From contig JAFMKB010000003.1 in NCBI GenBank assembly GCA_017853205.1, positions 1 through 64,000 of the forward strand: DNA of 64,000 nucleotides, given 5' to 3'. The stretch comes from Gammaproteobacteria bacterium (GTDB lineage: Bacteria; Pseudomonadota; Gammaproteobacteria; Pseudomonadales; Pseudohongiellaceae). A program made the translations under genes and the position numbers. The notes under the pieces were generated by a model. The model did not search any database. It was not told where the DNA came from and saw nothing but the letters and a program-made list of their open reading frames with translations. This document shows, piece by piece, positions 1 to 64,000 of the stretch (position 1 is its first letter; the number at the start of each line of letters is the position of its first letter).

Positions 1-743
1 TTATCGCGATTCTTAAGAATATCTTCGGGAATATCATCAGCCATGAGTAATTTAAGCCAATCAATTAGCTCTGATGTGGATGGCTTTTTCTTTAGACCTG
101 GGATTTTTCGCACATCGAAGAAAATATCCATCGCTTGCCGAACGAGTTCTTTCTTTATTTCTGGATAGTGCACATCAACAATTTTTTCCATTGTTTGTGA
201 ATTAGGAAATTCGATGTAGTGGAAGAAGCATCGGCGAAGAAATGCATCAGGAAGTTCTTTCTCATTATTGCTCGTAATAATAACTATGGGCCTGGTCTTT
301 GCTTTGACAAGCTGCTGAGTCTCATAAACAAAGAACTCCATTTTATCGAGTTCAAGCAGGAGATCATTTGGGAATTCAATGTCAGCTTTGTCAATCTCAT
401 CGATTAGAAGGACAGATTGCTGCCCAGCCTCAAACGCCTCCCACATTTTCCCCTTCACGATATAGTTAGAGATATCTTTAACCTTTTCATCGCCAAGCTG
501 AGAATCCCGTAATCGTGAAACCGCATCGTACTCATAAAGGCCTTGCTGAGCTTTCGTAGTAGACTTCACGTGCCATTGGATAAGGGGCATGCCTAGTGCC
601 TCAGAGATCTGTTCGGCAAGCATAGTCTTACCTGTCCCGGGTTCACCCTTGATTAGAAGCGGTTTCTCCAGCGCAATAGCCGCATTGACAGCCAGTTGTA
701 GTTCGTCTGTTGCGACGTATTTGTCTGTACCTGTAAAGTTCAT
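1..743 (-). CDS. MoxR-family AAA+ ATPase (partial, C-terminus beyond window)
   Basis: Reading frame open from an ATG at 743 to the window edge, giving the first 247 residues. Walker A is GEPGTGKT at residues 33-40, Walker B is VLLIDEID, and a sensor-like ITSNN segment is followed by FLRRCFFH, the usual arginine-finger region of MoxR proteins. MoxR ATPases are chaperone-like AAA+ proteins that generally work with a von Willebrand factor A protein encoded next door; that partner would lie to the left of position 1 and cannot be seen. A purine-rich stretch (GAGAGAG) upstream of the ATG serves as ribosome binding site. The family is secure; the substrate is unknown. Confidence 0.93.
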   Translation of the reverse strand, partial: MNFTGTDKYVATDELQLAVNAAIALEKPLLIKGEPGTGKTMLAEQISEALGMPLIQWHVKSTTKAQQGLYEYDAVSRLRDSQLGDEKVKDISNYIVKGKMWEAFEAGQQSVLLIDEIDKADIEFPNDLLLELDKMEFFVYETQQLVKAKTRPIVIITSNNEKELPDAFLRRCFFHYIEFPNSQTMEKIVDVHYPEIKKELVRQAMDIFFDVRKIPGLKKKPSTSELIDWLKLLMADDIPEDILKNRD

Positions 744-899
744 TTGTAACTCTCTCTTCTTTTTCCTGAATCCATGCTCAGCTCGGTAAATTTGGCCCAT
801 AACGCATTGTAAAATGGCTTAGCCACTAAATACAGTACGCGATATCGACCTGTATGGACTAGGCGCAATCTTTTCGGCACGACATGGGGGGTTAGGGAC

Positions 900-1241
900 T
901 CAGTTGCGTAGGCCAGAGGAACGACCCTTACGATGCCGTGCCCAAACGAGGACAGCGACAACGCAACTTAATAATAGACTGAGAAAAATTGGTACAAACG
1001 CGCGCGGCGCCGCTGCTACTCCAAGAGTGATCGTATCGAGTGCGAGCACCATGAGCGCTGGCGCAAGGTAGGAACCGTCCACATGACTAACCCACGGGGT
1101 GAAAATAAGCGCGATGGCGAGCGCTCGCAACATGTAAGTAAGCAATAAGATTCTTTTGAATTGAACTAGGCGCCAGAAGATAACGACAAAAAGCGTTGAG
1201 GCGAGCAAGTAAACTAGCCAAAATAGTCCATAATTTGCCAT
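900..1241 (-). CDS. small integral membrane protein, unknown function
   Basis: 113 residues with about four hydrophobic segments (roughly residues 5-24, 31-50, 58-77 and 82-101) and a basic C-terminal tail, so an inner-membrane protein is likely. A strong AGGGAGG ribosome binding site lies a few bases before the ATG. It follows ycgN by 32 bp on the same strand and probably ends the recR-rnd-ycgN transcription unit. I recognise no characterised family and assign no function. Low cysteine content and absence of transporter motifs argue against a truncated larger transporter. Confidence 0.72.
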   Translation of the reverse strand: MANYGLFWLVYLLASTLFVVIFWRLVQFKRILLLTYMLRALAIALIFTPWVSHVDGSYLAPALMVLALDTITLGVAAAPRAFVPIFLSLLLSCVVAVLVWARHRKGRSSGLRN

Positions 1242-1273
1242 ACACCCTCCCTACACCGCCTGCGTCGCTTACC

Positions 1274-1738
1274 CTACTCCACCCACCGGACAACATGTTC
1301 TTCATACCCGTTTGGATGCACAAACTCTTCACTAATCGCTCGTCCCGCTAGCGCGATACCAGCCTCGATCATCGCGTCTCGCGATCCAGAGATAAGTGGA
1401 TGCCAATTAAAAAGTGGCTTGCCTTCATGACGTAACCTGTAAGCGCACGTTGATGGCATCCATGTTGCGGCGGCTATATCCATCGCCTGCACATCAAGGC
1501 AATCGGGCACGAGTTCAGTTCTTGTCTGATAGCAACCGCAGCCCCCTGTGCTTTGGTCATGATGCTTGCAGACTATACGAGTATGAAGGATCTCATCCGT
1601 TTCCTCATCAATCAGCTTCTTTAGACAACAGCGCCCGCATCCATCGCAAAGACGTTCCCATTCCTCTTTATTGAGTTGTGATAAGGGTTTGAGCCAAAAC
1701 TCATTGCCAACTGCCTCGGTGTCGGTCGTGTCTCTCAT
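1274..1738 (-). CDS. ycgN: YcgN-family (UPF0260) cysteine cluster protein
   Basis: 154 residues, close to the usual length of the family. Cysteines cluster in the first half: CDGCGRCC, then a CKHH segment and a CGCYQ segment, a pattern expected to bind zinc or an Fe-S cluster (the ligand is inferred). The motif ELVPDCLDV and a C-terminal region with HPLISG are typical of YcgN. The function is not established in any organism I know. It sits 16 bp downstream of rnd and is probably co-transcribed with it, an arrangement shared with other gammaproteobacteria. Confidence 0.92.
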   Translation of the reverse strand: MRDTTDTEAVGNEFWLKPLSQLNKEEWERLCDGCGRCCLKKLIDEETDEILHTRIVCKHHDQSTGGCGCYQTRTELVPDCLDVQAMDIAAATWMPSTCAYRLRHEGKPLFNWHPLISGSRDAMIEAGIALAGRAISEEFVHPNGYEEHVVRWVE

Positions 1739-1754
1739 GTGCTTTCAAATCCCT

Positions 1755-2948
1755 TTAGTGAGCCGCTAATTCGCCTTCGAAGGCAGCTTGCAGAAGATCT
1801 TTTTTCCACAACGACAGCTCCCGGGGCCAAGAGGACTGCGTCGGATCAGCATCAACTAGATGGATAAAAGCGAGCAGATGGCGTTTGCGTGCAAGTACTT
1901 CGGGGGCGATACCATGCGCCTCGGCAGTAGATGCGACAACGGCCTGCAGTTTTTTTAGCCGTTTACGCAACTCCGGACTTAAGGGCGCCGAAAAAATAGC
2001 GCCATCAAGTGAAGCTGTGTAGTCACAAGACGCCGCTAGCTCGGCGAATACCGATGCGTAACGCCTAACAACGTTTGTATCAACTCGGCTGAGCGCGCCA
2101 TCCGCTATCATCGCTTGTTTATCGGCTGCCTCCCCCACAAGCTCACCTTGAATTGAAAGACTGGTTGCTACCTCGACTAGATCACTATCTTTTACGATCC
2201 AACTTTTAGGCTTATCCCGACGCCTTGCTTCTTTTTCTCGCCAAACACAGAGCGCTCTGAGCAAGATCAAGCCACGCTCGTTGAGCCGCCATGCATTGCT
2301 CAGCGATTGATAGAGCGTCGACCAATTATCTTCTGACTCGTAATCAATCGCTGTCTGAATCAATGAAAGGCATTCGGCATCAAACCAATCTGAGACATTC
2401 TTTTCCCGAAGCTCATCTCGTAGCTGATTACGCAGTTCGATTAGATGCACGACGTCGATAGCAGCGTAGCGCTGCTGTGCCGCGGTAAGCGGTCTCTGTA
2501 ACCAATCAGAACGGGTGACATCCTTCTCAATCACTTGATCTAGGCGCAGGAGTACAAGCGCTGCGTAGCTAAGACTCGGCCCAAGGCCAAGAAAAGAAGC
2601 GGCGAGTTGCGTGTCAAAAATTCGCTGTGGAAGAAAACCAAAGTGTGAAAGAAAAACGCTGAGATCCTCACTGCAAGAGTGAAAAATAAACTCGACATCG
2701 ACATTCCTACACAGTCGCTCGAACGGCGCCCAGTCTTCGATCTCCAGTGGATCGAGCAAAAAACTGCACTGACCATCACCTATTTGCAGAAGACCAAGCT
2801 TAGCGTAAAAGGTGTCAGTCCTCATAAATTCGGTGTCAACGGCTATAGCGTCAAGCTGTGACCAACGTTCGCACAGCGCTGCTAAACTCTGCGTGTCAGT
2901 CACATAAACCATTGGTGTCGAATCCTCGAGCTCACTCGCTTCAATCAT
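1755..2948 (-). CDS. rnd: ribonuclease D, 3'-5' exoribonuclease
   Basis: RNase D trims the 3' ends of tRNA precursors and other small RNAs. The DEDD exonuclease fold begins with AVDTEF (first Asp and Glu ligands); the third acidic motif lies near FHSCSEDL and the last in YAAIDVVHL, followed by an HRDC helical region ([17 protein letters not shown]). I place the start at the ATG at 2948, which overlaps the recR stop as ATGATTGA and suggests translational coupling; this gives 397 residues, a little longer than the E. coli enzyme. A longer frame to 3008 exists but runs deep into recR and its extra N-terminus is unlike the family. Confidence 0.94.
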
Positions 2949-3555
2949 AAGTTCTGTCCGAAAGGATTTTGCGACCTGCAAAAGCGTGTGTGAGGGTGCC
3001 TCCGTCAACGTATTCTAGTTCACCACCGACTGGGACACCGTGAGCTATCCTCGAAACGACGACCTTATGTTCCTTAAGGCTTTCCGCGATGAAGTAAGCC
3101 GTAGCATCGCCTTCGACGGTTGGATTACAGGCGATAATTAACTCTTTTATTGTTCCAGATTCTATTTTTGAAAAAAGCTGCTCAAGACCCAGTTGTTCAG
3201 GTCCAATGCCATCTATCGGCGAGAGATGTCCCATTAGAACAAAATAGCGCCCTTTGTAACTACCTGCCTGCTCGATTGCGAAAATATCTCCTGGGGACTC
3301 GACAACACAACACAAAGAGTGATCTCGTTTATCGCTAGCACAAAGCCTACAGACATTTTCTTCTGTCAGTGTTCGACACTCAGAGCAATTTCCAACCACT
3401 TCGAGAGCTGCCGCAAGTGCATTACTCAACCGCGCGCCGCCTACTCTGTTTCGCTCAAGGAGTTGCAGCGCCATTCGTTGAGCAGACTTTGGCCCCACAC
3501 CTGGCAAACAGCGAAACGCATCAATTAGCTCATCAATTAAGGGGCTGAGATTCAA
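2941..3555 (-). CDS. recR: recombination mediator RecR
   Basis: 204 residues, the normal length. RecR forms a ring-shaped clamp that works with RecO (and RecF) to load RecA at gaps. Visible parts: an N-terminal helix-hairpin-helix ([14 protein letters not shown], residues 17-30), a zinc finger with Cys57, Cys60, Cys69 and Cys72, and a Toprim domain starting [10 protein letters not shown] and containing [12 protein letters not shown]. It lies between ybaB (89 bp upstream) and rnd, in the dnaX-ybaB-recR order found across bacteria. Confidence 0.97.
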
Positions 3556-3644
3556 AGCAATTTCCTACAAATTAGTGTCGGCACGCCGTGTTACCTATAT
3601 AACAATGGAATCGCAACCAATTAGGGCTGCTTTAGCAATCCAAA

Positions 3645-3965
3645 CTAAAAAGGCATCTTGAAGCCTTCAGGTAAATTAATTCCGCTTGCGAGTTCACTCA
3701 AGGAGCCCTGGCTATTTTCCGCTACTTTCGCCACCGCAGAATTCACAGCGGCTGCAAGCAGGTCTTCGATTACGCTAATTTCCTCTTCTAGCAAGGACTC
3801 ATCAAGTTTTACATTGTTCACCTGATATTTGCCTGTCATTTCGACACGCACAAGACCTGCGCCCGAGACACCCTCGACCACGGCTTTGGCAGCTGCATCT
3901 TGGGCGGCCTGAAATTTTTCCTGCATTTGTTTAGCTTGTTTCATTAACTCATTTAGATCTGTCAT
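3645..3965 (-). CDS. ybaB: YbaB/EbfC-family nucleoid-associated protein
   Basis: 106 residues beginning MTDLNELMKQAKQMQEKFQ, the characteristic helical start of the family, followed by a beta-rich dimerisation core and a GSLSELASGINLPEGFKMPF end. YbaB/EbfC binds DNA as a dimer and is encoded between dnaX and recR in most bacteria, as here. It starts 14 bp after the dnaX stop and is surely in the same operon. Confidence 0.96.
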   Translation of the reverse strand: MTDLNELMKQAKQMQEKFQAAQDAAAKAVVEGVSGAGLVRVEMTGKYQVNNVKLDESLLEEEISVIEDLLAAAVNSAVAKVAENSQGSLSELASGINLPEGFKMPF

Positions 3966-3979
3966 TTTCTCTCTTCCGC

Positions 3980-5671
3980 TTAATGTTTCGCGTCACCCTC
4001 AACAATGCTCTCGATCACAACTCTACCGCCGAATTTCTGCTTCAACTCTAACACTGGCCAATCATTTTCGAATTCGCGTATTCTTTTTGCCTGCATTTCC
4101 TGATTTAGTCGAATCTTGCGTGCAGCAGGAGTCTCGCCCGTTATTTCTCCTATTGTGATCTCAACCGAAACCTTCTTCCCAAGGTATTTCTCAAACGCAG
4201 GTGCTATTTTTCTCGGCGCATCTTCACTGAAGACGGCACTCTGTTCTCTCGCTAAAAGAAATGTAAGAGTTTCATCTGAGGCAGTTATCAGCTCGCAATT
4301 CGCCATGATGTTGGCTGAGATTCCGGTTAGCTCAAGGTTTTGGAAAACGTTTATCCAATTTGAGGGCGTGATTTCGACCGCTGCCCCTTTTTTATCAATT
4401 ACTGTTTCGGAAGTAGAATCAGATTCAAGCTGAGGCGTCAGGGTCGAGTGGCTGTTGTTTCCCTTTTCAGTGTTGCCGGTCTCGGGATCGAGACTAGCCT
4501 CAGTTTTCGTTATCGTGGGCTTTTTTTTTTCACTTGCGCTAGAGGTCACGCTTTCTGTTACCGCTGCCTCTCTGGCAGGCTCAGTATAATTTGGTGAGAA
4601 CACCAGCATACGCAGCAGAACCATTTCGAATGCGCTTCGCATTTCTACCGCAAGCTTCAGATCTTCTCGTCCTTTTATGCCAATTTGATAATAAAGCTGG
4701 ACATCTTCTGCAGTTAAAAGGCTCGCTAGATTCAAAACCTTCTCAAGGTCTCCGACGCTGTTATCCACAGCGTCGGGGGCAACTTGCGCCAACGCGACGC
4801 GGTGTAACATCGAAAGTAACGCGTCGAGTGTATGATGGTAATCGGGTGTTTGTTCACCAATGGTCTGAACCAAATCGACCACAAGGCTGATGTCGCGCGA
4901 TGCCATCGCTTCCAGCAATTTGACTATTTGCTGTTGTGGGGGTACCCCAAGCATTTGAGTAACGCCCTCGGTGAGAACACTACCTTCGCAGAAGGATATT
5001 GCCTGGTCGGTGAGCGTCAGCGCGTCGCGCATACTCCCCGAAGCAGCCATGGCTATCTGCCAGAGGGCATCGCTTTCAGCCTGTACGTTTTCTTTAACCA
5101 AGATCTCGCTTATGTATTCCGCTATCCGCGCAGGAGCCAGGTTCTTGAGATTAAATTGCAGGCAGCGCGAGAGAACGGTGATGGGCAATTTCTGAGGGTC
5201 TGTCGTGGCGAGCAAAAATTTTACGTGCTCGGGCGGCTCTTCTAACGTCTTCAACAAGGCATTAAAGCTATGTGTTGAAAGCATGTGCACTTCGTCTATG
5301 AGGTAAACCTTATAGCGACCACGGGTTGGCAAATATTGAACGTTCTCCAGCAATTCCCGCGTGTCTTCCACCTTCGTACGTGACGCTGCATCTACTTCGA
5401 TAAGATCGATAAATCGACCTTCAGAGATTTCTTTACATGCACCGCATTTCCCGCAAGGCTCAGAGCTGATGCCCTCCTCGCAATTGAGGCATCTAGCCAG
5501 GATGCGGGCAAGCGTCGTTTTACCGACGCCTCTCGTACCAGTAAGCAGGTAAGCATGGTGAAGGCGCTGGTTATCAAGTGCGTTGATCAGCGATTTGAGA
5601 ACATGAGACTGACCAGCGACCTCTGCAAAAACCGTGGGTCGGTACTTACGAGCAAGAACTTGATAGCTCAC
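3980..5671 (-). CDS. dnaX: DNA polymerase III subunits tau/gamma
   Basis: Clamp-loader ATPase of the replicative polymerase. 563 residues from a GTG start. Walker A GTRGVGKT at residues 45-52, zinc cysteines 64, 73, 76 and 79, Walker B YLIDEVHML, and the SRC arginine finger in TVLSRCLQF. Domains I-III end near residue 365; a low-complexity Thr/Ser/Glu linker follows and then the C-terminal tau region that binds DnaB and the polymerase core. A run of ten A on the coding strand encodes Glu381-Lys384, and both alternative frames stop within seven codons, so a short gamma form of about 390 residues is likely. Tau is shorter than the 643-residue E. coli protein, mainly in the linker. Confidence 0.97.
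   Translation of the reverse strand: MSYQVLARKYRPTVFAEVAGQSHVLKSLINALDNQRLHHAYLLTGTRGVGKTTLARILARCLNCEEGISSEPCGKCGACKEISEGRFIDLIEVDAASRTKVEDTRELLENVQYLPTRGRYKVYLIDEVHMLSTHSFNALLKTLEEPPEHVKFLLATTDPQKLPITVLSRCLQFNLKNLAPARIAEYISEILVKENVQAESDALWQIAMAASGSMRDALTLTDQAISFCEGSVLTEGVTQMLGVPPQQQIVKLLEAMASRDISLVVDLVQTIGEQTPDYHHTLDALLSMLHRVALAQVAPDAVDNSVGDLEKVLNLASLLTAEDVQLYYQIGIKGREDLKLAVEMRSAFEMVLLRMLVFSPNYTEPAREAAVTESVTSSASEKKKPTITKTEASLDPETGNTEKGNNSHSTLTPQLESDSTSETVIDKKGAAVEITPSNWINVFQNLELTGISANIMANCELITASDETLTFLLAREQSAVFSEDAPRKIAPAFEKYLGKKVSVEITIGEITGETPAARKIRLNQEMQAKRIREFENDWPVLELKQKFGGRVVIESIVEGDAKH
4479..4530 (-). promoter_or_regulatory. candidate dnaX slippage/frameshift element
   Basis: The coding strand has ten consecutive A at 4530-4521 followed by G, which contains the A-AAA-AAG heptamer used for -1 frameshifting in E. 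coli dnaX. In the -1 frame (or in a transcript with one extra A) translation adds Ala-His-Asp-Asn-Glu-Asn and stops; with one A fewer it adds Ser-Pro-Arg and stops. A perfect 6-bp hairpin (GTCTCG / CGAGAC, 4-base loop) lies at 4494-4479, 26 bases downstream. That spacing is long for a ribosomal stimulator, so polymerase slippage on the A10 tract may matter more. Confidence 0.6.
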
Positions 5672-5754
5672 GGAGTTCCATCCATAGGGGTTGCAAGGGA
5701 TTGCTGAGCATCTCTGTAGGAGTACGCAACTGCGGAATCAAAGGGGAATTCAGA

Positions 5755-5866
5755 GGCACCTCTCGCCAGCCGCACCACGGCACATGAGTCAGCTACTACC
5801 GTTGCTCCCTTCCGGGCCTGGCGGGGTTTATAACTTATCATTGCGAAGGGACCGACAAGAGATACC
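5755..5866 (-). ncRNA. ffs: signal recognition particle RNA, bacterial small type (4.5S)
   Basis: The minus strand contains the SRP core with the CCGGAAGG tetraloop stem (5815-5808) followed by GAGCAACGGTAGTAGCTG, and GTGCCG on the 3' side. The ends pair perfectly over nine bases (GGTATCTCT with AGAGGTGCC), giving a hairpin of about 112 nt, the size expected for 4.5S RNA. It scaffolds Ffh for co-translational membrane targeting. It lies just upstream of dnaX, a position seen in other bacteria. Exact ends are inferred from the pairing. Confidence 0.93.
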
Positions 5867-5961
5867 AGCGGTAAGCTTAACATGCTCTAGACCATTGGGG
5901 CGAGAGTCTAGGCGAACCAATTCAGCTATCCAGTTGTCGATCACAATCACCTCGGTATCAC

Positions 5962-7857
5962 CTATGGCAGCGCGAGGGTGAACAATCGGCTATCAGGCCC
6001 TCCACCAATAGCGATGGATAAAAGCTGCTTACCAGCAACCGAATAGGTCATCGGAGAACCCTGTGGTGGAAGCGGTAACTCGATCTCATGAAGTACTGCG
6101 CCAGAGGCTTTATCGAAAGCTCGCAGGAGATTCCGTCCATTGTCTACCTGTGCGACAAAAAGCAATGTCTTGGTAAGTAGCGGCCCCGTCCTACTTGGCC
6201 CTCCAACCGGCCCTGGATCAAGTATACCCATGTCAATTATCTTCTGACGAATACCCTCTCCATGCGGGATTACCCATTCGTTCTCACCGCTGTTGAGATT
6301 AGTTGCTACGATGCGCCCATAGGGAGGCTTGGTAAGAGGGAGACCTTGCGGTCCGCCGACGTTCATAGCCCCTCCTCGAACATAGTTAAGGTTTGACTTG
6401 CTTGGATCTGCTTTTTCTAGCTGAACAACAATTGGGATCGATGCGCTAGGAATGTAATAAAACCCGCTCTCTGGATCGAAAGCTGCCCCCGTCCACCAGC
6501 CGCCGCCTCCCCATCCGGGTATGTTAATCGTGCCTCTGAGCGAGGGCGGCGTAAACAAAGGACCGAAATCAAACTGCTCTATAAGCCTCTCTGCTTCTTG
6601 TCTTAGTTCAGGAGTGAAATCGACGAGAGTCTCATCCGATACGCCCTGCAGCTCGAAGGCCGGCGGTTTGGTCGGAATAGGCTGCGTTGGAGACAGCTTT
6701 TCTCCAGGCACATTACTCTGCGGCACCGGAGTTTCAATGATAGGCCACACGGGCTCTCCAGTGATCCGATCGAACACATAAGTGTAGCCCTGCTTGGTTA
6801 TCTGGGCGACCGCTTTAATTGCTCGTCCGTCTACAACGAGGTCGACAAGCGTCGGCGCTGCCGGAAGATCATAGTCCCAGACCCCATGATGGACCATCTG
6901 GAAATGCCAGAGGCGCTCCCCCGTTTTTGCATTAACAGCGACGAGACTTTCGGCAAATAAATTGTCTCCGTGACGAAGACCTCCGTACCAGTCATTTGTA
7001 GGTGTGCCAATAGGCAGATACACGATGCCAAGTTCATCGTCTGCGCTCATTATGGTCCAAGAATTGGTATTTCCTGTGTATTCCCATGAGCCGTTCTCCC
7101 AGGTCTCGTTTCCATACGCGCCAGCCTGCGGAATCGTCTCAAACATCCAAACCACTTCACCAGTATGAGGATTAAAGCCTCTAACATTCCCTGGTGGCAT
7201 TTCTTTCGTGCTTGGACCATCGTTAATTATTGAATTAACAACAACGATATCGTTAGTTACAAGTGGCGGCGAGACGACACCATACTGACGCTTATCTATG
7301 TCGCGACCAAGGCCCAGAGAAAGGTCGACCTTGCCTCCGTCGCCAAAGTTAACATCTGGAAGTCCGGTTAGTGCATCTATAGACCAGAGATTGGCATCGT
7401 TGGTTGCAAAGAACACACGACTCTTGCCCTCGCTAGACCAATAGCCGACGCCTCTCGAGTTGTAACCTAGGTTTGCTGGACGCCCACTAGCCCAAGCCTC
7501 GGTGTCGAAAACCCATTGTTCCACACCTGTCGCTGCGTCTATAGCAACGACCCTCCCGAACGAGGAAGGTACATACATCATTCCATCGATAACAATCGGC
7601 GTTGCCTTAAATCCGGCAGGCACAGCTCTGTAGTTTTCGTTTGCGATGTTTTCTACCACTGTGGCGTTATCGGGGCTCTCCCAAATCCAGGCTGTCGTCA
7701 GCTCTGATACGTTCGAGGCATTGATCTGATCAAGCTCTGAATATTTTCGAGAACCGTTGTCGCCACCATAGCTTGGCCAATCTGCAGCGAACGCGCTGCC
7801 AGTTATGACTGCCACGGCAGACGCGAGTATAGCGGAGGTAAGAGTAACGGATTTCAT
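5962..7857 (-). CDS. periplasmic PQQ-dependent dehydrogenase (quinoprotein beta-propeller)
   Basis: 631 residues with a Sec signal peptide (hydrophobic core then GSAFAAD, cleavage after about residue 24). The mature start WPSYGGDNGSRKYSEL and repeats such as GGGWWTGAAFDP, HHGVWDYDLPAAP and TKQGYTYVFDR are those of eight-bladed PQQ propellers of the glucose/alcohol dehydrogenase superfamily. Asp328 in WDYD aligns with the catalytic Asp, and Asp330 lies two residues later. There is no cysteine, so no vicinal disulfide and no haem c domain, and no N-terminal membrane domain as in Gcd. The electron acceptor and substrate cannot be told; no PQQ biosynthesis gene is in the window. The gene stands alone between the SRP RNA and tRNA-Ser. 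Confidence 0.88.
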   Translation of the reverse strand: MKSVTLTSAILASAVAVITGSAFAADWPSYGGDNGSRKYSELDQINASNVSELTTAWIWESPDNATVVENIANENYRAVPAGFKATPIVIDGMMYVPSSFGRVVAIDAATGVEQWVFDTEAWASGRPANLGYNSRGVGYWSSEGKSRVFFATNDANLWSIDALTGLPDVNFGDGGKVDLSLGLGRDIDKRQYGVVSPPLVTNDIVVVNSIINDGPSTKEMPPGNVRGFNPHTGEVVWMFETIPQAGAYGNETWENGSWEYTGNTNSWTIMSADDELGIVYLPIGTPTNDWYGGLRHGDNLFAESLVAVNAKTGERLWHFQMVHHGVWDYDLPAAPTLVDLVVDGRAIKAVAQITKQGYTYVFDRITGEPVWPIIETPVPQSNVPGEKLSPTQPIPTKPPAFELQGVSDETLVDFTPELRQEAERLIEQFDFGPLFTPPSLRGTINIPGWGGGGWWTGAAFDPESGFYYIPSASIPIVVQLEKADPSKSNLNYVRGGAMNVGGPQGLPLTKPPYGRIVATNLNSGENEWVIPHGEGIRQKIIDMGILDPGPVGGPSRTGPLLTKTLLFVAQVDNGRNLLRAFDKASGAVLHEIELPLPPQGSPMTYSVAGKQLLSIAIGGGPDSRLFTLALP

Positions 7858-7924
7858 GACGATTCCTTGAGAAGTCGAGACTTTCTATGCTCGATACTAC
7901 CCTAGGAAACCTTTGGGGGGAATG

Positions 7925-8012
7925 TGGCGGTGAGAGAGGGATTCGAACCCTCGAAGCCTTTCGACTTACACACTTTCCAGGCGTGCTCCTTCGACCACTC
8001 GGACACCTCACC
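7925..8012 (-). tRNA. tRNA-Ser (anticodon GGA)
   Basis: 88 nt including an encoded CCA. Acceptor GGTGAGG pairs with TCTCACC, discriminator G, anticodon stem CACGC/GTGTG with loop CTGGAAA, and a T arm GAGGGTTCGAATCCCTC. A long variable arm (GTCGAAAGGCTTC region) identifies a serine tRNA. Reads UCC/UCU codons. Confidence 0.96.
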
Positions 8013-8031
8013 GGAGGAACTTACGGCGCGC

Positions 8032-8060
8032 ACTCTAGCTTAGAGGCACTGAGATTACAA
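8032..8060 (-). promoter_or_regulatory. sigma-70 promoter of tRNA-Ser
   Basis: On the minus strand TTGTAA (8060-8055), a 17-base spacer and TAGAGT (8037-8032), followed by a GC-rich discriminator (GCGCGCC) of the type seen at stringently controlled stable-RNA promoters. The start would be about 12-15 bases upstream of the mature tRNA. Confidence 0.6.
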
Positions 8061-8090
8061 GGTAGCGGATTACAGAGGCACGCATTTCAT

Positions 8091-8975
8091 CTACTGTCTT
8101 ACATCACGGCCGAACTTTTCCGAATACGCGATGGGAGTGCTCGAACGATAAACATTGATGTCTAAGCCGCCACGCCTTAAATAGTTCATAGAGACCTTGA
8201 GGGACTCTGGATTACACCTTTCGCTGAGCGCAACGAATATGCGCTCGGCACACTCCTCGTGATAGCCCTGATGATTCCGGAATGAGCAAAGGTAGCTAAG
8301 GAGGCTCGATTCCTCGATCTCAATACCACTCACGTTGATTTCTATACTTGCCCAATCCGGCTGATTGGTCACTGGGCAGTTTGATCGAAAAAGATCGCTC
8401 ACGTAGCGCTTCTCGGCAGCAGCATTGTCATGTCTCAGTTTTTCCTCTAACCGGGTAACTTTAAGCATCGATGCATCAAGGGGTGCAATCTCATCTATGA
8501 GGGGAAACTGATCGAGGTCGACCTTCAGGCTTCTACAGTCCAAGTCGCGCGTGAAATTCTGAGTCATGAGTAGCCGATAGTCATAGAGAGAATGAACGAC
8601 GACCTCGACAGCACTGCCGCTCGCGATTTCTAAATCTGACTTTATTGTCGAACACAATAACTCGGTCGATTGAATCCTCTCATGATTAAACGAATTCAAA
8701 TAAAGTTTTAGTGATTTAGATTCGACAATCGATGGTGAATTGCAGTCAAAATAGAGGTCAGCGACCGCGACACGAGGTTTTCCATGTATGTCTAACCATG
8801 AGATTTCAAACGCCTGCCAGTGGTCGAACCCGTGCATCGTCAACTCGTCCGAGAGTCCGATCGCTTTTCTCGCTGGTCCACGAGCGATTGGGAATAAGAT
8901 CTCAGGCGCATACGACGTAGGACTCGCGAGAGTCTGGCCGAGCGGGTTGTCTCCAGGTCTTTCTGAATGCCCCAT
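8091..8975 (-). CDS. queF: NADPH-dependent 7-cyano-7-deazaguanine reductase
   Basis: Reduces preQ0 to preQ1 in queuosine synthesis for tRNA wobble modification. About 294 residues: the long, two-domain (unimodular) QueF type of proteobacteria. The catalytic cysteine is in FRSNCPVTNQPDWASI, the NADPH-binding E(S/L)xSxKxx motif appears as ESKSLKLYLNSF, and the substrate-binding FRNHQGYHEEC stretch is present. An ATG at 8975 is preceded by GAGGAG at good spacing; a GTG one codon earlier is possible. It begins directly after the yadH stop, so it is co-transcribed with the ABC transporter genes. Confidence 0.96.
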   Translation of the reverse strand: MGHSERPGDNPLGQTLASPTSYAPEILFPIARGPARKAIGLSDELTMHGFDHWQAFEISWLDIHGKPRVAVADLYFDCNSPSIVESKSLKLYLNSFNHERIQSTELLCSTIKSDLEIASGSAVEVVVHSLYDYRLLMTQNFTRDLDCRSLKVDLDQFPLIDEIAPLDASMLKVTRLEEKLRHDNAAAEKRYVSDLFRSNCPVTNQPDWASIEINVSGIEIEESSLLSYLCSFRNHQGYHEECAERIFVALSERCNPESLKVSMNYLRRGGLDINVYRSSTPIAYSEKFGRDVRQ

Positions 8976-8979
8976 CACC

Positions 8980-9753
8980 CTAACTCCTCAGACCAGTACC
9001 GCGATTAAGCAGCATCAAACAAACGCTAAATAAAACTACGCCAAAGAAGACCAAGATCACGAACGCGGGCCCGACGGAGACATCAGACACACCTAGAAAT
9101 CCGTATCGGAAGGTGTTGACCATATAAAAAATTGGATTTAAGGCAGATACCGTCTGCCAGAATGGGGGGAGCAGCGATGAGGAATAAAATACTCCACCAA
9201 GATAGATTAGTGGCGTCAGTACGAAGGTCGGGATAATAGAGATATCATCGAAGCTATTGGCGAAAAGTGCATTTATAAAACCCGCTAAGGAGAATACAAC
9301 AGCAGTCAGCAGGATTACCGTGATGGTAATTATCGGGTGTTGGATCTGAAGATCGACGAACATCAATGCCATACCAGTAACGATCGCGCCAACCAACAAG
9401 CCCCTCACCATACCCCCGACGATAAAGCCGCCTAAGAGAATCGCGTTAGGAACTGGAGAGACGAGGACTTCCTCCACGCTGCGCTGGAATTTATGACTAA
9501 AAAAAGAAGACACAACGTTAGAGTACGAGTTCTGGATAACGGCCATCATAATCAAGCCTGGAATGATGAACTCCATGTAGTCGAAGCCACCCATATCCCC
9601 TATCCGGCGGCCAACGAGGTTACCAAAAATAACAAAATACAGTGAGATCGTAATTGCGGGTGGGACTAATGTTTGCACCCAGATGCGAACAAATCTTCGC
9701 ACTTCTTTAATGACTATTGTTTCAAATGCAATGTATTTATGGTTTTTAAACAT
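8980..9753 (-). CDS. yadH: ABC-2 type transporter permease, YadH family
   Basis: 257 residues with about six membrane segments. The stretch RFVRIWVQTLVPPAITISLYF, a polar F-G-N-L motif and GFDYMEFIIPGLIMMAVI are strongly like E. coli YadH. The start is set at the ATG at 9753, which overlaps the yadG stop by 8 bp and has AGGGGAG upstream; a longer frame to 9774 would overlap yadG further. It forms an exporter with YadG; the substrate is not known for the family. Confidence 0.94.
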   Translation of the reverse strand: MFKNHKYIAFETIVIKEVRRFVRIWVQTLVPPAITISLYFVIFGNLVGRRIGDMGGFDYMEFIIPGLIMMAVIQNSYSNVVSSFFSHKFQRSVEEVLVSPVPNAILLGGFIVGGMVRGLLVGAIVTGMALMFVDLQIQHPIITITVILLTAVVFSLAGFINALFANSFDDISIIPTFVLTPLIYLGGVFYSSSLLPPFWQTVSALNPIFYMVNTFRYGFLGVSDVSVGPAFVILVFFGVVLFSVCLMLLNRGTGLRS

Positions 9754-10687
9754 TCGCAACGTCTCCCCTTGCATCGGTCAGACGACCTAAGAACAATTGC
9801 TCTAATCGATTACTCTTACTGCGGAGCGCACTGACTTCGATTCCTCTCTCGAGGAAGAGCTTAAATAATCCACTCATCGTCAGTGAGGCGGCGACTGTAA
9901 TTTCAAATGAATGAGAATCTAACAGCGAGGCAGTAACGGGAACATCACCCCAATCAGGCAGAGTCTCAATAGGCTTAGCGAGATCAACGATATATGTCTG
10001 CTTGTCTAACGCTGCGAGCAGTGCGCGCATGCTTGTATTCTCTACGATACGACCTTGATCGATTATCGCAATGTTTCGGCAAAGTTGTTCTGCTTCTTCG
10101 AGATAATGAGTAGTAAGGATTATTGTAGTGCCTGATTCGTTGAGCTCGGTTAGGAATTCCCACATGGATTTCCGGAGCTCTATGTCAACACCCGCAGTGG
10201 GCTCGTCAAGAATTAACAACTTAGGCTCGTGCACAAGCGCTCGAGCGATCATCAGCCGTCGCTTCATGCCTCCAGATAGTGTCCGAGAGCGGTCGTTACG
10301 CTTGTCCCAGAGATCGAGCTTGCGAAGGTATTTTTCACAGCGCTCTGCCGCCAATTTTCTCGGCATCCCGTAATACCCAGCTTGAGTCATGACGATGTCT
10401 TTGACGCGCTCGAACTGGCTAAAATTGATTTCTTGAGGAACTACGCCGAGATCGAGCTTGGTTTCGTAGACATGTGAATCAACATTTTTACCAAAAATCT
10501 CAACGGTTCCACTCGATTTTCGAACCAAGGTAGACAGAACGCCTATAGTTGTTGATTTTCCCGCACCGTTAGGCCCAAGGAGAGCGAAAAAGTCACCCTG
10601 CTGTACTTCCAAGCTTATTCCCTTTAGCGCTTCGAACCCATTCGCATAGATTTTGGTGAGATCTGAGATCGCGATAGCAGTGGTCAT
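9746..10687 (-). CDS. yadG: ABC transporter ATP-binding protein, YadG family
   Basis: 313 residues. Walker A GPNGAGKST, signature LSGGMKRRL, Walker B LLILDEPTAGVD, and the H-loop TTHYLEEAEQL are all present, so it is an active ABC ATPase of the CcmA/NatA class. The C-terminal 90 residues match the extension of drug- and polysaccharide-type exporters. First gene of yadG-yadH-queF. Confidence 0.95.
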   Translation of the reverse strand: MTTAIAISDLTKIYANGFEALKGISLEVQQGDFFALLGPNGAGKSTTIGVLSTLVRKSSGTVEIFGKNVDSHVYETKLDLGVVPQEINFSQFERVKDIVMTQAGYYGMPRKLAAERCEKYLRKLDLWDKRNDRSRTLSGGMKRRLMIARALVHEPKLLILDEPTAGVDIELRKSMWEFLTELNESGTTIILTTHYLEEAEQLCRNIAIIDQGRIVENTSMRALLAALDKQTYIVDLAKPIETLPDWGDVPVTASLLDSHSFEITVAASLTMSGLFKLFLERGIEVSALRSKSNRLEQLFLGRLTDARGDVANV

Positions 10688-10790
10688 TCTGAGTATGCCT
10701 CTTCGATTAGCCGAAATACTATTCCCTGTTCCTAAAGCCCTTAAACGAACATCCTACAAGGAGAGTCCTTAAAAAAAGAATCCCGTAACG

Positions 10791-10818
10791 AAAAAAGCCC
10801 AGCATAGCTGGGCTTTTC
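10791..10818 (-). terminator. Rho-independent terminator after tRNA-Glu
   Basis: Perfect inverted repeat AAAAGCCCAG / CTGGGCTTTT with a 5-base loop, flanked by A and T runs on both sides, so it can act in both directions. It lies directly 3' of tRNA-Glu and 100 bp upstream of yadG, separating the two units. Confidence 0.88.
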
Positions 10819-10822
10819 GAAT

Positions 10823-10898
10823 TGGCGTCCCCTAGGGGTTTCGAACCCCTGTTGCCTGGATGAAAACCAGGTGTCCTAGGCCTCTAGACGAAGGGGAC
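10823..10898 (-). tRNA. tRNA-Glu (anticodon TTC)
   Basis: 76 nt with encoded CCA. Acceptor GTCCCCT pairs with AGGGGAC, anticodon stem CCTGG/CCAGG with loop TTTTCAT, T arm AGGGGTTCGAACCCCT. Single-copy here with its own promoter and terminator. Confidence 0.97.
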
Positions 10899-10937
10899 AA
10901 TCTGTGTGGCAAGGTGTGCCAAATCAGAACGAGCGGA

Positions 10938-10966
10938 ATTCTAGGGAGCCAGGGCTTACTAGTCAA
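10938..10966 (-). promoter_or_regulatory. sigma-70 promoter of tRNA-Glu
   Basis: TTGACT (10966-10961), exactly 17 bases, TAGAAT (10943-10938) on the minus strand, followed by a GC-rich CCGCTCG discriminator. Five of six consensus bases in each hexamer. The transcript would begin about 33 nt before the mature tRNA. Confidence 0.8.
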
Positions 10967-11216
10967 GCCTCAACTGTAAAAAAATACAACGGGAGTGGTT
11001 AGACAACCTACTAAAGGCTGTTTTTAGCCTGTTAATTGCTGTTCTTGACGAGTTTATATTACTGTGCGAACGTCTCATCATGGGCAGTCTCCAAATACTC
11101 CGATGTAGTTGTTTTCTGGGGAGCAGCAAGAAATAGCTATGAAGTCCTCCGAGTCTGCCGACAACAAGACATTCGATAGAAATTGCGCGATAACCACCAG
11201 AGACTAAAACCAAGTT
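10967..11216. other. intergenic region without recognised gene
   Basis: Together with the tRNA-Glu promoter this leaves over 300 bases between the tRNA and the next rightward gene. A TTGACG hexamer at about 11046 could be a -35 element for the rightward genes but has no convincing -10 partner. Short frames on the minus strand here are Arg/Cys-rich and not credible. I see nothing else. Confidence 0.4.
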
Positions 11217-11459
11217 ATGAATAAGAGTCATGACGCAAGTAGCGGAATCGACGATGCCCTCATCGCCGAGGCCACGGCGCAGCTCAACCAAGAAATCAAG
11301 GTGCTTGATACTTGGCTAGCTGAACTCGCGCAAGCCTCAACGTCAGATGATGAATCGATGGCCGCTTATCAATCTTATATGGATATGCGCGCTAGTCGCT
11401 GCGAAATGCTTTCTTCGCTGCTTCATCAGACAAAATCGACTGGTGAAAATAGCGAATAG
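11217..11459 (+). CDS. small acidic hypothetical protein
   Basis: 80 residues, helical and acidic, with an A-Q-L-N-Q-E-I-K-V-L-D-T-W-L-type amphipathic stretch and no cysteine-rich or membrane segment. It precedes the dUTPase-like gene by about 55-70 bp on the same strand and may be co-transcribed with it. No strong ribosome binding site is visible before the ATG. The protein looks real by composition, but I recognise no family and give no function. Confidence 0.55.
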   Translation: MNKSHDASSGIDDALIAEATAQLNQEIKVLDTWLAELAQASTSDDESMAAYQSYMDMRASRCEMLSSLLHQTKSTGENSE

Positions 11460-11514
11460 CGCATTTTTTCCAGAATAATTCAATTACTTTCTCGACTACA
11501 CCCTTCCCGTAAGG

Positions 11515-12192
11515 ATGACCGTTTACGCCATGCTCAGTAAAACTCAACTCCAAACTATGTTCCAACTCCAAGCAGCGATGAATTTTCGTGTCGACCCCAA
11601 CTGGACTAGTGCTCGTTATCCTTACCTTCGGGCTGTGGTAGTCGAAGCGGCCGAAGCAATTGAGCATCACGGATGGAAATGGTGGAAACAGCAAACTCGC
11701 GATCTTGGCCAGCTCCAAATGGAGCTGGTGGATATCTGGCACTTTTTGCTTTCTGAAATACTTCTCCGTAACGGAGCCGACGAAGACAAAGCGAGGCTTT
11801 ACCTTGAAACGACCTTTGAGCGGCAGAGCGCGACGCGATCTCTACAATTCGACGGTCAAGAGTATTCCCTCGGAGATCTTGAACTTTTGGATTTACTTCA
11901 GGCGCTTATTGGAACGGCGGCTGCAGGTCGAATCGAACTTGCTTTATTTGCAGAGATTATGAGCGGGTGCGAACTGGGGTGGCAGGAACTTTATCGACAA
12001 TATGTCAGCAAGAATGTGCTTAATTTTTTCCGTCAAGATCATGGCTACCAAGAAGGAACATACCGCAAGATTTGGGGTGCACGCGAAGACAACGAAGTGC
12101 TCGTGGAGGTAATGGCAACGCTTGACGCCGAAGACCCCTCGTTTAAAGACAGCCTCTACACCTTATTAGAGGCTGCTTATTTAAAAATATAG
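11515..12192 (+). CDS. dUTP diphosphatase, all-alpha type (dUTPase_2 family)
   Basis: 225 residues from the first ATG, 220 from an ATG five codons later (11530); AAGGA at 11511-11515 sits too close to the first and rather far from the second, so the start is open. The motifs EAAEAIEHHGWKWWK and ELVDIWHFLLSE match the EExxE...DxxHF metal-binding pattern of the MazG-like all-alpha NTP pyrophosphatases that hydrolyse dUTP or dCTP. Members keep uracil out of DNA. This class is unrelated to the trimeric Dut enzyme, so the cell may have both. Confidence 0.85.
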   Translation: MTVYAMLSKTQLQTMFQLQAAMNFRVDPNWTSARYPYLRAVVVEAAEAIEHHGWKWWKQQTRDLGQLQMELVDIWHFLLSEILLRNGADEDKARLYLETTFERQSATRSLQFDGQEYSLGDLELLDLLQALIGTAAAGRIELALFAEIMSGCELGWQELYRQYVSKNVLNFFRQDHGYQEGTYRKIWGAREDNEVLVEVMATLDAEDPSFKDSLYTLLEAAYLKI

Positions 12193-12252
12193 CTTATTAT
12201 CAATAATTTAAGTATTAAAACTAGGAATGACTTTAGATATTAACCTGCATAG

Positions 12253-12846
12253 CTACTTAAAGTAGGCGTTCTCACGTTGCGAGTGGTCGGTTACGTCTCG
12301 CACCTCTTTCAATTCCGGGATTTGCTGCAAGAGCGTCTTCTCAACACCCTCTTTCAGAGTTACATCAACCATCCCACATCCCTGACACCCACCACCGAAC
12401 CTTAATACGGCGATGTTTTCGTCGAAGAGTTCTTCGAGCGTCACATTACCGCCATGCGAAGCTAGCCCCGGGTTAATTTCGTTGTAGAGTACATAATTAA
12501 TGCGGTCTGGTAGTGAGCTCTCATCGGTAATTTTAGGTAGCCTCGAATTCGGGGCCTTGATCGTCAACTGTCCGCCCATTGCATCTTTCGAATAATCGAC
12601 TACCGCCTCTTCGAGAAAAGGAATGCTCGGCTCGTCGATATACGCTTTGAATCCTTCGCAGTGTTGGATTGCATCATCCTCTTTTTCTTCTCCTGGTCGG
12701 CAAAACGAGATACAGGTTTCGGCTTTTGGCGTCCCTGCGTCAAGAATGAAAACGCGCACCGCTACGCCTTCAGTATCTTGTTTCTTCAGCAACTCGGCGA
12801 GATAGGCCTGTGCGGGTTCGGTGATCGTAATGAAATCAGAACTCAT
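12253..12846 (-). CDS. nfuA: Fe-S biogenesis protein NfuA
   Basis: 197 residues from the ATG at 12846, which has GGAG ten bases upstream; a longer frame to 12873 lacks a ribosome binding site. The N-terminal half is a degenerate A-type carrier domain ([13 protein letters not shown]) and the C-terminal half a Nfu domain with the cluster-binding CxxC in [14 protein letters not shown]. NfuA carries a [4Fe-4S] cluster to target enzymes and protects them under oxidative stress or iron shortage. It is divergent from metH, and a 25-bp palindrome resembling an IscR site lies between them. Confidence 0.96.
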
Positions 12847-12902
12847 AGTGAATTTACTCCTTGAGACAGACACAAGTTTACTGGAAAGCGAGTGAAAATA
12901 GA

Positions 12903-12927
12903 ATAACCAAGTAGTTTACTTGGTTAT
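12903..12927. promoter_or_regulatory. candidate IscR type 1 operator (nfuA/metH)
   Basis: Perfect inverted repeat ATAACCAAGTA - GTT - TACTTGGTTAT, 25 bp in total. The published E. coli IscR type 1 motif is also a 25-bp palindrome with outer ATA/TAT and inner TR-WWW-YA; by my alignment 18 of 25 positions agree, including all outer bases. NfuA is an IscR target in E. coli. The site lies 57 bp upstream of the nfuA ATG. Confidence 0.5.
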
Positions 12928-12953
12928 AGTGCTATGCGATTTTCTCAAGACTT

Positions 12954-12962
12954 TGCTAGAAT
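12954..12962 (+). promoter_or_regulatory. possible extended -10 promoter of metH
   Basis: TTGCTAGAAT contains an extended -10 (TGn before TAGAAT at 12957-12962). No good -35 is found at 16-18 bases. The start would give a leader of about 70 bases, too short for a cobalamin riboswitch; none is recognisable. Confidence 0.35.
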
Positions 12963-13038
12963 AGCCGGCCTTCTGGGCGACCTTGATAACCACCCCTCTA
13001 ACCGTTTAACGGGCTAGGAATAGCTCAAAGGCATTGGC

Positions 13039-16000
13039 ATGACAGAACAACTAACCCGCCGTCAACGCGTGGACGCGCTCCGCGCCGCTCTCACCCAGCG
13101 CATCCTTCTTTTAGATGGCGCAATGGGGACGATGATTCAGGGCTATCAGTTAGTCGAGTCGAATTTCCGCGGCGAACGGTTTCGCGATGCAGAACAGCCA
13201 CTTGCCGGCAATAACGATCTACTCACACTTTCTGCACCAGAAATTATTTCCGAGATTCATGCAGCGTACCTTAACGCAGGCGCCGACATAGTTGAGACCA
13301 ATACGTTTAATGCGACACGCGCATCCCAAGCAGATTATGGCCTGGAAGAGTTAGCCTTTGAACTCAATGAAGAGGCAGCAAAGCTTGCACGTGCGGCATG
13401 CGATGAAGCGACACTTAAAACGCCAAACAAGCCCAGGTTTGTCGCCGGGATAATCGGGCCGACCAGTAAAACCGCATCACTCTCTCCTGATGTTAACGAC
13501 CCTGGGTTTAGAAACACGAGCTTTGACGAACTTGTTGAAGATTATAGTAACTCTGCGCGGGGTCTCATTGCAGGTGGCGCTGACATAATAATGATCGAAA
13601 CAGCATTCGATACCTTGAATGCCAAAGCTGGGATATTCGCTGTGCGTCGGGTTCTTGAGGAACTCGCTCTTGATATCCCAATTATGATTTCGGGCACAAT
13701 CACCGATGCCAGCGGTAGAACCCTATCAGGACAAACCGTCGAAGCATTTTTAAACTCTGTCGCGCACGCAAAACCACTTTCGGTTGGATTTAATTGCGCC
13801 CTTGGTGCAGAGCAGCTACGCCCTCATATCGCCGAGACCTCCCATCTGGCACAGAGCTACGTTTCCGCACATCCGAATGCCGGTTTACCGAATGAATTTG
13901 GCGAATACGACCAAAGCCCGGAAGAAATGGCTTCGATTATTAGAGAGTTCGCTGCCAGTGGGTTTCTCAATATTGTAGGCGGTTGCTGCGGCACATCCCC
14001 AGAGCATATTGCTGCGATGGCCGCGGCGATCGATGGTATACCACCCCGAAAAATTCCCTCGATTGAACCGGCATGCAGGCTTAGTGGTTTAGAAGCGTTC
14101 AACATCAGCGCCAATTCTCTGTTCGTCAATGTAGGAGAAAGGACGAATGTCACTGGGTCAGCGCGCTTCGCCCGCCTCATTCGAGAGGAAAATTACGACG
14201 AAGCGCTCGAAGTCGCGCGCGAGCAAGTTACAGCTGGCGCCCAGATTATCGACATCAACATGGACGAGGGCATGCTTGATTCCGAGGCTGCGATGGTTCG
14301 CTTCTTGAAGTTAGTTGCCGCTGAGCCAGAGATTTGTCGCGTTCCGATCATGGTGGATTCGTCAAAGTGGCAAATTATCGAAGCTGGCCTTAAATGCATT
14401 CAAGGAAAATCCATCGTAAATTCTATAAGCCTCAAGGAAGGCGACGAAGAATTTATCGAGAAGGCAAAGTTGTGTCTTGCGTATGGCGCAGCAGTTGTTG
14501 TTATGGCCTTTGATGAAAAGGGTCAAGCAGACACGCTAGCCAGAAAAAAAGAGATCTGCAAACGCAGCTACGATTTGCTTATTAGCATTGGTTTTCAAGC
14601 CGAGGATATTATCTTCGACCCAAATATATTCGCCATCGCGACAGGTATCGATGAGCACAATAACTACGCAGTGGATTTTATTGAAGCGTGCAAATACATC
14701 AAGGCTGAACTACCTGGAGCGCTTATTTCGGGGGGAGTGAGTAATGTTTCTTTCTCTTTCCGAGGTAACAACCTCGTACGCGAAGCGATCCACTCAGTCT
14801 TTCTATTTCACGCGATTAAAGCAGGTCTCTCGATGGGTATCGTCAATGCGGGGCAACTCGCTGTCTACGATGATATCCCCCGGGATCTTAAACAAGCAGT
14901 AGAAGACGTTGTCCTTAACAGAACGAGGGAAGGAACAGAGCGGCTAATGGCCGTTGCCCAGAACTACAGTGGGACCGAAGGAGTTGTAGCGACCGAAGAT
15001 CTAGCATGGCGGGACCAAACGGTCGAGAAGCGTCTCGCGTATGCGCTGGTGAAAGGTATTACCAAATATATCGAGGAAGACACCGAGCAAGCACGACTTA
15101 ACGCTCAGCGCCCAATTCATGTAATCGAAGGTCCCTTAATGGATGGCATGAATGAAGTTGGCGATCTTTTTGGCAGCGGCAAGATGTTTCTCCCGCAAGT
15201 AGTAAAAAGCGCACGAGTAATGAAACAAGCCGTAGCTTATCTGCTGCCCTTTATCGAAGCAGAGAAGCAAGGAGGCGAGGTAAAAGCAAAGGGTAAGATA
15301 CTACTCGCTACAGTAAAGGGAGACGTACACGATATTGGCAAAAATATCGTTGGCGTTGTCCTTGCTTGTAATAACTATGAGATTATCGATCTCGGTGTAA
15401 TGGTGCCGGCCGACAAGATTTTGAAAACCGCTATCGACGAGAATGTCGATATTATCGGCCTGAGTGGCCTGATCACCCCTTCACTCGATGAGATGGTTCA
15501 TGTTGCCTCGGAAATGCAGAGGCTCAATTTTCACATACCTCTACTCATCGGCGGCGCGACAACGTCCAAAGCGCATACTGCGGTTAAGATTGAGCAGCAC
15601 TACAGCAACGATGCGACAGTTTACGTCCCCGACGCTTCGAGAAGCGTTAACGTCGTGAGCACGCTTTTAAGCGAGTCAAATAAGGCGAATTTTACGGCAG
15701 ATATCCGATCAGAATACTCTATGATTCGCGAGCGAACCGCGAATCGAAAGAGTAAACGCGAACTCGTTAATTACCGAGCAGCCAATCGAGCAGCATTGAA
15801 GCTAGACTGGGCAAACTACACTCCTCCCACGCCTGCGTTTGTGGGCACGAGAGTTCTTGACGACTATCCACTAGAGAAGCTCATCGACTACATCGACTGG
15901 ACTCCATTTTTTATCACATGGAGTCTGGCTGGAAAGTATCCTGCCATTCTCTGTGACGAAAAAGTTGGGGCGGCTGCACGAGATCTTTTACAAGATGCTC

Positions 16001-16722
16001 AAGAAATGCTGACGCAAATCGTAAATGAAAAACTTATTACTGCACGTGCTGTATTCGGGTTTTGGGAAGGTAACAGTGTAGGCAATGACGTACAGCTCGG
16101 CGCAACAGGATTGAATAACAAAATACATTTCCTTCGCCAGCAAATGCCAAAGCAGGAAGATAATGCTCAACTCTGTCTTGCGGATTTTGTTGCCCCAATC
16201 GATTCAGGTAAAAAAGACTACCTAGGGGGCTTTGCTGTGACAGCCGGCATTGGCGCAGAGGCAATCGCGAAAAGTTATCAAGAGGAAGGTAACGACTATG
16301 CCTCACTCATGATTAAAGCATTAGCTGATAGGCTCGCCGAAGCATTCGCAGAGCACCTGCATGAACGCGTCAGAGCGGAATTTTGGGCCTACGCACCGAA
16401 CGAAAAGCTTTCTGCAGAGGAGCTTATAAGTGAAAGGTATCGCGGTATACGGCCGGCTCCGGGGTATCCCGCATGTCCTGAGCACTCTGAGAAAGAAACG
16501 CTCTTCTCGCTTCTGGACGCTGAGGCAAAAACAGGTATCTCACTTACTGACAGCTACGCTATGACACCCGCTGCGAGCGTCAGCGGATACTATTTTAGTC
16601 ATCCAGAGTCCCGCTACTTCTCCGTGGGTAAAATAAGTAGCGAGCAAGTTGAAGACTTGGCTACTCGGAGCAGCAGAGACTTCAAGGATTTAAGCCGCTT
16701 GCTTGGTCCTAATTTAGAGTAA
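13039..16722 (+). CDS. metH: cobalamin-dependent methionine synthase
   Basis: Transfers the methyl group of methyltetrahydrofolate to homocysteine through methylcobalamin. 1227 residues, the same length as E. coli MetH, with all four modules: homocysteine domain with zinc ligands Cys253, Cys316 and Cys317; folate (pterin) domain starting near [11 protein letters not shown]; cobalamin domain with GDVHDIGKN, whose His764 is the lower axial ligand; and the AdoMet reactivation domain with [17 protein letters not shown] lies about eight bases before the ATG. Sulfite reductase begins 30 bp downstream and is probably co-transcribed, linking sulfide supply and methionine formation. Confidence 0.98.
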
Positions 16723-16752
16723 TTTACCGCCCAGTAGTGACAGGAAAACTCG

Positions 16753-18411
16753 ATGTATAGATATGACGGTTATGACGCTACGATGCTTCAAGAGCGCGTT
16801 TCACAGTTTCGCGAGCAAACTCGTCGCTATATAGAAGGCAAGCTCTCTGACGCGGAATTTCTGCCGCTCAGACTACAAAATGGTCTCTATGTCCAACGCT
16901 TGGCACCGATGCTTCGTATAGCGATACCGTACGGGATGTTGTCGTCGCAACAGCTAAGAAAACTAGCCTTCATCTCCTCGCATTATGACAAGGGCTACGG
17001 GCATTTCACTACTCGCCAGAATATTCAATTTAACTGGCCAGCACTTGAAGATGTACCGGAGCTACTCGCTCATCTTGCAGAAGTAGAAATGCATGCGATT
17101 CAAACAAGCGGTAATTGTATCCGTAACACAACTACCGATCAGTATGCTGGCGTCGCTATCGATGAGATTGAAGACAGCAGACCATACTGCGAGATAATTC
17201 GACAATGGTCCACATTTCATCCTGAGTTCGCATATTTACCACGGAAGTTCAAAATAGCGGTCTGCGGAACAAAAGAAGATCACGCGGCCACGCAGGTGCA
17301 TGATATTGGTCTCTACCTGCGTAAGAACGACAAAGGGGAAATAGGCTTTCAGGTCCTCGCAGGGGGCGGACTCGGGCGCACGCCTGTGATCGGTCAAGTC
17401 GTTTTCGACTTTATACACCGACACGAATTATTGACAGCATTAGAAGCAATCTTACGCGTTTATAATCGGGAGGGACGGCGCGATAACAAGTACAAGGCGA
17501 GGCTAAAAATATTAGTTCGCGAAACAGGCTTAGACGCGTTTTGTGAGAAGGTACTAGCTGAGTGGGAGCAACTCCGCGGAGGAAGCCTCACCCTTACGGA
17601 AACTGAAATTGAAAGATGCAAACGCTATTTCCAAGCGCCACCGTATAAATCGCTAGACGCATCTCCTGAATCACTTCGCACTATACTCGCGCGAGATGTG
17701 CTATTCGCAAGCTGGTATAGCAACAATGTAACCCCTCATAAGAGATCTGGCTATGCGGCGGTGGCTATCAGTTTCAAGAAAACGGGGTATGCACCCGGCG
17801 ATGTCACCGAAGAGCAGTTGAATACCCTCGCCGACCTAGCTGATCGATTCAGTTTTGGCGAAGTGCGAGTAACTCATGCACAAAACGTAATTCTCGCAGA
17901 TGTTGAGGAGAGCGAACTCTATAATCTCTATCAGCAGCTTGCTGCCGACTCGTTGGAAACATCTAATCTCAACAAGCTCAACGATATCATTTGCTGCCCC
18001 GGCGGCGATTTCTGCGCGCTCGCAAATGCGAAATCAATTCCTATCGCTGAAGCGATACAGCGGCAGTTCGATGACCGCGAGCTTCTTGCCGATATAGGTG
18101 AGGTGTCACTTAACATTTCTGGCTGCATGAATGCATGCGGTCACCATCACGTTGGAAATATCGGTGTGCTAGGTGTAGATAAAAAAGGCGAAGAGTTTTA
18201 TCAAGTCTCTATTGGCGGATCATCAAAACGCGAAGCCAAACTAGGCAAGATTCTAGGCCCTTCCTTCGCACAAAGTGACATTCCAGCCGTTGTTGAAAAT
18301 CTAGTCGCGGTCTATCGTGAGCACCGCTTAGATCATGAAAAGTTTATAGATACCGTAGATCGAATTGGTGTCGATCCCTTTAAAAAGCGTGTCTATGAAA
18401 AGGAACAATAA
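16753..18411 (+). CDS. cysI: sulfite reductase, single-polypeptide siroheme/[4Fe-4S] type
   Basis: Reduces sulfite to sulfide for cysteine synthesis. 552 residues with the duplicated ferredoxin-like half domains of nitrite/sulfite reductases (GHFTTRQNIQFNW; later FGEVRVTHAQNVIL). Cluster and siroheme cysteines are Cys415 and Cys421 (CPGGDFC) and Cys458 and Cys462 (GCMNAC). It resembles the ferredoxin/one-subunit enzyme of Pseudomonas rather than E. coli CysIJ; no CysJ flavoprotein is nearby. The stop overlaps the start of the DUF934 gene by one base. Confidence 0.93.
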   Translation: MYRYDGYDATMLQERVSQFREQTRRYIEGKLSDAEFLPLRLQNGLYVQRLAPMLRIAIPYGMLSSQQLRKLAFISSHYDKGYGHFTTRQNIQFNWPALEDVPELLAHLAEVEMHAIQTSGNCIRNTTTDQYAGVAIDEIEDSRPYCEIIRQWSTFHPEFAYLPRKFKIAVCGTKEDHAATQVHDIGLYLRKNDKGEIGFQVLAGGGLGRTPVIGQVVFDFIHRHELLTALEAILRVYNREGRRDNKYKARLKILVRETGLDAFCEKVLAEWEQLRGGSLTLTETEIERCKRYFQAPPYKSLDASPESLRTILARDVLFASWYSNNVTPHKRSGYAAVAISFKKTGYAPGDVTEEQLNTLADLADRFSFGEVRVTHAQNVILADVEESELYNLYQQLAADSLETSNLNKLNDIICCPGGDFCALANAKSIPIAEAIQRQFDDRELLADIGEVSLNISGCMNACGHHHVGNIGVLGVDKKGEEFYQVSIGGSSKREAKLGKILGPSFAQSDIPAVVENLVAVYREHRLDHEKFIDTVDRIGVDPFKKRVYEKEQ

Positions 18412-18914
18412 TGGCGATCCTAATTAATACCAAAGAAAAGATTTCCGATCATTGGACGCTTATTCAGTCCGCGTCTGGTCCAGAGGTGTTCTCCGCCTTA
18501 AGAGGTAGAAATGCTTTGCTGCCTCTTGCGCTTTTTTTGAGTGACGAAGAGGAAGCCGCTTCGCAGTTTTCGGCAATAGGCGTCTGGTTAGACTCTCATC
18601 AGAATCTCGATAAGCTTGAAAATAGACTTGATAGCTTGCCTATAATCGCTTTAAATTTTCCCGTCTTCAGCGACGGTCGTCCATACTCACTCGCGCGACG
18701 TTTACGACGCGATCTAGGCTACACCGGTGAAATTAGGGCAATCGGAGATGTGCTGCGTGATCAACTCTGCTTCCTTAAAAGCTGTGGATTTAATTCGTTT
18801 GCGCTGCGGAGCGACCAGGAGCCTGAGGATTGCCTTAAGGCTTTCTCAGATTTTAGTACCAGCTACACATCAACAGCGGTGAACGACATACCGCTGTTCA
18901 GGCGGCGAGGTTGA
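18411..18914 (+). CDS. DUF934 protein associated with sulfite reductase
   Basis: 167 residues. The segments FPVFSDGRPYSLARRLR and GEIRAIGDVLRDQLCFLKSCGFNSFALR are the hallmark of DUF934, which is found almost always directly after this type of sulfite reductase. Its start overlaps the preceding stop (TAATG), so translation is coupled. A role as an accessory or electron-delivery factor is inferred from context only; no cofactor motif is visible. Confidence 0.92.
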   Translation: MAILINTKEKISDHWTLIQSASGPEVFSALRGRNALLPLALFLSDEEEAASQFSAIGVWLDSHQNLDKLENRLDSLPIIALNFPVFSDGRPYSLARRLRRDLGYTGEIRAIGDVLRDQLCFLKSCGFNSFALRSDQEPEDCLKAFSDFSTSYTSTAVNDIPLFRRRG

Positions 18915-18938
18915 ATCAACTCCGCCCCTGACACAAAT

Positions 18939-19934
18939 CTAAGCCTGTAAATCGAGCACATAACGCCCAACCGCTCCACCGGCAAGTACCTTTGTGAGCA
19001 CAGATGAAAGTTCGGCCAGAACAATCGTTTCAGCAAGCGAGTCGATGGCTGTCAGCGACCACTCACCAGCAAAAAGGGACCAAATCTCCTTCTTTTTTGA
19101 GAGAGGGAGTTCGACTGAATCGATACCGAGAAGATTAACGCCGCGCAAAATAAAAGGTAACACTGTTGCGTTCATTGCAGGACTGTCCACCAAGCCACAA
19201 GCTGCCACACTGCCCCCGTAACTCAGACTCTTTATCACATTTACAAGCGTCTGGCCTCCTGCTACGTCGACGGCTGCCGCATAGCTCTCTTTGAGCAAAG
19301 GACGAGGGTTTTCTTCAGACAAAGCCTCACGCGATACGACTTCAGAGACACCTAACGCCTTCAATCTCTCGCTCTCTGCCAATTTCCCGGTGCTGGCTAC
19401 AACATCGAACCCGAGCTTAACGAGTAACGCGCACGCTACTATACCCACTCCTCCTGTAGCTCCAGTAACTAGCACCTTACCGGACTCAGGTGTAACACCG
19501 CTCTTTAACAGCTTATCCACACAAAGTCCTGCTGTGAGTCCGGCAGTGCCAAGTACCATGGAGTCCCGCAGGGATAAACCCGGAGGAAGCTTAGTCACCC
19601 AAGTAGCAGGAACACAAATCTGTTGCCCAAAACCACCGGCGGTGTTCATTCCCAAATCATAGCCAGTCACTATGACTTCCTCGCCTACTTCAAAGTTAGG
19701 ATCGCTACTCGTGAGCACCTTTCCTGCTGCATCGATACCCGGGACATGCGGGTAGTTGCGAGTCACCGCTTTGCTGCCAGAGGCAGAGAGCGCGTCTTTG
19801 TAGTTTACCGATGAGTAACACACTTCGATAACAAGGCTATCTTCTCCAGGCTCCACGCTGCTTTTTTCAACGATACTACCGTGAAAATTTTTCTCCGGAT
19901 CCTCTGTTACTTCGAACGCTTTGTATGTGCTCAA
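18939..19934 (-). CDS. acuI: acrylyl-CoA reductase (NADPH), AcuI/YhdH family
   Basis: 331 residues, zinc-free medium-chain dehydrogenase/reductase fold. N-terminal catalytic domain with YSSVNYKDALSASG and PHVPGIDAAGKV, then a Rossmann domain with VLVTGATGGVGIVA (NADPH binding). The family reduces acryloyl-CoA to propionyl-CoA, important for detoxifying acrylate from DMSP in marine bacteria, although YhdH members also occur widely without DMSP use. No dddL/dddD-type gene lies nearby. Convergent with the DUF934 gene. Confidence 0.9.
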   Translation of the reverse strand: MSTYKAFEVTEDPEKNFHGSIVEKSSVEPGEDSLVIEVCYSSVNYKDALSASGSKAVTRNYPHVPGIDAAGKVLTSSDPNFEVGEEVIVTGYDLGMNTAGGFGQQICVPATWVTKLPPGLSLRDSMVLGTAGLTAGLCVDKLLKSGVTPESGKVLVTGATGGVGIVACALLVKLGFDVVASTGKLAESERLKALGVSEVVSREALSEENPRPLLKESYAAAVDVAGGQTLVNVIKSLSYGGSVAACGLVDSPAMNATVLPFILRGVNLLGIDSVELPLSKKKEIWSLFAGEWSLTAIDSLAETIVLAELSSVLTKVLAGGAVGRYVLDLQA

Positions 19935-19993
19935 TCCTAGTTCCTCATTCAGTACTACTTATTTTATAGGGTGATCTGAGTCTCAACTTACTG

Positions 19994-21142
19994 CTATTGA
20001 AACTCTTTCATTCTATCTGCTGATAGTATTCTAGTGGTCGCTCGCGAGATGCCTGCTTCAATAGCGGCGCCAAGCTTGTCCTGCAGTGTTTGTTTAAATT
20101 TAAATTGCACCTCAAAGACATCGGCATCGCGACAAGCCGCCACTAAGACATCGTCGCTTGTATTGAGCTCATCAATCAGATAGCGCTCTTTGGCCTGCAT
20201 GCCGACCCAAGTTTCGCCGGTTGCAACACGACCCACGTCTACGATGGGACGGTGCGTCTTAACCCATTGTTTAAATATATCGTGAATATTTTCGACGTCC
20301 TCCTGCACTTTAGCTCGACCTTTGTCTGTAATTTCGCCAAACGTACTCAGAGTTCGTTTGAATTCACCCGCGCTTATAACTTCGTAATCAACGTCATTTT
20401 TCTTCAAGACTTTATGAAAATTGGGAAGCTGAACAACGACGCCGATAGAACCGATTATCGCAAACGGCGCTGCGATAAGTTTATCCGCCAGGCATGCCAT
20501 CATATATCCACCGCTAGCGGCCACCTTATCCACGCAAATAGTCAGCGGGATTTTTGCCTCTTTAATACGTTGTAATTGACTGGCAGCAAGACCATAAGCA
20601 TGGACCATGCCGCCTGGGCTCTCTAGCTTGAGAATTACCTCATCGCATGGCTCAGCTATCGAAAGCACCGTAGTAATCTCTTCGCGTAAGGAGCTAACTT
20701 CTTCTGCAGCAACATCCCCGTCGAAGTTTAAAACGTATACTCGCTTGCGTCTCGCAGCAGTTTCATTTTTAACTCCCCTCTCATTCTCGAGGCTTTCATC
20801 TTCTCCTGCGAACGCTGCCTGAGATTTATCGGACGCAGATTTAGCTTTCTCTTTGGCTTCGATTAAGGCCCTTTTCTTCTCAGCTTTCGCTTTCTCTTTA
20901 TCGCGCTTAGCACGCGCCTTGTTCTCTAGCTTCAGTGTCGCACTATCAATTACTTGGTCGCGAACGGCGTCGCAGAGGTCATCTAAATGATCATTGAGAC
21001 GCTCTACAACAATCTCTCCTCGTTTACTCGAGCGCCGTTGTCGATTTCCGGCGGAAGCGATAGCACCAATCACAAACATGAGTGCGACTACTATTGTTGC
21101 GGCTTTAGCTAAAAACATGCCATATTGAATCAGGTATTCCAA
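19994..21142 (-). CDS. sohB: inner-membrane serine protease SohB
   Basis: Signal-peptide-peptidase-A-like S49 protease. I choose a TTG start at 21142 because GAGGT lies six bases upstream and the resulting start, LEYLIQYGMFLAKAATIVVAL, matches the SohB membrane anchor; a 28-codon-longer frame overlaps nudC. 382 residues: anchor, long charged linker (KAKREK-type, residues about 70-120), then the protease domain with the nucleophile in ASGGYMMACLADKL and the lysine farther on. The linker is longer than in E. coli SohB (349 residues). It follows nudC directly on the same strand. Confidence 0.9.
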   Translation of the reverse strand: MEYLIQYGMFLAKAATIVVALMFVIGAIASAGNRQRRSSKRGEIVVERLNDHLDDLCDAVRDQVIDSATLKLENKARAKRDKEKAKAEKKRALIEAKEKAKSASDKSQAAFAGEDESLENERGVKNETAARRKRVYVLNFDGDVAAEEVSSLREEITTVLSIAEPCDEVILKLESPGGMVHAYGLAASQLQRIKEAKIPLTICVDKVAASGGYMMACLADKLIAAPFAIIGSIGVVVQLPNFHKVLKKNDVDYEVISAGEFKRTLSTFGEITDKGRAKVQEDVENIHDIFKQWVKTHRPIVDVGRVATGETWVGMQAKERYLIDELNTSDDVLVAACRDADVFEVQFKFKQTLQDKLGAAIEAGISRATTRILSADRMKEFQ

Positions 21143-21200
21143 GAGATAACCTCGTTGATGTGCGACTAATTTAGCCGTCGGATTATAGGTAGGATCAGAA

Positions 21201-22028
21201 TCATTCGCGTTCCAGAAAGTGAGCAATCAATTTTCCAGCGACGCTGATACGAGCTGAAGGCACATTGGGTAGATTATCTTGATCAAACCACTCCGCATCA
21301 GCTATCTCACTTGGCTCTGGAGTTATTTCACCACTCTCATACTGTGCAATAAACCCTAGCATGAGCTGAGAGGGGAATGGCCATGATTGACTCGAAATAT
21401 AATCGACTCTACCAACCTTGATTCCAACCTCTTCGAATACCTCGCGGCGCACCGTATCTTCAGGAGATTCACCCACCTCCATGAAACCAGCGAGGCAGGA
21501 ATAAAAATCAGCGTTGTGGCGTGAACTCTTCGCTAGGAGCATTTTGTCGTCGCGAACCACTAACACAATTACGCAGGGGTTAATTCGAGGGTAGTAATGT
21601 CTCTCGCAAGGCAAGCAAACAAGCGCCCTTTCGCTCGTATGCGGAATTGTGCTCCCGCCACAACTACCGCAGTATTTATGACCCCTTAGCCACTCTTCAA
21701 GCTGCTTCGCCACGCCTGCACCCATAAAAAGTTCTCTCGACTCTGAAAGCAACATGCTGCGGAGAGACCGAAGCTCTGCACCCGGAAGCGATTCAAGCGG
21801 GGAATTATTTAGGTAAACGGCGATAAGGTCCCTCTCAGATTCTTGAGTGATGCAAAGAAGCTGTGCGCCCATAATTACTTCGGGATTAATCGTTTCGATA
21901 GTCCATAAGTTAAGGGGCCCATCACAAACAATTTGTCCATCGAAAAAAAGGATGAACCTGTCGTCCAACCGAATATGCTGCGGCGTTATAAAGGTCGGCC
22001 GACTGTCATGTTCCTTAACTAACATCAT
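21201..22028 (-). CDS. nudC: NAD+ diphosphatase (RNA deNADding enzyme)
   Basis: Cleaves NADH and removes NAD caps from RNA. 275 residues. A zinc ribbon is formed by Cys120, Cys123, Cys138 and Cys141, followed by the Nudix box at residues 181-202 (GFMEVGESPEDTVRREVFEEVG), and the downstream SQSWPFPSQLMLGF segment is diagnostic for NudC among Nudix enzymes. The N-terminal domain is present. Upstream neighbour is dnaQ, 50 bp away. Confidence 0.95.
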   Translation of the reverse strand: MMLVKEHDSRPTFITPQHIRLDDRFILFFDGQIVCDGPLNLWTIETINPEVIMGAQLLCITQESERDLIAVYLNNSPLESLPGAELRSLRSMLLSESRELFMGAGVAKQLEEWLRGHKYCGSCGGSTIPHTSERALVCLPCERHYYPRINPCVIVLVVRDDKMLLAKSSRHNADFYSCLAGFMEVGESPEDTVRREVFEEVGIKVGRVDYISSQSWPFPSQLMLGFIAQYESGEITPEPSEIADAEWFDQDNLPNVPSARISVAGKLIAHFLERE

Positions 22029-22078
22029 GGATCCTATCGAATTCTTAGTAATTATCGAGACTGCTAGGAGTTTTGTGC

Positions 22079-22801
22079 CTATCTAGACGTTCTATCGAGG
22101 GTTAACCACAACGCTCCGTCTCCGCTCGATGAATCTATCTCTGTCAGCCGATCAAAATGAGCGGCTAGTTCTTCTTCACTCGCTTTTATTACGTCAAGTT
22201 TAGGCCGTTTCTTCGCGGTTCGTGTCGCTCTACTTTCGCTTCTTTGCTCTGGAGATTCCTCATCTTTTAATAGCAGATTGCGCTGACCGCTTGTCATAAC
22301 AAGATAAAGATCTGCGAGGATTTCGGCATCCAGCAGAGCGCCATGTAGTTCACGCTGAGTATTATCTATGCCATAACGTTTACAGAGTGCATCTAAGTTG
22401 TTGCGCTGACCGGGATGCCTTTGGCGCGCTAGAACTAAGCTGTCGAGTACGGTACAGAAAGAATCCATCGAAGTGTTTGTTGAGTCGCTGCGCGCAAGCT
22501 CCGCATTCAAGAACCCGATATCGAACGGAGCGTTATGAATCACAAGCTCTGCGCCGTCGACAAACGCTAAGAATTCTGACTCTATTTGATAGAACCTTGG
22601 TTTGTCTGCAAGAAAGGCTGGCGTGATTCCGTGCACTTCTATCGCGCCTGCATCAATATCTCGGTCGGGGTTTAAATAACAGTGAAAATGGCGATTAGTT
22701 AGTTTTCGATTGATAATTTCTACGCAGCCTATTTCAATGACGCGGTGACCCTGAGAAGGATCTAATCCGGTCGTCTCTGTATCTAATACTACCTGCCGCA
22801 T
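22079..22801 (-). CDS. dnaQ: DNA polymerase III epsilon subunit (proofreading)
   Basis: 240 residues. DEDDh exonuclease motifs: Exo I VLDTETTGLD, Exo II with HNAPFDIGFLNAEL, Exo III with HGALLDAEILADLY. The C-terminal 60 residues include the segment expected to bind the alpha subunit. Adjacent to rnhA (50 bp gap) as in many gammaproteobacteria, though here both genes run the same way instead of divergently as in E. coli. Confidence 0.97.
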   Translation of the reverse strand: MRQVVLDTETTGLDPSQGHRVIEIGCVEIINRKLTNRHFHCYLNPDRDIDAGAIEVHGITPAFLADKPRFYQIESEFLAFVDGAELVIHNAPFDIGFLNAELARSDSTNTSMDSFCTVLDSLVLARQRHPGQRNNLDALCKRYGIDNTQRELHGALLDAEILADLYLVMTSGQRNLLLKDEESPEQRSESRATRTAKKRPKLDVIKASEEELAAHFDRLTEIDSSSGDGALWLTLDRTSR

Positions 22802-22851
22802 TTCACTCTCACTACTTACTAATTTAAATCCACGCTAAAGATGCTCAGTTC

Positions 22852-23298
22852 TTAGCCTTGTGATCTGAGTTCGTCGATGCCTTGATTGGCGAGTTCATCT
22901 GCGATTTCATTTTCCCTATGGCCACTGTGGCCTTTTACCCAATGCCACTGGATTTGATGCTCGCTCGCTGCTTGATCCAAACGTTTCCAGAGATCGACGT
23001 TTAGCACTGGTTTTTTGGCGGCCGTTTGCCAATTGCGCAGCTTCCAATTTTCAAGCCACTCCGTCATGCCCTGTAATACGTATTTCGAGTCGGTCGTGAT
23101 AGTTACATTACAAGGCTCGGTAAGTGCCTCTAGCGCACAGATGACAGCCATCATTTCCATTCGGTTATTCGTCGTTTCGGCTTCGCCGCCGTACAACCTC
23201 TTCTCAGTTTCGCCAAAGCGCAGTAAAGCCCCCCAGCCTCCGACTCCTGGATTACCCTTGCAGGCACCGTCAGTAAAAAGTTCCACAAATTTAGCCAT
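22852..23298 (-). CDS. rnhA: ribonuclease HI
   Basis: 148 residues. Removes RNA from RNA-DNA hybrids. The catalytic acidic residues are in [11 protein letters not shown] (Asp10), [10 protein letters not shown] (Glu48), TTDSKYV (Asp70) and ENEIADELA (Asp at about 134); the WVKGHSGH handle region is intact. Same-strand neighbour of the methyltransferase gene upstream. Confidence 0.97.
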
Positions 23299-23344
23299 TA
23301 AACCCTCGCGGTGACCGCTTTCTTTCTAGGCTCCCAGACCACTA

Positions 23345-24280
23345 TCATACCTCAGACTGCTTCGAATGACCCTGAAGAGTTGACGGTACGCCTTGAATTG
23401 GCGTGCGTATCGGAGATCTCCATTTACGCAGTGTTGGTGTTAAGGGACGACTCTGCTTCACACCAACAATTACGCTGGTTGCTCCGAAGGGGCTGTTTAC
23501 GCGGGATCCCAAACTGGCCATAGTTTCTGCAAGACGCCTAAACGGCTCCCTCTGATCTGAAATTGCTATAGGGAGTTCATGCATAGCGCTAACGCTGCTC
23601 AATTGATGAACATCGAGAACCTCTAGCCAATCAATCAACCGCTTTAATTTCCTGAATTTACCCTGCCAAGGAGGAAGTCGCGCTGACTCTTTTCGCACCG
23701 GCCAACAGACAAGCAGGAGCCTTTTTAGCCCCCATAAGCTCAATGGATTGAAAGCGATTAAAATGATATGCCCGCCTGGACGAAGAACCCTAACGGCCTC
23801 TCTGAGCACAGCACGACTGTCTCCTGCAAATTCCAATTCATGGTGCAGAACCACAACATCGATCGAATCGCTCTGTAGCGCGAGTGCACTGGGATCGGAC
23901 ACTAATCCAGGAGAATCACCTACATTTGGCGAAGAGCCGCCCAGTCCAAGTGCAATTCTATGCGAAATAGGACTCGTTTCTATCAGACGCGAATCAGCAC
24001 AGCAGCCTATATACAAAAGGTGGTAACCAAATAAAGTCTCTAGCAGCGGATTAAGGATTCGTGTTTCGGCTGCTATCAGCCTGCGCCCAAGCTCGCTGGT
24101 ATACCAAATACTCAGAGCGCGCTGTTTATCGATACCCGATAGTTGAGCAGAGTCTCTATCGACGCTTAACGCCTTGCCGCCTAATATGAGGCGCCTGATA
24201 CCGTGTTTAGAAAATTTTCCTCCCACCATTTCCCCTTTTGCCGATCTTGTAGCTTGTCCGCTGTTCTTTGTTGTAATCAA
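23345..24280 (-). CDS. class I SAM-dependent methyltransferase
   Basis: About 311 residues from a TTG at 24280 that has AAGGA six bases upstream; another TTG two codons earlier and an ATG at 24229 are alternatives. A methyltransferase-11-like core is visible: LLYIGCCADSRL (motif I, rather degenerate), SIDVVVLHHELEF (motif II/III) and EAVRVLRPGGHIILIAFNPLSLWGL. This gene sits between gloB (divergent) and rnhA in Pseudomonas and relatives as well; the substrate is not known. The C-terminal 30 residues are basic and low-complexity. Confidence 0.85.
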   Translation of the reverse strand: MITTKNSGQATRSAKGEMVGGKFSKHGIRRLILGGKALSVDRDSAQLSGIDKQRALSIWYTSELGRRLIAAETRILNPLLETLFGYHLLYIGCCADSRLIETSPISHRIALGLGGSSPNVGDSPGLVSDPSALALQSDSIDVVVLHHELEFAGDSRAVLREAVRVLRPGGHIILIAFNPLSLWGLKRLLLVCWPVRKESARLPPWQGKFRKLKRLIDWLEVLDVHQLSSVSAMHELPIAISDQREPFRRLAETMASLGSRVNSPFGATSVIVGVKQSRPLTPTLRKWRSPIRTPIQGVPSTLQGHSKQSEV

Positions 24281-24372
24281 CAGCAATCCTTATATCATAG
24301 GCACTACTTGAAAAACGACCCGCTAGAAAGCATTGCGGTGAGACAATTACTTTTACTCCAACGTAGAGAGTC

Positions 24373-25173
24373 GTGCCCACTATGATCAGCCAAATTAAGG
24401 CGTTGCCTGCTTTCGATGACAACTACATATGGTCCCTTTGGGATGAGGATAGCAAGACTTTGTGCGTTGTCGATCCCGGCGATCCTATGCCAGTTATTAA
24501 ACTGATAGAGGACGAAAAGCTAACTCTCGATAGCATTCTCATTACCCATCACCACCCAGACCACACTGGGGGAATAGCGGAATTGACAGCGAGGTATTCC
24601 TGCAAGGTCTATGGACCAAACAACCCAGGGATCGCCGGTATTAGTGAGAGGGTTGCTGAGAATGATGCATTCACGCTCTTAGGGGAACGAGTGCGTGTAC
24701 TTGAGGTGCCTGGTCATACTCTTGATCATATTGCCTATGTCGTCAGCCAAAATGCCGAGAGTGGCGCATCTACACACCTCTTTTGTGGAGACACCTTGTT
24801 TGCCGCTGGCTGTGGTCGACTTTTCGAAGGCACTCCCGCTCAGATGAGCAGCAGTCTAGCCAAATTAACTAATCTCGGAGCAGAGACTTTAGTTTATTGC
24901 ACGCATGAGTACACCCAGGCCAACCTTCGGTTCGCTCTCGCCTGTGAACCCGGCAATCTGGCTACTCACCTGCGTGTAGCCCAAGTCACCAAGCAGCGAG
25001 AGAATGGACAAATAACGCTCCCAACAACGATAGGCCTCGAGCTCGTGACCAATCCCTTTCTTCGCTGCACTAATCAGCAGGTAATCGAATCAGCTGTATC
25101 GTTTGCAGGAGAGGTGCTTGCAGACGAAATAGCGACCTTTGCAGCAATACGCGCTTGGAAAGACGAATTTTAA
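24373..25173 (+). CDS. gloB: hydroxyacylglutathione hydrolase (glyoxalase II)
   Basis: Hydrolyses S-lactoylglutathione in methylglyoxal detoxification. 266 residues (263 from the ATG three codons in, which gives the usual start MISQIKALPAFDDNYIW). The metallo-beta-lactamase metal motif THHHPDH is at residues 58-64, with later ligands in VPGHTLDHI, FCGDTLFAAGCGR and CTHEYTQANLRFA. The C-terminal glutathione-binding domain is present but a little short. The mltD start overlaps its stop by one base. Confidence 0.96.
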   Translation: MPTMISQIKALPAFDDNYIWSLWDEDSKTLCVVDPGDPMPVIKLIEDEKLTLDSILITHHHPDHTGGIAELTARYSCKVYGPNNPGIAGISERVAENDAFTLLGERVRVLEVPGHTLDHIAYVVSQNAESGASTHLFCGDTLFAAGCGRLFEGTPAQMSSSLAKLTNLGAETLVYCTHEYTQANLRFALACEPGNLATHLRVAQVTKQRENGQITLPTTIGLELVTNPFLRCTNQQVIESAVSFAGEVLADEIATFAAIRAWKDEF

Positions 25174-26627
25174 TGCCGATTGCGAGTCTTAAAACGCGAT
25201 TGCGCCGAGCGCTTTGCGCAGAAGGATTAAACCGCCTGACGTCCGCTTGTTTTCTGAGCACCCTTCTCGCTGCATGCTCAGCGGTGGATACATCCAAAAC
25301 CGCCTCAACCGCGGCGATAGAAACTCCACCAAACCAAGAAGCCATCGCAACTGCTACTACGATTCGGCCGAAGCCGATTAATCGCATAGTCGCCAACTCC
25401 GAACCTATAGACCTCTGGGAGCGACTAAGACTTGGCTTCGATCTGACCGCAGACTACGAACATCCGAGCGTGGCAAAGCAGCTCAAGAGATACAGGCAGC
25501 AGCAGAGCTATTTCGACCTTGTTACAGAACGCGCTCAGCCATTCCTATACGAAATAATAGAGAAAATCGAGCAACGCGGACTGCCACTTGAGCTTGCACT
25601 GGTCCCCTTCGTGGAGAGTGCATTTAATCCCGATGCAAACTCTCAACAGGGTGCTGCGGGTCTTTGGCAATTTGTCTCGGCGACGGGGCGCAGTTACGGG
25701 TTAGAACAATCGTGGTGGCTAGACGAGAGGCGCGACCCACTTGAATCAACGCGGGCGGCATTGGACTATTTAGAAGTCCTCTATGCGGAGTTTGATGAGG
25801 ACTGGATTCTTGCGCTAGCCGCATACAATGCAGGTGGCGGCAGCGTCCGCCGCGCGCTCCGGAACAAGAAAAATCAGTCAAGCGAAAATAGCCGATCGAG
25901 ATTCTGGGATTTGAAACTCAATGCAGAGACTCGCGATCACATTCCTCGCATCCTTGCCCTTGCGTTGGTGATCAAGTCACCCGAGGAGTATGGCGTGCAG
26001 CTCGTTTCGATTCCGAATGAAAAATACCTTTATCCTGTATCCCTGACAAACCAAATAGACCTGAGCCTAGCAGCACGCCTTGCAGAGTTCGACTTAGAAT
26101 CCTTAAAACGACTCAATCCTCATTATAGGCAATGGGCGACACCGCCAGATGACACCAGAACGCTCTATCTGCCTGATCGAGAGGGGCAGCGCTTAGCCTC
26201 AGCGCTACTCACCTTAGACAGTTCTAAATTAGTCACGTTCGACCGGTACAGTATCAAAGCGGGTGACACTCTAAGCTCGATCGCTCGTAGGTTAGGCACT
26301 AAGGTCGACGTGTTACAGCGCGCTAACGGACTCAAAGGTAGTCGGATAATAGCGGGAGACTCTTTATTGGTTCCCCGAGGGGAAATCTCTGAGTCACAAT
26401 TTGAAGCGATAGGCCAAAACAATGAGAAGGCTCAAATACCATTACCGGCGAGCTATACAGTGAGACGCGGAGATAATCTCTGGTCTATTGCGCGCCGCTA
26501 CAATATACGCTCTGCGGACATTCTACAGATGAATGATCTGTCAGAGGCAGCATTGTTACATCCGGGGCAGCAGCTCGTCTTGAGAGAACCCAATTCAAGT
26601 CGGGGTAATTCGACTGACAGCGATTAA
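25173..26627 (+). CDS. mltD: membrane-bound lytic murein transglycosylase D
   Basis: 484 residues from the ATG at 25173 that overlaps the gloB stop (TAATG). Signal peptide ends in a lipobox LLAACS, so it is a lipoprotein. The SLT domain has the catalytic Glu in VPFVESAFNPDA, then GAAGLWQF and AAYNAGGGSV. Two LysM peptidoglycan-binding repeats follow (YSIKAGDTLSSIARRLG and YTVRRGDNLWSIARRYN). It cleaves glycan strands with formation of anhydromuropeptides. Confidence 0.96.
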   Translation: MPIASLKTRLRRALCAEGLNRLTSACFLSTLLAACSAVDTSKTASTAAIETPPNQEAIATATTIRPKPINRIVANSEPIDLWERLRLGFDLTADYEHPSVAKQLKRYRQQQSYFDLVTERAQPFLYEIIEKIEQRGLPLELALVPFVESAFNPDANSQQGAAGLWQFVSATGRSYGLEQSWWLDERRDPLESTRAALDYLEVLYAEFDEDWILALAAYNAGGGSVRRALRNKKNQSSENSRSRFWDLKLNAETRDHIPRILALALVIKSPEEYGVQLVSIPNEKYLYPVSLTNQIDLSLAARLAEFDLESLKRLNPHYRQWATPPDDTRTLYLPDREGQRLASALLTLDSSKLVTFDRYSIKAGDTLSSIARRLGTKVDVLQRANGLKGSRIIAGDSLLVPRGEISESQFEAIGQNNEKAQIPLPASYTVRRGDNLWSIARRYNIRSADILQMNDLSEAALLHPGQQLVLREPNSSRGNSTDSD

Positions 26628-26721
26628 GACGAAGAACCCTGACTAAATCGCTTCGACCCCAAAAGAGCGCTATCGCTTAGATAAGAACTCGGACGACAAA
26701 AAGAAAGAAGGCGAGAACCCT

Positions 26722-28272
26722 ATGACTACAACAGCAACAAATACAGGCACCGAATTTTTTGGCCATCCAAAAGCGCTCGTTATCTGCTTTCTCACTGAGA
26801 TGTGGGAGCGGTTCAGCTATTACGGTATGCGTGCACTGCTGATTTTCTATTTGACCCAGCACTTCCTGTTTAGCGACCAAGTCGCCGCCGGTATCTTCGG
26901 CTCGTATATTTCACTCGTTTACATCACCCCGGTCTTGGGAGGCATCATTGCCGATCGTTACTTAGGCGCAAGCAAAGCCGTTGTGCTTGGCGCGCTGCTA
27001 CTAGTAGCTGGACACCTAGGAATGGCGCTCGAGGGTACACAAGCGATAGAGCGGCTAGGTGCAAATGGCACCGAGGTGATCAGAGACCCTTTTTATCTCC
27101 AGATCTTTTACTTCTCGCTTGGTTTGATAATCGTGGGAGTCGGATTTCTGAAAGGGAATATCTCAACTCTCGTTGGATCATTATATGAACGGGAGGACCC
27201 TCGTCGCGACGGCGCCTATACACTCTTCTACATGGGTATTAATCTTGGCTCATTTTTAGGCGCGATTATTTGTGGATTCTTGTTGCAGTATAAGGGCTTT
27301 AGCTGGGGCTTCGGCGCGGCTGGAGTTGGCATGCTGGCTGGACTTTTGGTATTCCTCAAAGGCAAACACCTATTCGGTGATGCAGGCCTTCCTAAAGAGC
27401 CAGAAGCATTGACACGAAAATCGATCGCCGGTTTAAGTCGCGAATGGGTCATCTATGCTGCGAGTTTTTTCGCAGTAATAGTATGTTGGCAGTTGATGCA
27501 GTCACCCGAAATAGTAGGCGGTCTGCTGGGGATTTCCCTGTTGCTTGCGGTAGGAGCAGTTGTATTTTACTCGTTAACGAAGTGCGAGCCTGTCGACCGT
27601 GATCGAATGCTCGTTTGCCTTTTTCTAATGAGTTACCAAGTAATTTTTTGGTCACTCTTCGAACAAACAGCTAGCTCATTAAGCTTAATGACAGACCGCA
27701 ACGTGGATCGCGTTCTTTTTGGCTTCGAAATACCAGCAGCGGCGTTTCAATCCATTAATGCCTTTTTCATAATCACACTTGCACCTCTATTTAACTTCCT
27801 TTGGATTTATCTTGCCAGACGCGGATGGGAGCCCTCCACCCCGGCAAAATTTGCACTCTCACTTATCCAATTAGGACTAGGCTTTCTCCTGCTAGTCTAC
27901 GGCGCCAGTCTCGCTACCGACCCTACCCAAGTCGCTGTCATATGGATCGTACTTCTCTATCTCTTACACACCACGGGAGAGCTATGTATATCGCCAGTAG
28001 GGCTATCGATGACATCACGACTTTCGGTACCAGGAGTAGTTGGCATGATGATGGGGTGCTGGTTTTTAGCCTCGGCGGCAGGTAATTACGTCTCCGGTAC
28101 AATTGCAGCAATGACAGGATCCGACACGGTCGGCGGCGAAATCGTTGATCCCGCCGCAGCGCTTCAAACCTACATGGACGTATATCAAACCGCTGGCCTT
28201 TACAGCATAGCAGCAGGCCTATTGGCATTGTTAATAGTGCCGATAATTAAACACTATATGCACGCTGCATAA
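26722..28272 (+). CDS. POT-family proton-coupled oligopeptide transporter
   Basis: 516 residues with 12-14 predicted membrane segments. The proton-coupling ExxER motif is intact at residues 26-30 (EMWER), followed by FSYYGMRALL, and the PTR2 signatures GGIIADRYLGASKAVVLGA and FYMGINLGSFLGAIICGFL are clear. It imports di- and tripeptides. AAGGCGAG precedes the ATG. It stands alone between mltD and fabI. Confidence 0.94.
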   Translation: MTTTATNTGTEFFGHPKALVICFLTEMWERFSYYGMRALLIFYLTQHFLFSDQVAAGIFGSYISLVYITPVLGGIIADRYLGASKAVVLGALLLVAGHLGMALEGTQAIERLGANGTEVIRDPFYLQIFYFSLGLIIVGVGFLKGNISTLVGSLYEREDPRRDGAYTLFYMGINLGSFLGAIICGFLLQYKGFSWGFGAAGVGMLAGLLVFLKGKHLFGDAGLPKEPEALTRKSIAGLSREWVIYAASFFAVIVCWQLMQSPEIVGGLLGISLLLAVGAVVFYSLTKCEPVDRDRMLVCLFLMSYQVIFWSLFEQTASSLSLMTDRNVDRVLFGFEIPAAAFQSINAFFIITLAPLFNFLWIYLARRGWEPSTPAKFALSLIQLGLGFLLLVYGASLATDPTQVAVIWIVLLYLLHTTGELCISPVGLSMTSRLSVPGVVGMMMGCWFLASAAGNYVSGTIAAMTGSDTVGGEIVDPAAALQTYMDVYQTAGLYSIAAGLLALLIVPIIKHYMHAA

Positions 28273-28320
28273 ACGATCGATTAACATCAAAACGGATACG
28301 ATAGAACAAGGAGTAGCTCC

Positions 28321-29118
28321 ATGGGTTACATGACAGGAAAGAAAGTTCTCATTCTCGGCGTTGCAAGTAAGCTCTCTATCGCCTCTGGTATAGCCGAGGC
28401 GATGCACAGAGAAGGTGCAGAACTTGCCTTTACCTATCAAGGTGAAAAACTGCGTGACAGAGTCATTAAATTTGCCGCCGGATGGGACTCTGATTTGGTT
28501 TTCCCTTGCGATGTTACCAGTGATGAGCAAATCGATGATTTGTTCAAGAATTTATCAAAAAGTTGGGACGGTATCGATTGCATCGTTCACTGCTTAGCCT
28601 TTGCGCCAGGCAATGAACTTGACGGAAACTATGTTGACGTCACAACGCGGGCAGGCTTCAATCTCGCGCATGAAATTAGTTCATTCAGCTTCGTCGCCCT
28701 CGCGAAAGCCGGCGCGAGAATGATGGAGGGTCGAAACGGCTCTTTGCTAACACTCAGCTATTTAGGCGCTGTGCGCAGCCTACCTAACTACAATGTAATG
28801 GGGCTAGCTAAAGCGAGTCTAGAAGCAAATGTTCGCTACATGGCCTCGGCTCTCGGTCCCAAAGGAATACGGGTTAACGCAATCTCTGCTGGCCCGATAA
28901 AGACACTTGCTGCGGCAGGGATAAAAAGCTTTAGAAAGATGCTAGAGCATAATGCAAAGCAAACACCGCTTCGCCGCAATGTCACAATCGAGGAAGTTGG
29001 GAATGCGGCAAGTTTTCTCTGCTCGGACTTAGCTTCAGGGATAAGCGGTGAAATACTGTACGTCGACGGGGGCTTTAATACCACCGCGATGGGTTCGCTA
29101 GAACAATCTGTTGAGTAA
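28321..29118 (+). CDS. fabI: enoyl-[acyl-carrier-protein] reductase (NADH)
   Basis: Last step of each fatty-acid elongation cycle. 265 residues, nearly co-linear with E. coli Fab[23 protein letters not shown] for NADH binding, catalytic Tyr147, Tyr157 and Lys164, and [16 protein letters not shown] good AAGGAG site is 6-10 bases upstream. No fabA/fabB partner is nearby, as is common for this gene. Confidence 0.97.
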
Positions 29119-29138
29119 AACTAGCTATTAAGGAAGTT

Positions 29139-29168
29139 ACGCTGCTTAGCAAGTAGACTAAGCAGCGT
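29139..29168. terminator. intergenic hairpin between convergent fabI and ppiD
   Basis: Perfect 11-bp inverted repeat ACGCTGCTTAG / CTAAGCAGCGT with an 8-base loop, 21 bp after fabI and 13 bp after ppiD. There is no T run on either side, so it is more likely a transcript-end stabiliser or processing signal than a classical Rho-independent terminator. Confidence 0.5.
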
Positions 29169-29180
29169 CTGATGGGATAC

Positions 29181-31079
29181 CTAGAAAGCGTCGGAATTCA
29201 ACTCGCGCTCAGGAATAAAGATATCACCTGTCTCCCTGAGGTTTGCAATAAAGGCCCTCAATTCGCTGCTGCCCAAGTCGCCGATCACGCTTTCACGCAT
29301 CGAACTCTTTTCTGTCTCTGCCAGCGACTCGAAGCTGCCTTCTGTAACCGATATTAGCTCAGCCAATACGAACGTTCCGTTGCCTAATGTAAGTTGTGAA
29401 CGTGTCACATCGCTCTCAGTTGGCGCAGGCAAAGCGAAAACCGCTTCTACAATTTCACGGTTTACAGTACTTTGGTTTCTCCTTACCGAGGTTTCTGAAC
29501 GCCACTGCAATTGGTTTTCTGTAAGGAATCCCTCGACATCACCGCCTATCTCCAGCAGCGTAGCTAAATCATCTCCAAGTGCAGCAACAGCATCGCGTTC
29601 CATTTGTGCACGCAGTTCTACAGCAATCTCAGGTTCGACAGCTTCTAAGGGGAGAACACCTTCAGGCGTTATTGAATTAATACGGAGTACTACAGCACGT
29701 TCATCGCCGATTTCGATGACGTCACTGTTATTTCCGTCCAACATGACGTCGCCTGAGAACGCAGCCTCAAGAACACGCGGATCAGAGAAGATTCCTCCAC
29801 CTCCGGCGCGATCAAAGTCACCGCTTGTTAAAATGCTAAGATTCAATTCGTCACTTATTCGCTGCAAATCCGAGGATTCGAAGGCTAAATTAGAGAGATC
29901 TGATAAGACGCTTGCGTATAGTTGCTCGACTTGTGCAGCTTTCAGATCGCGTTCTATGCGCCCCGAAACCTCTTCAAAAGACTGGAATACAGCCGAATTA
30001 TCTTCGGTAAGCTTAACGACATGCACTCCAAATTCGGTTTCAACTGGACCTACAGTCTCACCAACCTCAATACCTTCGAGCGCCTCCTCGATCTCAATCG
30101 GAAATGCGCTGCCGTCGCTAAAGCCTATGTCCCCGCCCTCTTCAGCCGATACCTGGTCGCTCGATAGCTCAAGCGCTAGCGCCTCAAAACTCTCGCCAGC
30201 ATCTAACCGCGCGATCGCAGCTGATGCTGCCTCACGTGCTTGATTAACGGAAAGTGATGGACCTGTCTCAAACAAAATGTGCGAGGCGCGCTTTTCAGCA
30301 GATCCTTCAAACGTCGACCGCTCAAGTTCGTACTGCGCAAGCACAGCTCCCTCTTCGAGCACTACTTCATCAGCAATATTTGTCTTATCGAGAACGACAT
30401 AGTCAACTATCACACTTTCGGGACGGACAAAACGCGCTTGATTAGCTTCATAATAGGTCGCAATTTGCTCATCTGTAATTGGCGTGCCTAAAGTACGCGT
30501 TCCTGGCGGGATCGTGATGTACCGAAAATCACGCGCTTGAGCGCTCAGCGCAGCTAGCGTCTGTAGCTCTGACTGAGTAGCGAACCCTGAGGAAGAGTAC
30601 GCATTGACGACTTGAGAGAGCAGCATCTGCCTGCTGAGTGCTTCTCGATAGGAAGTGACGGTAAAGCCCTGGCTATTCATTGTTCTCACTGCAAACTCCG
30701 GGTCGAAGCGCCCGCCTACCTGGAAGTTTGGATTCTCGATTATTGCCCGATCAATTCTCTCTGACGAAATACTTAAGGCTGCAGCCTGTGCCGATTGTCT
30801 TAGTAGAGTCTCCTCAACAATTTGGTTCATTGCGATTTGCTCTAGCAATGACTGCTCGATACCCTCGGCGTTTCCCCCTATAGAGTTTATAAGCTCTTGG
30901 ATGCCCTGCTGCAGTTGAAAATCGCTTATGTCCTCGCCATTCACTTCCGCGACGCCAGGAGCGCGAGTGAGACCACCAATAATAGACTCAGCACCGAAGA
31001 GAACGAAAATAGCGACGATCAGTCCTATGATGACTTTGGCGATGACACCTTGAGAATTGTCGCGAATGTCTTGCAGCAT
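29181..31079 (-). CDS. ppiD: periplasmic folding chaperone PpiD
   Basis: 632 residues. One N-terminal membrane anchor (VIIGLIVAIFVLFGAESI, residues 16-33), a SurA/PpiD-type chaperone region beginning VAEVNGEDISDFQLQQ, and a parvulin domain in the middle (ASHILFETG ... EEGGDIGFSDGSAF ... VETEFGVHVVKL). PpiD stands at the Sec translocon exit and helps outgoing proteins. The location next to hupB and lon is the standard gammaproteobacterial order. Confidence 0.95.
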   Translation of the reverse strand: MLQDIRDNSQGVIAKVIIGLIVAIFVLFGAESIIGGLTRAPGVAEVNGEDISDFQLQQGIQELINSIGGNAEGIEQSLLEQIAMNQIVEETLLRQSAQAAALSISSERIDRAIIENPNFQVGGRFDPEFAVRTMNSQGFTVTSYREALSRQMLLSQVVNAYSSSGFATQSELQTLAALSAQARDFRYITIPPGTRTLGTPITDEQIATYYEANQARFVRPESVIVDYVVLDKTNIADEVVLEEGAVLAQYELERSTFEGSAEKRASHILFETGPSLSVNQAREAASAAIARLDAGESFEALALELSSDQVSAEEGGDIGFSDGSAFPIEIEEALEGIEVGETVGPVETEFGVHVVKLTEDNSAVFQSFEEVSGRIERDLKAAQVEQLYASVLSDLSNLAFESSDLQRISDELNLSILTSGDFDRAGGGGIFSDPRVLEAAFSGDVMLDGNNSDVIEIGDERAVVLRINSITPEGVLPLEAVEPEIAVELRAQMERDAVAALGDDLATLLEIGGDVEGFLTENQLQWRSETSVRRNQSTVNREIVEAVFALPAPTESDVTRSQLTLGNGTFVLAELISVTEGSFESLAETEKSSMRESVIGDLGSSELRAFIANLRETGDIFIPERELNSDAF

Positions 31080-31160
31080 GGTAATTCCTATCCTGAATGA
31101 GTTTTGCTTATGTTACTTTAAATAGAGGGCTAGCCGAAGACAGATTTTAGCATCATACAA

Positions 31161-31195
31161 CGAAAAAAGGCGCATCAGTGATGCGCCTTTTTTCG
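31161..31195 (-). terminator. Rho-independent terminator after hupB
   Basis: Inverted repeat AAAAAAGGCGCAT / ATGCGCCTTTTTT with a 5-base loop, 33 bp beyond the hupB stop. A and T runs on both arms allow bidirectional use. It separates hupB from ppiD. Confidence 0.9.
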
Positions 31196-31227
31196 TGTAA
31201 AGTAGCCCTGAAGGCCACCTCATCTAT

Positions 31228-31503
31228 CTAAGAATTTACTGCGTCTTTTAAGGCTTTGCCAGCTTTGAAGCTTGGTACTCGCGCTGCCTTGATCTCAATC
31301 GCAGCACCAGTCTGTGGATTACGCCCGATACGCGCGGCACGATGCTTAGTTGCGAAAGAACCAAAACCAACCAAAACTACAGGGTCTTCTTTCTTCAGCG
31401 AATCTGTAATCGCATCGATCATTGCATCGATTGCACGCCCAGCAGCTGCCTTGGGTAAGTCTGCAGTTTCTGCTACTACATCTATTAGTTCTGATTTATT
31501 CAC
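31228..31503 (-). CDS. hupB: DNA-binding protein HU-beta
   Basis: 91 residues from a GTG start with AAGGGGA upstream. Typical [23 protein letters not shown] helical dimer base, [22 protein letters not shown] for the DNA-bending beta arm, and a final helix [15 protein letters not shown]. It bends and compacts DNA. Its own promoter lies about 200 bp upstream, with a lon terminator before that. Confidence 0.97.
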
Positions 31504-31699
31504 GATATCCCCTTATATTCCAATTTTGGTAATTTGTATTATGTTTTTAATTCACGAATTGTCGGTAACCTATCAAAGAAATTACCGGAAACCACTGCGT
31601 AGTTCTTGGTGATGAACGAAACAATGCCATATTATCTGAATTGGCAAATAGTTACAGTAAAAATCATCGGATCGCCCTGAAAACCACGGATGCTGAGCC
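31504..31699 (-). other. long hupB leader region
   Basis: About 190 bases between the predicted hupB transcription start (near 31693) and its GTG. AT-rich, no credible frame. It may hold a second promoter (GATAAT at about 31632-31637 on the minus strand) or RNA structure; I cannot define either. Confidence 0.35.
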
Positions 31700-31729
31700 T
31701 TTATACCAAGCGCCCAAAACAAGTGTCAA
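31700..31729 (-). promoter_or_regulatory. sigma-70 promoter of hupB
   Basis: Consensus TTGACA (31729-31724), 18 bases, TATAAA (31705-31700) on the minus strand. It lies between the lon terminator and hupB. Confidence 0.75.
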
Positions 31730-31742
31730 CAAAAATCAGGGC

Positions 31743-31765
31743 AAAAAACAGCTGGCTTCAGTTGT
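31743..31765 (-). terminator. Rho-independent terminator after lon
   Basis: On the minus strand ACAACTG - AAGC - CAGCTGT followed by a run of T, 45 bp after the lon stop. One mismatch in the stem. Confidence 0.65.
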
Positions 31766-31810
31766 GTTTTTACGCGTTGCTAGCGACTTGACCGATATCG
31801 AGTTTTACCG

Positions 31811-34243
31811 CTAATGCCGCTCTAAATTACCTGCTTCGTTCGTCGAGACTTGCGTCTCAGCGCCCTTTGTAGAGGCTACAGCGTCAAGACTTAGCGGCGT
31901 TGGCTGATGCTGCAAAGCAATTTCTAAAACTTGATCAATCCAACGCACGGGGACTATTTCAAGATCAGCCTTAATATTATCTGGTATCTCAGCCAGATCG
32001 CGTTCATTCTCTGCAGGGATAAGCACTGTTTTTATATTTCCTCTGTGCGCCGCGAGAAGCTTCTCTTTTAGACCCCCTATTTTTAGAACCTGGCCACGGA
32101 GCGTAATTTCTCCGGTCATCGCGACATCTGCACGAACGGGAATATCCGTTAAAACAGACACGATTGCCGTACACATGCCAACTCCGGCACTTGGACCATC
32201 CTTCGGAGTAGCGCCTTCAGGGACATGTATGTGTAGATCGCGAGTTTCGTGGAAATTTGCAGGAAGACCAAGCGACGCGCTACGGCTTCGAACTACGGTT
32301 AAGGCGGCTTGAATTGATTCCTGCATCACATCGCCAAGCGAGCCAGTTTTAATCGTTTTACCCTTGCCTTCTACGGCGATCGCTTCGATTGTAAGAAGCT
32401 CCCCGCCGACCTGAGTCCATGCAAGCCCGTTTACCTGGCCTATGTGGTTCTCCTCTTCGGCTTTGCCATAGTCATACTTTCTCACGCCCGAGTAGTTTTC
32501 AAGATTATCAGCATCGAGTTGAATTTTTGCGTGCTTACCCTTGAGTGAATTACTCTTCACAACCTTTCGACATATCTTCGCAACTTCTCGTTCGAGACCA
32601 CGAACACCGGCCTCTCGTGTATAGTAGCGGATGATATCTCTAATAGACTGTTCTCCAATTTCGAGCTCTTCCTCTTTAACGCCATTGTTTCTTCTTTGCT
32701 TCGGCACCAAGTAACGCTCAGCTATATTGAGCTTCTCTTCTTCGGTATAGCCGGGAATTCGAATCACTTCCATTCTATCCAAAAGTGCTTCTGGAATATT
32801 CATACTGTTTGAGGTGCACACGAACATGACTTCAGAAAGATCGTAATCCACCTCTAAATAATGGTCATTAAAGCTGCCATTTTGCTCTGGGTCGAGCACT
32901 TCGAGGAGCGCGGATGCTGGGTCGCCGCGATTATCCATTCCCATCTTGTCTATTTCATCAAGCAAGAAAAGTGGATTTTTTACACCTACTTTAGACAGCT
33001 TTTGCATTAACTTGCCTGGCAAAGACCCTATGTAAGTTCGACGGTGCCCTCTGATTTCAGCCTCATCTCGTACACCGCCGAGGGCCATCCGCACGAATTT
33101 GCGGTTCGTAGCTCTTGCTATAGACTCACCAAGTGATGTCTTACCCACACCAGGCGGTCCTACGAGACAAAGTATAGGCGCCTTCAATTTTTTAACGCGC
33201 TTTTGAACAGCCAGATACTCTAAAATGCGCTCTTTTACCTCTTTGAGTCCGTAATGATCGTCCTCGAGAATCTGCTCAGCTTTATCCAACTCTAATCTAA
33301 CTTTACTGCGCTTCTTCCATGGGACATTGATCATCCAGTCTAAGTAGGTGCGAACGACCGACGCTTCGGACGACATCGGTGACATCTGCTTAAGCTTGTT
33401 CAACTCCGAAACTGCTTTGTCTCTCGCCTCTTTTGGCATTCCCGCATCATCAATTTTCTGCTTTAACTCTTCAGCCTCATTCGGAATGTCCTCGAGCTCA
33501 CCCATTTCCTTTTGGATAGCTTTCATCTGCTCATTGAGATAGTACTCTCGCTGGCTTTTCTCCATCTGCTTCTTCACACGTCCGCGGATTCGTTTTTCCA
33601 CGGCGAAGAGATCTATCTCGCTTTCAATAAGCGCCATAAGGTGTTCGATGCGCGCTTGGAGCCCTGACAGTTCAAGTAGATTTTGTTTCTCTTCGAGCTG
33701 AAGTGACATATGCGAGGCGATGGTATCTACCTGCCTGCCCGCCTCGTCGATACTTGAAATAGAACTCATCACCTCTGGAGGAATTTTCTTGCTTAGCTGA
33801 ACGTAGTGATCAAACTGCGCAAGCAGGCTCCGAATTAGGGCATCGGTCTCTTTAGCGGAGGGTTCTTCACCTGAAAGGACGCTAACGTTAGCAGTTACGT
33901 AGTCTTGTTCGTAATTTACCGATTTTATTTTGGCACGATCAAGACCTTCAACTAACACTTTCACTGTTCCATCTGGCAAGCGTATTAGCTGCAGTATCGT
34001 TGCGACCGTGCCTATTTGGTAGAGATCAGATGCACTGGGATCATCGTCGGCAGCGCTTTTTTGCGCAACCAATAATACTTTTTTATCCGAAGCCATCGCC
34101 GTTTCAAGCGCCTTAATCGATTTAGGTCGGCCTACAAAAAGAGGCTGCACGATCTGGGGGTAAACGACTACATCCCTTAGGGGTAAAAGAGGGACGGATT
34201 GGGTTGGAATAGATGGCTTAACTGGCTCTTCGTTAATACTCAT
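31811..34243 (-). CDS. lon: ATP-dependent protease Lon
   Basis: 810 residues. N-terminal LON substrate domain ([23 protein letters not shown]), AAA+ module with Walker [12 protein letters not shown] and Walker [10 protein letters not shown], and a protease domain with the Ser of DGPSAGVGM and the Lys of [14 protein letters not shown] (Ser-Lys dyad). It degrades misfolded and regulatory proteins. The charged C-terminal tail is a little longer than in E. coli. A heat-shock type promoter lies upstream, after clpX. Confidence 0.98.
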
Positions 34244-34304
34244 GGGCTACCTTTGAGAGCGGCGACCCCTGAGAGCCAGCCTTATGATTAGTGAGACACT
34301 CAAG

Positions 34305-34333
34305 TAATGGTGATGCTAAGTTAAAAATTCAAG
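34305..34333 (-). promoter_or_regulatory. candidate sigma-32 (heat shock) promoter of lon
   Basis: Minus strand CTTGAA (34333-34328), 15 bases, CACCATTA (34312-34305). The E. coli sigma-32 consensus is CTTGAA with 13-17 bases to CCCCATnT. The position fits the known heat induction of lon; it starts within a few bases of the clpX stop. Confidence 0.6.
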
Positions 34334-34337
34334 CCTG

Positions 34338-35627
34338 TTAGTCTTCTGCGGCAGCCTTATTTTGACCGGTGTCGGCGTTTTCAAACATAAGAAGAGGCTC
34401 TGATTCACCTTCGATAACAGCCGCGTCAATCACTACTTTACTTACCTTTTCAAGCGAAGGAATCTTATACATGCTGTCGAGGAGCACAGACTCCATAATC
34501 GAGCGCAAGCCTCGAGCTCCGGTTCTTCGCTCTTTTGCTTTCTTAGCGATAGCGCGTAACGCGTCATCTCGGAACTGTATTTCTACATCTTCCATTTCGA
34601 AAAGCTTCATGTACTGTTTAGTCAGCGAGTTTTTCGGCTCTTTGAGAATTCGTACCAAAGCATCAAGATCGAGCTCTTCAAGCGTTGCAATCATCGGAAG
34701 TCGCCCGACAAATTCAGGTATCAAGCCGTATTTGACTAGATCCTCAGGTTCTACGCTGCGTAGCGCTTCCCCGACCTTATCTTCTGTTTCTTTGGACCGA
34801 ACCTCCGCAGAAAAGCCAATGCCACTTTTATGTGATCGGTCGAGAATGATGCGATCCAAACCAGCGAACGCACCACCGCAGATGAATAATATATTCGAAG
34901 TGTCCACCTGCAAGAACTCTTGCTGGGGGTGCTTACGCCCACCTTGCGGCGGGACCGACGCAACCGTGCCTTCGATAAGCTTTAAGAGCGCCTGCTGTAC
35001 GCCCTCGCCCGATACGTCGCGCGTGATGGAGGGGTTGTCGGATTTGCGTGAGATTTTATCGATTTCGTCGATGTACACGATACCAATCTGCGCTTTATCG
35101 ACATCATAGTCACATTTTTGCAGCAACTTCTGAATGATATTCTCTACGTCCTCACCAACGTACCCGGCTTCGGTGAGCGTGGTCGCATCTGCGATCGTAA
35201 ACGGCACGTCTAGCATCCGAGCTAAGGTCTCTGCAAGAAGCGTCTTACCAGTGCCAGTCGGGCCAACCATCAAAATATTGCTTTTGCCAAGCTCTACGTC
35301 GCTTTTGCCACTCTCGTAATTGAGGCGCTTGTAATGGTTATAGACGGCTACAGCAAGAACCTTCTTAGCGGCGTCCTGACCGATAACATACTCGTCGAGG
35401 GTCTCTTTTATTTCCTTAGGAACAGGCAATTTGCTCACTTTAGAGTCTGATTCGCGCTCCTGAACCTCTTCCTTGATGATATCGTTGCACAGCTCAACGC
35501 ATTCATCGCAGACGAACACTGAAGGCCCAGCTATCAGCTTCTTTACTTCCTGCTGGCTCTTAGCGCAGAAAGAGCAATAGAGAAGCTTGCCACTATCGTC
35601 TGGCTTGTTAAATTCGTCATCTGACAT
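34338..35627 (-). CDS. clpX: ClpX, ATPase subunit of ClpXP
   Basis: 429 residues. N-terminal zinc-binding domain with two CxxC pairs (YCSFC ... CDECV), Walker A GPTGTGKT, Walker [10 protein letters not shown], and the IGF-type loop for ClpP docking in the SGIGFSAE region. It unfolds tagged substrates and feeds them to ClpP, encoded 35 bp upstream. Standard clpP-clpX-lon order. Confidence 0.98.
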
Positions 35628-35662
35628 AGGAAATGCTCAACTTTGCAATCATGACGCCTACG

Positions 35663-36298
35663 TTAAACGTCGGCTACTGTCTTTTTATCTTCGCGTCTTC
35701 CGATAACTTTATCTACGAGACCATATTCACACGCTTCATCGGCACTCATAAAGTTATCACGCTCAGTATCTCTTGCGATCCTTTCTTCATCTTGGCCGGT
35801 GTGTTCTGCCATAAGCACATTAAGTCTTTTACGTATCTTTATGATTTCATTAGCTTGAATCTCAATATCCGACGCTTGGCCCTGTGCTCCACCACTGGGC
35901 TGATGAATCATCATACGCGAGTGAGGTAGCGCTAGCCGCTTTCCTTTCGCGCCGCCGGCGAGAAGCATAGCACCCATACTTGCGGCTTGACCGATACACA
36001 TTGTGCTCACGTCAGGCTTAATAAACTGCATGGTGTCGTAAATTGAAAGACCGGCGGTAACCGAACCACCAGGCGAATTGATATAGAGGTGTATGTCTTT
36101 ATCCGGATTCTCAGACTCAAGAAAGAGCAACTGAGCCACCACCAAATTCGCCATATGATCCTCGACTTGTCCTGTCAAGAATATCACTCTGTCTTTCAAA
36201 AGACGCGAGTAGATGTCGTATGAACGCTCACCGCGCGCAGTCTGCTCGACTACCATCGGAACTAACGCGGCTGAGGGTTGTTCGAAACTGTAGGGCAT
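35663..36298 (-). CDS. clpP: ClpP proteolytic subunit
   Basis: 211 residues from the ATG at 36298, with AAGGA seven bases upstream; a 17-codon-longer frame has an atypical N-terminus. Serine nucleophile in [15 protein letters not shown], histidine in [17 protein letters not shown], aspartate in [12 protein letters not shown]. It forms the tetradecameric protease with ClpX (and ClpA elsewhere). About 65 bp after tig and likely co-transcribed. Confidence 0.98.
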
Positions 36299-36364
36299 GT
36301 TGTCGTCCTTCGAATCTTTAAAGCAGGTCGCAACGCGATACGCGACCACCTATGTCCACAGATA

Positions 36365-37693
36365 TTACTCCGCGTCGGTGTTTTCAGACTGCCTAGGCTC
36401 AGGTTTTATAACCTCCTGATAGGAAACAGTCTTATCATCGACCTTAGCTGCTTCGAGAATGAAGTCGAATACCTGATCCTCAACCACTGAACTCTCAATT
36501 GCCGCTAGCTGCTCTTGGTTACCGTAATACCAATTGATGACCTCTTCGGGGGACTCATAAGTCGCCGCGAGCTCTTCAATGGTTGCTCGAACTTTCACAG
36601 GGTCGGCCTTTAGGTTTTGCGTTTGCATTACCTCACCCAATACGAGACCAAGCTTGACTCTTCGTGCAGCCTGCTCCGAAAAGAGCTCATCGGGGAGCAT
36701 GCTCGCATCAAGGTTAGCGCCTCCGCCCATTTGTTGCAGCGCCTGTGTTTTGAGCTGCTGTATTTCGGCAGTGACAAGCGCCGCGGGAACGTCTAACTCG
36801 ACAATCTCAATCAGCTTGTCCATAACCTGCGCTTTCAGCTTATTGCGGCTTGCCGCTTTGAGCTCACGCGTCATGTTATTTGCAACCTCTTCGCGAAACG
36901 CGACGTCGCCCCCCTCTTCGATACCGAAGCTCTTAAAAAATTCTTCATCTACTGCGGGCAGCACTTGTTCGCTAACGCTATTGAGCACCATCTCAAACTC
37001 AACCGCTTTGCCGGCTAGATCAGCGTTGTGGTATTCCTCGGGGAAATTGAGGGCCAAAGTAAATGCATCGCCTGCAGACTTGCCTATTATTCCGGCCTCG
37101 AAGCCCGGAATCATCCGCTCGGAGCCAAGAACCAGGTCGGTTCCAGTCGCTTTACCACCCTGAAACTCTTCTCCATCCAGTTTGCCGTTGTAATCGATAT
37201 TAACGCGATCGGAATCGGCTGCCGCACGTTCTACAATTTCCCATGTCTGACGCTGCTTACGCAGAGTTTCGATCATTTCATCGATATCGCTCTCGCCGAT
37301 GTCAGCACCTAATCGAGTAACTTTAAGCGCGCTGAAATCAGGAAGAGTTACCTCGGGATACACCTCAAACGTAGCTGTAAACGTGAGGTCTGCACCCTCT
37401 TCTAAATTAACAGGCACAATCGTCGGTTGTCCCGCAGGCTTCACCGCTTCTTGAGTAAGCGCATCGAAATAGGACTGATTGATCATCTCACCCACGACGT
37501 CTTGGCGAACACTCTTACCGAACCGACTCTTTATGACCTTAAAAGGCACTTTGCCTTTACGAAAGCCTTTTAGGTTAACCGACCCTGCAGCCTCCTGAAG
37601 GCGGGCATTGACGGCCGTTTCAACCCTTTCGCTTGGCACAGCGATAGTCATTTTCCTTTCAAGACCTTGGGTTGTTTCTAGAGAAACCTGCAT
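36365..37693 (-). CDS. tig: trigger factor (ribosome-associated chaperone)
   Basis: 442 residues from the ATG at 37693, preceded by AAGAGGT at six bases. The ribosome-docking signature is in GFRKGKVPFKVIKSRFG near residue 50; the FKBP-type PPIase domain starts DRVNIDYNGKLDGEEFQGG; the C-terminal helical chaperone domain follows. It folds nascent chains. First gene of the tig-clpP-clpX-lon block. Confidence 0.97.
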   Translation of the reverse strand: MQVSLETTQGLERKMTIAVPSERVETAVNARLQEAAGSVNLKGFRKGKVPFKVIKSRFGKSVRQDVVGEMINQSYFDALTQEAVKPAGQPTIVPVNLEEGADLTFTATFEVYPEVTLPDFSALKVTRLGADIGESDIDEMIETLRKQRQTWEIVERAAADSDRVNIDYNGKLDGEEFQGGKATGTDLVLGSERMIPGFEAGIIGKSAGDAFTLALNFPEEYHNADLAGKAVEFEMVLNSVSEQVLPAVDEEFFKSFGIEEGGDVAFREEVANNMTRELKAASRNKLKAQVMDKLIEIVELDVPAALVTAEIQQLKTQALQQMGGGANLDASMLPDELFSEQAARRVKLGLVLGEVMQTQNLKADPVKVRATIEELAATYESPEEVINWYYGNQEQLAAIESSVVEDQVFDFILEAAKVDDKTVSYQEVIKPEPRQSENTDAE

Positions 37694-38005
37694 TGATAAA
37701 CCTCTTCCGAACAAGGGCTGTATGAGCGCCCTCGCGATTAATGAATTTGGTGGTGTGGACTGTCTTATTTACATTTTTAAAGCAGGATCATTGCCCCACA
37801 AAGCACGCGATTTTCCCACAGCGGCAAGGCTTATTCAATCACAGTCTGAAGAAGGGCTGGTCGAGTTATAAAACGGGGTTGCTATCGTCGCTAAGGAGTC
37901 AGACAATCGGGATTTGAATAGAATCGAACACACGCAGGAACCTACGAACTTCGCGACCTATACTTCGCGACCAACACAATGAATAAAAAACAAGGAGGTG
38001 AAGAC

Positions 38006-38221
38006 ATGGGCGCTTCAGCAGTAGGGGAAGGGAAGCACAGAATTCAAGGCCCAGAGGGTATTAACACAGCCGAGAGTGAGATTTTTGAGGACGACAAACT
38101 TTGGTACTTCCATAACTCTCACGGTGAAAAGATCGGTCCATTTCGCTACGCTAGCGAAGCGAGGTCCAACCTCGAGTCCCTGATGGCGAGTCTAGAGGCG
38201 AGATTGAAATCGGAAGAATGA
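38006..38221 (+). CDS. small DUF6316-like protein
   Basis: 71 residues from the ATG at 38006, which is preceded by AAGGAGGTG, a near-complete match to the 16S rRNA anti-SD, at five bases. An in-frame ATG nine codons earlier has no such site. The segment KLWYFHNSHGEKIGPFRYASEARSNLESLM follows the W-[FY]-F-x-x-R/S-x-G-x-x-x-GPF pattern with an aromatic core that I associate with DUF6316; that assignment is tentative. Function unknown. The unusually strong ribosome site suggests abundant synthesis. Confidence 0.68.
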   Translation: MGASAVGEGKHRIQGPEGINTAESEIFEDDKLWYFHNSHGEKIGPFRYASEARSNLESLMASLEARLKSEE

Positions 38222-38251
38222 GGAGAGTGCTGCACTGCTTGACACCATCCG

Positions 38252-39214
38252 CTAGGCGGCAGCAGCTATCGGTGATTGAATTCGTAGTTTAGTCAGGTCA
38301 CCTAAAATTTGGGCAGAATGCTCTAAAAAGAAAAAATAACCACCTTGGCGAAAAACAGCGCGAGCTCGCCCTTTAGGCAGCTCTGCTGCAAGCAAGGACG
38401 CTGAGCGACCATACCGACAGCTTTCGTCTCGACCTTGCCAAAATTCTACAGCGAGGGACAGGTTAGCTAGCTGATAATCGAACGGCGCAAAGCCTATCGA
38501 CTCATCCTGAGCCACTCCTCGCGGCCCTTGAACTAAAGCCTCCCGTCTGTCGCTAAGAATAATGCGCCTGAGCTCGCTGCTATTTAAGGCCCGCTGATCG
38601 AAACTACAAAGCTCGCTGCGGAGAGTTTCGATATAGCCAACTTGTGATTTTCGATCAAAACGCTCTCGCAGCGACCATCCATGGCGGACAAGTGATGCGA
38701 ACCCCCTATGCATTAGAGCCTTGATGTGCCCTGTTTTACGGGCGGTTAAAAGGGGTCCGCAGGGAATCGCGCCGAGACTACTCTGACCGCTGATTCTTGA
38801 AGGGGCAAGCTGAGCAAGCGCAAGAGCATAGACCGCGCCATGCCCTAAGGTGAGTGTCGAGACCTTGTTTAATTTAAGATGATCAAGCAGTTCAACAAGA
38901 TCGCGCGCAAACGGCTCAGGGGTCGAACTAAAATAAAATTCGCTCCTGCCAATACCGGGTCTATCAACCGCAATTAATCGAATTCCAGCTCGTTGCGCAT
39001 GCTGATGGAACAACTTGGCTTCCAACCGCGAGCTTCCACTCGAGTGAAAAAACAGGACAGGAAGCCCATCTACTTTGCCAAATTCGCTCCAGGCGAGCAG
39101 CCTAGCAGAGGTCAGGCGCAGAGTGGAAAAGTCTTGTGAGCCACCTTTTTGCTCGAGATCTTCGGGGGTCGCAAGAGCCGTGAGATCAGTATATTGCGCA
39201 TTTCTGCCTCCCAT
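38252..39214 (-). CDS. alpha/beta-hydrolase-fold protein, catalytic residues apparently lost
   Basis: 320 residues. The fold is clear: LPVLFFHSSGSSR (oxyanion loop region), IRLIAVDRPGIGRSEF, then the nucleophile-elbow region LTLGHGAVYALALAQLAPSRI. Where active members have G-H-S-x-G-G, this protein has Gly124-His125-Gly126-Ala127 and is two residues shorter, so the serine is missing. The C-terminal GGYFFFLEHS has Tyr293 where G-x-H-F-x-x-x-E carries the catalytic His. The acid may remain in WQGRDES (Asp263). A non-enzymatic role is therefore possible. A run of ten G lies just before its ATG. Divergent from the DUF6502 gene. Confidence 0.82.
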   Translation of the reverse strand: MGGRNAQYTDLTALATPEDLEQKGGSQDFSTLRLTSARLLAWSEFGKVDGLPVLFFHSSGSSRLEAKLFHQHAQRAGIRLIAVDRPGIGRSEFYFSSTPEPFARDLVELLDHLKLNKVSTLTLGHGAVYALALAQLAPSRISGQSSLGAIPCGPLLTARKTGHIKALMHRGFASLVRHGWSLRERFDRKSQVGYIETLRSELCSFDQRALNSSELRRIILSDRREALVQGPRGVAQDESIGFAPFDYQLANLSLAVEFWQGRDESCRYGRSASLLAAELPKGRARAVFRQGGYFFFLEHSAQILGDLTKLRIQSPIAAAA

Positions 39215-39219
39215 CCGAA

Positions 39220-39229
39220 CCCCCCCCCC
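39220..39229 (-). repeat. 10-bp poly-G tract before the start codon
   Basis: Ten consecutive C on the plus strand (G on the coding strand), ending five bases before the ATG at 39214. It occupies the ribosome binding position, so a change in its length would alter spacing and translation of the hydrolase-fold gene. Confidence 0.85.
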
Positions 39230-39265
39230 AATTGCAACGGCTAAGCTATTTCAAAAAAACGTGCG

Positions 39266-39314
39266 TTGCATTATCTCGCGACTGCTTGATAGTATCGTGG
39301 GAATAATTCCCACG
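39266..39314 (+). promoter_or_regulatory. candidate promoter and operator of the DUF6502 gene
   Basis: TTGCAT (39266-39271), 18 bases, TAGTAT (39290-39295), followed at once by a perfect palindrome CGTGGGAA - TAA - TTCCCACG (39296-39314) that would cover the transcription start. The site sits between two divergent genes. Confidence 0.45.
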
Positions 39315-39347
39315 TCAACAAAATCACGAATCAAGTAGCACTGATGA

Positions 39348-40316
39348 ATGGATCCTGGGACTACCCAGCGGAACTCAAAGGACTATACTTCGAACATGGC
39401 GGAGCATAACCTCGACTCACAGCAGGCATCACGCTTGATTTTTGCAGCTATCTCGAAAACGCTGAAACCTGTCGTGCGCTTACTTTTGCATTACGGTATT
39501 GGGTATCCACAGCTTATCGCGCTACTCAAAAGACTCTATGTCAGAGCTGCCGAAGAAGAACTCAATACCGTGGATAAACGTGTTTCGGATAGCCGCATCA
39601 CCTTGCTAACAGGCGTGCATCGAAAAGACGTCGCGAGATTAAGAAAAGAGTCACCCGAAATCCAGCAAGAAATCGCAGAGGGTTACTCACAAGACAACCC
39701 CTCAGACAGCCCAAATGATAACACCGCCTCGCTTGGCGCGAGGCTTGTTGCCGAATGGATGGCTAATCCGCGTTTCTTGCAAGAAGAAAGAGAGAACAAC
39801 CCACCCGCCCCTCTTCTTTTCCGTGATCTAGAAAAGCGTGGTCGAGCAGACTTTTGTGAACTGGTCGAGACGGTCTGCAGGAAGGATATCAGGCCTCGCT
39901 CGGTCTTAGATGAATGGCAGAGGCTAGGCATCGTAAGCGTGAGTGATGACATAATCTCGCTAAACACCGAGGCTTTCGCGCCCAAGGCTGGACTCGCAGA
40001 AAAAGCTTATTTTTTTGGTCGAAATATTCAAGACCATGTTGAAGCAGGCGCGAGCAATCTTCGCGGTAGCGCGCCTCCTTTCTTTGATCGTAGTGTGTTC
40101 TACGATCAGCTCTCACAAGACTCTGTCGAAAAGCTGCGTGCGCTCTCGGCACTCGGAGCTAGTGAGCTACTTACGAAGATAAACGCGCGCGCCCACAGCC
40201 TACAAATGAAAGACATCGCTAACAAAACCGACAGCGCGCAATTCCGTTTCAATCTCGGTATATTTAATTACAGCACCGCTCAATCGCAGCCAGAAGAGGC
40301 AACTTGTGAAGAGTAA
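39348..40316 (+). CDS. DUF6502 family protein
   Basis: 322 residues (306 from the ATG at 39396, which has AAAGGA but at long spacing). The N-terminal region ISKTLKPVVRLLLHYGIGYPQLIALLKRLYVRAAEEE and then SDSRITLLTGVHRKDVARLRKE is the recognisable DUF6502 signature; it looks like a helical, winged-helix-like module, suggesting nucleic-acid binding or regulation (inference). The rest is helical with no membrane segment. Its end overlaps the next gene by 11 bp, so the two are translationally coupled. Function unknown. Confidence 0.85.
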   Translation: MDPGTTQRNSKDYTSNMAEHNLDSQQASRLIFAAISKTLKPVVRLLLHYGIGYPQLIALLKRLYVRAAEEELNTVDKRVSDSRITLLTGVHRKDVARLRKESPEIQQEIAEGYSQDNPSDSPNDNTASLGARLVAEWMANPRFLQEERENNPPAPLLFRDLEKRGRADFCELVETVCRKDIRPRSVLDEWQRLGIVSVSDDIISLNTEAFAPKAGLAEKAYFFGRNIQDHVEAGASNLRGSAPPFFDRSVFYDQLSQDSVEKLRALSALGASELLTKINARAHSLQMKDIANKTDSAQFRFNLGIFNYSTAQSQPEEATCEE

Positions 40317-41259
40317 CGGAAAAGTCCCAGGCGTCCGCATGAACGCGCTCGCGAACGATGATACTCGCATTCGCACTTCGCGCATGAGGCTAGCATTACT
40401 CTTGCTTGTCGCCAGCATTTACGTACTTGGCAACCTTCAGCCCGCAGTCGGCGATCGCAGAGGTGGGGAGGAAGGCAGTGGCGTCGGAGGCACAGGCATT
40501 TTAGATCTCCCCGGATCCGGTCTGGGCGGCTCAGGCATGCGCCCGTTCTTAGGCATTGTTTCACCACAGGAGACAGTGCTTGACGGTCTCGACACACAAC
40601 TAGTAGCGGGTGGCTTCGATCAGGGCCCCGCGAATGAAGTCATTGTGTTACGCGATGCGTCGTTTCCCCGCAACACGCCGCAGAACACAGGAATTACGGA
40701 AGAGGTCAAGATCAAACGCGTGCTTGATAATCCCGTATCGTCTGTTCGTTCCACTACTCAGCAGACACCTCAATCGCCGACTCATACGGCTACTCAGCCT
40801 GCGATATCTCGAAACGATGGGTTGACCGGTCGACGGATCGAGGGATTTCTGCAATCGGACTTATCTTCTCTTACGACCGACGGCTCAATCGAATCGCCTT
40901 CAAGCATTAGCATTTTGGAATCGATAGAAAATGGCACGCAGCAAATTAATGCCCTACTCGCGATAAGTGCCAGTGAGCTCGGGATGCCTGAGGCAGAAAT
41001 AAATGAAACTGAGATCGAGCCAGCGGCGGTGCAATGGGCTGATATCGTCAATTGGCTCAACGCAAATGCGTCAGCAGAGCAAGAAAAAGCTGTTGAGAAG
41101 CCAACCGCCATACCAAAGGACACAAGAGACAACTTGGCGATAGCAGAGATTACGCGGGCCTCTGGGCTGAAGCGCCCGCAGTTGCCGTCGTTACAAAGAG
41201 CGAGACCACTTCAACGCGCAACAATTTTGCCCCCGAGAGTTCGTCCTTTGGGTCTTTAG
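40306..41259 (+). CDS. exported Gly-rich / low-complexity protein coupled to DUF6502
   Basis: 317 residues from a GTG inside the DUF6502 end. Membrane segment MRLALLLLVASIYVLGNL (residues 27-44) with an AVGD cleavage-like site, then a Gly-rich stretch GSGVGGTGILDLPGSGLGGSG. Such GGTG repeats open DUF5666 proteins, which in other bacteria often follow DUF6502, but the following DUF5666 beta domain is not recognisable here. The remainder is Ser/Thr/Gln- and Pro-rich, likely disordered, ending in a basic tail (RPLQRATILPPRVRP). Probably periplasmic or surface; function unknown. Confidence 0.72.
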   Translation: MKSNGKVPGVRMNALANDDTRIRTSRMRLALLLLVASIYVLGNLQPAVGDRRGGEEGSGVGGTGILDLPGSGLGGSGMRPFLGIVSPQETVLDGLDTQLVAGGFDQGPANEVIVLRDASFPRNTPQNTGITEEVKIKRVLDNPVSSVRSTTQQTPQSPTHTATQPAISRNDGLTGRRIEGFLQSDLSSLTTDGSIESPSSISILESIENGTQQINALLAISASELGMPEAEINETEIEPAAVQWADIVNWLNANASAEQEKAVEKPTAIPKDTRDNLAIAEITRASGLKRPQLPSLQRARPLQRATILPPRVRPLGL

Positions 41260-41299
41260 TACCTATCGTTGAAGCAGAACGGAGAGCCTCTTTGTCTGT

Positions 41300-42133
41300 C
41301 TATTTGACCTGGTAAACTAACTGCAGATACACAGCGTGTTCAGCGCTCGATGCAGTGAGTCCCGTACTTGCTAGCGCCGTTAGTGACCAAGTACGACTCA
41401 ACTCCCAACCAGCATAGACCCCCACCTCCTGAACATCGCCGAAAAATTTCGAGGCGGTTTCGCGATAATCGTAGAGTAGACCTGCGCTGGTTGACTGACT
41501 AAGTCTGCGCGCGATGCCTACCTGCGCATAGCCTGAGTTCTTGATATCCGTGAAAACTTGCGATGCCCCACGATCACTGTATCCAAGCGTTGTGAAGACG
41601 GTGTTTTGCCCAACATAGAAAGAGGATTCCAGCTGCAATGACACGTCCCGCTCACCAGTTCCGAGGTTTTTTTCGACACTCGCTGTGGGGAGTTTGACAC
41701 TGAGTCGCGCGCCCACTGAGAGAGAATCGCCGAATAAACTCGGTAGTACTCCCTCAGGAATTCTCTGTGTTTTCGTATAGCCTATTTCAACAAGACTATC
41801 TCCTGTCCCAGAATAGCGCCCTATAGAATCGGAAGCGACCGCCCTTGTAACACCGCCCAGATTAACGAGCACGTTGCCTGGACCCTCTACGCGCAGCCTA
41901 GCCAGCGAAAGTTGCCCGCTCCAGCCACCTTTTGTCACCGCCCAGCTTACGGGCAAATAAGTGATACGCGTAGCATCCTGGGCGCCATAGTTGCCCAACG
42001 CAGAATAAAAACCGAGAGCAACATGTTGCTGCAACTCATGGTTTACAGGCAGTTCTTGCGCCGCAAGACCAAGCGGGAATACACCAATTAACATCCCGGT
42101 GCGGCAAAATAAGCAACCTCTAGCCCTGGTCAT
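41300..42133 (-). CDS. outer-membrane beta-barrel protein, phenol-degradation-type (MetA-like) family
   Basis: 277 residues. Signal peptide-like start (ILIGVFPLGLAAQ region around residues 14-26), then alternating hydrophobic strands, GTGDSLVEIGYTKT, LSVGARLSVKLPTASVEKNLGTGERDVSLQLESSFYVG, and a final aromatic-poor strand VYLQLVYQVK. The KLPTA ... LGTGE.D pattern is that of the MetA-pathway-of-phenol-degradation-type barrels, often annotated as transporters. Its start overlaps the msrB stop by 14 bp. It converges on the Gly-rich gene, so it may belong functionally with the DUF6502 pair, but that is inference. Confidence 0.72.
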   Translation of the reverse strand: MTRARGCLFCRTGMLIGVFPLGLAAQELPVNHELQQHVALGFYSALGNYGAQDATRITYLPVSWAVTKGGWSGQLSLARLRVEGPGNVLVNLGGVTRAVASDSIGRYSGTGDSLVEIGYTKTQRIPEGVLPSLFGDSLSVGARLSVKLPTASVEKNLGTGERDVSLQLESSFYVGQNTVFTTLGYSDRGASQVFTDIKNSGYAQVGIARRLSQSTSAGLLYDYRETASKFFGDVQEVGVYAGWELSRTWSLTALASTGLTASSAEHAVYLQLVYQVK

Positions 42134-42554
42134 TAACTCCCTCGAAATCGAGACATGCTGAGTTTATGCAGTAACGAAGTCCAGTTATTGCAGGGCCGTC
42201 ATTGAAAACGTGACCGAGGTGGGAATTACAGCCAGTGCAAACAACCTCTGTTCTCTGCATACCATGGCTTGTATCTAGACGCTCTTCGATTGGTGCGGCC
42301 GACGCGGGGAGAAAAAAACTTGGCCAGCCGCACCCAGAGTCAAATTTGGTATCAGATAGAAACAACACCTCACCACAGCCTTTGCAGCGGTAACTGCCCT
42401 CTTCCTTGTTATCCCAAAACTCGCCAGTAAAGGCGCGCTCAGTCCCTTGTTTGCGCATAATAGCGAACGCTTCAGGACCAAGCCTTTCTAACCACTCTGC
42501 TTCTGTTGTAGGTAGCGCACGCGGCGTTATATTTTCATCAATCGAATCACTCAT
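42120..42554 (-). CDS. msrB: peptide-methionine (R)-S-oxide reductase
   Basis: 144 residues. Repairs oxidised methionine in proteins. Two zinc CxxC pairs (CKGCG and CTGCN), the substrate loop FDSGCGWPSFF, HLGHVFNDG and the catalytic cysteine in LRYCINSACLDF are present. No signal peptide, so cytoplasmic. The neighbouring alaA gene is divergent, an arrangement also found in Pseudomonas. Confidence 0.97.
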   Translation of the reverse strand: MSDSIDENITPRALPTTEAEWLERLGPEAFAIMRKQGTERAFTGEFWDNKEEGSYRCKGCGEVLFLSDTKFDSGCGWPSFFLPASAAPIEERLDTSHGMQRTEVVCTGCNSHLGHVFNDGPAITGLRYCINSACLDFEGVNDQG

Positions 42555-42723
42555 AGATTTTACCCGTATAATTTCATGCTTTAAGCTCCACTCATTGGGC
42601 CAGCACTAGCAATTTTGTACAGCCAATCTCTCCACCAACACACTCTCGCTAATGCGCCCCTCAAGTCGCTAGGGAGCAGAGTAATTATTGCGTTACAATC
42701 GGACTAGACTAACGCTAAATGTC
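42555..42723. other. intergenic region upstream of msrB
   Basis: Part of a gap of about 350 bases between msrB and alaA. A TACAAT hexamer near 42695-42700 on the plus strand could be a -10 for rightward transcription, but no -35 is convincing. Nothing else recognised apart from the small frame at 42724-42846. Confidence 0.3.
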
Positions 42724-42846
42724 CTAGCTATCTAGATCGCAACAGGCTGAATTTTGGATGTTTGGGCCCATGTGACTGAATAGTAGACCAGCGGCAAGCG
42801 AGGCCAGCAGGTCGAATGCTGCAACGAACACGATGACCTTGGGCAT
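42724..42846 (-). CDS. possible 40-residue membrane peptide
   Basis: ATG at 42846 with GAGGT five bases upstream and a TAG stop at 42724. The product starts MPKVIVFVAAFDLLASLAAG, followed by LLFSHMG, and forms one hydrophobic helix of about 20 residues with a short polar tail containing two Cys. The good ribosome site and membrane-helix composition favour a real small protein; the length is too short for certainty. Unknown function; divergent from alaA. Confidence 0.42.
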   Translation of the reverse strand: MPKVIVFVAAFDLLASLAAGLLFSHMGPNIQNSACCDLDS

Positions 42847-42908
42847 GACTTACCTCAAAGACCTACTATCAACGTAGTTGATCAAGGCTAACAAGGCTAA
42901 AGAGAAGA

Positions 42909-44129
42909 ATGAAAACGACGGAAATTAAACAGTCAGAAAAACTAGGCATGGTTTGTTATGACATTCGAGGCCCTGTACTAGAGCGGGCCAAACAACTCGA
43001 AGAAGAAGGTCACCGCATTCTGAAATTGAATATCGGCAATCCTGCCGTATTCGGGCTAAATGCCCCAGACGAAATTATTCAAGATGTTATCCGCAATCTT
43101 CCAAGTGCTGAGGGATACTGCGATTCGAAGGGGTTATTCTCCGCGCGAAAAGCGATCATGCAAGAATGCCAACGCTTGGGCATCATGGATGTCGATATTG
43201 ATGACATCTACCTAGGCAATGGTGTGAGTGAACTCATTACGCTGTCTATGCAAGCGCTTCTCAATAATGGCGACGAAGTCTTGATACCGGCACCAGATTA
43301 CCCCCTCTGGACCGCAGCCGTGTCACTTAGCGGCGGTAGACCAATTCATTATCACTGCGACGAACAAGCTGATTGGTTTCCAGACCTCGCTGACATTGAA
43401 GCGAAAATAACAACTAAAACAAAGGCGCTTGTCGTCATAAATCCAAACAATCCTACTGGTGCAGTTTATTCGCGCGAACTTCTCGAAGGGATTATCGACC
43501 TCGCGCGCAAAAACTCGCTCATCCTTTTCGCCGATGAGATTTACAGTAAAATTGTCTACGATGATGCCGAACACATCCCCCTCGCCTCCTTGAGCAACGA
43601 CGTCTTCACAGTAAGTTTTAATGGACTGTCAAAGTCTTATCGCTTAGCTGGATTTCGATCCGGATGGATGGTCCTTACTGGGCCGAAATATTTGGCCAAG
43701 AGTTATATTGAAGGGATTGAGATACTCAGCAACATGAGACTATGTGCCAATGTACCCGCGCAGCTCGCAGTGCAGACAGCACTTGGTGGCTATCAAAGCA
43801 TCAACGACCTCGTTTTGCCTCAGGGGAGGCTGCGACGGCAAAGAGACACCGCGTGGGAGCTACTCACACAGATCGAAGGCGTAAGCTGTGTAAAACCGCG
43901 TGGAGCACTCTACATGTTTGCCGCACTCGACCCGTCGGTGTTTAAGATCCAGGACGACGAAAAACTCATTCTCGACATTCTAGAGCGCGAGCAAATTCTT
44001 CTCGTTCAAGGTAGCGCGTTTAATGTGAATGACACGTTCCATTTTAGAGTCGTGTTTTTACCGCGAGAGGAAGATTTACGTAGAGCAATCGGAAAACTCG
44101 CTAAGGTGCTAGACAGCTATCGGATCTAA
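42909..44129 (+). CDS. alaA: alanine aminotransferase AlaA (PLP-dependent)
   Basis: 406 residues, close to E. coli AlaA in length and sequence (VCYDIRGPVLERAKQLEEEGHRILKLNIGNP, YCDSKGLFSARKAIMQ). The PLP lysine is in FNGLSKSYRLAGFRSGWMV, with NPNNPTGAVYS and FADEIYSKIVYDD. It makes alanine from pyruvate and glutamate. AGAGAAG precedes the ATG. Its 3' end overlaps that of convergent pdxB by 29 bp. Confidence 0.96.
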   Translation: MKTTEIKQSEKLGMVCYDIRGPVLERAKQLEEEGHRILKLNIGNPAVFGLNAPDEIIQDVIRNLPSAEGYCDSKGLFSARKAIMQECQRLGIMDVDIDDIYLGNGVSELITLSMQALLNNGDEVLIPAPDYPLWTAAVSLSGGRPIHYHCDEQADWFPDLADIEAKITTKTKALVVINPNNPTGAVYSRELLEGIIDLARKNSLILFADEIYSKIVYDDAEHIPLASLSNDVFTVSFNGLSKSYRLAGFRSGWMVLTGPKYLAKSYIEGIEILSNMRLCANVPAQLAVQTALGGYQSINDLVLPQGRLRRQRDTAWELLTQIEGVSCVKPRGALYMFAALDPSVFKIQDDEKLILDILEREQILLVQGSAFNVNDTFHFRVVFLPREEDLRRAIGKLAKVLDSYRI

Positions 44130-45303
44130 TGACCTGGATACCAACGGCTGCAAGTAGCATTTTTTCGCTGTCATCAACATCATGTTTCAGGCATACGGAA
44201 TAGCTGCTGAATTCTTGGCGCTGCAGTAGTTCTTTTCTCAAACTGTCGAACAAATAAGGTGTCAGCCCCCTCATCGCCAAGTTCCGGAAGGCGCCATCGA
44301 GAGATTCCAGAGGAAAGAGTCTCTCGATAATTTGCCAACAAGACAGCGCCGTATCGAACTCATGCAACCGGCGCGACTCTGACGCAGAATTCACGCTCTG
44401 TAATCCTAATGCAAAACGTGAGTTTACTGCTTTATCCTCAGTCTTAACGAGTGAGCTATGCCGATCAAGAGCCGAAAGTAACATAGCAGTAGCAGCGTTC
44501 TTGGCTTGCCTACTGTATCCGGCAATATGCGGTGTGGCGAGCCTCGCCGCTGAAATTATTTCAGGAGCCACTGCAGGCTCTTCCTGCCAGACATCCGAGC
44601 AGTAGCTAAATCTTGGATTTTTAGAGACAAACGCAGCTAGCGCCGCCTCATCGACAACACCACCCCGGCACGCATTAATTAACAAAGCACCCGGGGGCAA
44701 TAATCCTAGTTCCCGCGACCCAATAAGATGCCGAGTAGCGTGCTCGCCCCGCTCGTTATAGGGCACGTGAATGCAGACAACCTCACACCGCATGACTTCG
44801 TCTAATTGCACGAAGCCGCGTGTTCTTTCTGTGTCTTCATAAGATGCAAGTGGCGGGTCACAGCAAAGCGTTGAAAAGCCTGCGACTCTTAATCGTTTAT
44901 TCAATAACTCACCAACACAGCCAAGACCTACTATCCCAATTCTGACGCGACGTTGAAACCCCGAATCTAGCAGGCCCTTGCCTACACAATAGGCAAGCAC
45001 AGCAAAAACGTAGTCCACCACCGCCGATGCGTTGGCGCCTTTACTATCGGCTACTACGATACCTCGAGAATTGAGATAATGTTCGTCTAAATGGTTGCGA
45101 CCGCTAGTAGCTGTGCCCACAAATCCTACTGCCGTACCGTCGATAAGTGCTTTATCCACGCGCGTAATGGAGCGAACTAGCAGTGCGTCTGCATTCAGTA
45201 ATTTATCATTTGTGATTTCGCGACCCGGAACCAGAACAAGCTCAGCGCCTTCTAAGTTAAAGTCGTCGAGTCCCAAAATACCGCTATCAGCGACAATTCT
45301 CAT
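44101..45303 (-). CDS. pdxB: erythronate-4-phosphate dehydrogenase
   Basis: Second step of the DXP-dependent pyridoxal phosphate pathway. 400 residues. D-2-hydroxyacid dehydrogenase fold: IGIVGLGCVGELLNKRL for NAD, the catalytic Arg in NACRGGVVDEAAL, and the catalytic His in TPHIAGYSRQAK; a PdxB-specific C-terminal dimerisation domain completes it. The ATG overlaps the stop of the exonuclease gene (ATGA). Confidence 0.95.
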   Translation of the reverse strand: MRIVADSGILGLDDFNLEGAELVLVPGREITNDKLLNADALLVRSITRVDKALIDGTAVGFVGTATSGRNHLDEHYLNSRGIVVADSKGANASAVVDYVFAVLAYCVGKGLLDSGFQRRVRIGIVGLGCVGELLNKRLRVAGFSTLCCDPPLASYEDTERTRGFVQLDEVMRCEVVCIHVPYNERGEHATRHLIGSRELGLLPPGALLINACRGGVVDEAALAAFVSKNPRFSYCSDVWQEEPAVAPEIISAARLATPHIAGYSRQAKNAATAMLLSALDRHSSLVKTEDKAVNSRFALGLQSVNSASESRRLHEFDTALSCWQIIERLFPLESLDGAFRNLAMRGLTPYLFDSLRKELLQRQEFSSYSVCLKHDVDDSEKMLLAAVGIQVIRSDSCLAP

Positions 45304-46250
45304 GACGAGACCTCGACCAACCTCACTAACGCCTCAGACATCCTCGCAATTTGCACTTTCGGCACGAGCGCTTCTTCGAGCAAATTTGAGAATTCATTCA
45401 GGCTGGGGAATGCGAGAGTGAGATCCGCAATCGAGGCATTAGCAAATGCGTCACTGCATCCCTCAGGTTCCTCGACAATCGTTGCGAGTAGCTTACAGCG
45501 TCGCGCCTGTGTCTCGAATAGACCTAGTTTGTTGGCCAACGCTTTTGCACCTCGCAACGGCATCGCTGCTACCTTATCTAGATTCGAATAAATACCGTCC
45601 AGTGTGCCGAATTCAGATAGCAGCGCCACCGCTTTTACCGGTCCGACACCGGGAACACCGGCGATGCAATCGACGCTGTCGCCGACAAGACCGAGGTAGT
45701 CGGGTATCAAAGTCGTGGAAATGCCGAGTTCGCGTTCAATGTCAGCGCGCGAACGACGTCGATTCGACGAAAAATCCCACAGCACATCGGCCTCTGTTCG
45801 GATGAGCTGCGCGAGATCTTTATCTCTGGAGACGATACAGACGCCTCCCTGCGCATCATTAATATCGGTGTCCCGTGAGCGTCTCGCGAGCGTACCAATA
45901 ATATCGTCAGCCTCGTACCGCGTACTCGCGAATACAGGCCATCCAAGCGCATCCGCAGCCCGAGCACAAAAATCTAACTGCTGGGCTAGATTTTCGTCGG
46001 GTAACTCACGATTAGATTTGTATTGCTCACTTAATGCGTGTCGGAAACCGGTAAATAATGCATTATCCATCGCAACTGCACCTGTAAGCGGCCTTTCCCG
46101 GCGATACAGAGACATGAGGAATTGAACAAACCCGACAAAGGCGCTTAGATCCTGACCCGCTTCATCTACGCTGTTATTATAGGGCGAAAAATAGGCTTGA
46201 AATATGTAGATCGATGCATCGAGCAAATAAACAGGCGCGGCGGTGGTCAC
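45300..46250 (-). CDS. 5'-3' exonuclease (PolI N-domain / flap endonuclease family)
   Basis: 316 residues from a GTG that overlaps the tusA stop (GTGA). Metal-binding acidic residues are in LLDASIYIFQAYF, RYEADDIIGTLA, VSRDKDLAQL and LVGDSVDCIAGVPGVGPVKA, the last being the helix-hairpin-helix. This is a stand-alone relative of the DNA polymerase I exonuclease domain. It is longer than E. coli Xni (251 residues) and keeps the YEADD acids, so I do not name it xni. Likely role: flap or primer removal and repair. Confidence 0.88.
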   Translation of the reverse strand: MTTAAPVYLLDASIYIFQAYFSPYNNSVDEAGQDLSAFVGFVQFLMSLYRRERPLTGAVAMDNALFTGFRHALSEQYKSNRELPDENLAQQLDFCARAADALGWPVFASTRYEADDIIGTLARRSRDTDINDAQGGVCIVSRDKDLAQLIRTEADVLWDFSSNRRRSRADIERELGISTTLIPDYLGLVGDSVDCIAGVPGVGPVKAVALLSEFGTLDGIYSNLDKVAAMPLRGAKALANKLGLFETQARRCKLLATIVEEPEGCSDAFANASIADLTLAFPSLNEFSNLLEEALVPKVQIARMSEALVRLVEVSS

Positions 46251-46528
46251 TCCGAACCCTTTCTAAGCAGATAACAAAATTGATCGCCTTGCTGTTCGCA
46301 GGCGACGAGGTCATGACCTAAAAACGCGCAAAACTTGGGTACGTCTCGTGTTGTCGAGGGATCCGTTGCAGTGAGCTCCAAGACCTCATCTACGGCCATC
46401 GATTTAAAATGTTTATGTAAAAGCATTATCGGCTCAGGACAATAAAGCCCCGTTGCATCGACTCGAACATCCGGGACGACGTTTTCTTCGTTACGGACAG
46501 GAACTAAACTCGGAATACTTTGACTCAT
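46247..46528 (-). CDS. tusA: sulfur carrier protein TusA
   Basis: 93 residues. The persulfide cysteine is Cys30 in the CPEPIM motif, followed by an alpha-beta fold with ATDPSTTRDVPKFCAFLGH. TusA takes sulfur from IscS and passes it on for tRNA 2-thiouridine formation and other pathways. The N-terminus carries about 18 extra residues relative to the minimal family. Neighbour ttcA is another tRNA thiolation gene. Confidence 0.93.
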   Translation of the reverse strand: MSQSIPSLVPVRNEENVVPDVRVDATGLYCPEPIMLLHKHFKSMAVDEVLELTATDPSTTRDVPKFCAFLGHDLVACEQQGDQFCYLLRKGSE

Positions 46529-46588
46529 TTTCTTTTCACCACGCCTCTCTAATGCTTCGCCTTTTCAACACATCGCTGCGATTGTTAT

Positions 46589-46837
46589 TTACGAAGCATT
46601 TGTCACGCCTAATTCTTCCAATGCCGCGCGTAATTCCTTTGGGTAGAGCTGGCATGTCCGCGCAAGGGGATCGAAGCTCAGAAACACGTCACCTCGATTG
46701 AGTTGTTCTTTTACTTGCGCCACTTTTTCGGCAAGCTCGAGATCACACTCCCCGTAATCAGTACCCTCGCGCGTTATAAATTCCTCAATGATGGCATCCA
46801 ACACTTCAACCGCAAGTTGGCTGTGTGGAATCTCCAT
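46589..46837 (-). CDS. yheU: YheU family (UPF0270) protein
   Basis: 82 residues: IPHSQLAVEVLDAIIEEFITREGTDYGECDLELAEKVAQVKEQL, matching the conserved LIEEFxTREGTDYG signature of YheU. Small, acidic, cytoplasmic, function unknown. It lies 8 bp downstream of ttcA on the same strand. Confidence 0.92.
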   Translation of the reverse strand: MEIPHSQLAVEVLDAIIEEFITREGTDYGECDLELAEKVAQVKEQLNRGDVFLSFDPLARTCQLYPKELRAALEELGVTNAS

Positions 46838-46845
46838 GCGTACGC

Positions 46846-47703
46846 CTATACCAACTCAACGAGAGAGAGCTTTGCCTCATCAGCAACTCCCGCACGCAAA
46901 CTATTGAACGGAAAGAGCGATGGGTCAGCAAGTTGAGAAGGTTGCACATTACAGATACTTCTAAAAATAGTTTCAACCCTACCCGGCTGCTCTTTATCCC
47001 AACCGCGCAGCATGGCCTTGATATTTTGTCGTTGCATGTTTTCCTGCGAACCACAGAGATTACAAGGAATAATTGGAAAATCCATAAGTTCAGCGTAGCG
47101 CTCAATTTCACGCTCTTTACAGTATGCGAGCGGACGGATTACAACGTTGCGCTTATCATCGGAGAGTAGCTTAGGCGGCATAGCCTTGAGCTTACCGCCG
47201 TAAAACATGTTCAAAAAGAGCGTCTCAACTATGTCGTCACGGTGATGCCCAAGTGCAATTTTTGTCGCGCCTAATTCGACCGCTTTGTTGTAGAGTATTC
47301 CCCGCCTCAGTCGAGAACATAGCCCACAAAAGGTTTTACCCTCTTCTACTTTATCCATCACTATCGAATAGGTGTCTTGCTCAATGATTGAATAATCGAC
47401 ACCAAGTGACGAGAGATACTGTGGAAGAACATGTTCCGGAAAACCTGGCTGCTTTTGATCGAGATTTATCGCGTGCAGGGAAAAGTTTATCGGCGCGCTT
47501 TTCTGAAGACTCATGAGAATGTCTAACATGACATACGAATCTTTGCCGCCAGAAAGACAAACCATGACCTTGTCACCCTCTTCGATCATCGTATAGTCCG
47601 CAATAGCCTTTCCCACTTCGCGGCGCAAATTTTTGCGGCAGCGGTTAAGCTTTAAAGCCTGATCGATCTCACTCTTGGTTTTTATACTTTTTATGGCAGT
47701 CAT
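46846..47703 (-). CDS. ttcA: tRNA 2-thiocytidine biosynthesis protein TtcA
   Basis: 285 residues. Thiolates cytidine 32 in tRNA with ATP and an Fe-S cluster. PP-loop SGGKDS at residues 51-56; two CxxC motifs ([10 protein letters not shown] and CNLCGSQE) bind the cluster. The region upstream (47704-47829) has a short tandem repeat. Confidence 0.97.
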
Positions 47704-47713
47704 CTTTGTACCG

Positions 47714-47784
47714 TTAAGCCCCTACTCAATAGTAGAGCTTGATTGTTAAGCCCGTATGTAAAGCTCGTATGTAAACCCCGTAGC
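47714..47784. repeat. 13-bp imperfect tandem repeat and inverted repeat upstream of ttcA
   Basis: Three consecutive 13-bp units (TTAAGCCCGTATG, TAAAGCTCGTATG, TAAACCCCGTAGC) at 47746-47784, plus a partial fourth copy (TTAAGCCCCTACT) at 47714-47726 that forms an inverted repeat AAGCccCTACT/AGTAGagCTT-like with 47732-47740. It fills most of the space between fadB and ttcA. Confidence 0.55.
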
Positions 47785-47829
47785 TAGAGTTCTTTTGTTG
47801 AGCTCCAGCATCTTTCTACCGACTACTTT

Positions 47830-49974
47830 TTACTCGCTATAATACGACAGTTTGGCTTTGGCCATCTCACGCAGTTTAGCAGTCGGCGTAAGCATGGGGC
47901 CATGATGCGTGTAACTGTCGGCAAGCTCACAAAACTCTGTCAGGCCTAACTGATCAATGAATCGTAGCGCACCGCCTCTAAATTTAGGAAACCCAAGCCC
48001 GAGCACTAGCCCCATATCGGCCTCTATCGCAGTCTCAACAATGCCATCTTCCAAACAACGCACTGTCTCTAAACAAAGCGCGAGCATCAATCTGTCGCGA
48101 ATTTCACTATCGCTAAAGTTGCGACGCTTGGCGCTAACGCTCGCTATAAGCGAATCGATTTCTGGGTTCGGCTGTTTCTTAAGTCGGCCGTTCTCGTCAA
48201 CTACGTAATCATAAAAGCCACGACCGGATTTCTGACCTAAATCGCCCTGTGAATACAATTTATCGATAGCGCTTTCGAAGCCTAACTCCATGCGCGCGAA
48301 ACCAGCTGCCATTACCGCTTGGGCGTGCACGGCAGTGTCTATACCAACAACATCGAGCAAATAAGCAGGACCCATCGGCCAACCAAATTCCTCCATAACA
48401 CGATCAATCTGTCTAAAATCCGCCCCCTCGTACACTAATGTTGAAAACGCGCCGAAATAGGGAAAGAGGATCCTGTTCACAAGAAATCCCGGGCAATTGT
48501 TAACGACAATAGGCGTTTTCCCCAAAGATTTTGCATAAGCGACCGTCGATGCAATAGTTTCTTTGCTAGTCTCTTGGCCACGGATGACTTCGACCAGAGG
48601 CATGAGGGGTACCGGATTGAAGAAATGCATCCCGCAAAAACGCTTAGGCTTATTGAGCGCTGTCGCCAGACAATCAACAGAAATAGTTGATGTATTTGTA
48701 GCGATGATTGCATCTTCAGCCACAACGCTTTCTAATTCGGCGAGCACTGATTTTTTGACACTCTCGTTCTCGACGACCGCTTCGACCACCAACTCGGCAC
48801 CAGCGACATCCTCATAGGCGAGGCTAGGCGTTATCGAACCGATAATCTTATCCGCCGATTCAGTCGTCATCTTCCCCCGCTTCACTTGTTTGGCAACAAG
48901 TGTTTGCGCTTCATTCATGCCTAAATCCAGACCAGCCTGCGCGATATCTTTCATGACAATCGGTGTACCACGCAACGCGGATTGATAAGCGATGCCGCCT
49001 CCCATAATGCCAGCGCCCAGCACAGCTGCCTTGCTGATGACTGGCACTCCTTTTGAGAGTGCACGCGATTTTGACGCTAGGAATTGGTCATTCAGAAACA
49101 TTTGGACGAGATTCGCGGCGGTGCTAGTTCCGGCAAGTTGAATGAATCCCTCACGCTCTGCAACGAGCGCGCCCGCGCGACTTTCTAGAACTCCTTTCTC
49201 CATGACCTCCACCGCTGTCAGAGGGGCCGGATAATGAGTTCCAGACGCTTTTGCAACCGCCGGCTTGGCTGACATAAAGAGTGCGGCAATCGTCTCCGGA
49301 CTCTCTGGCACCGGCGAGGTTTTGATGGCACGCTGGGCTGTATAATCTAAACTTCCGTTCAGACAATCTTCAATAATCCGTTCGGCCGCTGCGATAAGAT
49401 CATCATTTGCAACGATGGCATCAAGCGCCCTTTCTGCTAGCGCTATTTTTGACGGTATATGTGAACCTTGACTGATCCAGGCTATCGCTTTCTCTGATCC
49501 TATTAATCGAGGCAAACGGACCGTGCCACCGAACCCTGGCAAGATGCCTAATTTTACTTCAGGAAAACCGACTACCGCAGACTCTAACGCTACTCTGTAA
49601 TCGGCCGACAGTGCCAACTCGAAGCCTCCACCGAGGGCAACGCCGTTTATCGCTGCGACAGTGGGAAGCGGGAGGTCTTCAATTGCATTAAACACTTCAT
49701 TCGCGCGACCAATCCAATCTCGTATCGCTTCAGGGCCTGTCGCAAACAAGCCGGTAAACTCAGTAATATCTGCCCCGACAATAAAAGTCGATTTTGCACT
49801 TGAGAAAATAACCCCTCGGGCATCGCTTTTACCGATAACAGCAGTCGCTTCACCGAGTTCCTTCATCGTCAGTCGATCAAATTTGTTGACGGACGAACCC
49901 TCAAGATCGAAGATTAACTGAGCAATGCCTGAAGGCAGCAATGAGACTTTGATAGCTTGTCCGGAAAATAGCAT
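47830..49974 (-). CDS. fadB: fatty acid oxidation complex alpha subunit (multifunctional)
   Basis: 714 residues. N-terminal enoyl-CoA hydratase/isomerase with SSAKSTFIVGADITEF, GGGFELALSADYRVA and PEVKLGILPGFGGT; then 3-hydroxyacyl-CoA dehydrogenase with the NAD site AAVLGAGIMGGGIAYQ and MHFFNPVPLMPLVEVIRG. It acts in beta-oxidation with the thiolase FadA. No fadA follows: ttcA is the next gene, 126 bp downstream, whereas fadB and fadA are usually adjacent. Confidence 0.95.
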   Translation of the reverse strand: MLFSGQAIKVSLLPSGIAQLIFDLEGSSVNKFDRLTMKELGEATAVIGKSDARGVIFSSAKSTFIVGADITEFTGLFATGPEAIRDWIGRANEVFNAIEDLPLPTVAAINGVALGGGFELALSADYRVALESAVVGFPEVKLGILPGFGGTVRLPRLIGSEKAIAWISQGSHIPSKIALAERALDAIVANDDLIAAAERIIEDCLNGSLDYTAQRAIKTSPVPESPETIAALFMSAKPAVAKASGTHYPAPLTAVEVMEKGVLESRAGALVAEREGFIQLAGTSTAANLVQMFLNDQFLASKSRALSKGVPVISKAAVLGAGIMGGGIAYQSALRGTPIVMKDIAQAGLDLGMNEAQTLVAKQVKRGKMTTESADKIIGSITPSLAYEDVAGAELVVEAVVENESVKKSVLAELESVVAEDAIIATNTSTISVDCLATALNKPKRFCGMHFFNPVPLMPLVEVIRGQETSKETIASTVAYAKSLGKTPIVVNNCPGFLVNRILFPYFGAFSTLVYEGADFRQIDRVMEEFGWPMGPAYLLDVVGIDTAVHAQAVMAAGFARMELGFESAIDKLYSQGDLGQKSGRGFYDYVVDENGRLKKQPNPEIDSLIASVSAKRRNFSDSEIRDRLMLALCLETVRCLEDGIVETAIEADMGLVLGLGFPKFRGGALRFIDQLGLTEFCELADSYTHHGPMLTPTAKLREMAKAKLSYYSE

Positions 49975-50176
49975 TAGGAGATCTCTGGAGTAATGATTAA
50001 TACATTAGGGTGAGTTAACGTAAGTGTGCTGCACAGTATAGCGATGAGCACCCAATAGTTGAAGTAAGTGGTAGTCACCCTCTTCAAGCGTGCATGAAAT
50101 CTCAGTAGGACTATTACATGCACACATCCATTGAGACTAACAAATAGAAAGACCGTTAACAGGAAGCGGAGAAAAA

Positions 50177-51247
50177 TTGGAAAACAAAGCCATTCAACTC
50201 GCGACGAGGATCAAACAAAAGACATTAAAGATGCGGTCATTCTGTTTTCTGTGCGCTCTGTTAATTTGCGTAACTGCGAAGGGCGACCAGAGCGCCGTAG
50301 TCTCTGTTTACCATCATGTATCAAATTCGACCCCGCCATCAACATCGCTTTCACCCGAGGCTTTTAGAGCGCACCTAACTTTCTTGGCCGAAAACGATTT
50401 CACTGTCTTGCCTGTCACAGAAATCATCAACGAATTGAATCGAGGAGGTGAACTACCCAGCAAGTCAGTTGCTATTACATTCGATGATGGTTACGAGTCT
50501 ATTTATTCGACGGCATTCCCCCTACTACAAGAATTCGGCTTCCCATTCAGTGTTTTCGTCAGCACGGGGCCTATCGACAGACAGCAGGCAGGATATATGA
50601 CGTGGGAGCATTTATCGATGCTTCGCGACGCTGGCGTTATCATTGGTAATCACGGTACAGAACATCGATCGATGCTCGGGCAATCGCGCGATGAGGCTCG
50701 CGCGGACATTCTCGACGCGCAATCTCGCATAACGGCAGAGCTTGGTCCACAGCCACACTTATTCGCGTACCCTTATGGCGAATACAGCAATGAGAGTAAA
50801 GAAATTATAGCGGAGCTTGGCTTTGTTGGCTTTGCGCAAAACTCAGGGGCTATTGGCCCCACTACGGATCAAACCGCACTCCCACGCTTCCCTCTCGCTG
50901 GGCTTTACGCCGGCCTCGAAGGCGCTGCTTTGAAATACTCGACACGCGCGTTTGATGCGGAAATGACCCTACCGCTCTCAGCAGAGACAAGACTCTCAGC
51001 GCCCTCTGCGACAATTCGATTCGGAGCCGGCGCTTACTCGCGCGAAAGGCTAACCTGTTTCGACGAGGGAGAACCGATGGCAATTTCTTGGGAAAAAACT
51101 GGTGCAGGCAGTGAGCAAGCGGTTATCTCAACAACGCAACGAGAGAGAGGGCGACGCTGGAATTATGTGTGCACAGCGCCTCATAGAGACCAGGGTCGTT
51201 ATTTCTGGTTCTCTCAGCCTTGGTTCGATAGCAGCAAACCACTGTGA
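50177..51247 (+). CDS. polysaccharide deacetylase (NodB/CE4) family protein
   Basis: 356 residues from a TTG with GGAG five bases upstream; an in-frame ATG at 50231 gives a shorter form with a cleaner signal peptide (MRSFCFLCALLICVTAKG). NodB motifs: TFDDGYESIY (motif 1, both Asp present), GNHGTEHRSM (motif 2, the two His four residues apart), YPYGEYS (motif 3). A C-terminal extension of about 110 residues after the CE4 core is not recognised. Probably periplasmic, acting on peptidoglycan or an exopolysaccharide. Divergent from fadB. Confidence 0.9.
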   Translation: MENKAIQLATRIKQKTLKMRSFCFLCALLICVTAKGDQSAVVSVYHHVSNSTPPSTSLSPEAFRAHLTFLAENDFTVLPVTEIINELNRGGELPSKSVAITFDDGYESIYSTAFPLLQEFGFPFSVFVSTGPIDRQQAGYMTWEHLSMLRDAGVIIGNHGTEHRSMLGQSRDEARADILDAQSRITAELGPQPHLFAYPYGEYSNESKEIIAELGFVGFAQNSGAIGPTTDQTALPRFPLAGLYAGLEGAALKYSTRAFDAEMTLPLSAETRLSAPSATIRFGAGAYSRERLTCFDEGEPMAISWEKTGAGSEQAVISTTQRERGRRWNYVCTAPHRDQGRYFWFSQPWFDSSKPL

Positions 51248-51259
51248 TCACTCGAGCGG

Positions 51260-52123
51260 CTAACCATCATCTCTGAGACGCAAATCATTTTGTTGGATAA
51301 TCGTTTGAACCTCGTCGATATAGTTATCACCGCGTTGTGAGTAACTTCCGAGACCGTATGCTAACTGGATGGGGTCGAGATTTTTTTCCTGCTCGCGCAT
51401 TATCTCTCGCATGCGCCTAAAATGCGAATAGCTCGGGTGTGTGTTAATGTTTCTGAAATAAGCTGATACTGCCGCGGCTATAGTATTGAATTTTCTGACC
51501 TCGTGGCTCGCCTTATTATCTCGGGCCAGAGGAACAAAACCGCAGCCCTCTTCATAACACCACTGACCGAACAGATTATTACCGTCTACTGCAAATCTTG
51601 AGGTACCCCAAGCCGACTCGTTTGCAGCTTGCGCCAGAACCAGGGACACAGGAATTGCATCAACACGACGTAAGAGCTGAGCAACAAGAGCCTTGTCTCC
51701 GCGCTGCCCAGCCTCAGAATTGAAGTCGATTCGATAATCCAAAGCAAGCTTCCCAAGATTAAGTCTTTCAGATGGACTCAATCTGTGCCCATTGGCCAAA
51801 ATTTGCGAAAACATCGCCAGCGACTCTCGACGCTGAAGAAGACGCTTATTCTCCGCGTTGACGTATGCTTCAAGAAAGTCAAAAAATTGCTGCTTGCGCG
51901 CATCGACGTCGGTAACTAGCGTGAAATCTGGCAATACCGAAAGCGCGGGTGTGGCGGCGTTGCTGCCTGAGGGTGCGAGTGAACTCTCCGTCGACCCATA
52001 ACGAGAGAGCTTGGGCAGCACTGCAGCAGCACAGATTATCGTCAAAACAACGATAGCGAGATAGCGGCTACGAATGCTTCGTCCGGAAACGACAGTTTTT
52101 ATCGTGTCTAAGTTAGAATCCAT
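51260..52123 (-). CDS. bax: Bax-like protein with glucosaminidase domain
   Basis: About 287 residues from the ATG at 52123; frames to 52156 and 52183 are also open and no start has a clear ribosome site. One N-terminal membrane segment (YLAIVVLTIICAAAVLP) and a C-terminal glucosaminidase (GH73-like) domain with LAQAANESAWGTSRFA, NNLFGQWC, AAAVSAYFRNINTHPSY and YGLGSYSQRGDNYIDEV. The Glu in ANESAWG is the probable catalytic acid. A peptidoglycan hydrolase on the periplasmic side. Convergent with the deacetylase gene. Confidence 0.87.
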   Translation of the reverse strand: MDSNLDTIKTVVSGRSIRSRYLAIVVLTIICAAAVLPKLSRYGSTESSLAPSGSNAATPALSVLPDFTLVTDVDARKQQFFDFLEAYVNAENKRLLQRRESLAMFSQILANGHRLSPSERLNLGKLALDYRIDFNSEAGQRGDKALVAQLLRRVDAIPVSLVLAQAANESAWGTSRFAVDGNNLFGQWCYEEGCGFVPLARDNKASHEVRKFNTIAAAVSAYFRNINTHPSYSHFRRMREIMREQEKNLDPIQLAYGLGSYSQRGDNYIDEVQTIIQQNDLRLRDDG

Positions 52124-52288
52124 GACCGCGAGTTTACCCGACTTAAGCTCCACCATGAAGTCTAGACACAGCGGTTGAAACATGGCCTAGATGCGCTCAA
52201 CCGCTGGTAGTAATGTGCTAACTATACTAATTGCGAGACGACAACTTACAAGACTTCTCTTTCAAGTCTTATCAAGGTATACCAAGAG

Positions 52289-52651
52289 TTAAGCGCCTTT
52301 CGAACCACCTAGGCAGACCGGTGATTCTGCTACCCCGCCTTCTTTTTCCGCCCACTCCTCAGCGGTAAACAAGTGAAGCGATAGCGCATGAACAGGGCCT
52401 TCTAGATAGCTTTCCAGCAATCTGTAGACAAGCTGGTGTCGCTGAACAGCACGCAGTTCAGCGAAAGCTGAAGCGACTAAAATCAGCTTAAAATGCGAGT
52501 CGGTCGCTGGGCCACCATGATTATTACTCTCATTCTCAAATCGCAAATAAGTGGGATTAAACGCCGCCTCCAACTCTTGCTGCATTGCCGCCGCGACGGG
52601 ACCAGCATGACTGGCGGTAAGGGACAAATCTGATACAAAATTCTCTGTCAT
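52289..52651 (-). CDS. bolA: BolA family protein
   Basis: 120 residues from the ATG at 52651, which has GAGAGGA seven bases upstream; an upstream extension of 33 codons is unlike the family. Core: ELEAAFNPTYLRFENESNNHGGPATDSHFKLILVAS, with the conserved His-bearing H-F-K segment, and RHQLVYRLLESYLEGPVHALSLHLFTAEEW. BolA proteins act with monothiol glutaredoxins on Fe-S and redox signalling and influence cell shape. The N-terminal part varies. Confidence 0.92.
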   Translation of the reverse strand: MTENFVSDLSLTASHAGPVAAAMQQELEAAFNPTYLRFENESNNHGGPATDSHFKLILVASAFAELRAVQRHQLVYRLLESYLEGPVHALSLHLFTAEEWAEKEGGVAESPVCLGGSKGA

Positions 52652-52830
52652 GGAGCCATCCTCTCGAGGGATTTCACAGACTATGCGTGTAGTTGCGATA
52701 CGGGAAGCCGCAAAGTCGTCGTATTGCTTCTTTAACCATAAGAATGCCAACTTGGCGGTGGAGTTTACCGTAATCGGTCGCTACACTGCACGGCTCTAGG
52801 CGCATTATAACTTGAATGGAAAAAAGCACG

Positions 52831-53664
52831 ATGGCACTGAACTGGTATCCTGGCCATATGCACAAGGCGAGCAAGGAAGTTGTTAAAACCCTGCTTAAAA
52901 CCCAGGCAGTTATTGAGGTCTTGGACGCGCGAACACCGCAGGCAAGCTCCAACCCGCATTTCGCTGCTCTGTGTGCGAATCACCCGCGGATTCGAATCCT
53001 AAACAAAGCGGATCTAGCGGAGCCACGCGTGACCGAGCAGTGGGCAAAGTATTTTAATGCCCAACCAAAATCGATATGCCTTGTGAATGGACACGAGTCA
53101 CAGCTCGATGCTGAGCAAATCATTCAGGCCGCGCGTAAACTTTTCCTTGCTAATGACCTTAAAATTGGAGAGCGCCAACAACTTCTCATCGGGGGTATCC
53201 CGAATGTGGGTAAATCGACCTTGCTGAATATTTTCTGTGCCCGCAAGCTAGCAAAGACAGGCAATGAGCCCGCCGTAACTCAAGTCCAACAACGAGTGAG
53301 GCTCGACGATCATTGGCATTTGATCGACACGCCGGGGCTCATGTGGCCTAAACTCGAAGATCAAGAAGGCGCCTATCGCCTCGCAGCAACAGGCACTATC
53401 CGCCGAACAGCGATTGAGGCAGAGGACATAGCTTGGTTTTTGGCACAGGAATTACTCAAGCACCATCGCGATCGCTTAGTGTCTCGGTACGACCTCCCCC
53501 AGGATGCGAAAGACGCGGAGTCAGTTATGACTGCGGTGGCTAAGGCACGCGCTTGCATTAAAGCCGGTCACCGAGTTGATTGGCATAAAGCGTCAGAGTC
53601 ACTACTCAATGAATTCAGGTCCGGCAAGCTTGGGAGATTCAGCCTTGAACGCCCACCTCTTTAG
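52831..53664 (+). CDS. ribosome biogenesis GTPase, YlqF/RbgA type
   Basis: 277 residues from the ATG at 52831 (start ALNWYPGHMHKASKEV is the family hallmark); a 5-codon-longer frame exists. Circularly permuted GTPase: G4 LNKADLAE comes first, then G1 GGIPNVGKST and G3 DTPGLMWPKL. The family acts in assembly of the large ribosomal subunit. C-terminal RNA-binding segment with KAGHRVDWHKASESLL. About 120 bp separate it from the next gene. Confidence 0.93.
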   Translation: MALNWYPGHMHKASKEVVKTLLKTQAVIEVLDARTPQASSNPHFAALCANHPRIRILNKADLAEPRVTEQWAKYFNAQPKSICLVNGHESQLDAEQIIQAARKLFLANDLKIGERQQLLIGGIPNVGKSTLLNIFCARKLAKTGNEPAVTQVQQRVRLDDHWHLIDTPGLMWPKLEDQEGAYRLAATGTIRRTAIEAEDIAWFLAQELLKHHRDRLVSRYDLPQDAKDAESVMTAVAKARACIKAGHRVDWHKASESLLNEFRSGKLGRFSLERPPL

Positions 53665-53783
53665 CCAGACCCGACAACGCGAATCCGATGGGATATCGCC
53701 GCCGTAGAAACAGAAGATAGGGTGAGTCGACACTCCACACAGTAATCTATGCGCAGCTGCGCAACTGACCACAGCGAGACTTT

Positions 53784-56750
53784 ATGAACAAGCCAACACA
53801 GCCACCTATAGACGGATCGATAGAAGTCACGAAGACCGCATTGGCTCACTCTGCATTCGAATGGAAGCGCAGCGAGCGTATCGATTCATTGAACTTGACC
53901 ATGGAGCATTATGTGCATCGTGTCACCGGTGCTGCGCACTACCACCTCGCTAGCGACAACGATGAGAACGTCTTCCTAGTGGGTTTTCGTACTGTTCCAA
54001 CTGATTCTAAAGGCGTTGCCCATATACTCGAACATACTGCTCTGTGCGGCAGTGAGAAATATCCGGTACGCGATCCCTTTTTTATGATGATTAGGCGTTC
54101 GCTTAACACTTTCATGAATGCTTTCACAAGTAGCGATTGGACTGCCTATCCGTTTGCCAGTAAAAACCCCAAAGATTTCAATAATCTGCTGGAGGTCTAT
54201 CTTGACGCCGCATTCTTTTCTCGTCTCGATGAATTGGACTTCGCACAGGAAGGTCATCGACTTGAATTCGCAAAGCTCGATGACCCGACGACCGAACTCC
54301 AGTACAAGGGCGTCGTCTACAACGAGATGAAGGGCGCGATGAGTTCGACTAACAGCGTTCTCTGGCAGGCTTTGAGCAAACATTTATTTCCTACCACGAC
54401 TTATCACTACAATAGCGGCGGTGAACCTGAAGACATTCCCAGCCTGAGCTATGAAGAACTCACTGATTTTTATCGAACACATTACCATCCCAGCAATGCG
54501 GTGTTTATGACCTTCGGCAACATCCCAGCGCATAGACACCAGGAGCGATTCGAGACACTCGCGCTAAAGCGCTTCAATGTGCTCGATACAAAAATAGAGA
54601 TACTCGATGAGGTGCGATATAGCGCACCGATACGGGTTGAGGAAAGCTTCGCTGCGGAACATCAGGAAGCGCCTCAGGGGCATGTGGTGCTAGCTTGGCT
54701 TCTTGGCAAGAGCAGCAATATCGAAGAACTCTTCAAGGCGGAACTTTTGACCGCAGTCTTGATGGATAATAGCGGTAGTCCGTTACTCGCCGCCCTGGAG
54801 ACTAGCGATCTTGGCGCCTCGCCATCACCCATGTGCGGATTAGAGGATTCCAACCGAGAAATGAGTTTTATGGCAGGACTCGAAGGCTGCGCTCCAGGCA
54901 CTACCGATGCCGTCGAAGCCCTAGTCATAGAAACCCTGGAAGCAATCGTCGAAAAAGGGATTGACCAAGAGCACATCCTCGCTGCACTGCATCAGCTCGA
55001 ATTGAGTCATCGCGAAATTGCTGGTGATAGTTATCCCTACGGCTTGCAACTGATCCTTGCTGGACTCTCAAGTGCGATGCACCGTGGCGACCCAATCGAG
55101 CTTATGAACATTGACCCTGTTCTCGAGAAACTCCGCGTCGAAGTACTAAATCCAAATTTTATCCCAGACTTGATCCAATCTTTATTGCTCGATAACAAGC
55201 ATCGGCTAACACTGACACTTACTCCAGATTTCGAGCTCGCAGAACGCAAAGAAACAGCAGAGCGCGAGAAACTCGCTTTGATAAAAGAGTCACTGTCACA
55301 AGAGGAAATTGAGGCTATCGTAAAGCGCAGCATGGCTCTAGAAGCACGTCAAAGCGCCGAAGACGACCCGTCTATCCTCCCTAAAGTAAGCAAAGAAGAT
55401 GTCCCTGAAACGCTAACTGAGCCAAGGCCTACGATAAGGCAACTAGCTTCGGGCGACACGCTAACTTATTACGGGCAAGGGACTAACGGGCTAGCCTATC
55501 AGCAAGTTGTTTTTACTTTACCGAAGCTGCCGCAAAACCTCATCGAGATACTTCCCTTGTATACGAGCTGCGTGACCGAGCTAGGTGTCGGTGAACGTGA
55601 CTATGCCCAAACCCAAGCTTGGCAGGCGCAGATATGCGGCGGTATTAACTGTTTTAGCAGCATAAAAAGCCATCAAGACGATGAACAGGTAGTACAGGGC
55701 ACGCTGACCTTCTCCTCTAAATGCCTACGTGCAAACAATCAGGCTCTCAGCGAACTGCTTGCAGAAACGATCGACGGCGTTCGCTTTGACGAGGAACAAA
55801 GGATTACTGAGCTTATTGAGCAAATTACTACCCGCAAACTCAGCAGTATTACTGGTTCAGGACACTCTCTGGCTATGAGTGCGGCCAGTAGTGGCTATTC
55901 GCCTACAGCGCAAATGAACCATCAAACTTCAGGCCTAGCAGGACTGATTAAGTTGAAGAATATCCGTGAGCAGCTAAAAAAACCTGTCGAGCGCGCTGCA
56001 CTTTTGGCGCGCTTTAGGGATCTGCACACCTTAATTACCTCAGCCGATAGGCAATTTTTACTAATCGGCGAGCCTGAGTATGAAGAGGCTCTTGCTTCTC
56101 CGATTGCACACACGTGGCAATCACAAACATGCGGCTCTTCGGCTGAAAGCTTTTCACTAGAACCTATTAGACACCCTGTAGCACAAGCTTGGACGACATC
56201 AACGCAGGTAAATTTTTGTGCACAAGCCTATCCTACTGTGCCCTCAAACCATGAAGATCATGCAACGCTTCAGGTATTAGCAGGCTTCCTGCGCAACGGC
56301 TTCTTGCACAGCATGATTAGAGAGAAAGGTGGCGCTTACGGCGGCGGCGCAAGCCAAGATGGATCCTCGGCTTCTTTTCGTTTTTACAGCTACCGTGACC
56401 CAAGGCTTGAAGCGACTCTTGCCGATTTCGACAGATCAATCGAATGGCTGAGGAATACACCCCATCCAGACAATCAGCTCGAAGAGGCGATTCTCGGCGT
56501 AATAGCGCAGATGGACAAGCCGGCCTCTCCTGCCGGCGAGGCCAAGGCCGCTTTCTATAATCGCGTTTTTGGCCGCAGCATCGAGCAGCGCCTAGCATTT
56601 AGGCAACGAGTTCTTTCTACTACAATTGAAGACCTTCAGAGGGTGGCTGAGCGCTATTTTGTAGGAATTAAGCCGAGTGTCGCCGTAATCACTTCCGCAG
56701 GCGCCGCTCAATCCCTTGCCATTGAAGGGCTAGAGATAATGAAAATATAA
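53784..56750 (+). CDS. M16C (PreP-type) insulinase-family metallopeptidase
   Basis: 988 residues. Inverted zinc motif HILEH near residue 77, followed by TALCGSEKYPVRDPFFMMIRRSLNTFMNAFTSSDWTAYPF, diagnostic for the presequence-protease group. Four M16 half domains are expected; the Glu of YKGVVYNEMKGAM completes the site, and the C-terminal half has GGAYGGGASQDG. Without a signal peptide it should be cytoplasmic and degrade peptides. A 14-bp palindrome TGCGCAGCTGCGCA is at 53750-53763, just upstream. Confidence 0.93.
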   Translation: MNKPTQPPIDGSIEVTKTALAHSAFEWKRSERIDSLNLTMEHYVHRVTGAAHYHLASDNDENVFLVGFRTVPTDSKGVAHILEHTALCGSEKYPVRDPFFMMIRRSLNTFMNAFTSSDWTAYPFASKNPKDFNNLLEVYLDAAFFSRLDELDFAQEGHRLEFAKLDDPTTELQYKGVVYNEMKGAMSSTNSVLWQALSKHLFPTTTYHYNSGGEPEDIPSLSYEELTDFYRTHYHPSNAVFMTFGNIPAHRHQERFETLALKRFNVLDTKIEILDEVRYSAPIRVEESFAAEHQEAPQGHVVLAWLLGKSSNIEELFKAELLTAVLMDNSGSPLLAALETSDLGASPSPMCGLEDSNREMSFMAGLEGCAPGTTDAVEALVIETLEAIVEKGIDQEHILAALHQLELSHREIAGDSYPYGLQLILAGLSSAMHRGDPIELMNIDPVLEKLRVEVLNPNFIPDLIQSLLLDNKHRLTLTLTPDFELAERKETAEREKLALIKESLSQEEIEAIVKRSMALEARQSAEDDPSILPKVSKEDVPETLTEPRPTIRQLASGDTLTYYGQGTNGLAYQQVVFTLPKLPQNLIEILPLYTSCVTELGVGERDYAQTQAWQAQICGGINCFSSIKSHQDDEQVVQGTLTFSSKCLRANNQALSELLAETIDGVRFDEEQRITELIEQITTRKLSSITGSGHSLAMSAASSGYSPTAQMNHQTSGLAGLIKLKNIREQLKKPVERAALLARFRDLHTLITSADRQFLLIGEPEYEEALASPIAHTWQSQTCGSSAESFSLEPIRHPVAQAWTTSTQVNFCAQAYPTVPSNHEDHATLQVLAGFLRNGFLHSMIREKGGAYGGGASQDGSSASFRFYSYRDPRLEATLADFDRSIEWLRNTPHPDNQLEEAILGVIAQMDKPASPAGEAKAAFYNRVFGRSIEQRLAFRQRVLSTTIEDLQRVAERYFVGIKPSVAVITSAGAAQSLAIEGLEIMKI

Positions 56751-56901
56751 CTATATCAATTACTTAAGTTTACTTCTTGCATGAAAGAGGATTTTTTAAA
56801 AATTTCGGGAACTCTCATCCACGGACGGGGTCAGAGATTATGTAGGTAGATTGTTTTCAAACTTGTGGGTTTTGAGCCATTTATCTCTCCCTTGATAGAT
56901 T

Positions 56902-56975
56902 GACCGCTCACTATTGCGGTCCTTAATTAGGCCAACGTGCCTTAAGCCTGCGATCTCCGGATCGCGGGCTTTTTT
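56902..56975 (+). ncRNA. candidate structured small RNA ending in a terminator
   Basis: In a 320-base gap between two rightward genes. A hairpin GACCGC-8-GCGGTC (56902-56921), a second CTTAA/TTAAG hairpin with inner GGC/GCC (56922-56946), then a strong terminator. This could be the 3' part of an independent sRNA starting somewhere near 56800, or just the 3' UTR of the peptidase gene. No known family recognised. Confidence 0.3.
56944..56975 (+). terminator. Rho-independent terminator downstream of the M16C peptidase
   Basis: Twelve-pair stem AAGCCTGCGATC / GATCGCGGGCTT (one G-T pair) with loop TCCG and a run of six T. It ends transcription about 225 bp after the peptidase stop and 100 bp before the CDF gene. 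Confidence 0.88.
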
Positions 56976-57073
56976 CTTTGAAAGGCCAAACATTGAGCCA
57001 ACCCCATTCCCTGTCGACCGGTTAAGGCCCATAATTCAAGGTTCCTGCTACTACCTAACTCTAACTATCCCCT

Positions 57074-58249
57074 TTGTTTATGAAAAACCCAATTGACGCC
57101 CAAACCGAAGCAGTACGCATTACTCTAATAGGGATGGCTTTAGACCTTGCTCTAGGCTTGGGCAAAATAGTCGGCGGAATAATGAGCGCATCATTTGCAC
57201 TGGTTGCCGACGGCGTCCATTCGTTAACCGATGCAGTGACCGATATTTTTGTGCTCGTTATTGCCCGAACAGCCTATGCTGCACCTGATAGAGGTCACCC
57301 CTATGGACACGGGCGCTTCGAAGCAGTCGGCACGATTGTCATGGGTATTGTTTTTTTTATTACTGCAGCAGTGCTGCTCTACGACGCAAGTCAACGATTA
57401 GCAGCTGTCGATGAACTCGTCGTCCCTGGCCTTTTCGGCGCTATCATCGCAGCGATTTCAATCGCCAGTAAAGAATGGATCTATAGATTCACCTTAGCTA
57501 CGGCCGAGCGACTAAATTCGAGTCTTCTCCGAGCCAACGCCTGGCATAGCAGAAGTGATGCGCTGTCATCGATCGCTGTGTTGATCGGTATTGTGGGTGG
57601 CCAGTTCGGTGTCGTCTGGTTGGACACGCTCGCTGCCATGTTTGTTGCGCTACTCATTGCCAAGATCGGATGGGATTTATGCTCCGAAAGTATTCGCGAA
57701 CTCGTTGATACCGCCCTACCCGACCAACGCCGCAGTGAATTTGAAGATTGTTTAAAAGCGACTCCAGGGGTGAAAGGACTTACAGATCTTCGCTCTCGAC
57801 TGTCGGGCGGCAAGGCTATTGTCGAAGTACATCTCGTTGTCGACCCCCGCATCTCAGTCTCCGAGGGGCATCAAATAGGCGCATCTGCCAGTGCACGACT
57901 GAGGGAAAACTTTACTGACGTAGGGGAGGTTATCCCGCATATAGATCCTCAGGGCAATCCCGACCACGACCACCCGCTCGATGGCACCGCGGTACCGTCT
58001 AGAAATGAAGTTGAAGAGATAATCAGCACGCGATGGAGAGAAATGACCGACAGCGGATCCGGCCTTAAATTCGATCTCCATTATCTTGAGCACGGTATTG
58101 AGATAGACCTAATTGCTGGCAATGCCGATGACGCTGTTACCGCCAAGGGCCTTGCTGATCAATTGATTAATCTAGAGCATATCATCGGAATACGTGTTTT
58201 ACAGCACATCGGAACGTGGTCATCAAACGAGACGCGACCCCGTATATAG
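57074..58249 (+). CDS. cation diffusion facilitator (CDF) family efflux transporter
   Basis: 391 residues (389 from the second ATG). Six membrane segments with metal-site motifs ADGVHSLTDAVTD in TM2 and HSRSDALSS in TM5, and GHPYGHGRFEAVG between, as in FieF-like Zn/Fe/Mn exporters. After the usual cytoplasmic domain (LSGGKAIVEVHLVVDP) there is a second ferredoxin-like unit (GLKFDLHYLEHGIEIDLIAG), making it longer than FieF (about 300). The metal specificity is not readable. Converges on djlA with 4 bp between stops. Confidence 0.92.
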   Translation: MFMKNPIDAQTEAVRITLIGMALDLALGLGKIVGGIMSASFALVADGVHSLTDAVTDIFVLVIARTAYAAPDRGHPYGHGRFEAVGTIVMGIVFFITAAVLLYDASQRLAAVDELVVPGLFGAIIAAISIASKEWIYRFTLATAERLNSSLLRANAWHSRSDALSSIAVLIGIVGGQFGVVWLDTLAAMFVALLIAKIGWDLCSESIRELVDTALPDQRRSEFEDCLKATPGVKGLTDLRSRLSGGKAIVEVHLVVDPRISVSEGHQIGASASARLRENFTDVGEVIPHIDPQGNPDHDHPLDGTAVPSRNEVEEIISTRWREMTDSGSGLKFDLHYLEHGIEIDLIAGNADDAVTAKGLADQLINLEHIIGIRVLQHIGTWSSNETRPRI

Positions 58250-58253
58250 CCCT

Positions 58254-59030
58254 TCACTCGCGCGTCTTTCGAATCAAATCGTAAGCAGTTTTAATGTCCT
58301 GCGTTTTACGCGTGGCGATGTCTATCATTTCTTCAGGCAAGCCTTTGGCTACAAGTTTATCGGGATGATGCTGACTCATCTGACGGCGATACGCACGTTT
58401 AACTTCCTCCATGCTCGCCGTGGATTCGATCGCGAGAAGTGCGTAGGCTGCTGCGAGTTTAGACCGATTTTCATCTGCACTCTCGAATCCAGCTTGACCT
58501 GACACGCGCGCGAGAACGGCGTCGAGCCGCGCCCTACCGACTCCCAGCTTGCTAGCAATCAGTTCGAGCGTTTTGCGTTCCTGCGAATGCAGCGTGCCGT
58601 CTGCGAGCGCTGTCGCAGCGACGATTTCGAGTAGCATCTGTACGAGACTAGAACGCCGAACAGATTCACGTCTGAATTGAGTAAGAATTTCTTCGAGAGG
58701 AAAATCTTTACGTTTGCCCTCATTAAAAAGCTTTATGGCGACTTCTCGCTGCTGCGTGTTAAGCCGCATTTGCGACATGACACGTTCTGCGACTACTATT
58801 TCATCACGAGTGACTTTACCGTCGGATTTCGCCACATAACCCATTAATGCGAACGTCGTTGTAAAGAACGCAGATTGCACTCGTTCAGTTTCGCCTAAAC
58901 CTAAGCGCGACGACTGCGTATTTAAGCCACCATCGAAATAGTTACCCAGACTTACGCCCATTAACGCGCCGAGCGGCCCGCCAAGCATGAAACCAAATGT
59001 GCCGCCAACAACCTTACCCCACCAACTCAT
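58254..59030 (-). CDS. djlA: co-chaperone DjlA
   Basis: 258 residues. N-terminal membrane segment rich in Gly (VVGGTFGFMLGGPLGALMGVSLGNYFDG), a TerB-like helical middle (FALMGYVAKSDGKVTRDEI), and a C-terminal J domain with HPD in SQHHPDKLVAKG. Works with DnaK at the inner membrane. Slightly shorter than the 271-residue E. coli protein. Confidence 0.95.
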   Translation of the reverse strand: MSWWGKVVGGTFGFMLGGPLGALMGVSLGNYFDGGLNTQSSRLGLGETERVQSAFFTTTFALMGYVAKSDGKVTRDEIVVAERVMSQMRLNTQQREVAIKLFNEGKRKDFPLEEILTQFRRESVRRSSLVQMLLEIVAATALADGTLHSQERKTLELIASKLGVGRARLDAVLARVSGQAGFESADENRSKLAAAYALLAIESTASMEEVKRAYRRQMSQHHPDKLVAKGLPEEMIDIATRKTQDIKTAYDLIRKTRE

Positions 59031-59076
59031 AATTACTCATCCAAATTAGACACAGTCAGAGCATAGCAATTAGCTT

Positions 59077-62873
<3,797 letters not shown>

Positions 62874-62932
62874 AAGAAACTTTAGACAGGCTGATGATTG
62901 AAAGGTCTTCCAAGGGTTATCAGCACGATGGC

Positions 62933-62954
62933 CGCAGATCTTTAGGGATCTGCG
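62933..62954. other. perfect inverted repeat between smc and zipA
   Basis: CGCAGATC - TTTAGG - GATCTGCG, 8-bp arms, in the 169-bp gap between the smc stop and the zipA start. No T run on either side, so not a standard terminator; an operator or an RNA processing hairpin is possible. Confidence 0.45.
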
Positions 62955-63042
62955 CGGGAAAGTTAAAAATACTTAGCGTTGATTCTTGTCAAAAGCGGAG
63001 GCCATCCCGTCGTCGCTAAACAAAATGATAATCGTGCTGTCG

Positions 63043-64000
63043 CTACATGGCTGCAAGCTCAGCGGCTTCTTCAATGTCAACCGCAACGATCCTGGAGACA
63101 CCCGGCTCATGCATCGTTACGCCCAAAAGTTGATTGGCCATTTCCATAGTAATTTTGTTGTGAGTGATGAAAATGAATTGAACCGATTTTGACATTTCTT
63201 TAACCAGATTGGCGTAACGTCCCACGTTCGCATCGTCCAACGGTGCGTCGACTTCGTCGAGCATACAGAATGGCGAAGGGTTCAATTGGAAAATTGAAAA
63301 CACGAGAGCTATCGCGGTCATCGCTTTCTCTCCGCCTGAAAGCAGATGGATAGTGCTGTTTCTCTTGCCTGGTGGCCGCGCCATGATGGCGACCCCTGTG
63401 TCGAGCAAGTCTTCGCCTGTCATATCAAGATAGGCGTGTCCTCCACCGAATACTCTTGGGAAAAGCGCCTGCAAGCCGGCGTTGACTTTATCAAAGGTTT
63501 CTTTGAAACGTGCACGCGTCTCTTGATCGATTTTCTTAATGGCATTTTGCAGAGTAGTCAATGCACGTTCGAGGTCTTCATTTTGCTTATCTAAATAAAC
63601 CTTTCTCTCGGACTGCTGTGCATATTCGTCTATTGCTGCCAGATTAATTGGACCTAAACGCTGGATACGATTGGCAAGTCGCTCTAATTCTGCATCACAT
63701 TGCTCAACGTCCAACTCTTCCGGCAGTGCATTTAGTACGGCCTCCAAATTAAATTTTGCGGCAGTCAGTTGCTCGAGGACTACCTCCTGCTTTACAGACG
63801 AGCCTTCGCTTTTCAGACGTGCCTGCATTAGCACTTCCCGAATTTGATTACTACGCTCCTGAATACTATTCCTTTCGGCTTCTAATCCGCGTATCGCATG
63901 TTCGTTTGCGTCGACTTGAGCTTTAGCTTGGAAGAGCTCCTGCTCAACTTCTAATCGCTTTTCCAAAAGCGATTCCAACTCAGAGCGCATATCAGCAACA
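63043..64000 (-). CDS. smc: chromosome partition protein SMC/MukB-type ATPase (partial, N-terminus beyond window)
   Basis: C-terminal 318 or so residues; the frame stays open to the window edge, so the ATG at 63990 is internal. A coiled coil (residues rich in Glu/Leu heptads, ending before [15 protein letters not shown]) leads to the head domain with the ABC signature [19 protein letters not shown], Walker [15 protein letters not shown] and [14 protein letters not shown]. This is the SMC rather than MukB type. SMC with ScpAB compacts and separates chromosomes. Confidence 0.97.

Follow-up and report, generated by a model that had tools for sequence, protein, structure and literature searches.

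A DUF6502 gene, an exported disordered protein and a FapF-like barrel make up a candidate envelope system with a predicted local autoregulator

We analyzed a 64,000-nucleotide stretch of gammaproteobacterial DNA (the window), in which a gene for a DUF6502 protein (P1) runs into a gene for an exported protein (P2) and faces a gene for an outer-membrane barrel (P3). The locus has the following features.

38252..39214, minus strand: alpha/beta hydrolase gene on the far side of the palindrome from P1, transcribed divergently (Pfam Abhydrolase_6 and Abhydrolase_1 above cut-off)
39296..39314, no strand: candidate DUF6502 operator, a perfect 19-bp palindrome (CGTGGGAATAATTCCCACG) with core TGGGA-N5-TCCCA, in the divergent abhydrolase–P1 interval
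39348..40316, plus strand: P1, DUF6502 protein and predicted local autoregulator of transcription (PF20112 match)
39588..39647, plus strand: helix-turn-helix-like segment of P1, residues 81–100 (model helices, invariant columns, covariation)
40306..41259, plus strand: P2, exported GGTG protein with a long disordered body and a GTG start (ORF, relatives)
40474..40497, plus strand: GSGVGGTG motif of P2, common to GGTG/DUF5666-type partners of DUF6502
41158..41256, plus strand: conserved basic C-terminal tail of P2, the portion also present in P1-less genomes
41300..42133, minus strand: P3, outer-membrane beta-barrel with a FapF/COG4313-like fold (model, structure and profile matches)
42120..42554, minus strand: msrB (TIGR00357, 172.6 bits)

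The ORFs, Pfam matches and relatives confirmed the layout given in a preliminary description, namely a DUF6502 gene sharing 11 bp with an exported GGTG protein and a barrel gene converging on the two. A relative, L033, has the identical P1/P2 overlap. GAAGAGG lies six bases 5' of the P2 GTG, and a 40-bp gap separates the convergent P2 and P3. Upstream of P3 is msrB, whose end is overlapped by the P3 start over 14 bp.

P1 (322 aa) matched Pfam DUF6502 (PF20112) at 77.5 bits (cut-off 27) over model positions 2–262 of 268, and 99 of the 369 genomes sampled from the class contained a match to the domain. The NCBIfam search returned no match for P1, P2 or P3. The structure model of P1 was of moderate quality (pLDDT 78.5); its helices 81–88 and 92–100 resemble a helix-turn-helix, and residues G89, H91, R92 and K93 in this segment are invariant across the family. 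The helix-turn-helix assignment rests on this segment pattern and conservation, because fold searches with P1 gave no significant match (Foldseek best E 0.84, VIA best Z 6.5).

The palindrome TGGGA-N5-TCCCA was found upstream of P1 at 56 of 64 family loci. A stricter form occurred in 54 of the 64 family upstream regions, compared with one of the 64 coding regions of P1 and 0.03 for shuffled sequences; it was present at none of 13 P1-less loci. The window holds one match where none is expected, and the TGGGAWNNNWTCCCA form has its sole site in the window's genome upstream of this DUF6502 gene. Across ten genomes, 14 of 20 palindrome sites lay upstream of DUF6502. Loci outside the family carried the palindrome in 36 cases out of 105, versus about 0.2 expected (0.19), with a spacer of 5 in 15 and of 6 in 21 and with no hits for eleven other spacers tried; another 46 of the 105 had none even when one mismatch was allowed. 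At these loci, a single position in the helix predicted to read DNA (H91 in P1) was His in 15 of 15 proteins with spacer 5 and in 0 of 21 with spacer 6, where other residues occupy it, a covariation that may amount to one event because both traits largely follow two clades. The preliminary description had called DUF6502 regulator-like, and the conserved palindrome and covarying helix residue back this view. A role of DUF6502 as a predicted local autoregulator is well supported at the level of sequence, and P1 itself would be the DNA-binding protein.

P2 begins with a hydrophobic stretch, followed by GSGVGGTG and a low-complexity body. It matched nothing in Pfam or NCBIfam at E ≤ 1 and hence showed no DUF5666 (PF18914), a domain present in all three long partners scanned at other loci (L188, L189 and L191). 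The Pfam scan and relatives thus bore out the earlier reading of P2 as a protein with a GGTG start, no beta domain and a disordered tail. The locus resembles the DUF6502–DUF5666 pair in the family of P1, the GGTG motif and the order P1 then P2, a GGTG-containing exported protein directly following DUF6502 with the 11-bp overlap; it differs in that P2 lacks a DUF5666 match and a barrel is added. By a crude pattern, a lipobox was found in seven of 21 P2 proteins near a barrel versus 37 of 51 otherwise, so those near a barrel are less often lipoproteins, as expected for a free substrate. P2 of the family may instead be membrane-anchored.

The AlphaFold model of P3 is a barrel (mean pLDDT 87.1), and its fold is a known one, that of FapF and the COG4313 channels. 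FapF was the best match by profile (PDB profile E=1.5e-4), Foldseek and VIA (Z 24.2, 2.2 A over 214 residues, model 34–276 aligned to FapF 106–406). The model matches the 12-stranded FapF fold, but its strand number may differ from 12, as DSSP lists 13 strand segments. FapF is described as the outer-membrane exporter of Pseudomonas functional amyloid, with an N-terminal plug helix and a periplasmic coiled coil (PMC5557850). P3 is like FapF in its barrel fold and in having an exported low-complexity partner encoded alongside. Unlike FapF, the P3 model has neither plug helix nor coiled coil, only about ten residues separating the hydrophobic signal from the first strand; its partners are Pro/Arg/Glu-rich or of GGTG type, with a DUF6502 association, and the adjacent genes (hydrolase, P1, P2, msrB and an alaC-like gene) include no FapA–E. 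In the P3 family, P149, A151, G158 and G160 are invariant and T150 and T159 nearly so, giving a PTA...GTG segment comparable, by likeness of sequence pattern, to the PTG motifs described for FapF (PMC5557850). The COG4313 channel Pput2725 (4rl8), described as an uptake channel (PMC4493636), shares the barrel fold with P3 (VIA Z 23.0). The P3 of the window had no Phenol_MetA_deg (PF13557) match at E ≤ 1, and 40 of 60 P3 relatives had one at E ≤ 0.1 (best 1.4e-10). Unlike for P3, no disordered protein partner is mentioned for Pput2725 in the available portion of its report (PMC4493636).

Of the 64 P1 loci in the family, 61 have P1 and P3 together, facing each other with P2 between. This arrangement is not due to chance, and, as had been asked of the preliminary reading, co-occurrence is conserved beyond DUF6502 and the exported protein. 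Of the three loci without P3, L105 lacks both P2 and P3, and the other two, L107 and L108, are cut off by the end of a contig. Twelve further loci keep P2 and P3 in the absence of P1, which led us to reject the idea of three inseparable genes and to regard P2–P3 as the core pair and P1 as a separable regulator. We likewise rejected P3 as a satellite of msrB: a TPR-barrel gene stands between the two in many relatives, and the non-family P3-like barrels near DUF6502 have no msrB-profile match in the surrounding stretch. A search of the window's own genome for a TPR-barrel relative, run without a positive control, found none. msrB is part of a conserved genomic slot and not of the P1–P2–P3 system; slot genes are tig, mobA-like, msrB, alaC and pdxB, some of these names being read from the sequences alone.

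Among 57 further DUF6502 loci that encode a GGTG partner, barrel and disordered tail go together (19 of 20 vs. nine of 37), an association that weakens once the P1 tree is taken into account (r 0.28, p 0.011). The DUF5666 domain as the barrel's companion was not borne out. P3-like barrels often had an exported protein with a disordered tail nearby, and RPE-like repeats were present in many of these proteins; at 20 barrel loci away from DUF6502, an exported RPE-type tail protein adjoins the barrel in eight and lies 1 kb off in one (at most seven candidates per genome were scored in the barrel survey). A first, strict neighbour rule assigned partners to 13 of 45 non-family barrels and 41 of 51 family barrels, versus 15 of 644 control genes. 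Since it missed many tails, we went on to assign partners both by rule and by hand, and compared the resulting two groups; nine of the 45 distinct non-family barrels have no assigned partner.

Tail charge and barrel charge were inversely related over 33 pairs (rho -0.75), and contrasts on the barrel tree agreed (r -0.59, p 2e-5). Rho was -0.78 (p 2e-4) for the 17 pairs whose partner was set by the rule alone; the 16 with hand-picked partners alone gave rho -0.44 (p 0.09), and other genes of the same loci, as a control, gave rho 0.05. Only 21 of 38 contrasts were opposite in sign, so the charge mirror rests on few large changes, and within the family alone the charges were uncorrelated (49 pairs, rho -0.09). 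Barrel columns 65, 74, 105 and 145 follow tail charge. L175 combines an acidic tail with a basic barrel, and L215 a basic tail with an acidic one. That P3 charge mirrors the charge of P2-type tails suggests that the pore exports or holds the tail. A P2–P3 partnership is probable, and tail and barrel would be in contact.

We put at about an even chance a small envelope system that DUF6502 controls locally and in which P3 exports or holds the charge-matched P2 tail. P1 would bind the palindrome in its own promoter and control P1–P2 and probably the divergent hydrolase gene. P2, predicted to be disordered, would cross the inner membrane by means of the hydrophobic segment at its N-terminus and would meet P3 with the conserved basic tail at its C-terminus. 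With a P3 net charge tending opposite to that of the partner tail, electrostatic attraction could bring the tail into the pore. The likeliest outcome would be export of the tail, or of the whole protein, to the surface, like FapF with FapC; in a close alternative, the tail would be resident, bound in the pore. RcsF is a lipoprotein stress sensor. Its threading in outer-membrane barrels (PMC7553776) is a functional parallel, with an exported segment in a barrel lumen. The regulator, disordered protein and barrel that the preliminary description grouped into an envelope system thus stand as a gene set, with the amendments that P1 is separable and the barrel fold known; direction and purpose of transport are inferred.

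An uptake role for P3 is rather unlikely in our estimate, yet it accounts for several observations. P3 would here be a COG4313-type channel taking up a small compound, hydrophobic or charged, P2 would be a tethered plug or gate with a tail that closes or opens the pore, and P1 and the hydrolase would regulate and process the compound. The 4rl8 structure is nearly as close to P3 as FapF is, Phenol_MetA_deg recurs among the P3 relatives, and the hydrolase gene divergent from P1 is missing wherever P1 is missing in the family neighbourhoods; a plug, too, would require charge matching. The genes named for the slot are, however, non-catabolic, and the repeat tails of some partners (L175) far exceed the length of a plug. 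We consider it improbable that P2 and P3 act apart, with P2 periplasmic or envelope-bound (binding, e.g., peptidoglycan or LPS), with P3 as an ordinary channel and with their adjacency a product of shared regulation and an old slot. The lack of charge correlation within the family would fit, as would a slot conserved regardless and the variable neighbours of the barrel (RPE tails, DUF3106-like, Met-rich), but the charge mirror survives both tree correction and control genes, tails accompany barrels across DUF6502 loci, and the pair is retained after loss of P1. As for the palindrome, it is very improbable that another regulator binds it: no known DNA-binding protein significantly matches P1 in structure, which would suit such a regulator, yet across whole genomes the sites concentrate at DUF6502 promoters, the P1-less loci lack the strict form, and a P1 helix residue covaries with the spacer.

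In the open-licence literature we found no paper naming DUF6502 or PF20112, and mentions of DUF5666 appear incidental. We tentatively propose, as somewhat short of an even chance, a widespread and undescribed two-gene class for outer-membrane export or display in Pseudomonadota, a FapF-fold pore charge-matched to its own disordered substrate, which often carries RPE repeats, and a new transcription-factor family, DUF6502 (operator TGGGA-N5/6-TCCCA), regulating one branch. Should the tail and the pore prove to be partners, matching of charge would be a simple specificity rule for the export of disordered proteins, and a Fap-type mechanism would extend beyond Pseudomonas amyloid. The predicted operator and covarying helix residue make the function of DUF6502 testable by one gel shift. 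Two relatives carry a further palindrome site, in the P3/TPR-barrel promoter.

The DUF6502 gene (P1), its exported partner (P2) and the barrel gene facing them (P3) lie among the following features.

37979-38221, small gene weakly matching DUF6316 (E 0.045, short of the cut-off)
38252-39214, alpha/beta hydrolase gene, divergent from P1
39296-39314, candidate operator CGTGGGAATAATTCCCACG, upstream of P1
39348-40316, + strand, P1, DUF6502 protein (Pfam, 77.5 bits against a cut-off of 27)
40306-41259, + strand, P2, exported GGTG protein with a GTG start, overlapping P1 by 11 bp
41300-42133, - strand, P3, outer-membrane beta-barrel
Upstream of P3, msrB, overlapping it by 14 bp

P1 is the one DUF6502 match in the window's genome (2.5 Mb, 109 contigs). 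Neither P2 nor P3 had a Pfam match at E<=1, and none of the three proteins had an NCBIfam match at that threshold. The start of P3 sits inside the end of msrB (42120-42133), and in the window's genome msrB mRNA may therefore serve for translating the barrel. We read the locus as a putative envelope pair under local regulation, in which DUF6502 would control its own operon, P2 would carry a charged disordered tail and P3 would form a pore tending toward the opposite charge. The novelty would lie in the tail-pore pairing rule and in the DUF6502 regulator with its operator.

Within the GTDB family Pseudohongiellaceae, 64 of 137 genomes had DUF6502; of 136 genomes, 49 had a P2 match and 74 had P3. 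Among the named relatives are OM182 bacterium BACL3 and Pseudohongiella. Among 78 analysed stretches (77 fetched, plus the window), profiles matched P1 in 64, P3 in 75 and both in 61, and the two genes were convergent in all 61, with P2 between them in the loci read. The automatic pick of P2 was wrong at locus L039, where separate reading found the real one, and P2 of L084 was split by masked bases. Three P1 loci had no P3: two stop at a contig edge (L107 and L108), and L105, also without P2, has a TPR-barrel gene in their place. Thirteen loci had no P1 (L052-L064); 12 of them kept P2 and P3, with the GGTG motif of P2 lost and its C-terminal tail kept. The hydrolase cluster was not found in these 13 loci, which points to a single module made up of P1 and the hydrolase (38252-39214).

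The P2 relatives have in common a hydrophobic N-terminal segment followed by a GSGxGGTG motif and often a second GGTG, then 150-200 low-complexity residues and a tail resembling RIQRPELPPxQRxRPxQRxxxLPPRxxPLxL. Beyond the family, 369 genomes of the class were sampled. DUF6502 matched in 99 and P3 in at least 50 (at most seven candidates were scored per genome); with both lists combined, at least 35 genomes had both, at least 13 of them, the window's included, with the two <=3 kb apart on one contig, and among the matches listed 22 of the 35 had both but not within 3 kb on one contig. The partner near barrels beside DUF6502 was often GGTG-rich with a low-complexity tail; all three long partners scanned (L188, L189 and L191) contained DUF5666, and two short ones (L195 and L198) had no Pfam match, as for P2 of the window. 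Of 105 distinct DUF6502 loci outside the family, 90 had sufficient flank or a barrel, and 57 of these had a GGTG partner. Scoring a tail as disordered when >=55% of its last 60 residues came from PERDKQSNH, we found such tails in 19/20 GGTG partners with a barrel versus 9/37 without (Fisher 1.8e-7; 2e-6 at a 50% cut-off and 4e-8 at 60%). The association was weaker on the P1 tree (r 0.28, p 0.011, 82 leaves). A lipobox, by a crude pattern, was rarer with a barrel (7/21 vs 37/51, p 0.003).

Twenty loci were read around P3 matches distant from DUF6502 (L209-L228). In eight, the barrel's neighbour was a small protein that is exported and has an RPE/RPD-type tail (L209, L210, L213, L214, L215, L221, L222 and L223); L211 had one 1 kb away, L227 had a GGTG protein bearing a charged tail, and L225 another kind of exported protein. 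A DUF3106-like protein (L219 and L220; Pfam scan of L219) or a Met-rich exported protein (L217 and L228) stood beside four barrels; low-complexity partners of several kinds may therefore be served by this barrel family. No partner was seen on reading in five loci (L212, L216, L218, L224 and L226). Across 45 distinct non-family barrel loci, a partner was assigned in 36, of which 35 had a tail by the 55% measure, a biased rate because hand picks were guided by tails; among the nine loci without an assigned partner, L155 does show a short tail protein when read.

Tail charge and barrel charge tended to mirror each other. Whole-barrel charge gave rho -0.77 over 13 strict-rule pairs (in L211 the rule chose a different frame) and -0.60 over 36 pairs, against 0.05 for other genes at the same loci (175 values); the 49 family pairs alone gave -0.09, not significant. 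On aligned barrel columns, rho was -0.75 (p 6e-7) for the 33 pairs left after dropping two partial barrel matches (L168 and L200) and one pair 3 kb apart (L170), and -0.69 for 45 pairs (adding 11 family members and the window). The result was alike for tail lengths of 30 to 100 residues, was unaffected by removing L211, and held at rho -0.74 for the 28 pairs spaced <=450 bp. Rule-picked pairs (17) gave -0.78 (p 2e-4) and hand-picked pairs (16) -0.44 (p 0.09). None of 2000 random permutations, which ignore relatedness, was as strong; independent contrasts on the barrel tree gave r -0.59 (p 2e-5), with opposite sign in only 21 of 38 contrasts. Columns tracking tail charge most include window P3 positions 65, 74, 105 and 145.

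The AlphaFold model of P3 (60 relatives as input; mean pLDDT 87.1) was closest, among solved structures, to FapF, the amyloid export pore of Pseudomonas (Foldseek E 1.4e-10; VIA Z 24.2, with 214 residues aligned at 2.2 A), followed by the COG4313 channel 4rl8 (VIA Z 23.0) and an autotransporter barrel (Z 20.2). The P3 profile matched FapF at E 1.5e-4, and 40 of 60 P3 relatives matched Phenol_MetA_deg at E<=0.1. FapF is described as an exporter of unfolded amyloid subunits whose closest structure is an uptake channel of the same fold (PMC5557850); the fold alone therefore does not settle the direction of P3. Since P3 lacks the plug helix and coiled coil of FapF, and its adjoining genes are not Fap genes, we do not claim it as a FapF member. 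By analogy, Fap-like export of the tail would be our first choice, and a resident or gating tail our second.

The P1 model (pLDDT 78.5) has helix pairs at 81-100 and 169-193, and a fold search with it gave no significant match. CGTGGGAATAATTCCCACG occurs once in the window, with none expected. TGGGA-(A/T)N3(A/T)-TCCCA lay upstream of P1 at 54/64 family loci, 36 of them with two or more copies (shuffles 0.03; a stretch within the P1 gene, 1/64), and TGGGA-N5-TCCCA at 56/64 in a longer region allowing for misplaced starts. An extra site occupied the P3 or TPR-barrel promoter at two loci (L050, from genome G136, and L084). The 17-bp form GTGGGAWNNNWTCCCAC was found in 9 of 12 whole genomes, confined to this locus, and its third site in G136 adjoins P3; of the other three genomes, G081 and G123 are outside the list of DUF6502-matching genomes and G102 has the 15-bp form. 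In 10 genomes we counted 20 sites of that form, a single one of them in the window's genome. Fourteen lie upstream of DUF6502 and one by P3; of the remaining five, four are in G136 (6.6 Mb) and one is in G127. The strict palindrome was present in none of the 13 P1-less loci, L058 having a single looser, distant match. DUF6502 is our predicted binder of the palindrome.

Outside the family, 36 of the 105 distinct DUF6502 loci carried the core TGGGA-Nx-TCCCA, with spacer 5 in 15 and spacer 6 in 21 (shuffle expectation 0.19, maximum 2); no site turned up at any of the other eleven spacings between 0 and 12. Allowing one mismatch raised this to 59 loci (shuffles 5.8), leaving 46 with none. The residue aligned with H91, in the predicted DNA-reading helix of P1, was His in 15/15 spacer-5 and 0/21 spacer-6 loci (Fisher 1.8e-10). 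Among one-mismatch sites, some of which are chance, His went with spacer 5 in 10/11 and non-His with spacer 6 in 11/11. The two types largely track P1 clades, so the covariation may reflect a single evolutionary change.

Genes near the trio among the 78 stretches encoded HD/GAF (32), TPR-barrel (29) and FecR-domain (19) proteins; a TPR-barrel relative was not found in the window's genome by a search run without a positive control. In L053, L054, L061, L062, L065, L070, L076-L078 and L080 the trio sits inside a larger cluster. This encodes a signalling protein of the HD/GAF type (about 670 aa), a FecR-domain protein of about 1000 aa, which in both examples scanned had a Glu-Pro-repeat-like Trypan_PARP match, and a protein of about 450-480 aa combining TPR and barrel parts, with weak matches to TPR_Slam (in L105) and to BBP2_2 (in L054 and L105). 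The cluster of the small DUF6316-like gene (37979-38221) was found in 34/78 loci. In the promoter region common to the hydrolase and P1, a ten-C run (39220-39229) lies six bases ahead of where the hydrolase gene starts and is a possible slippage tract. At L103 (G033, contig C78), P3 is seemingly disrupted by stop codons and the P1 frame is open.
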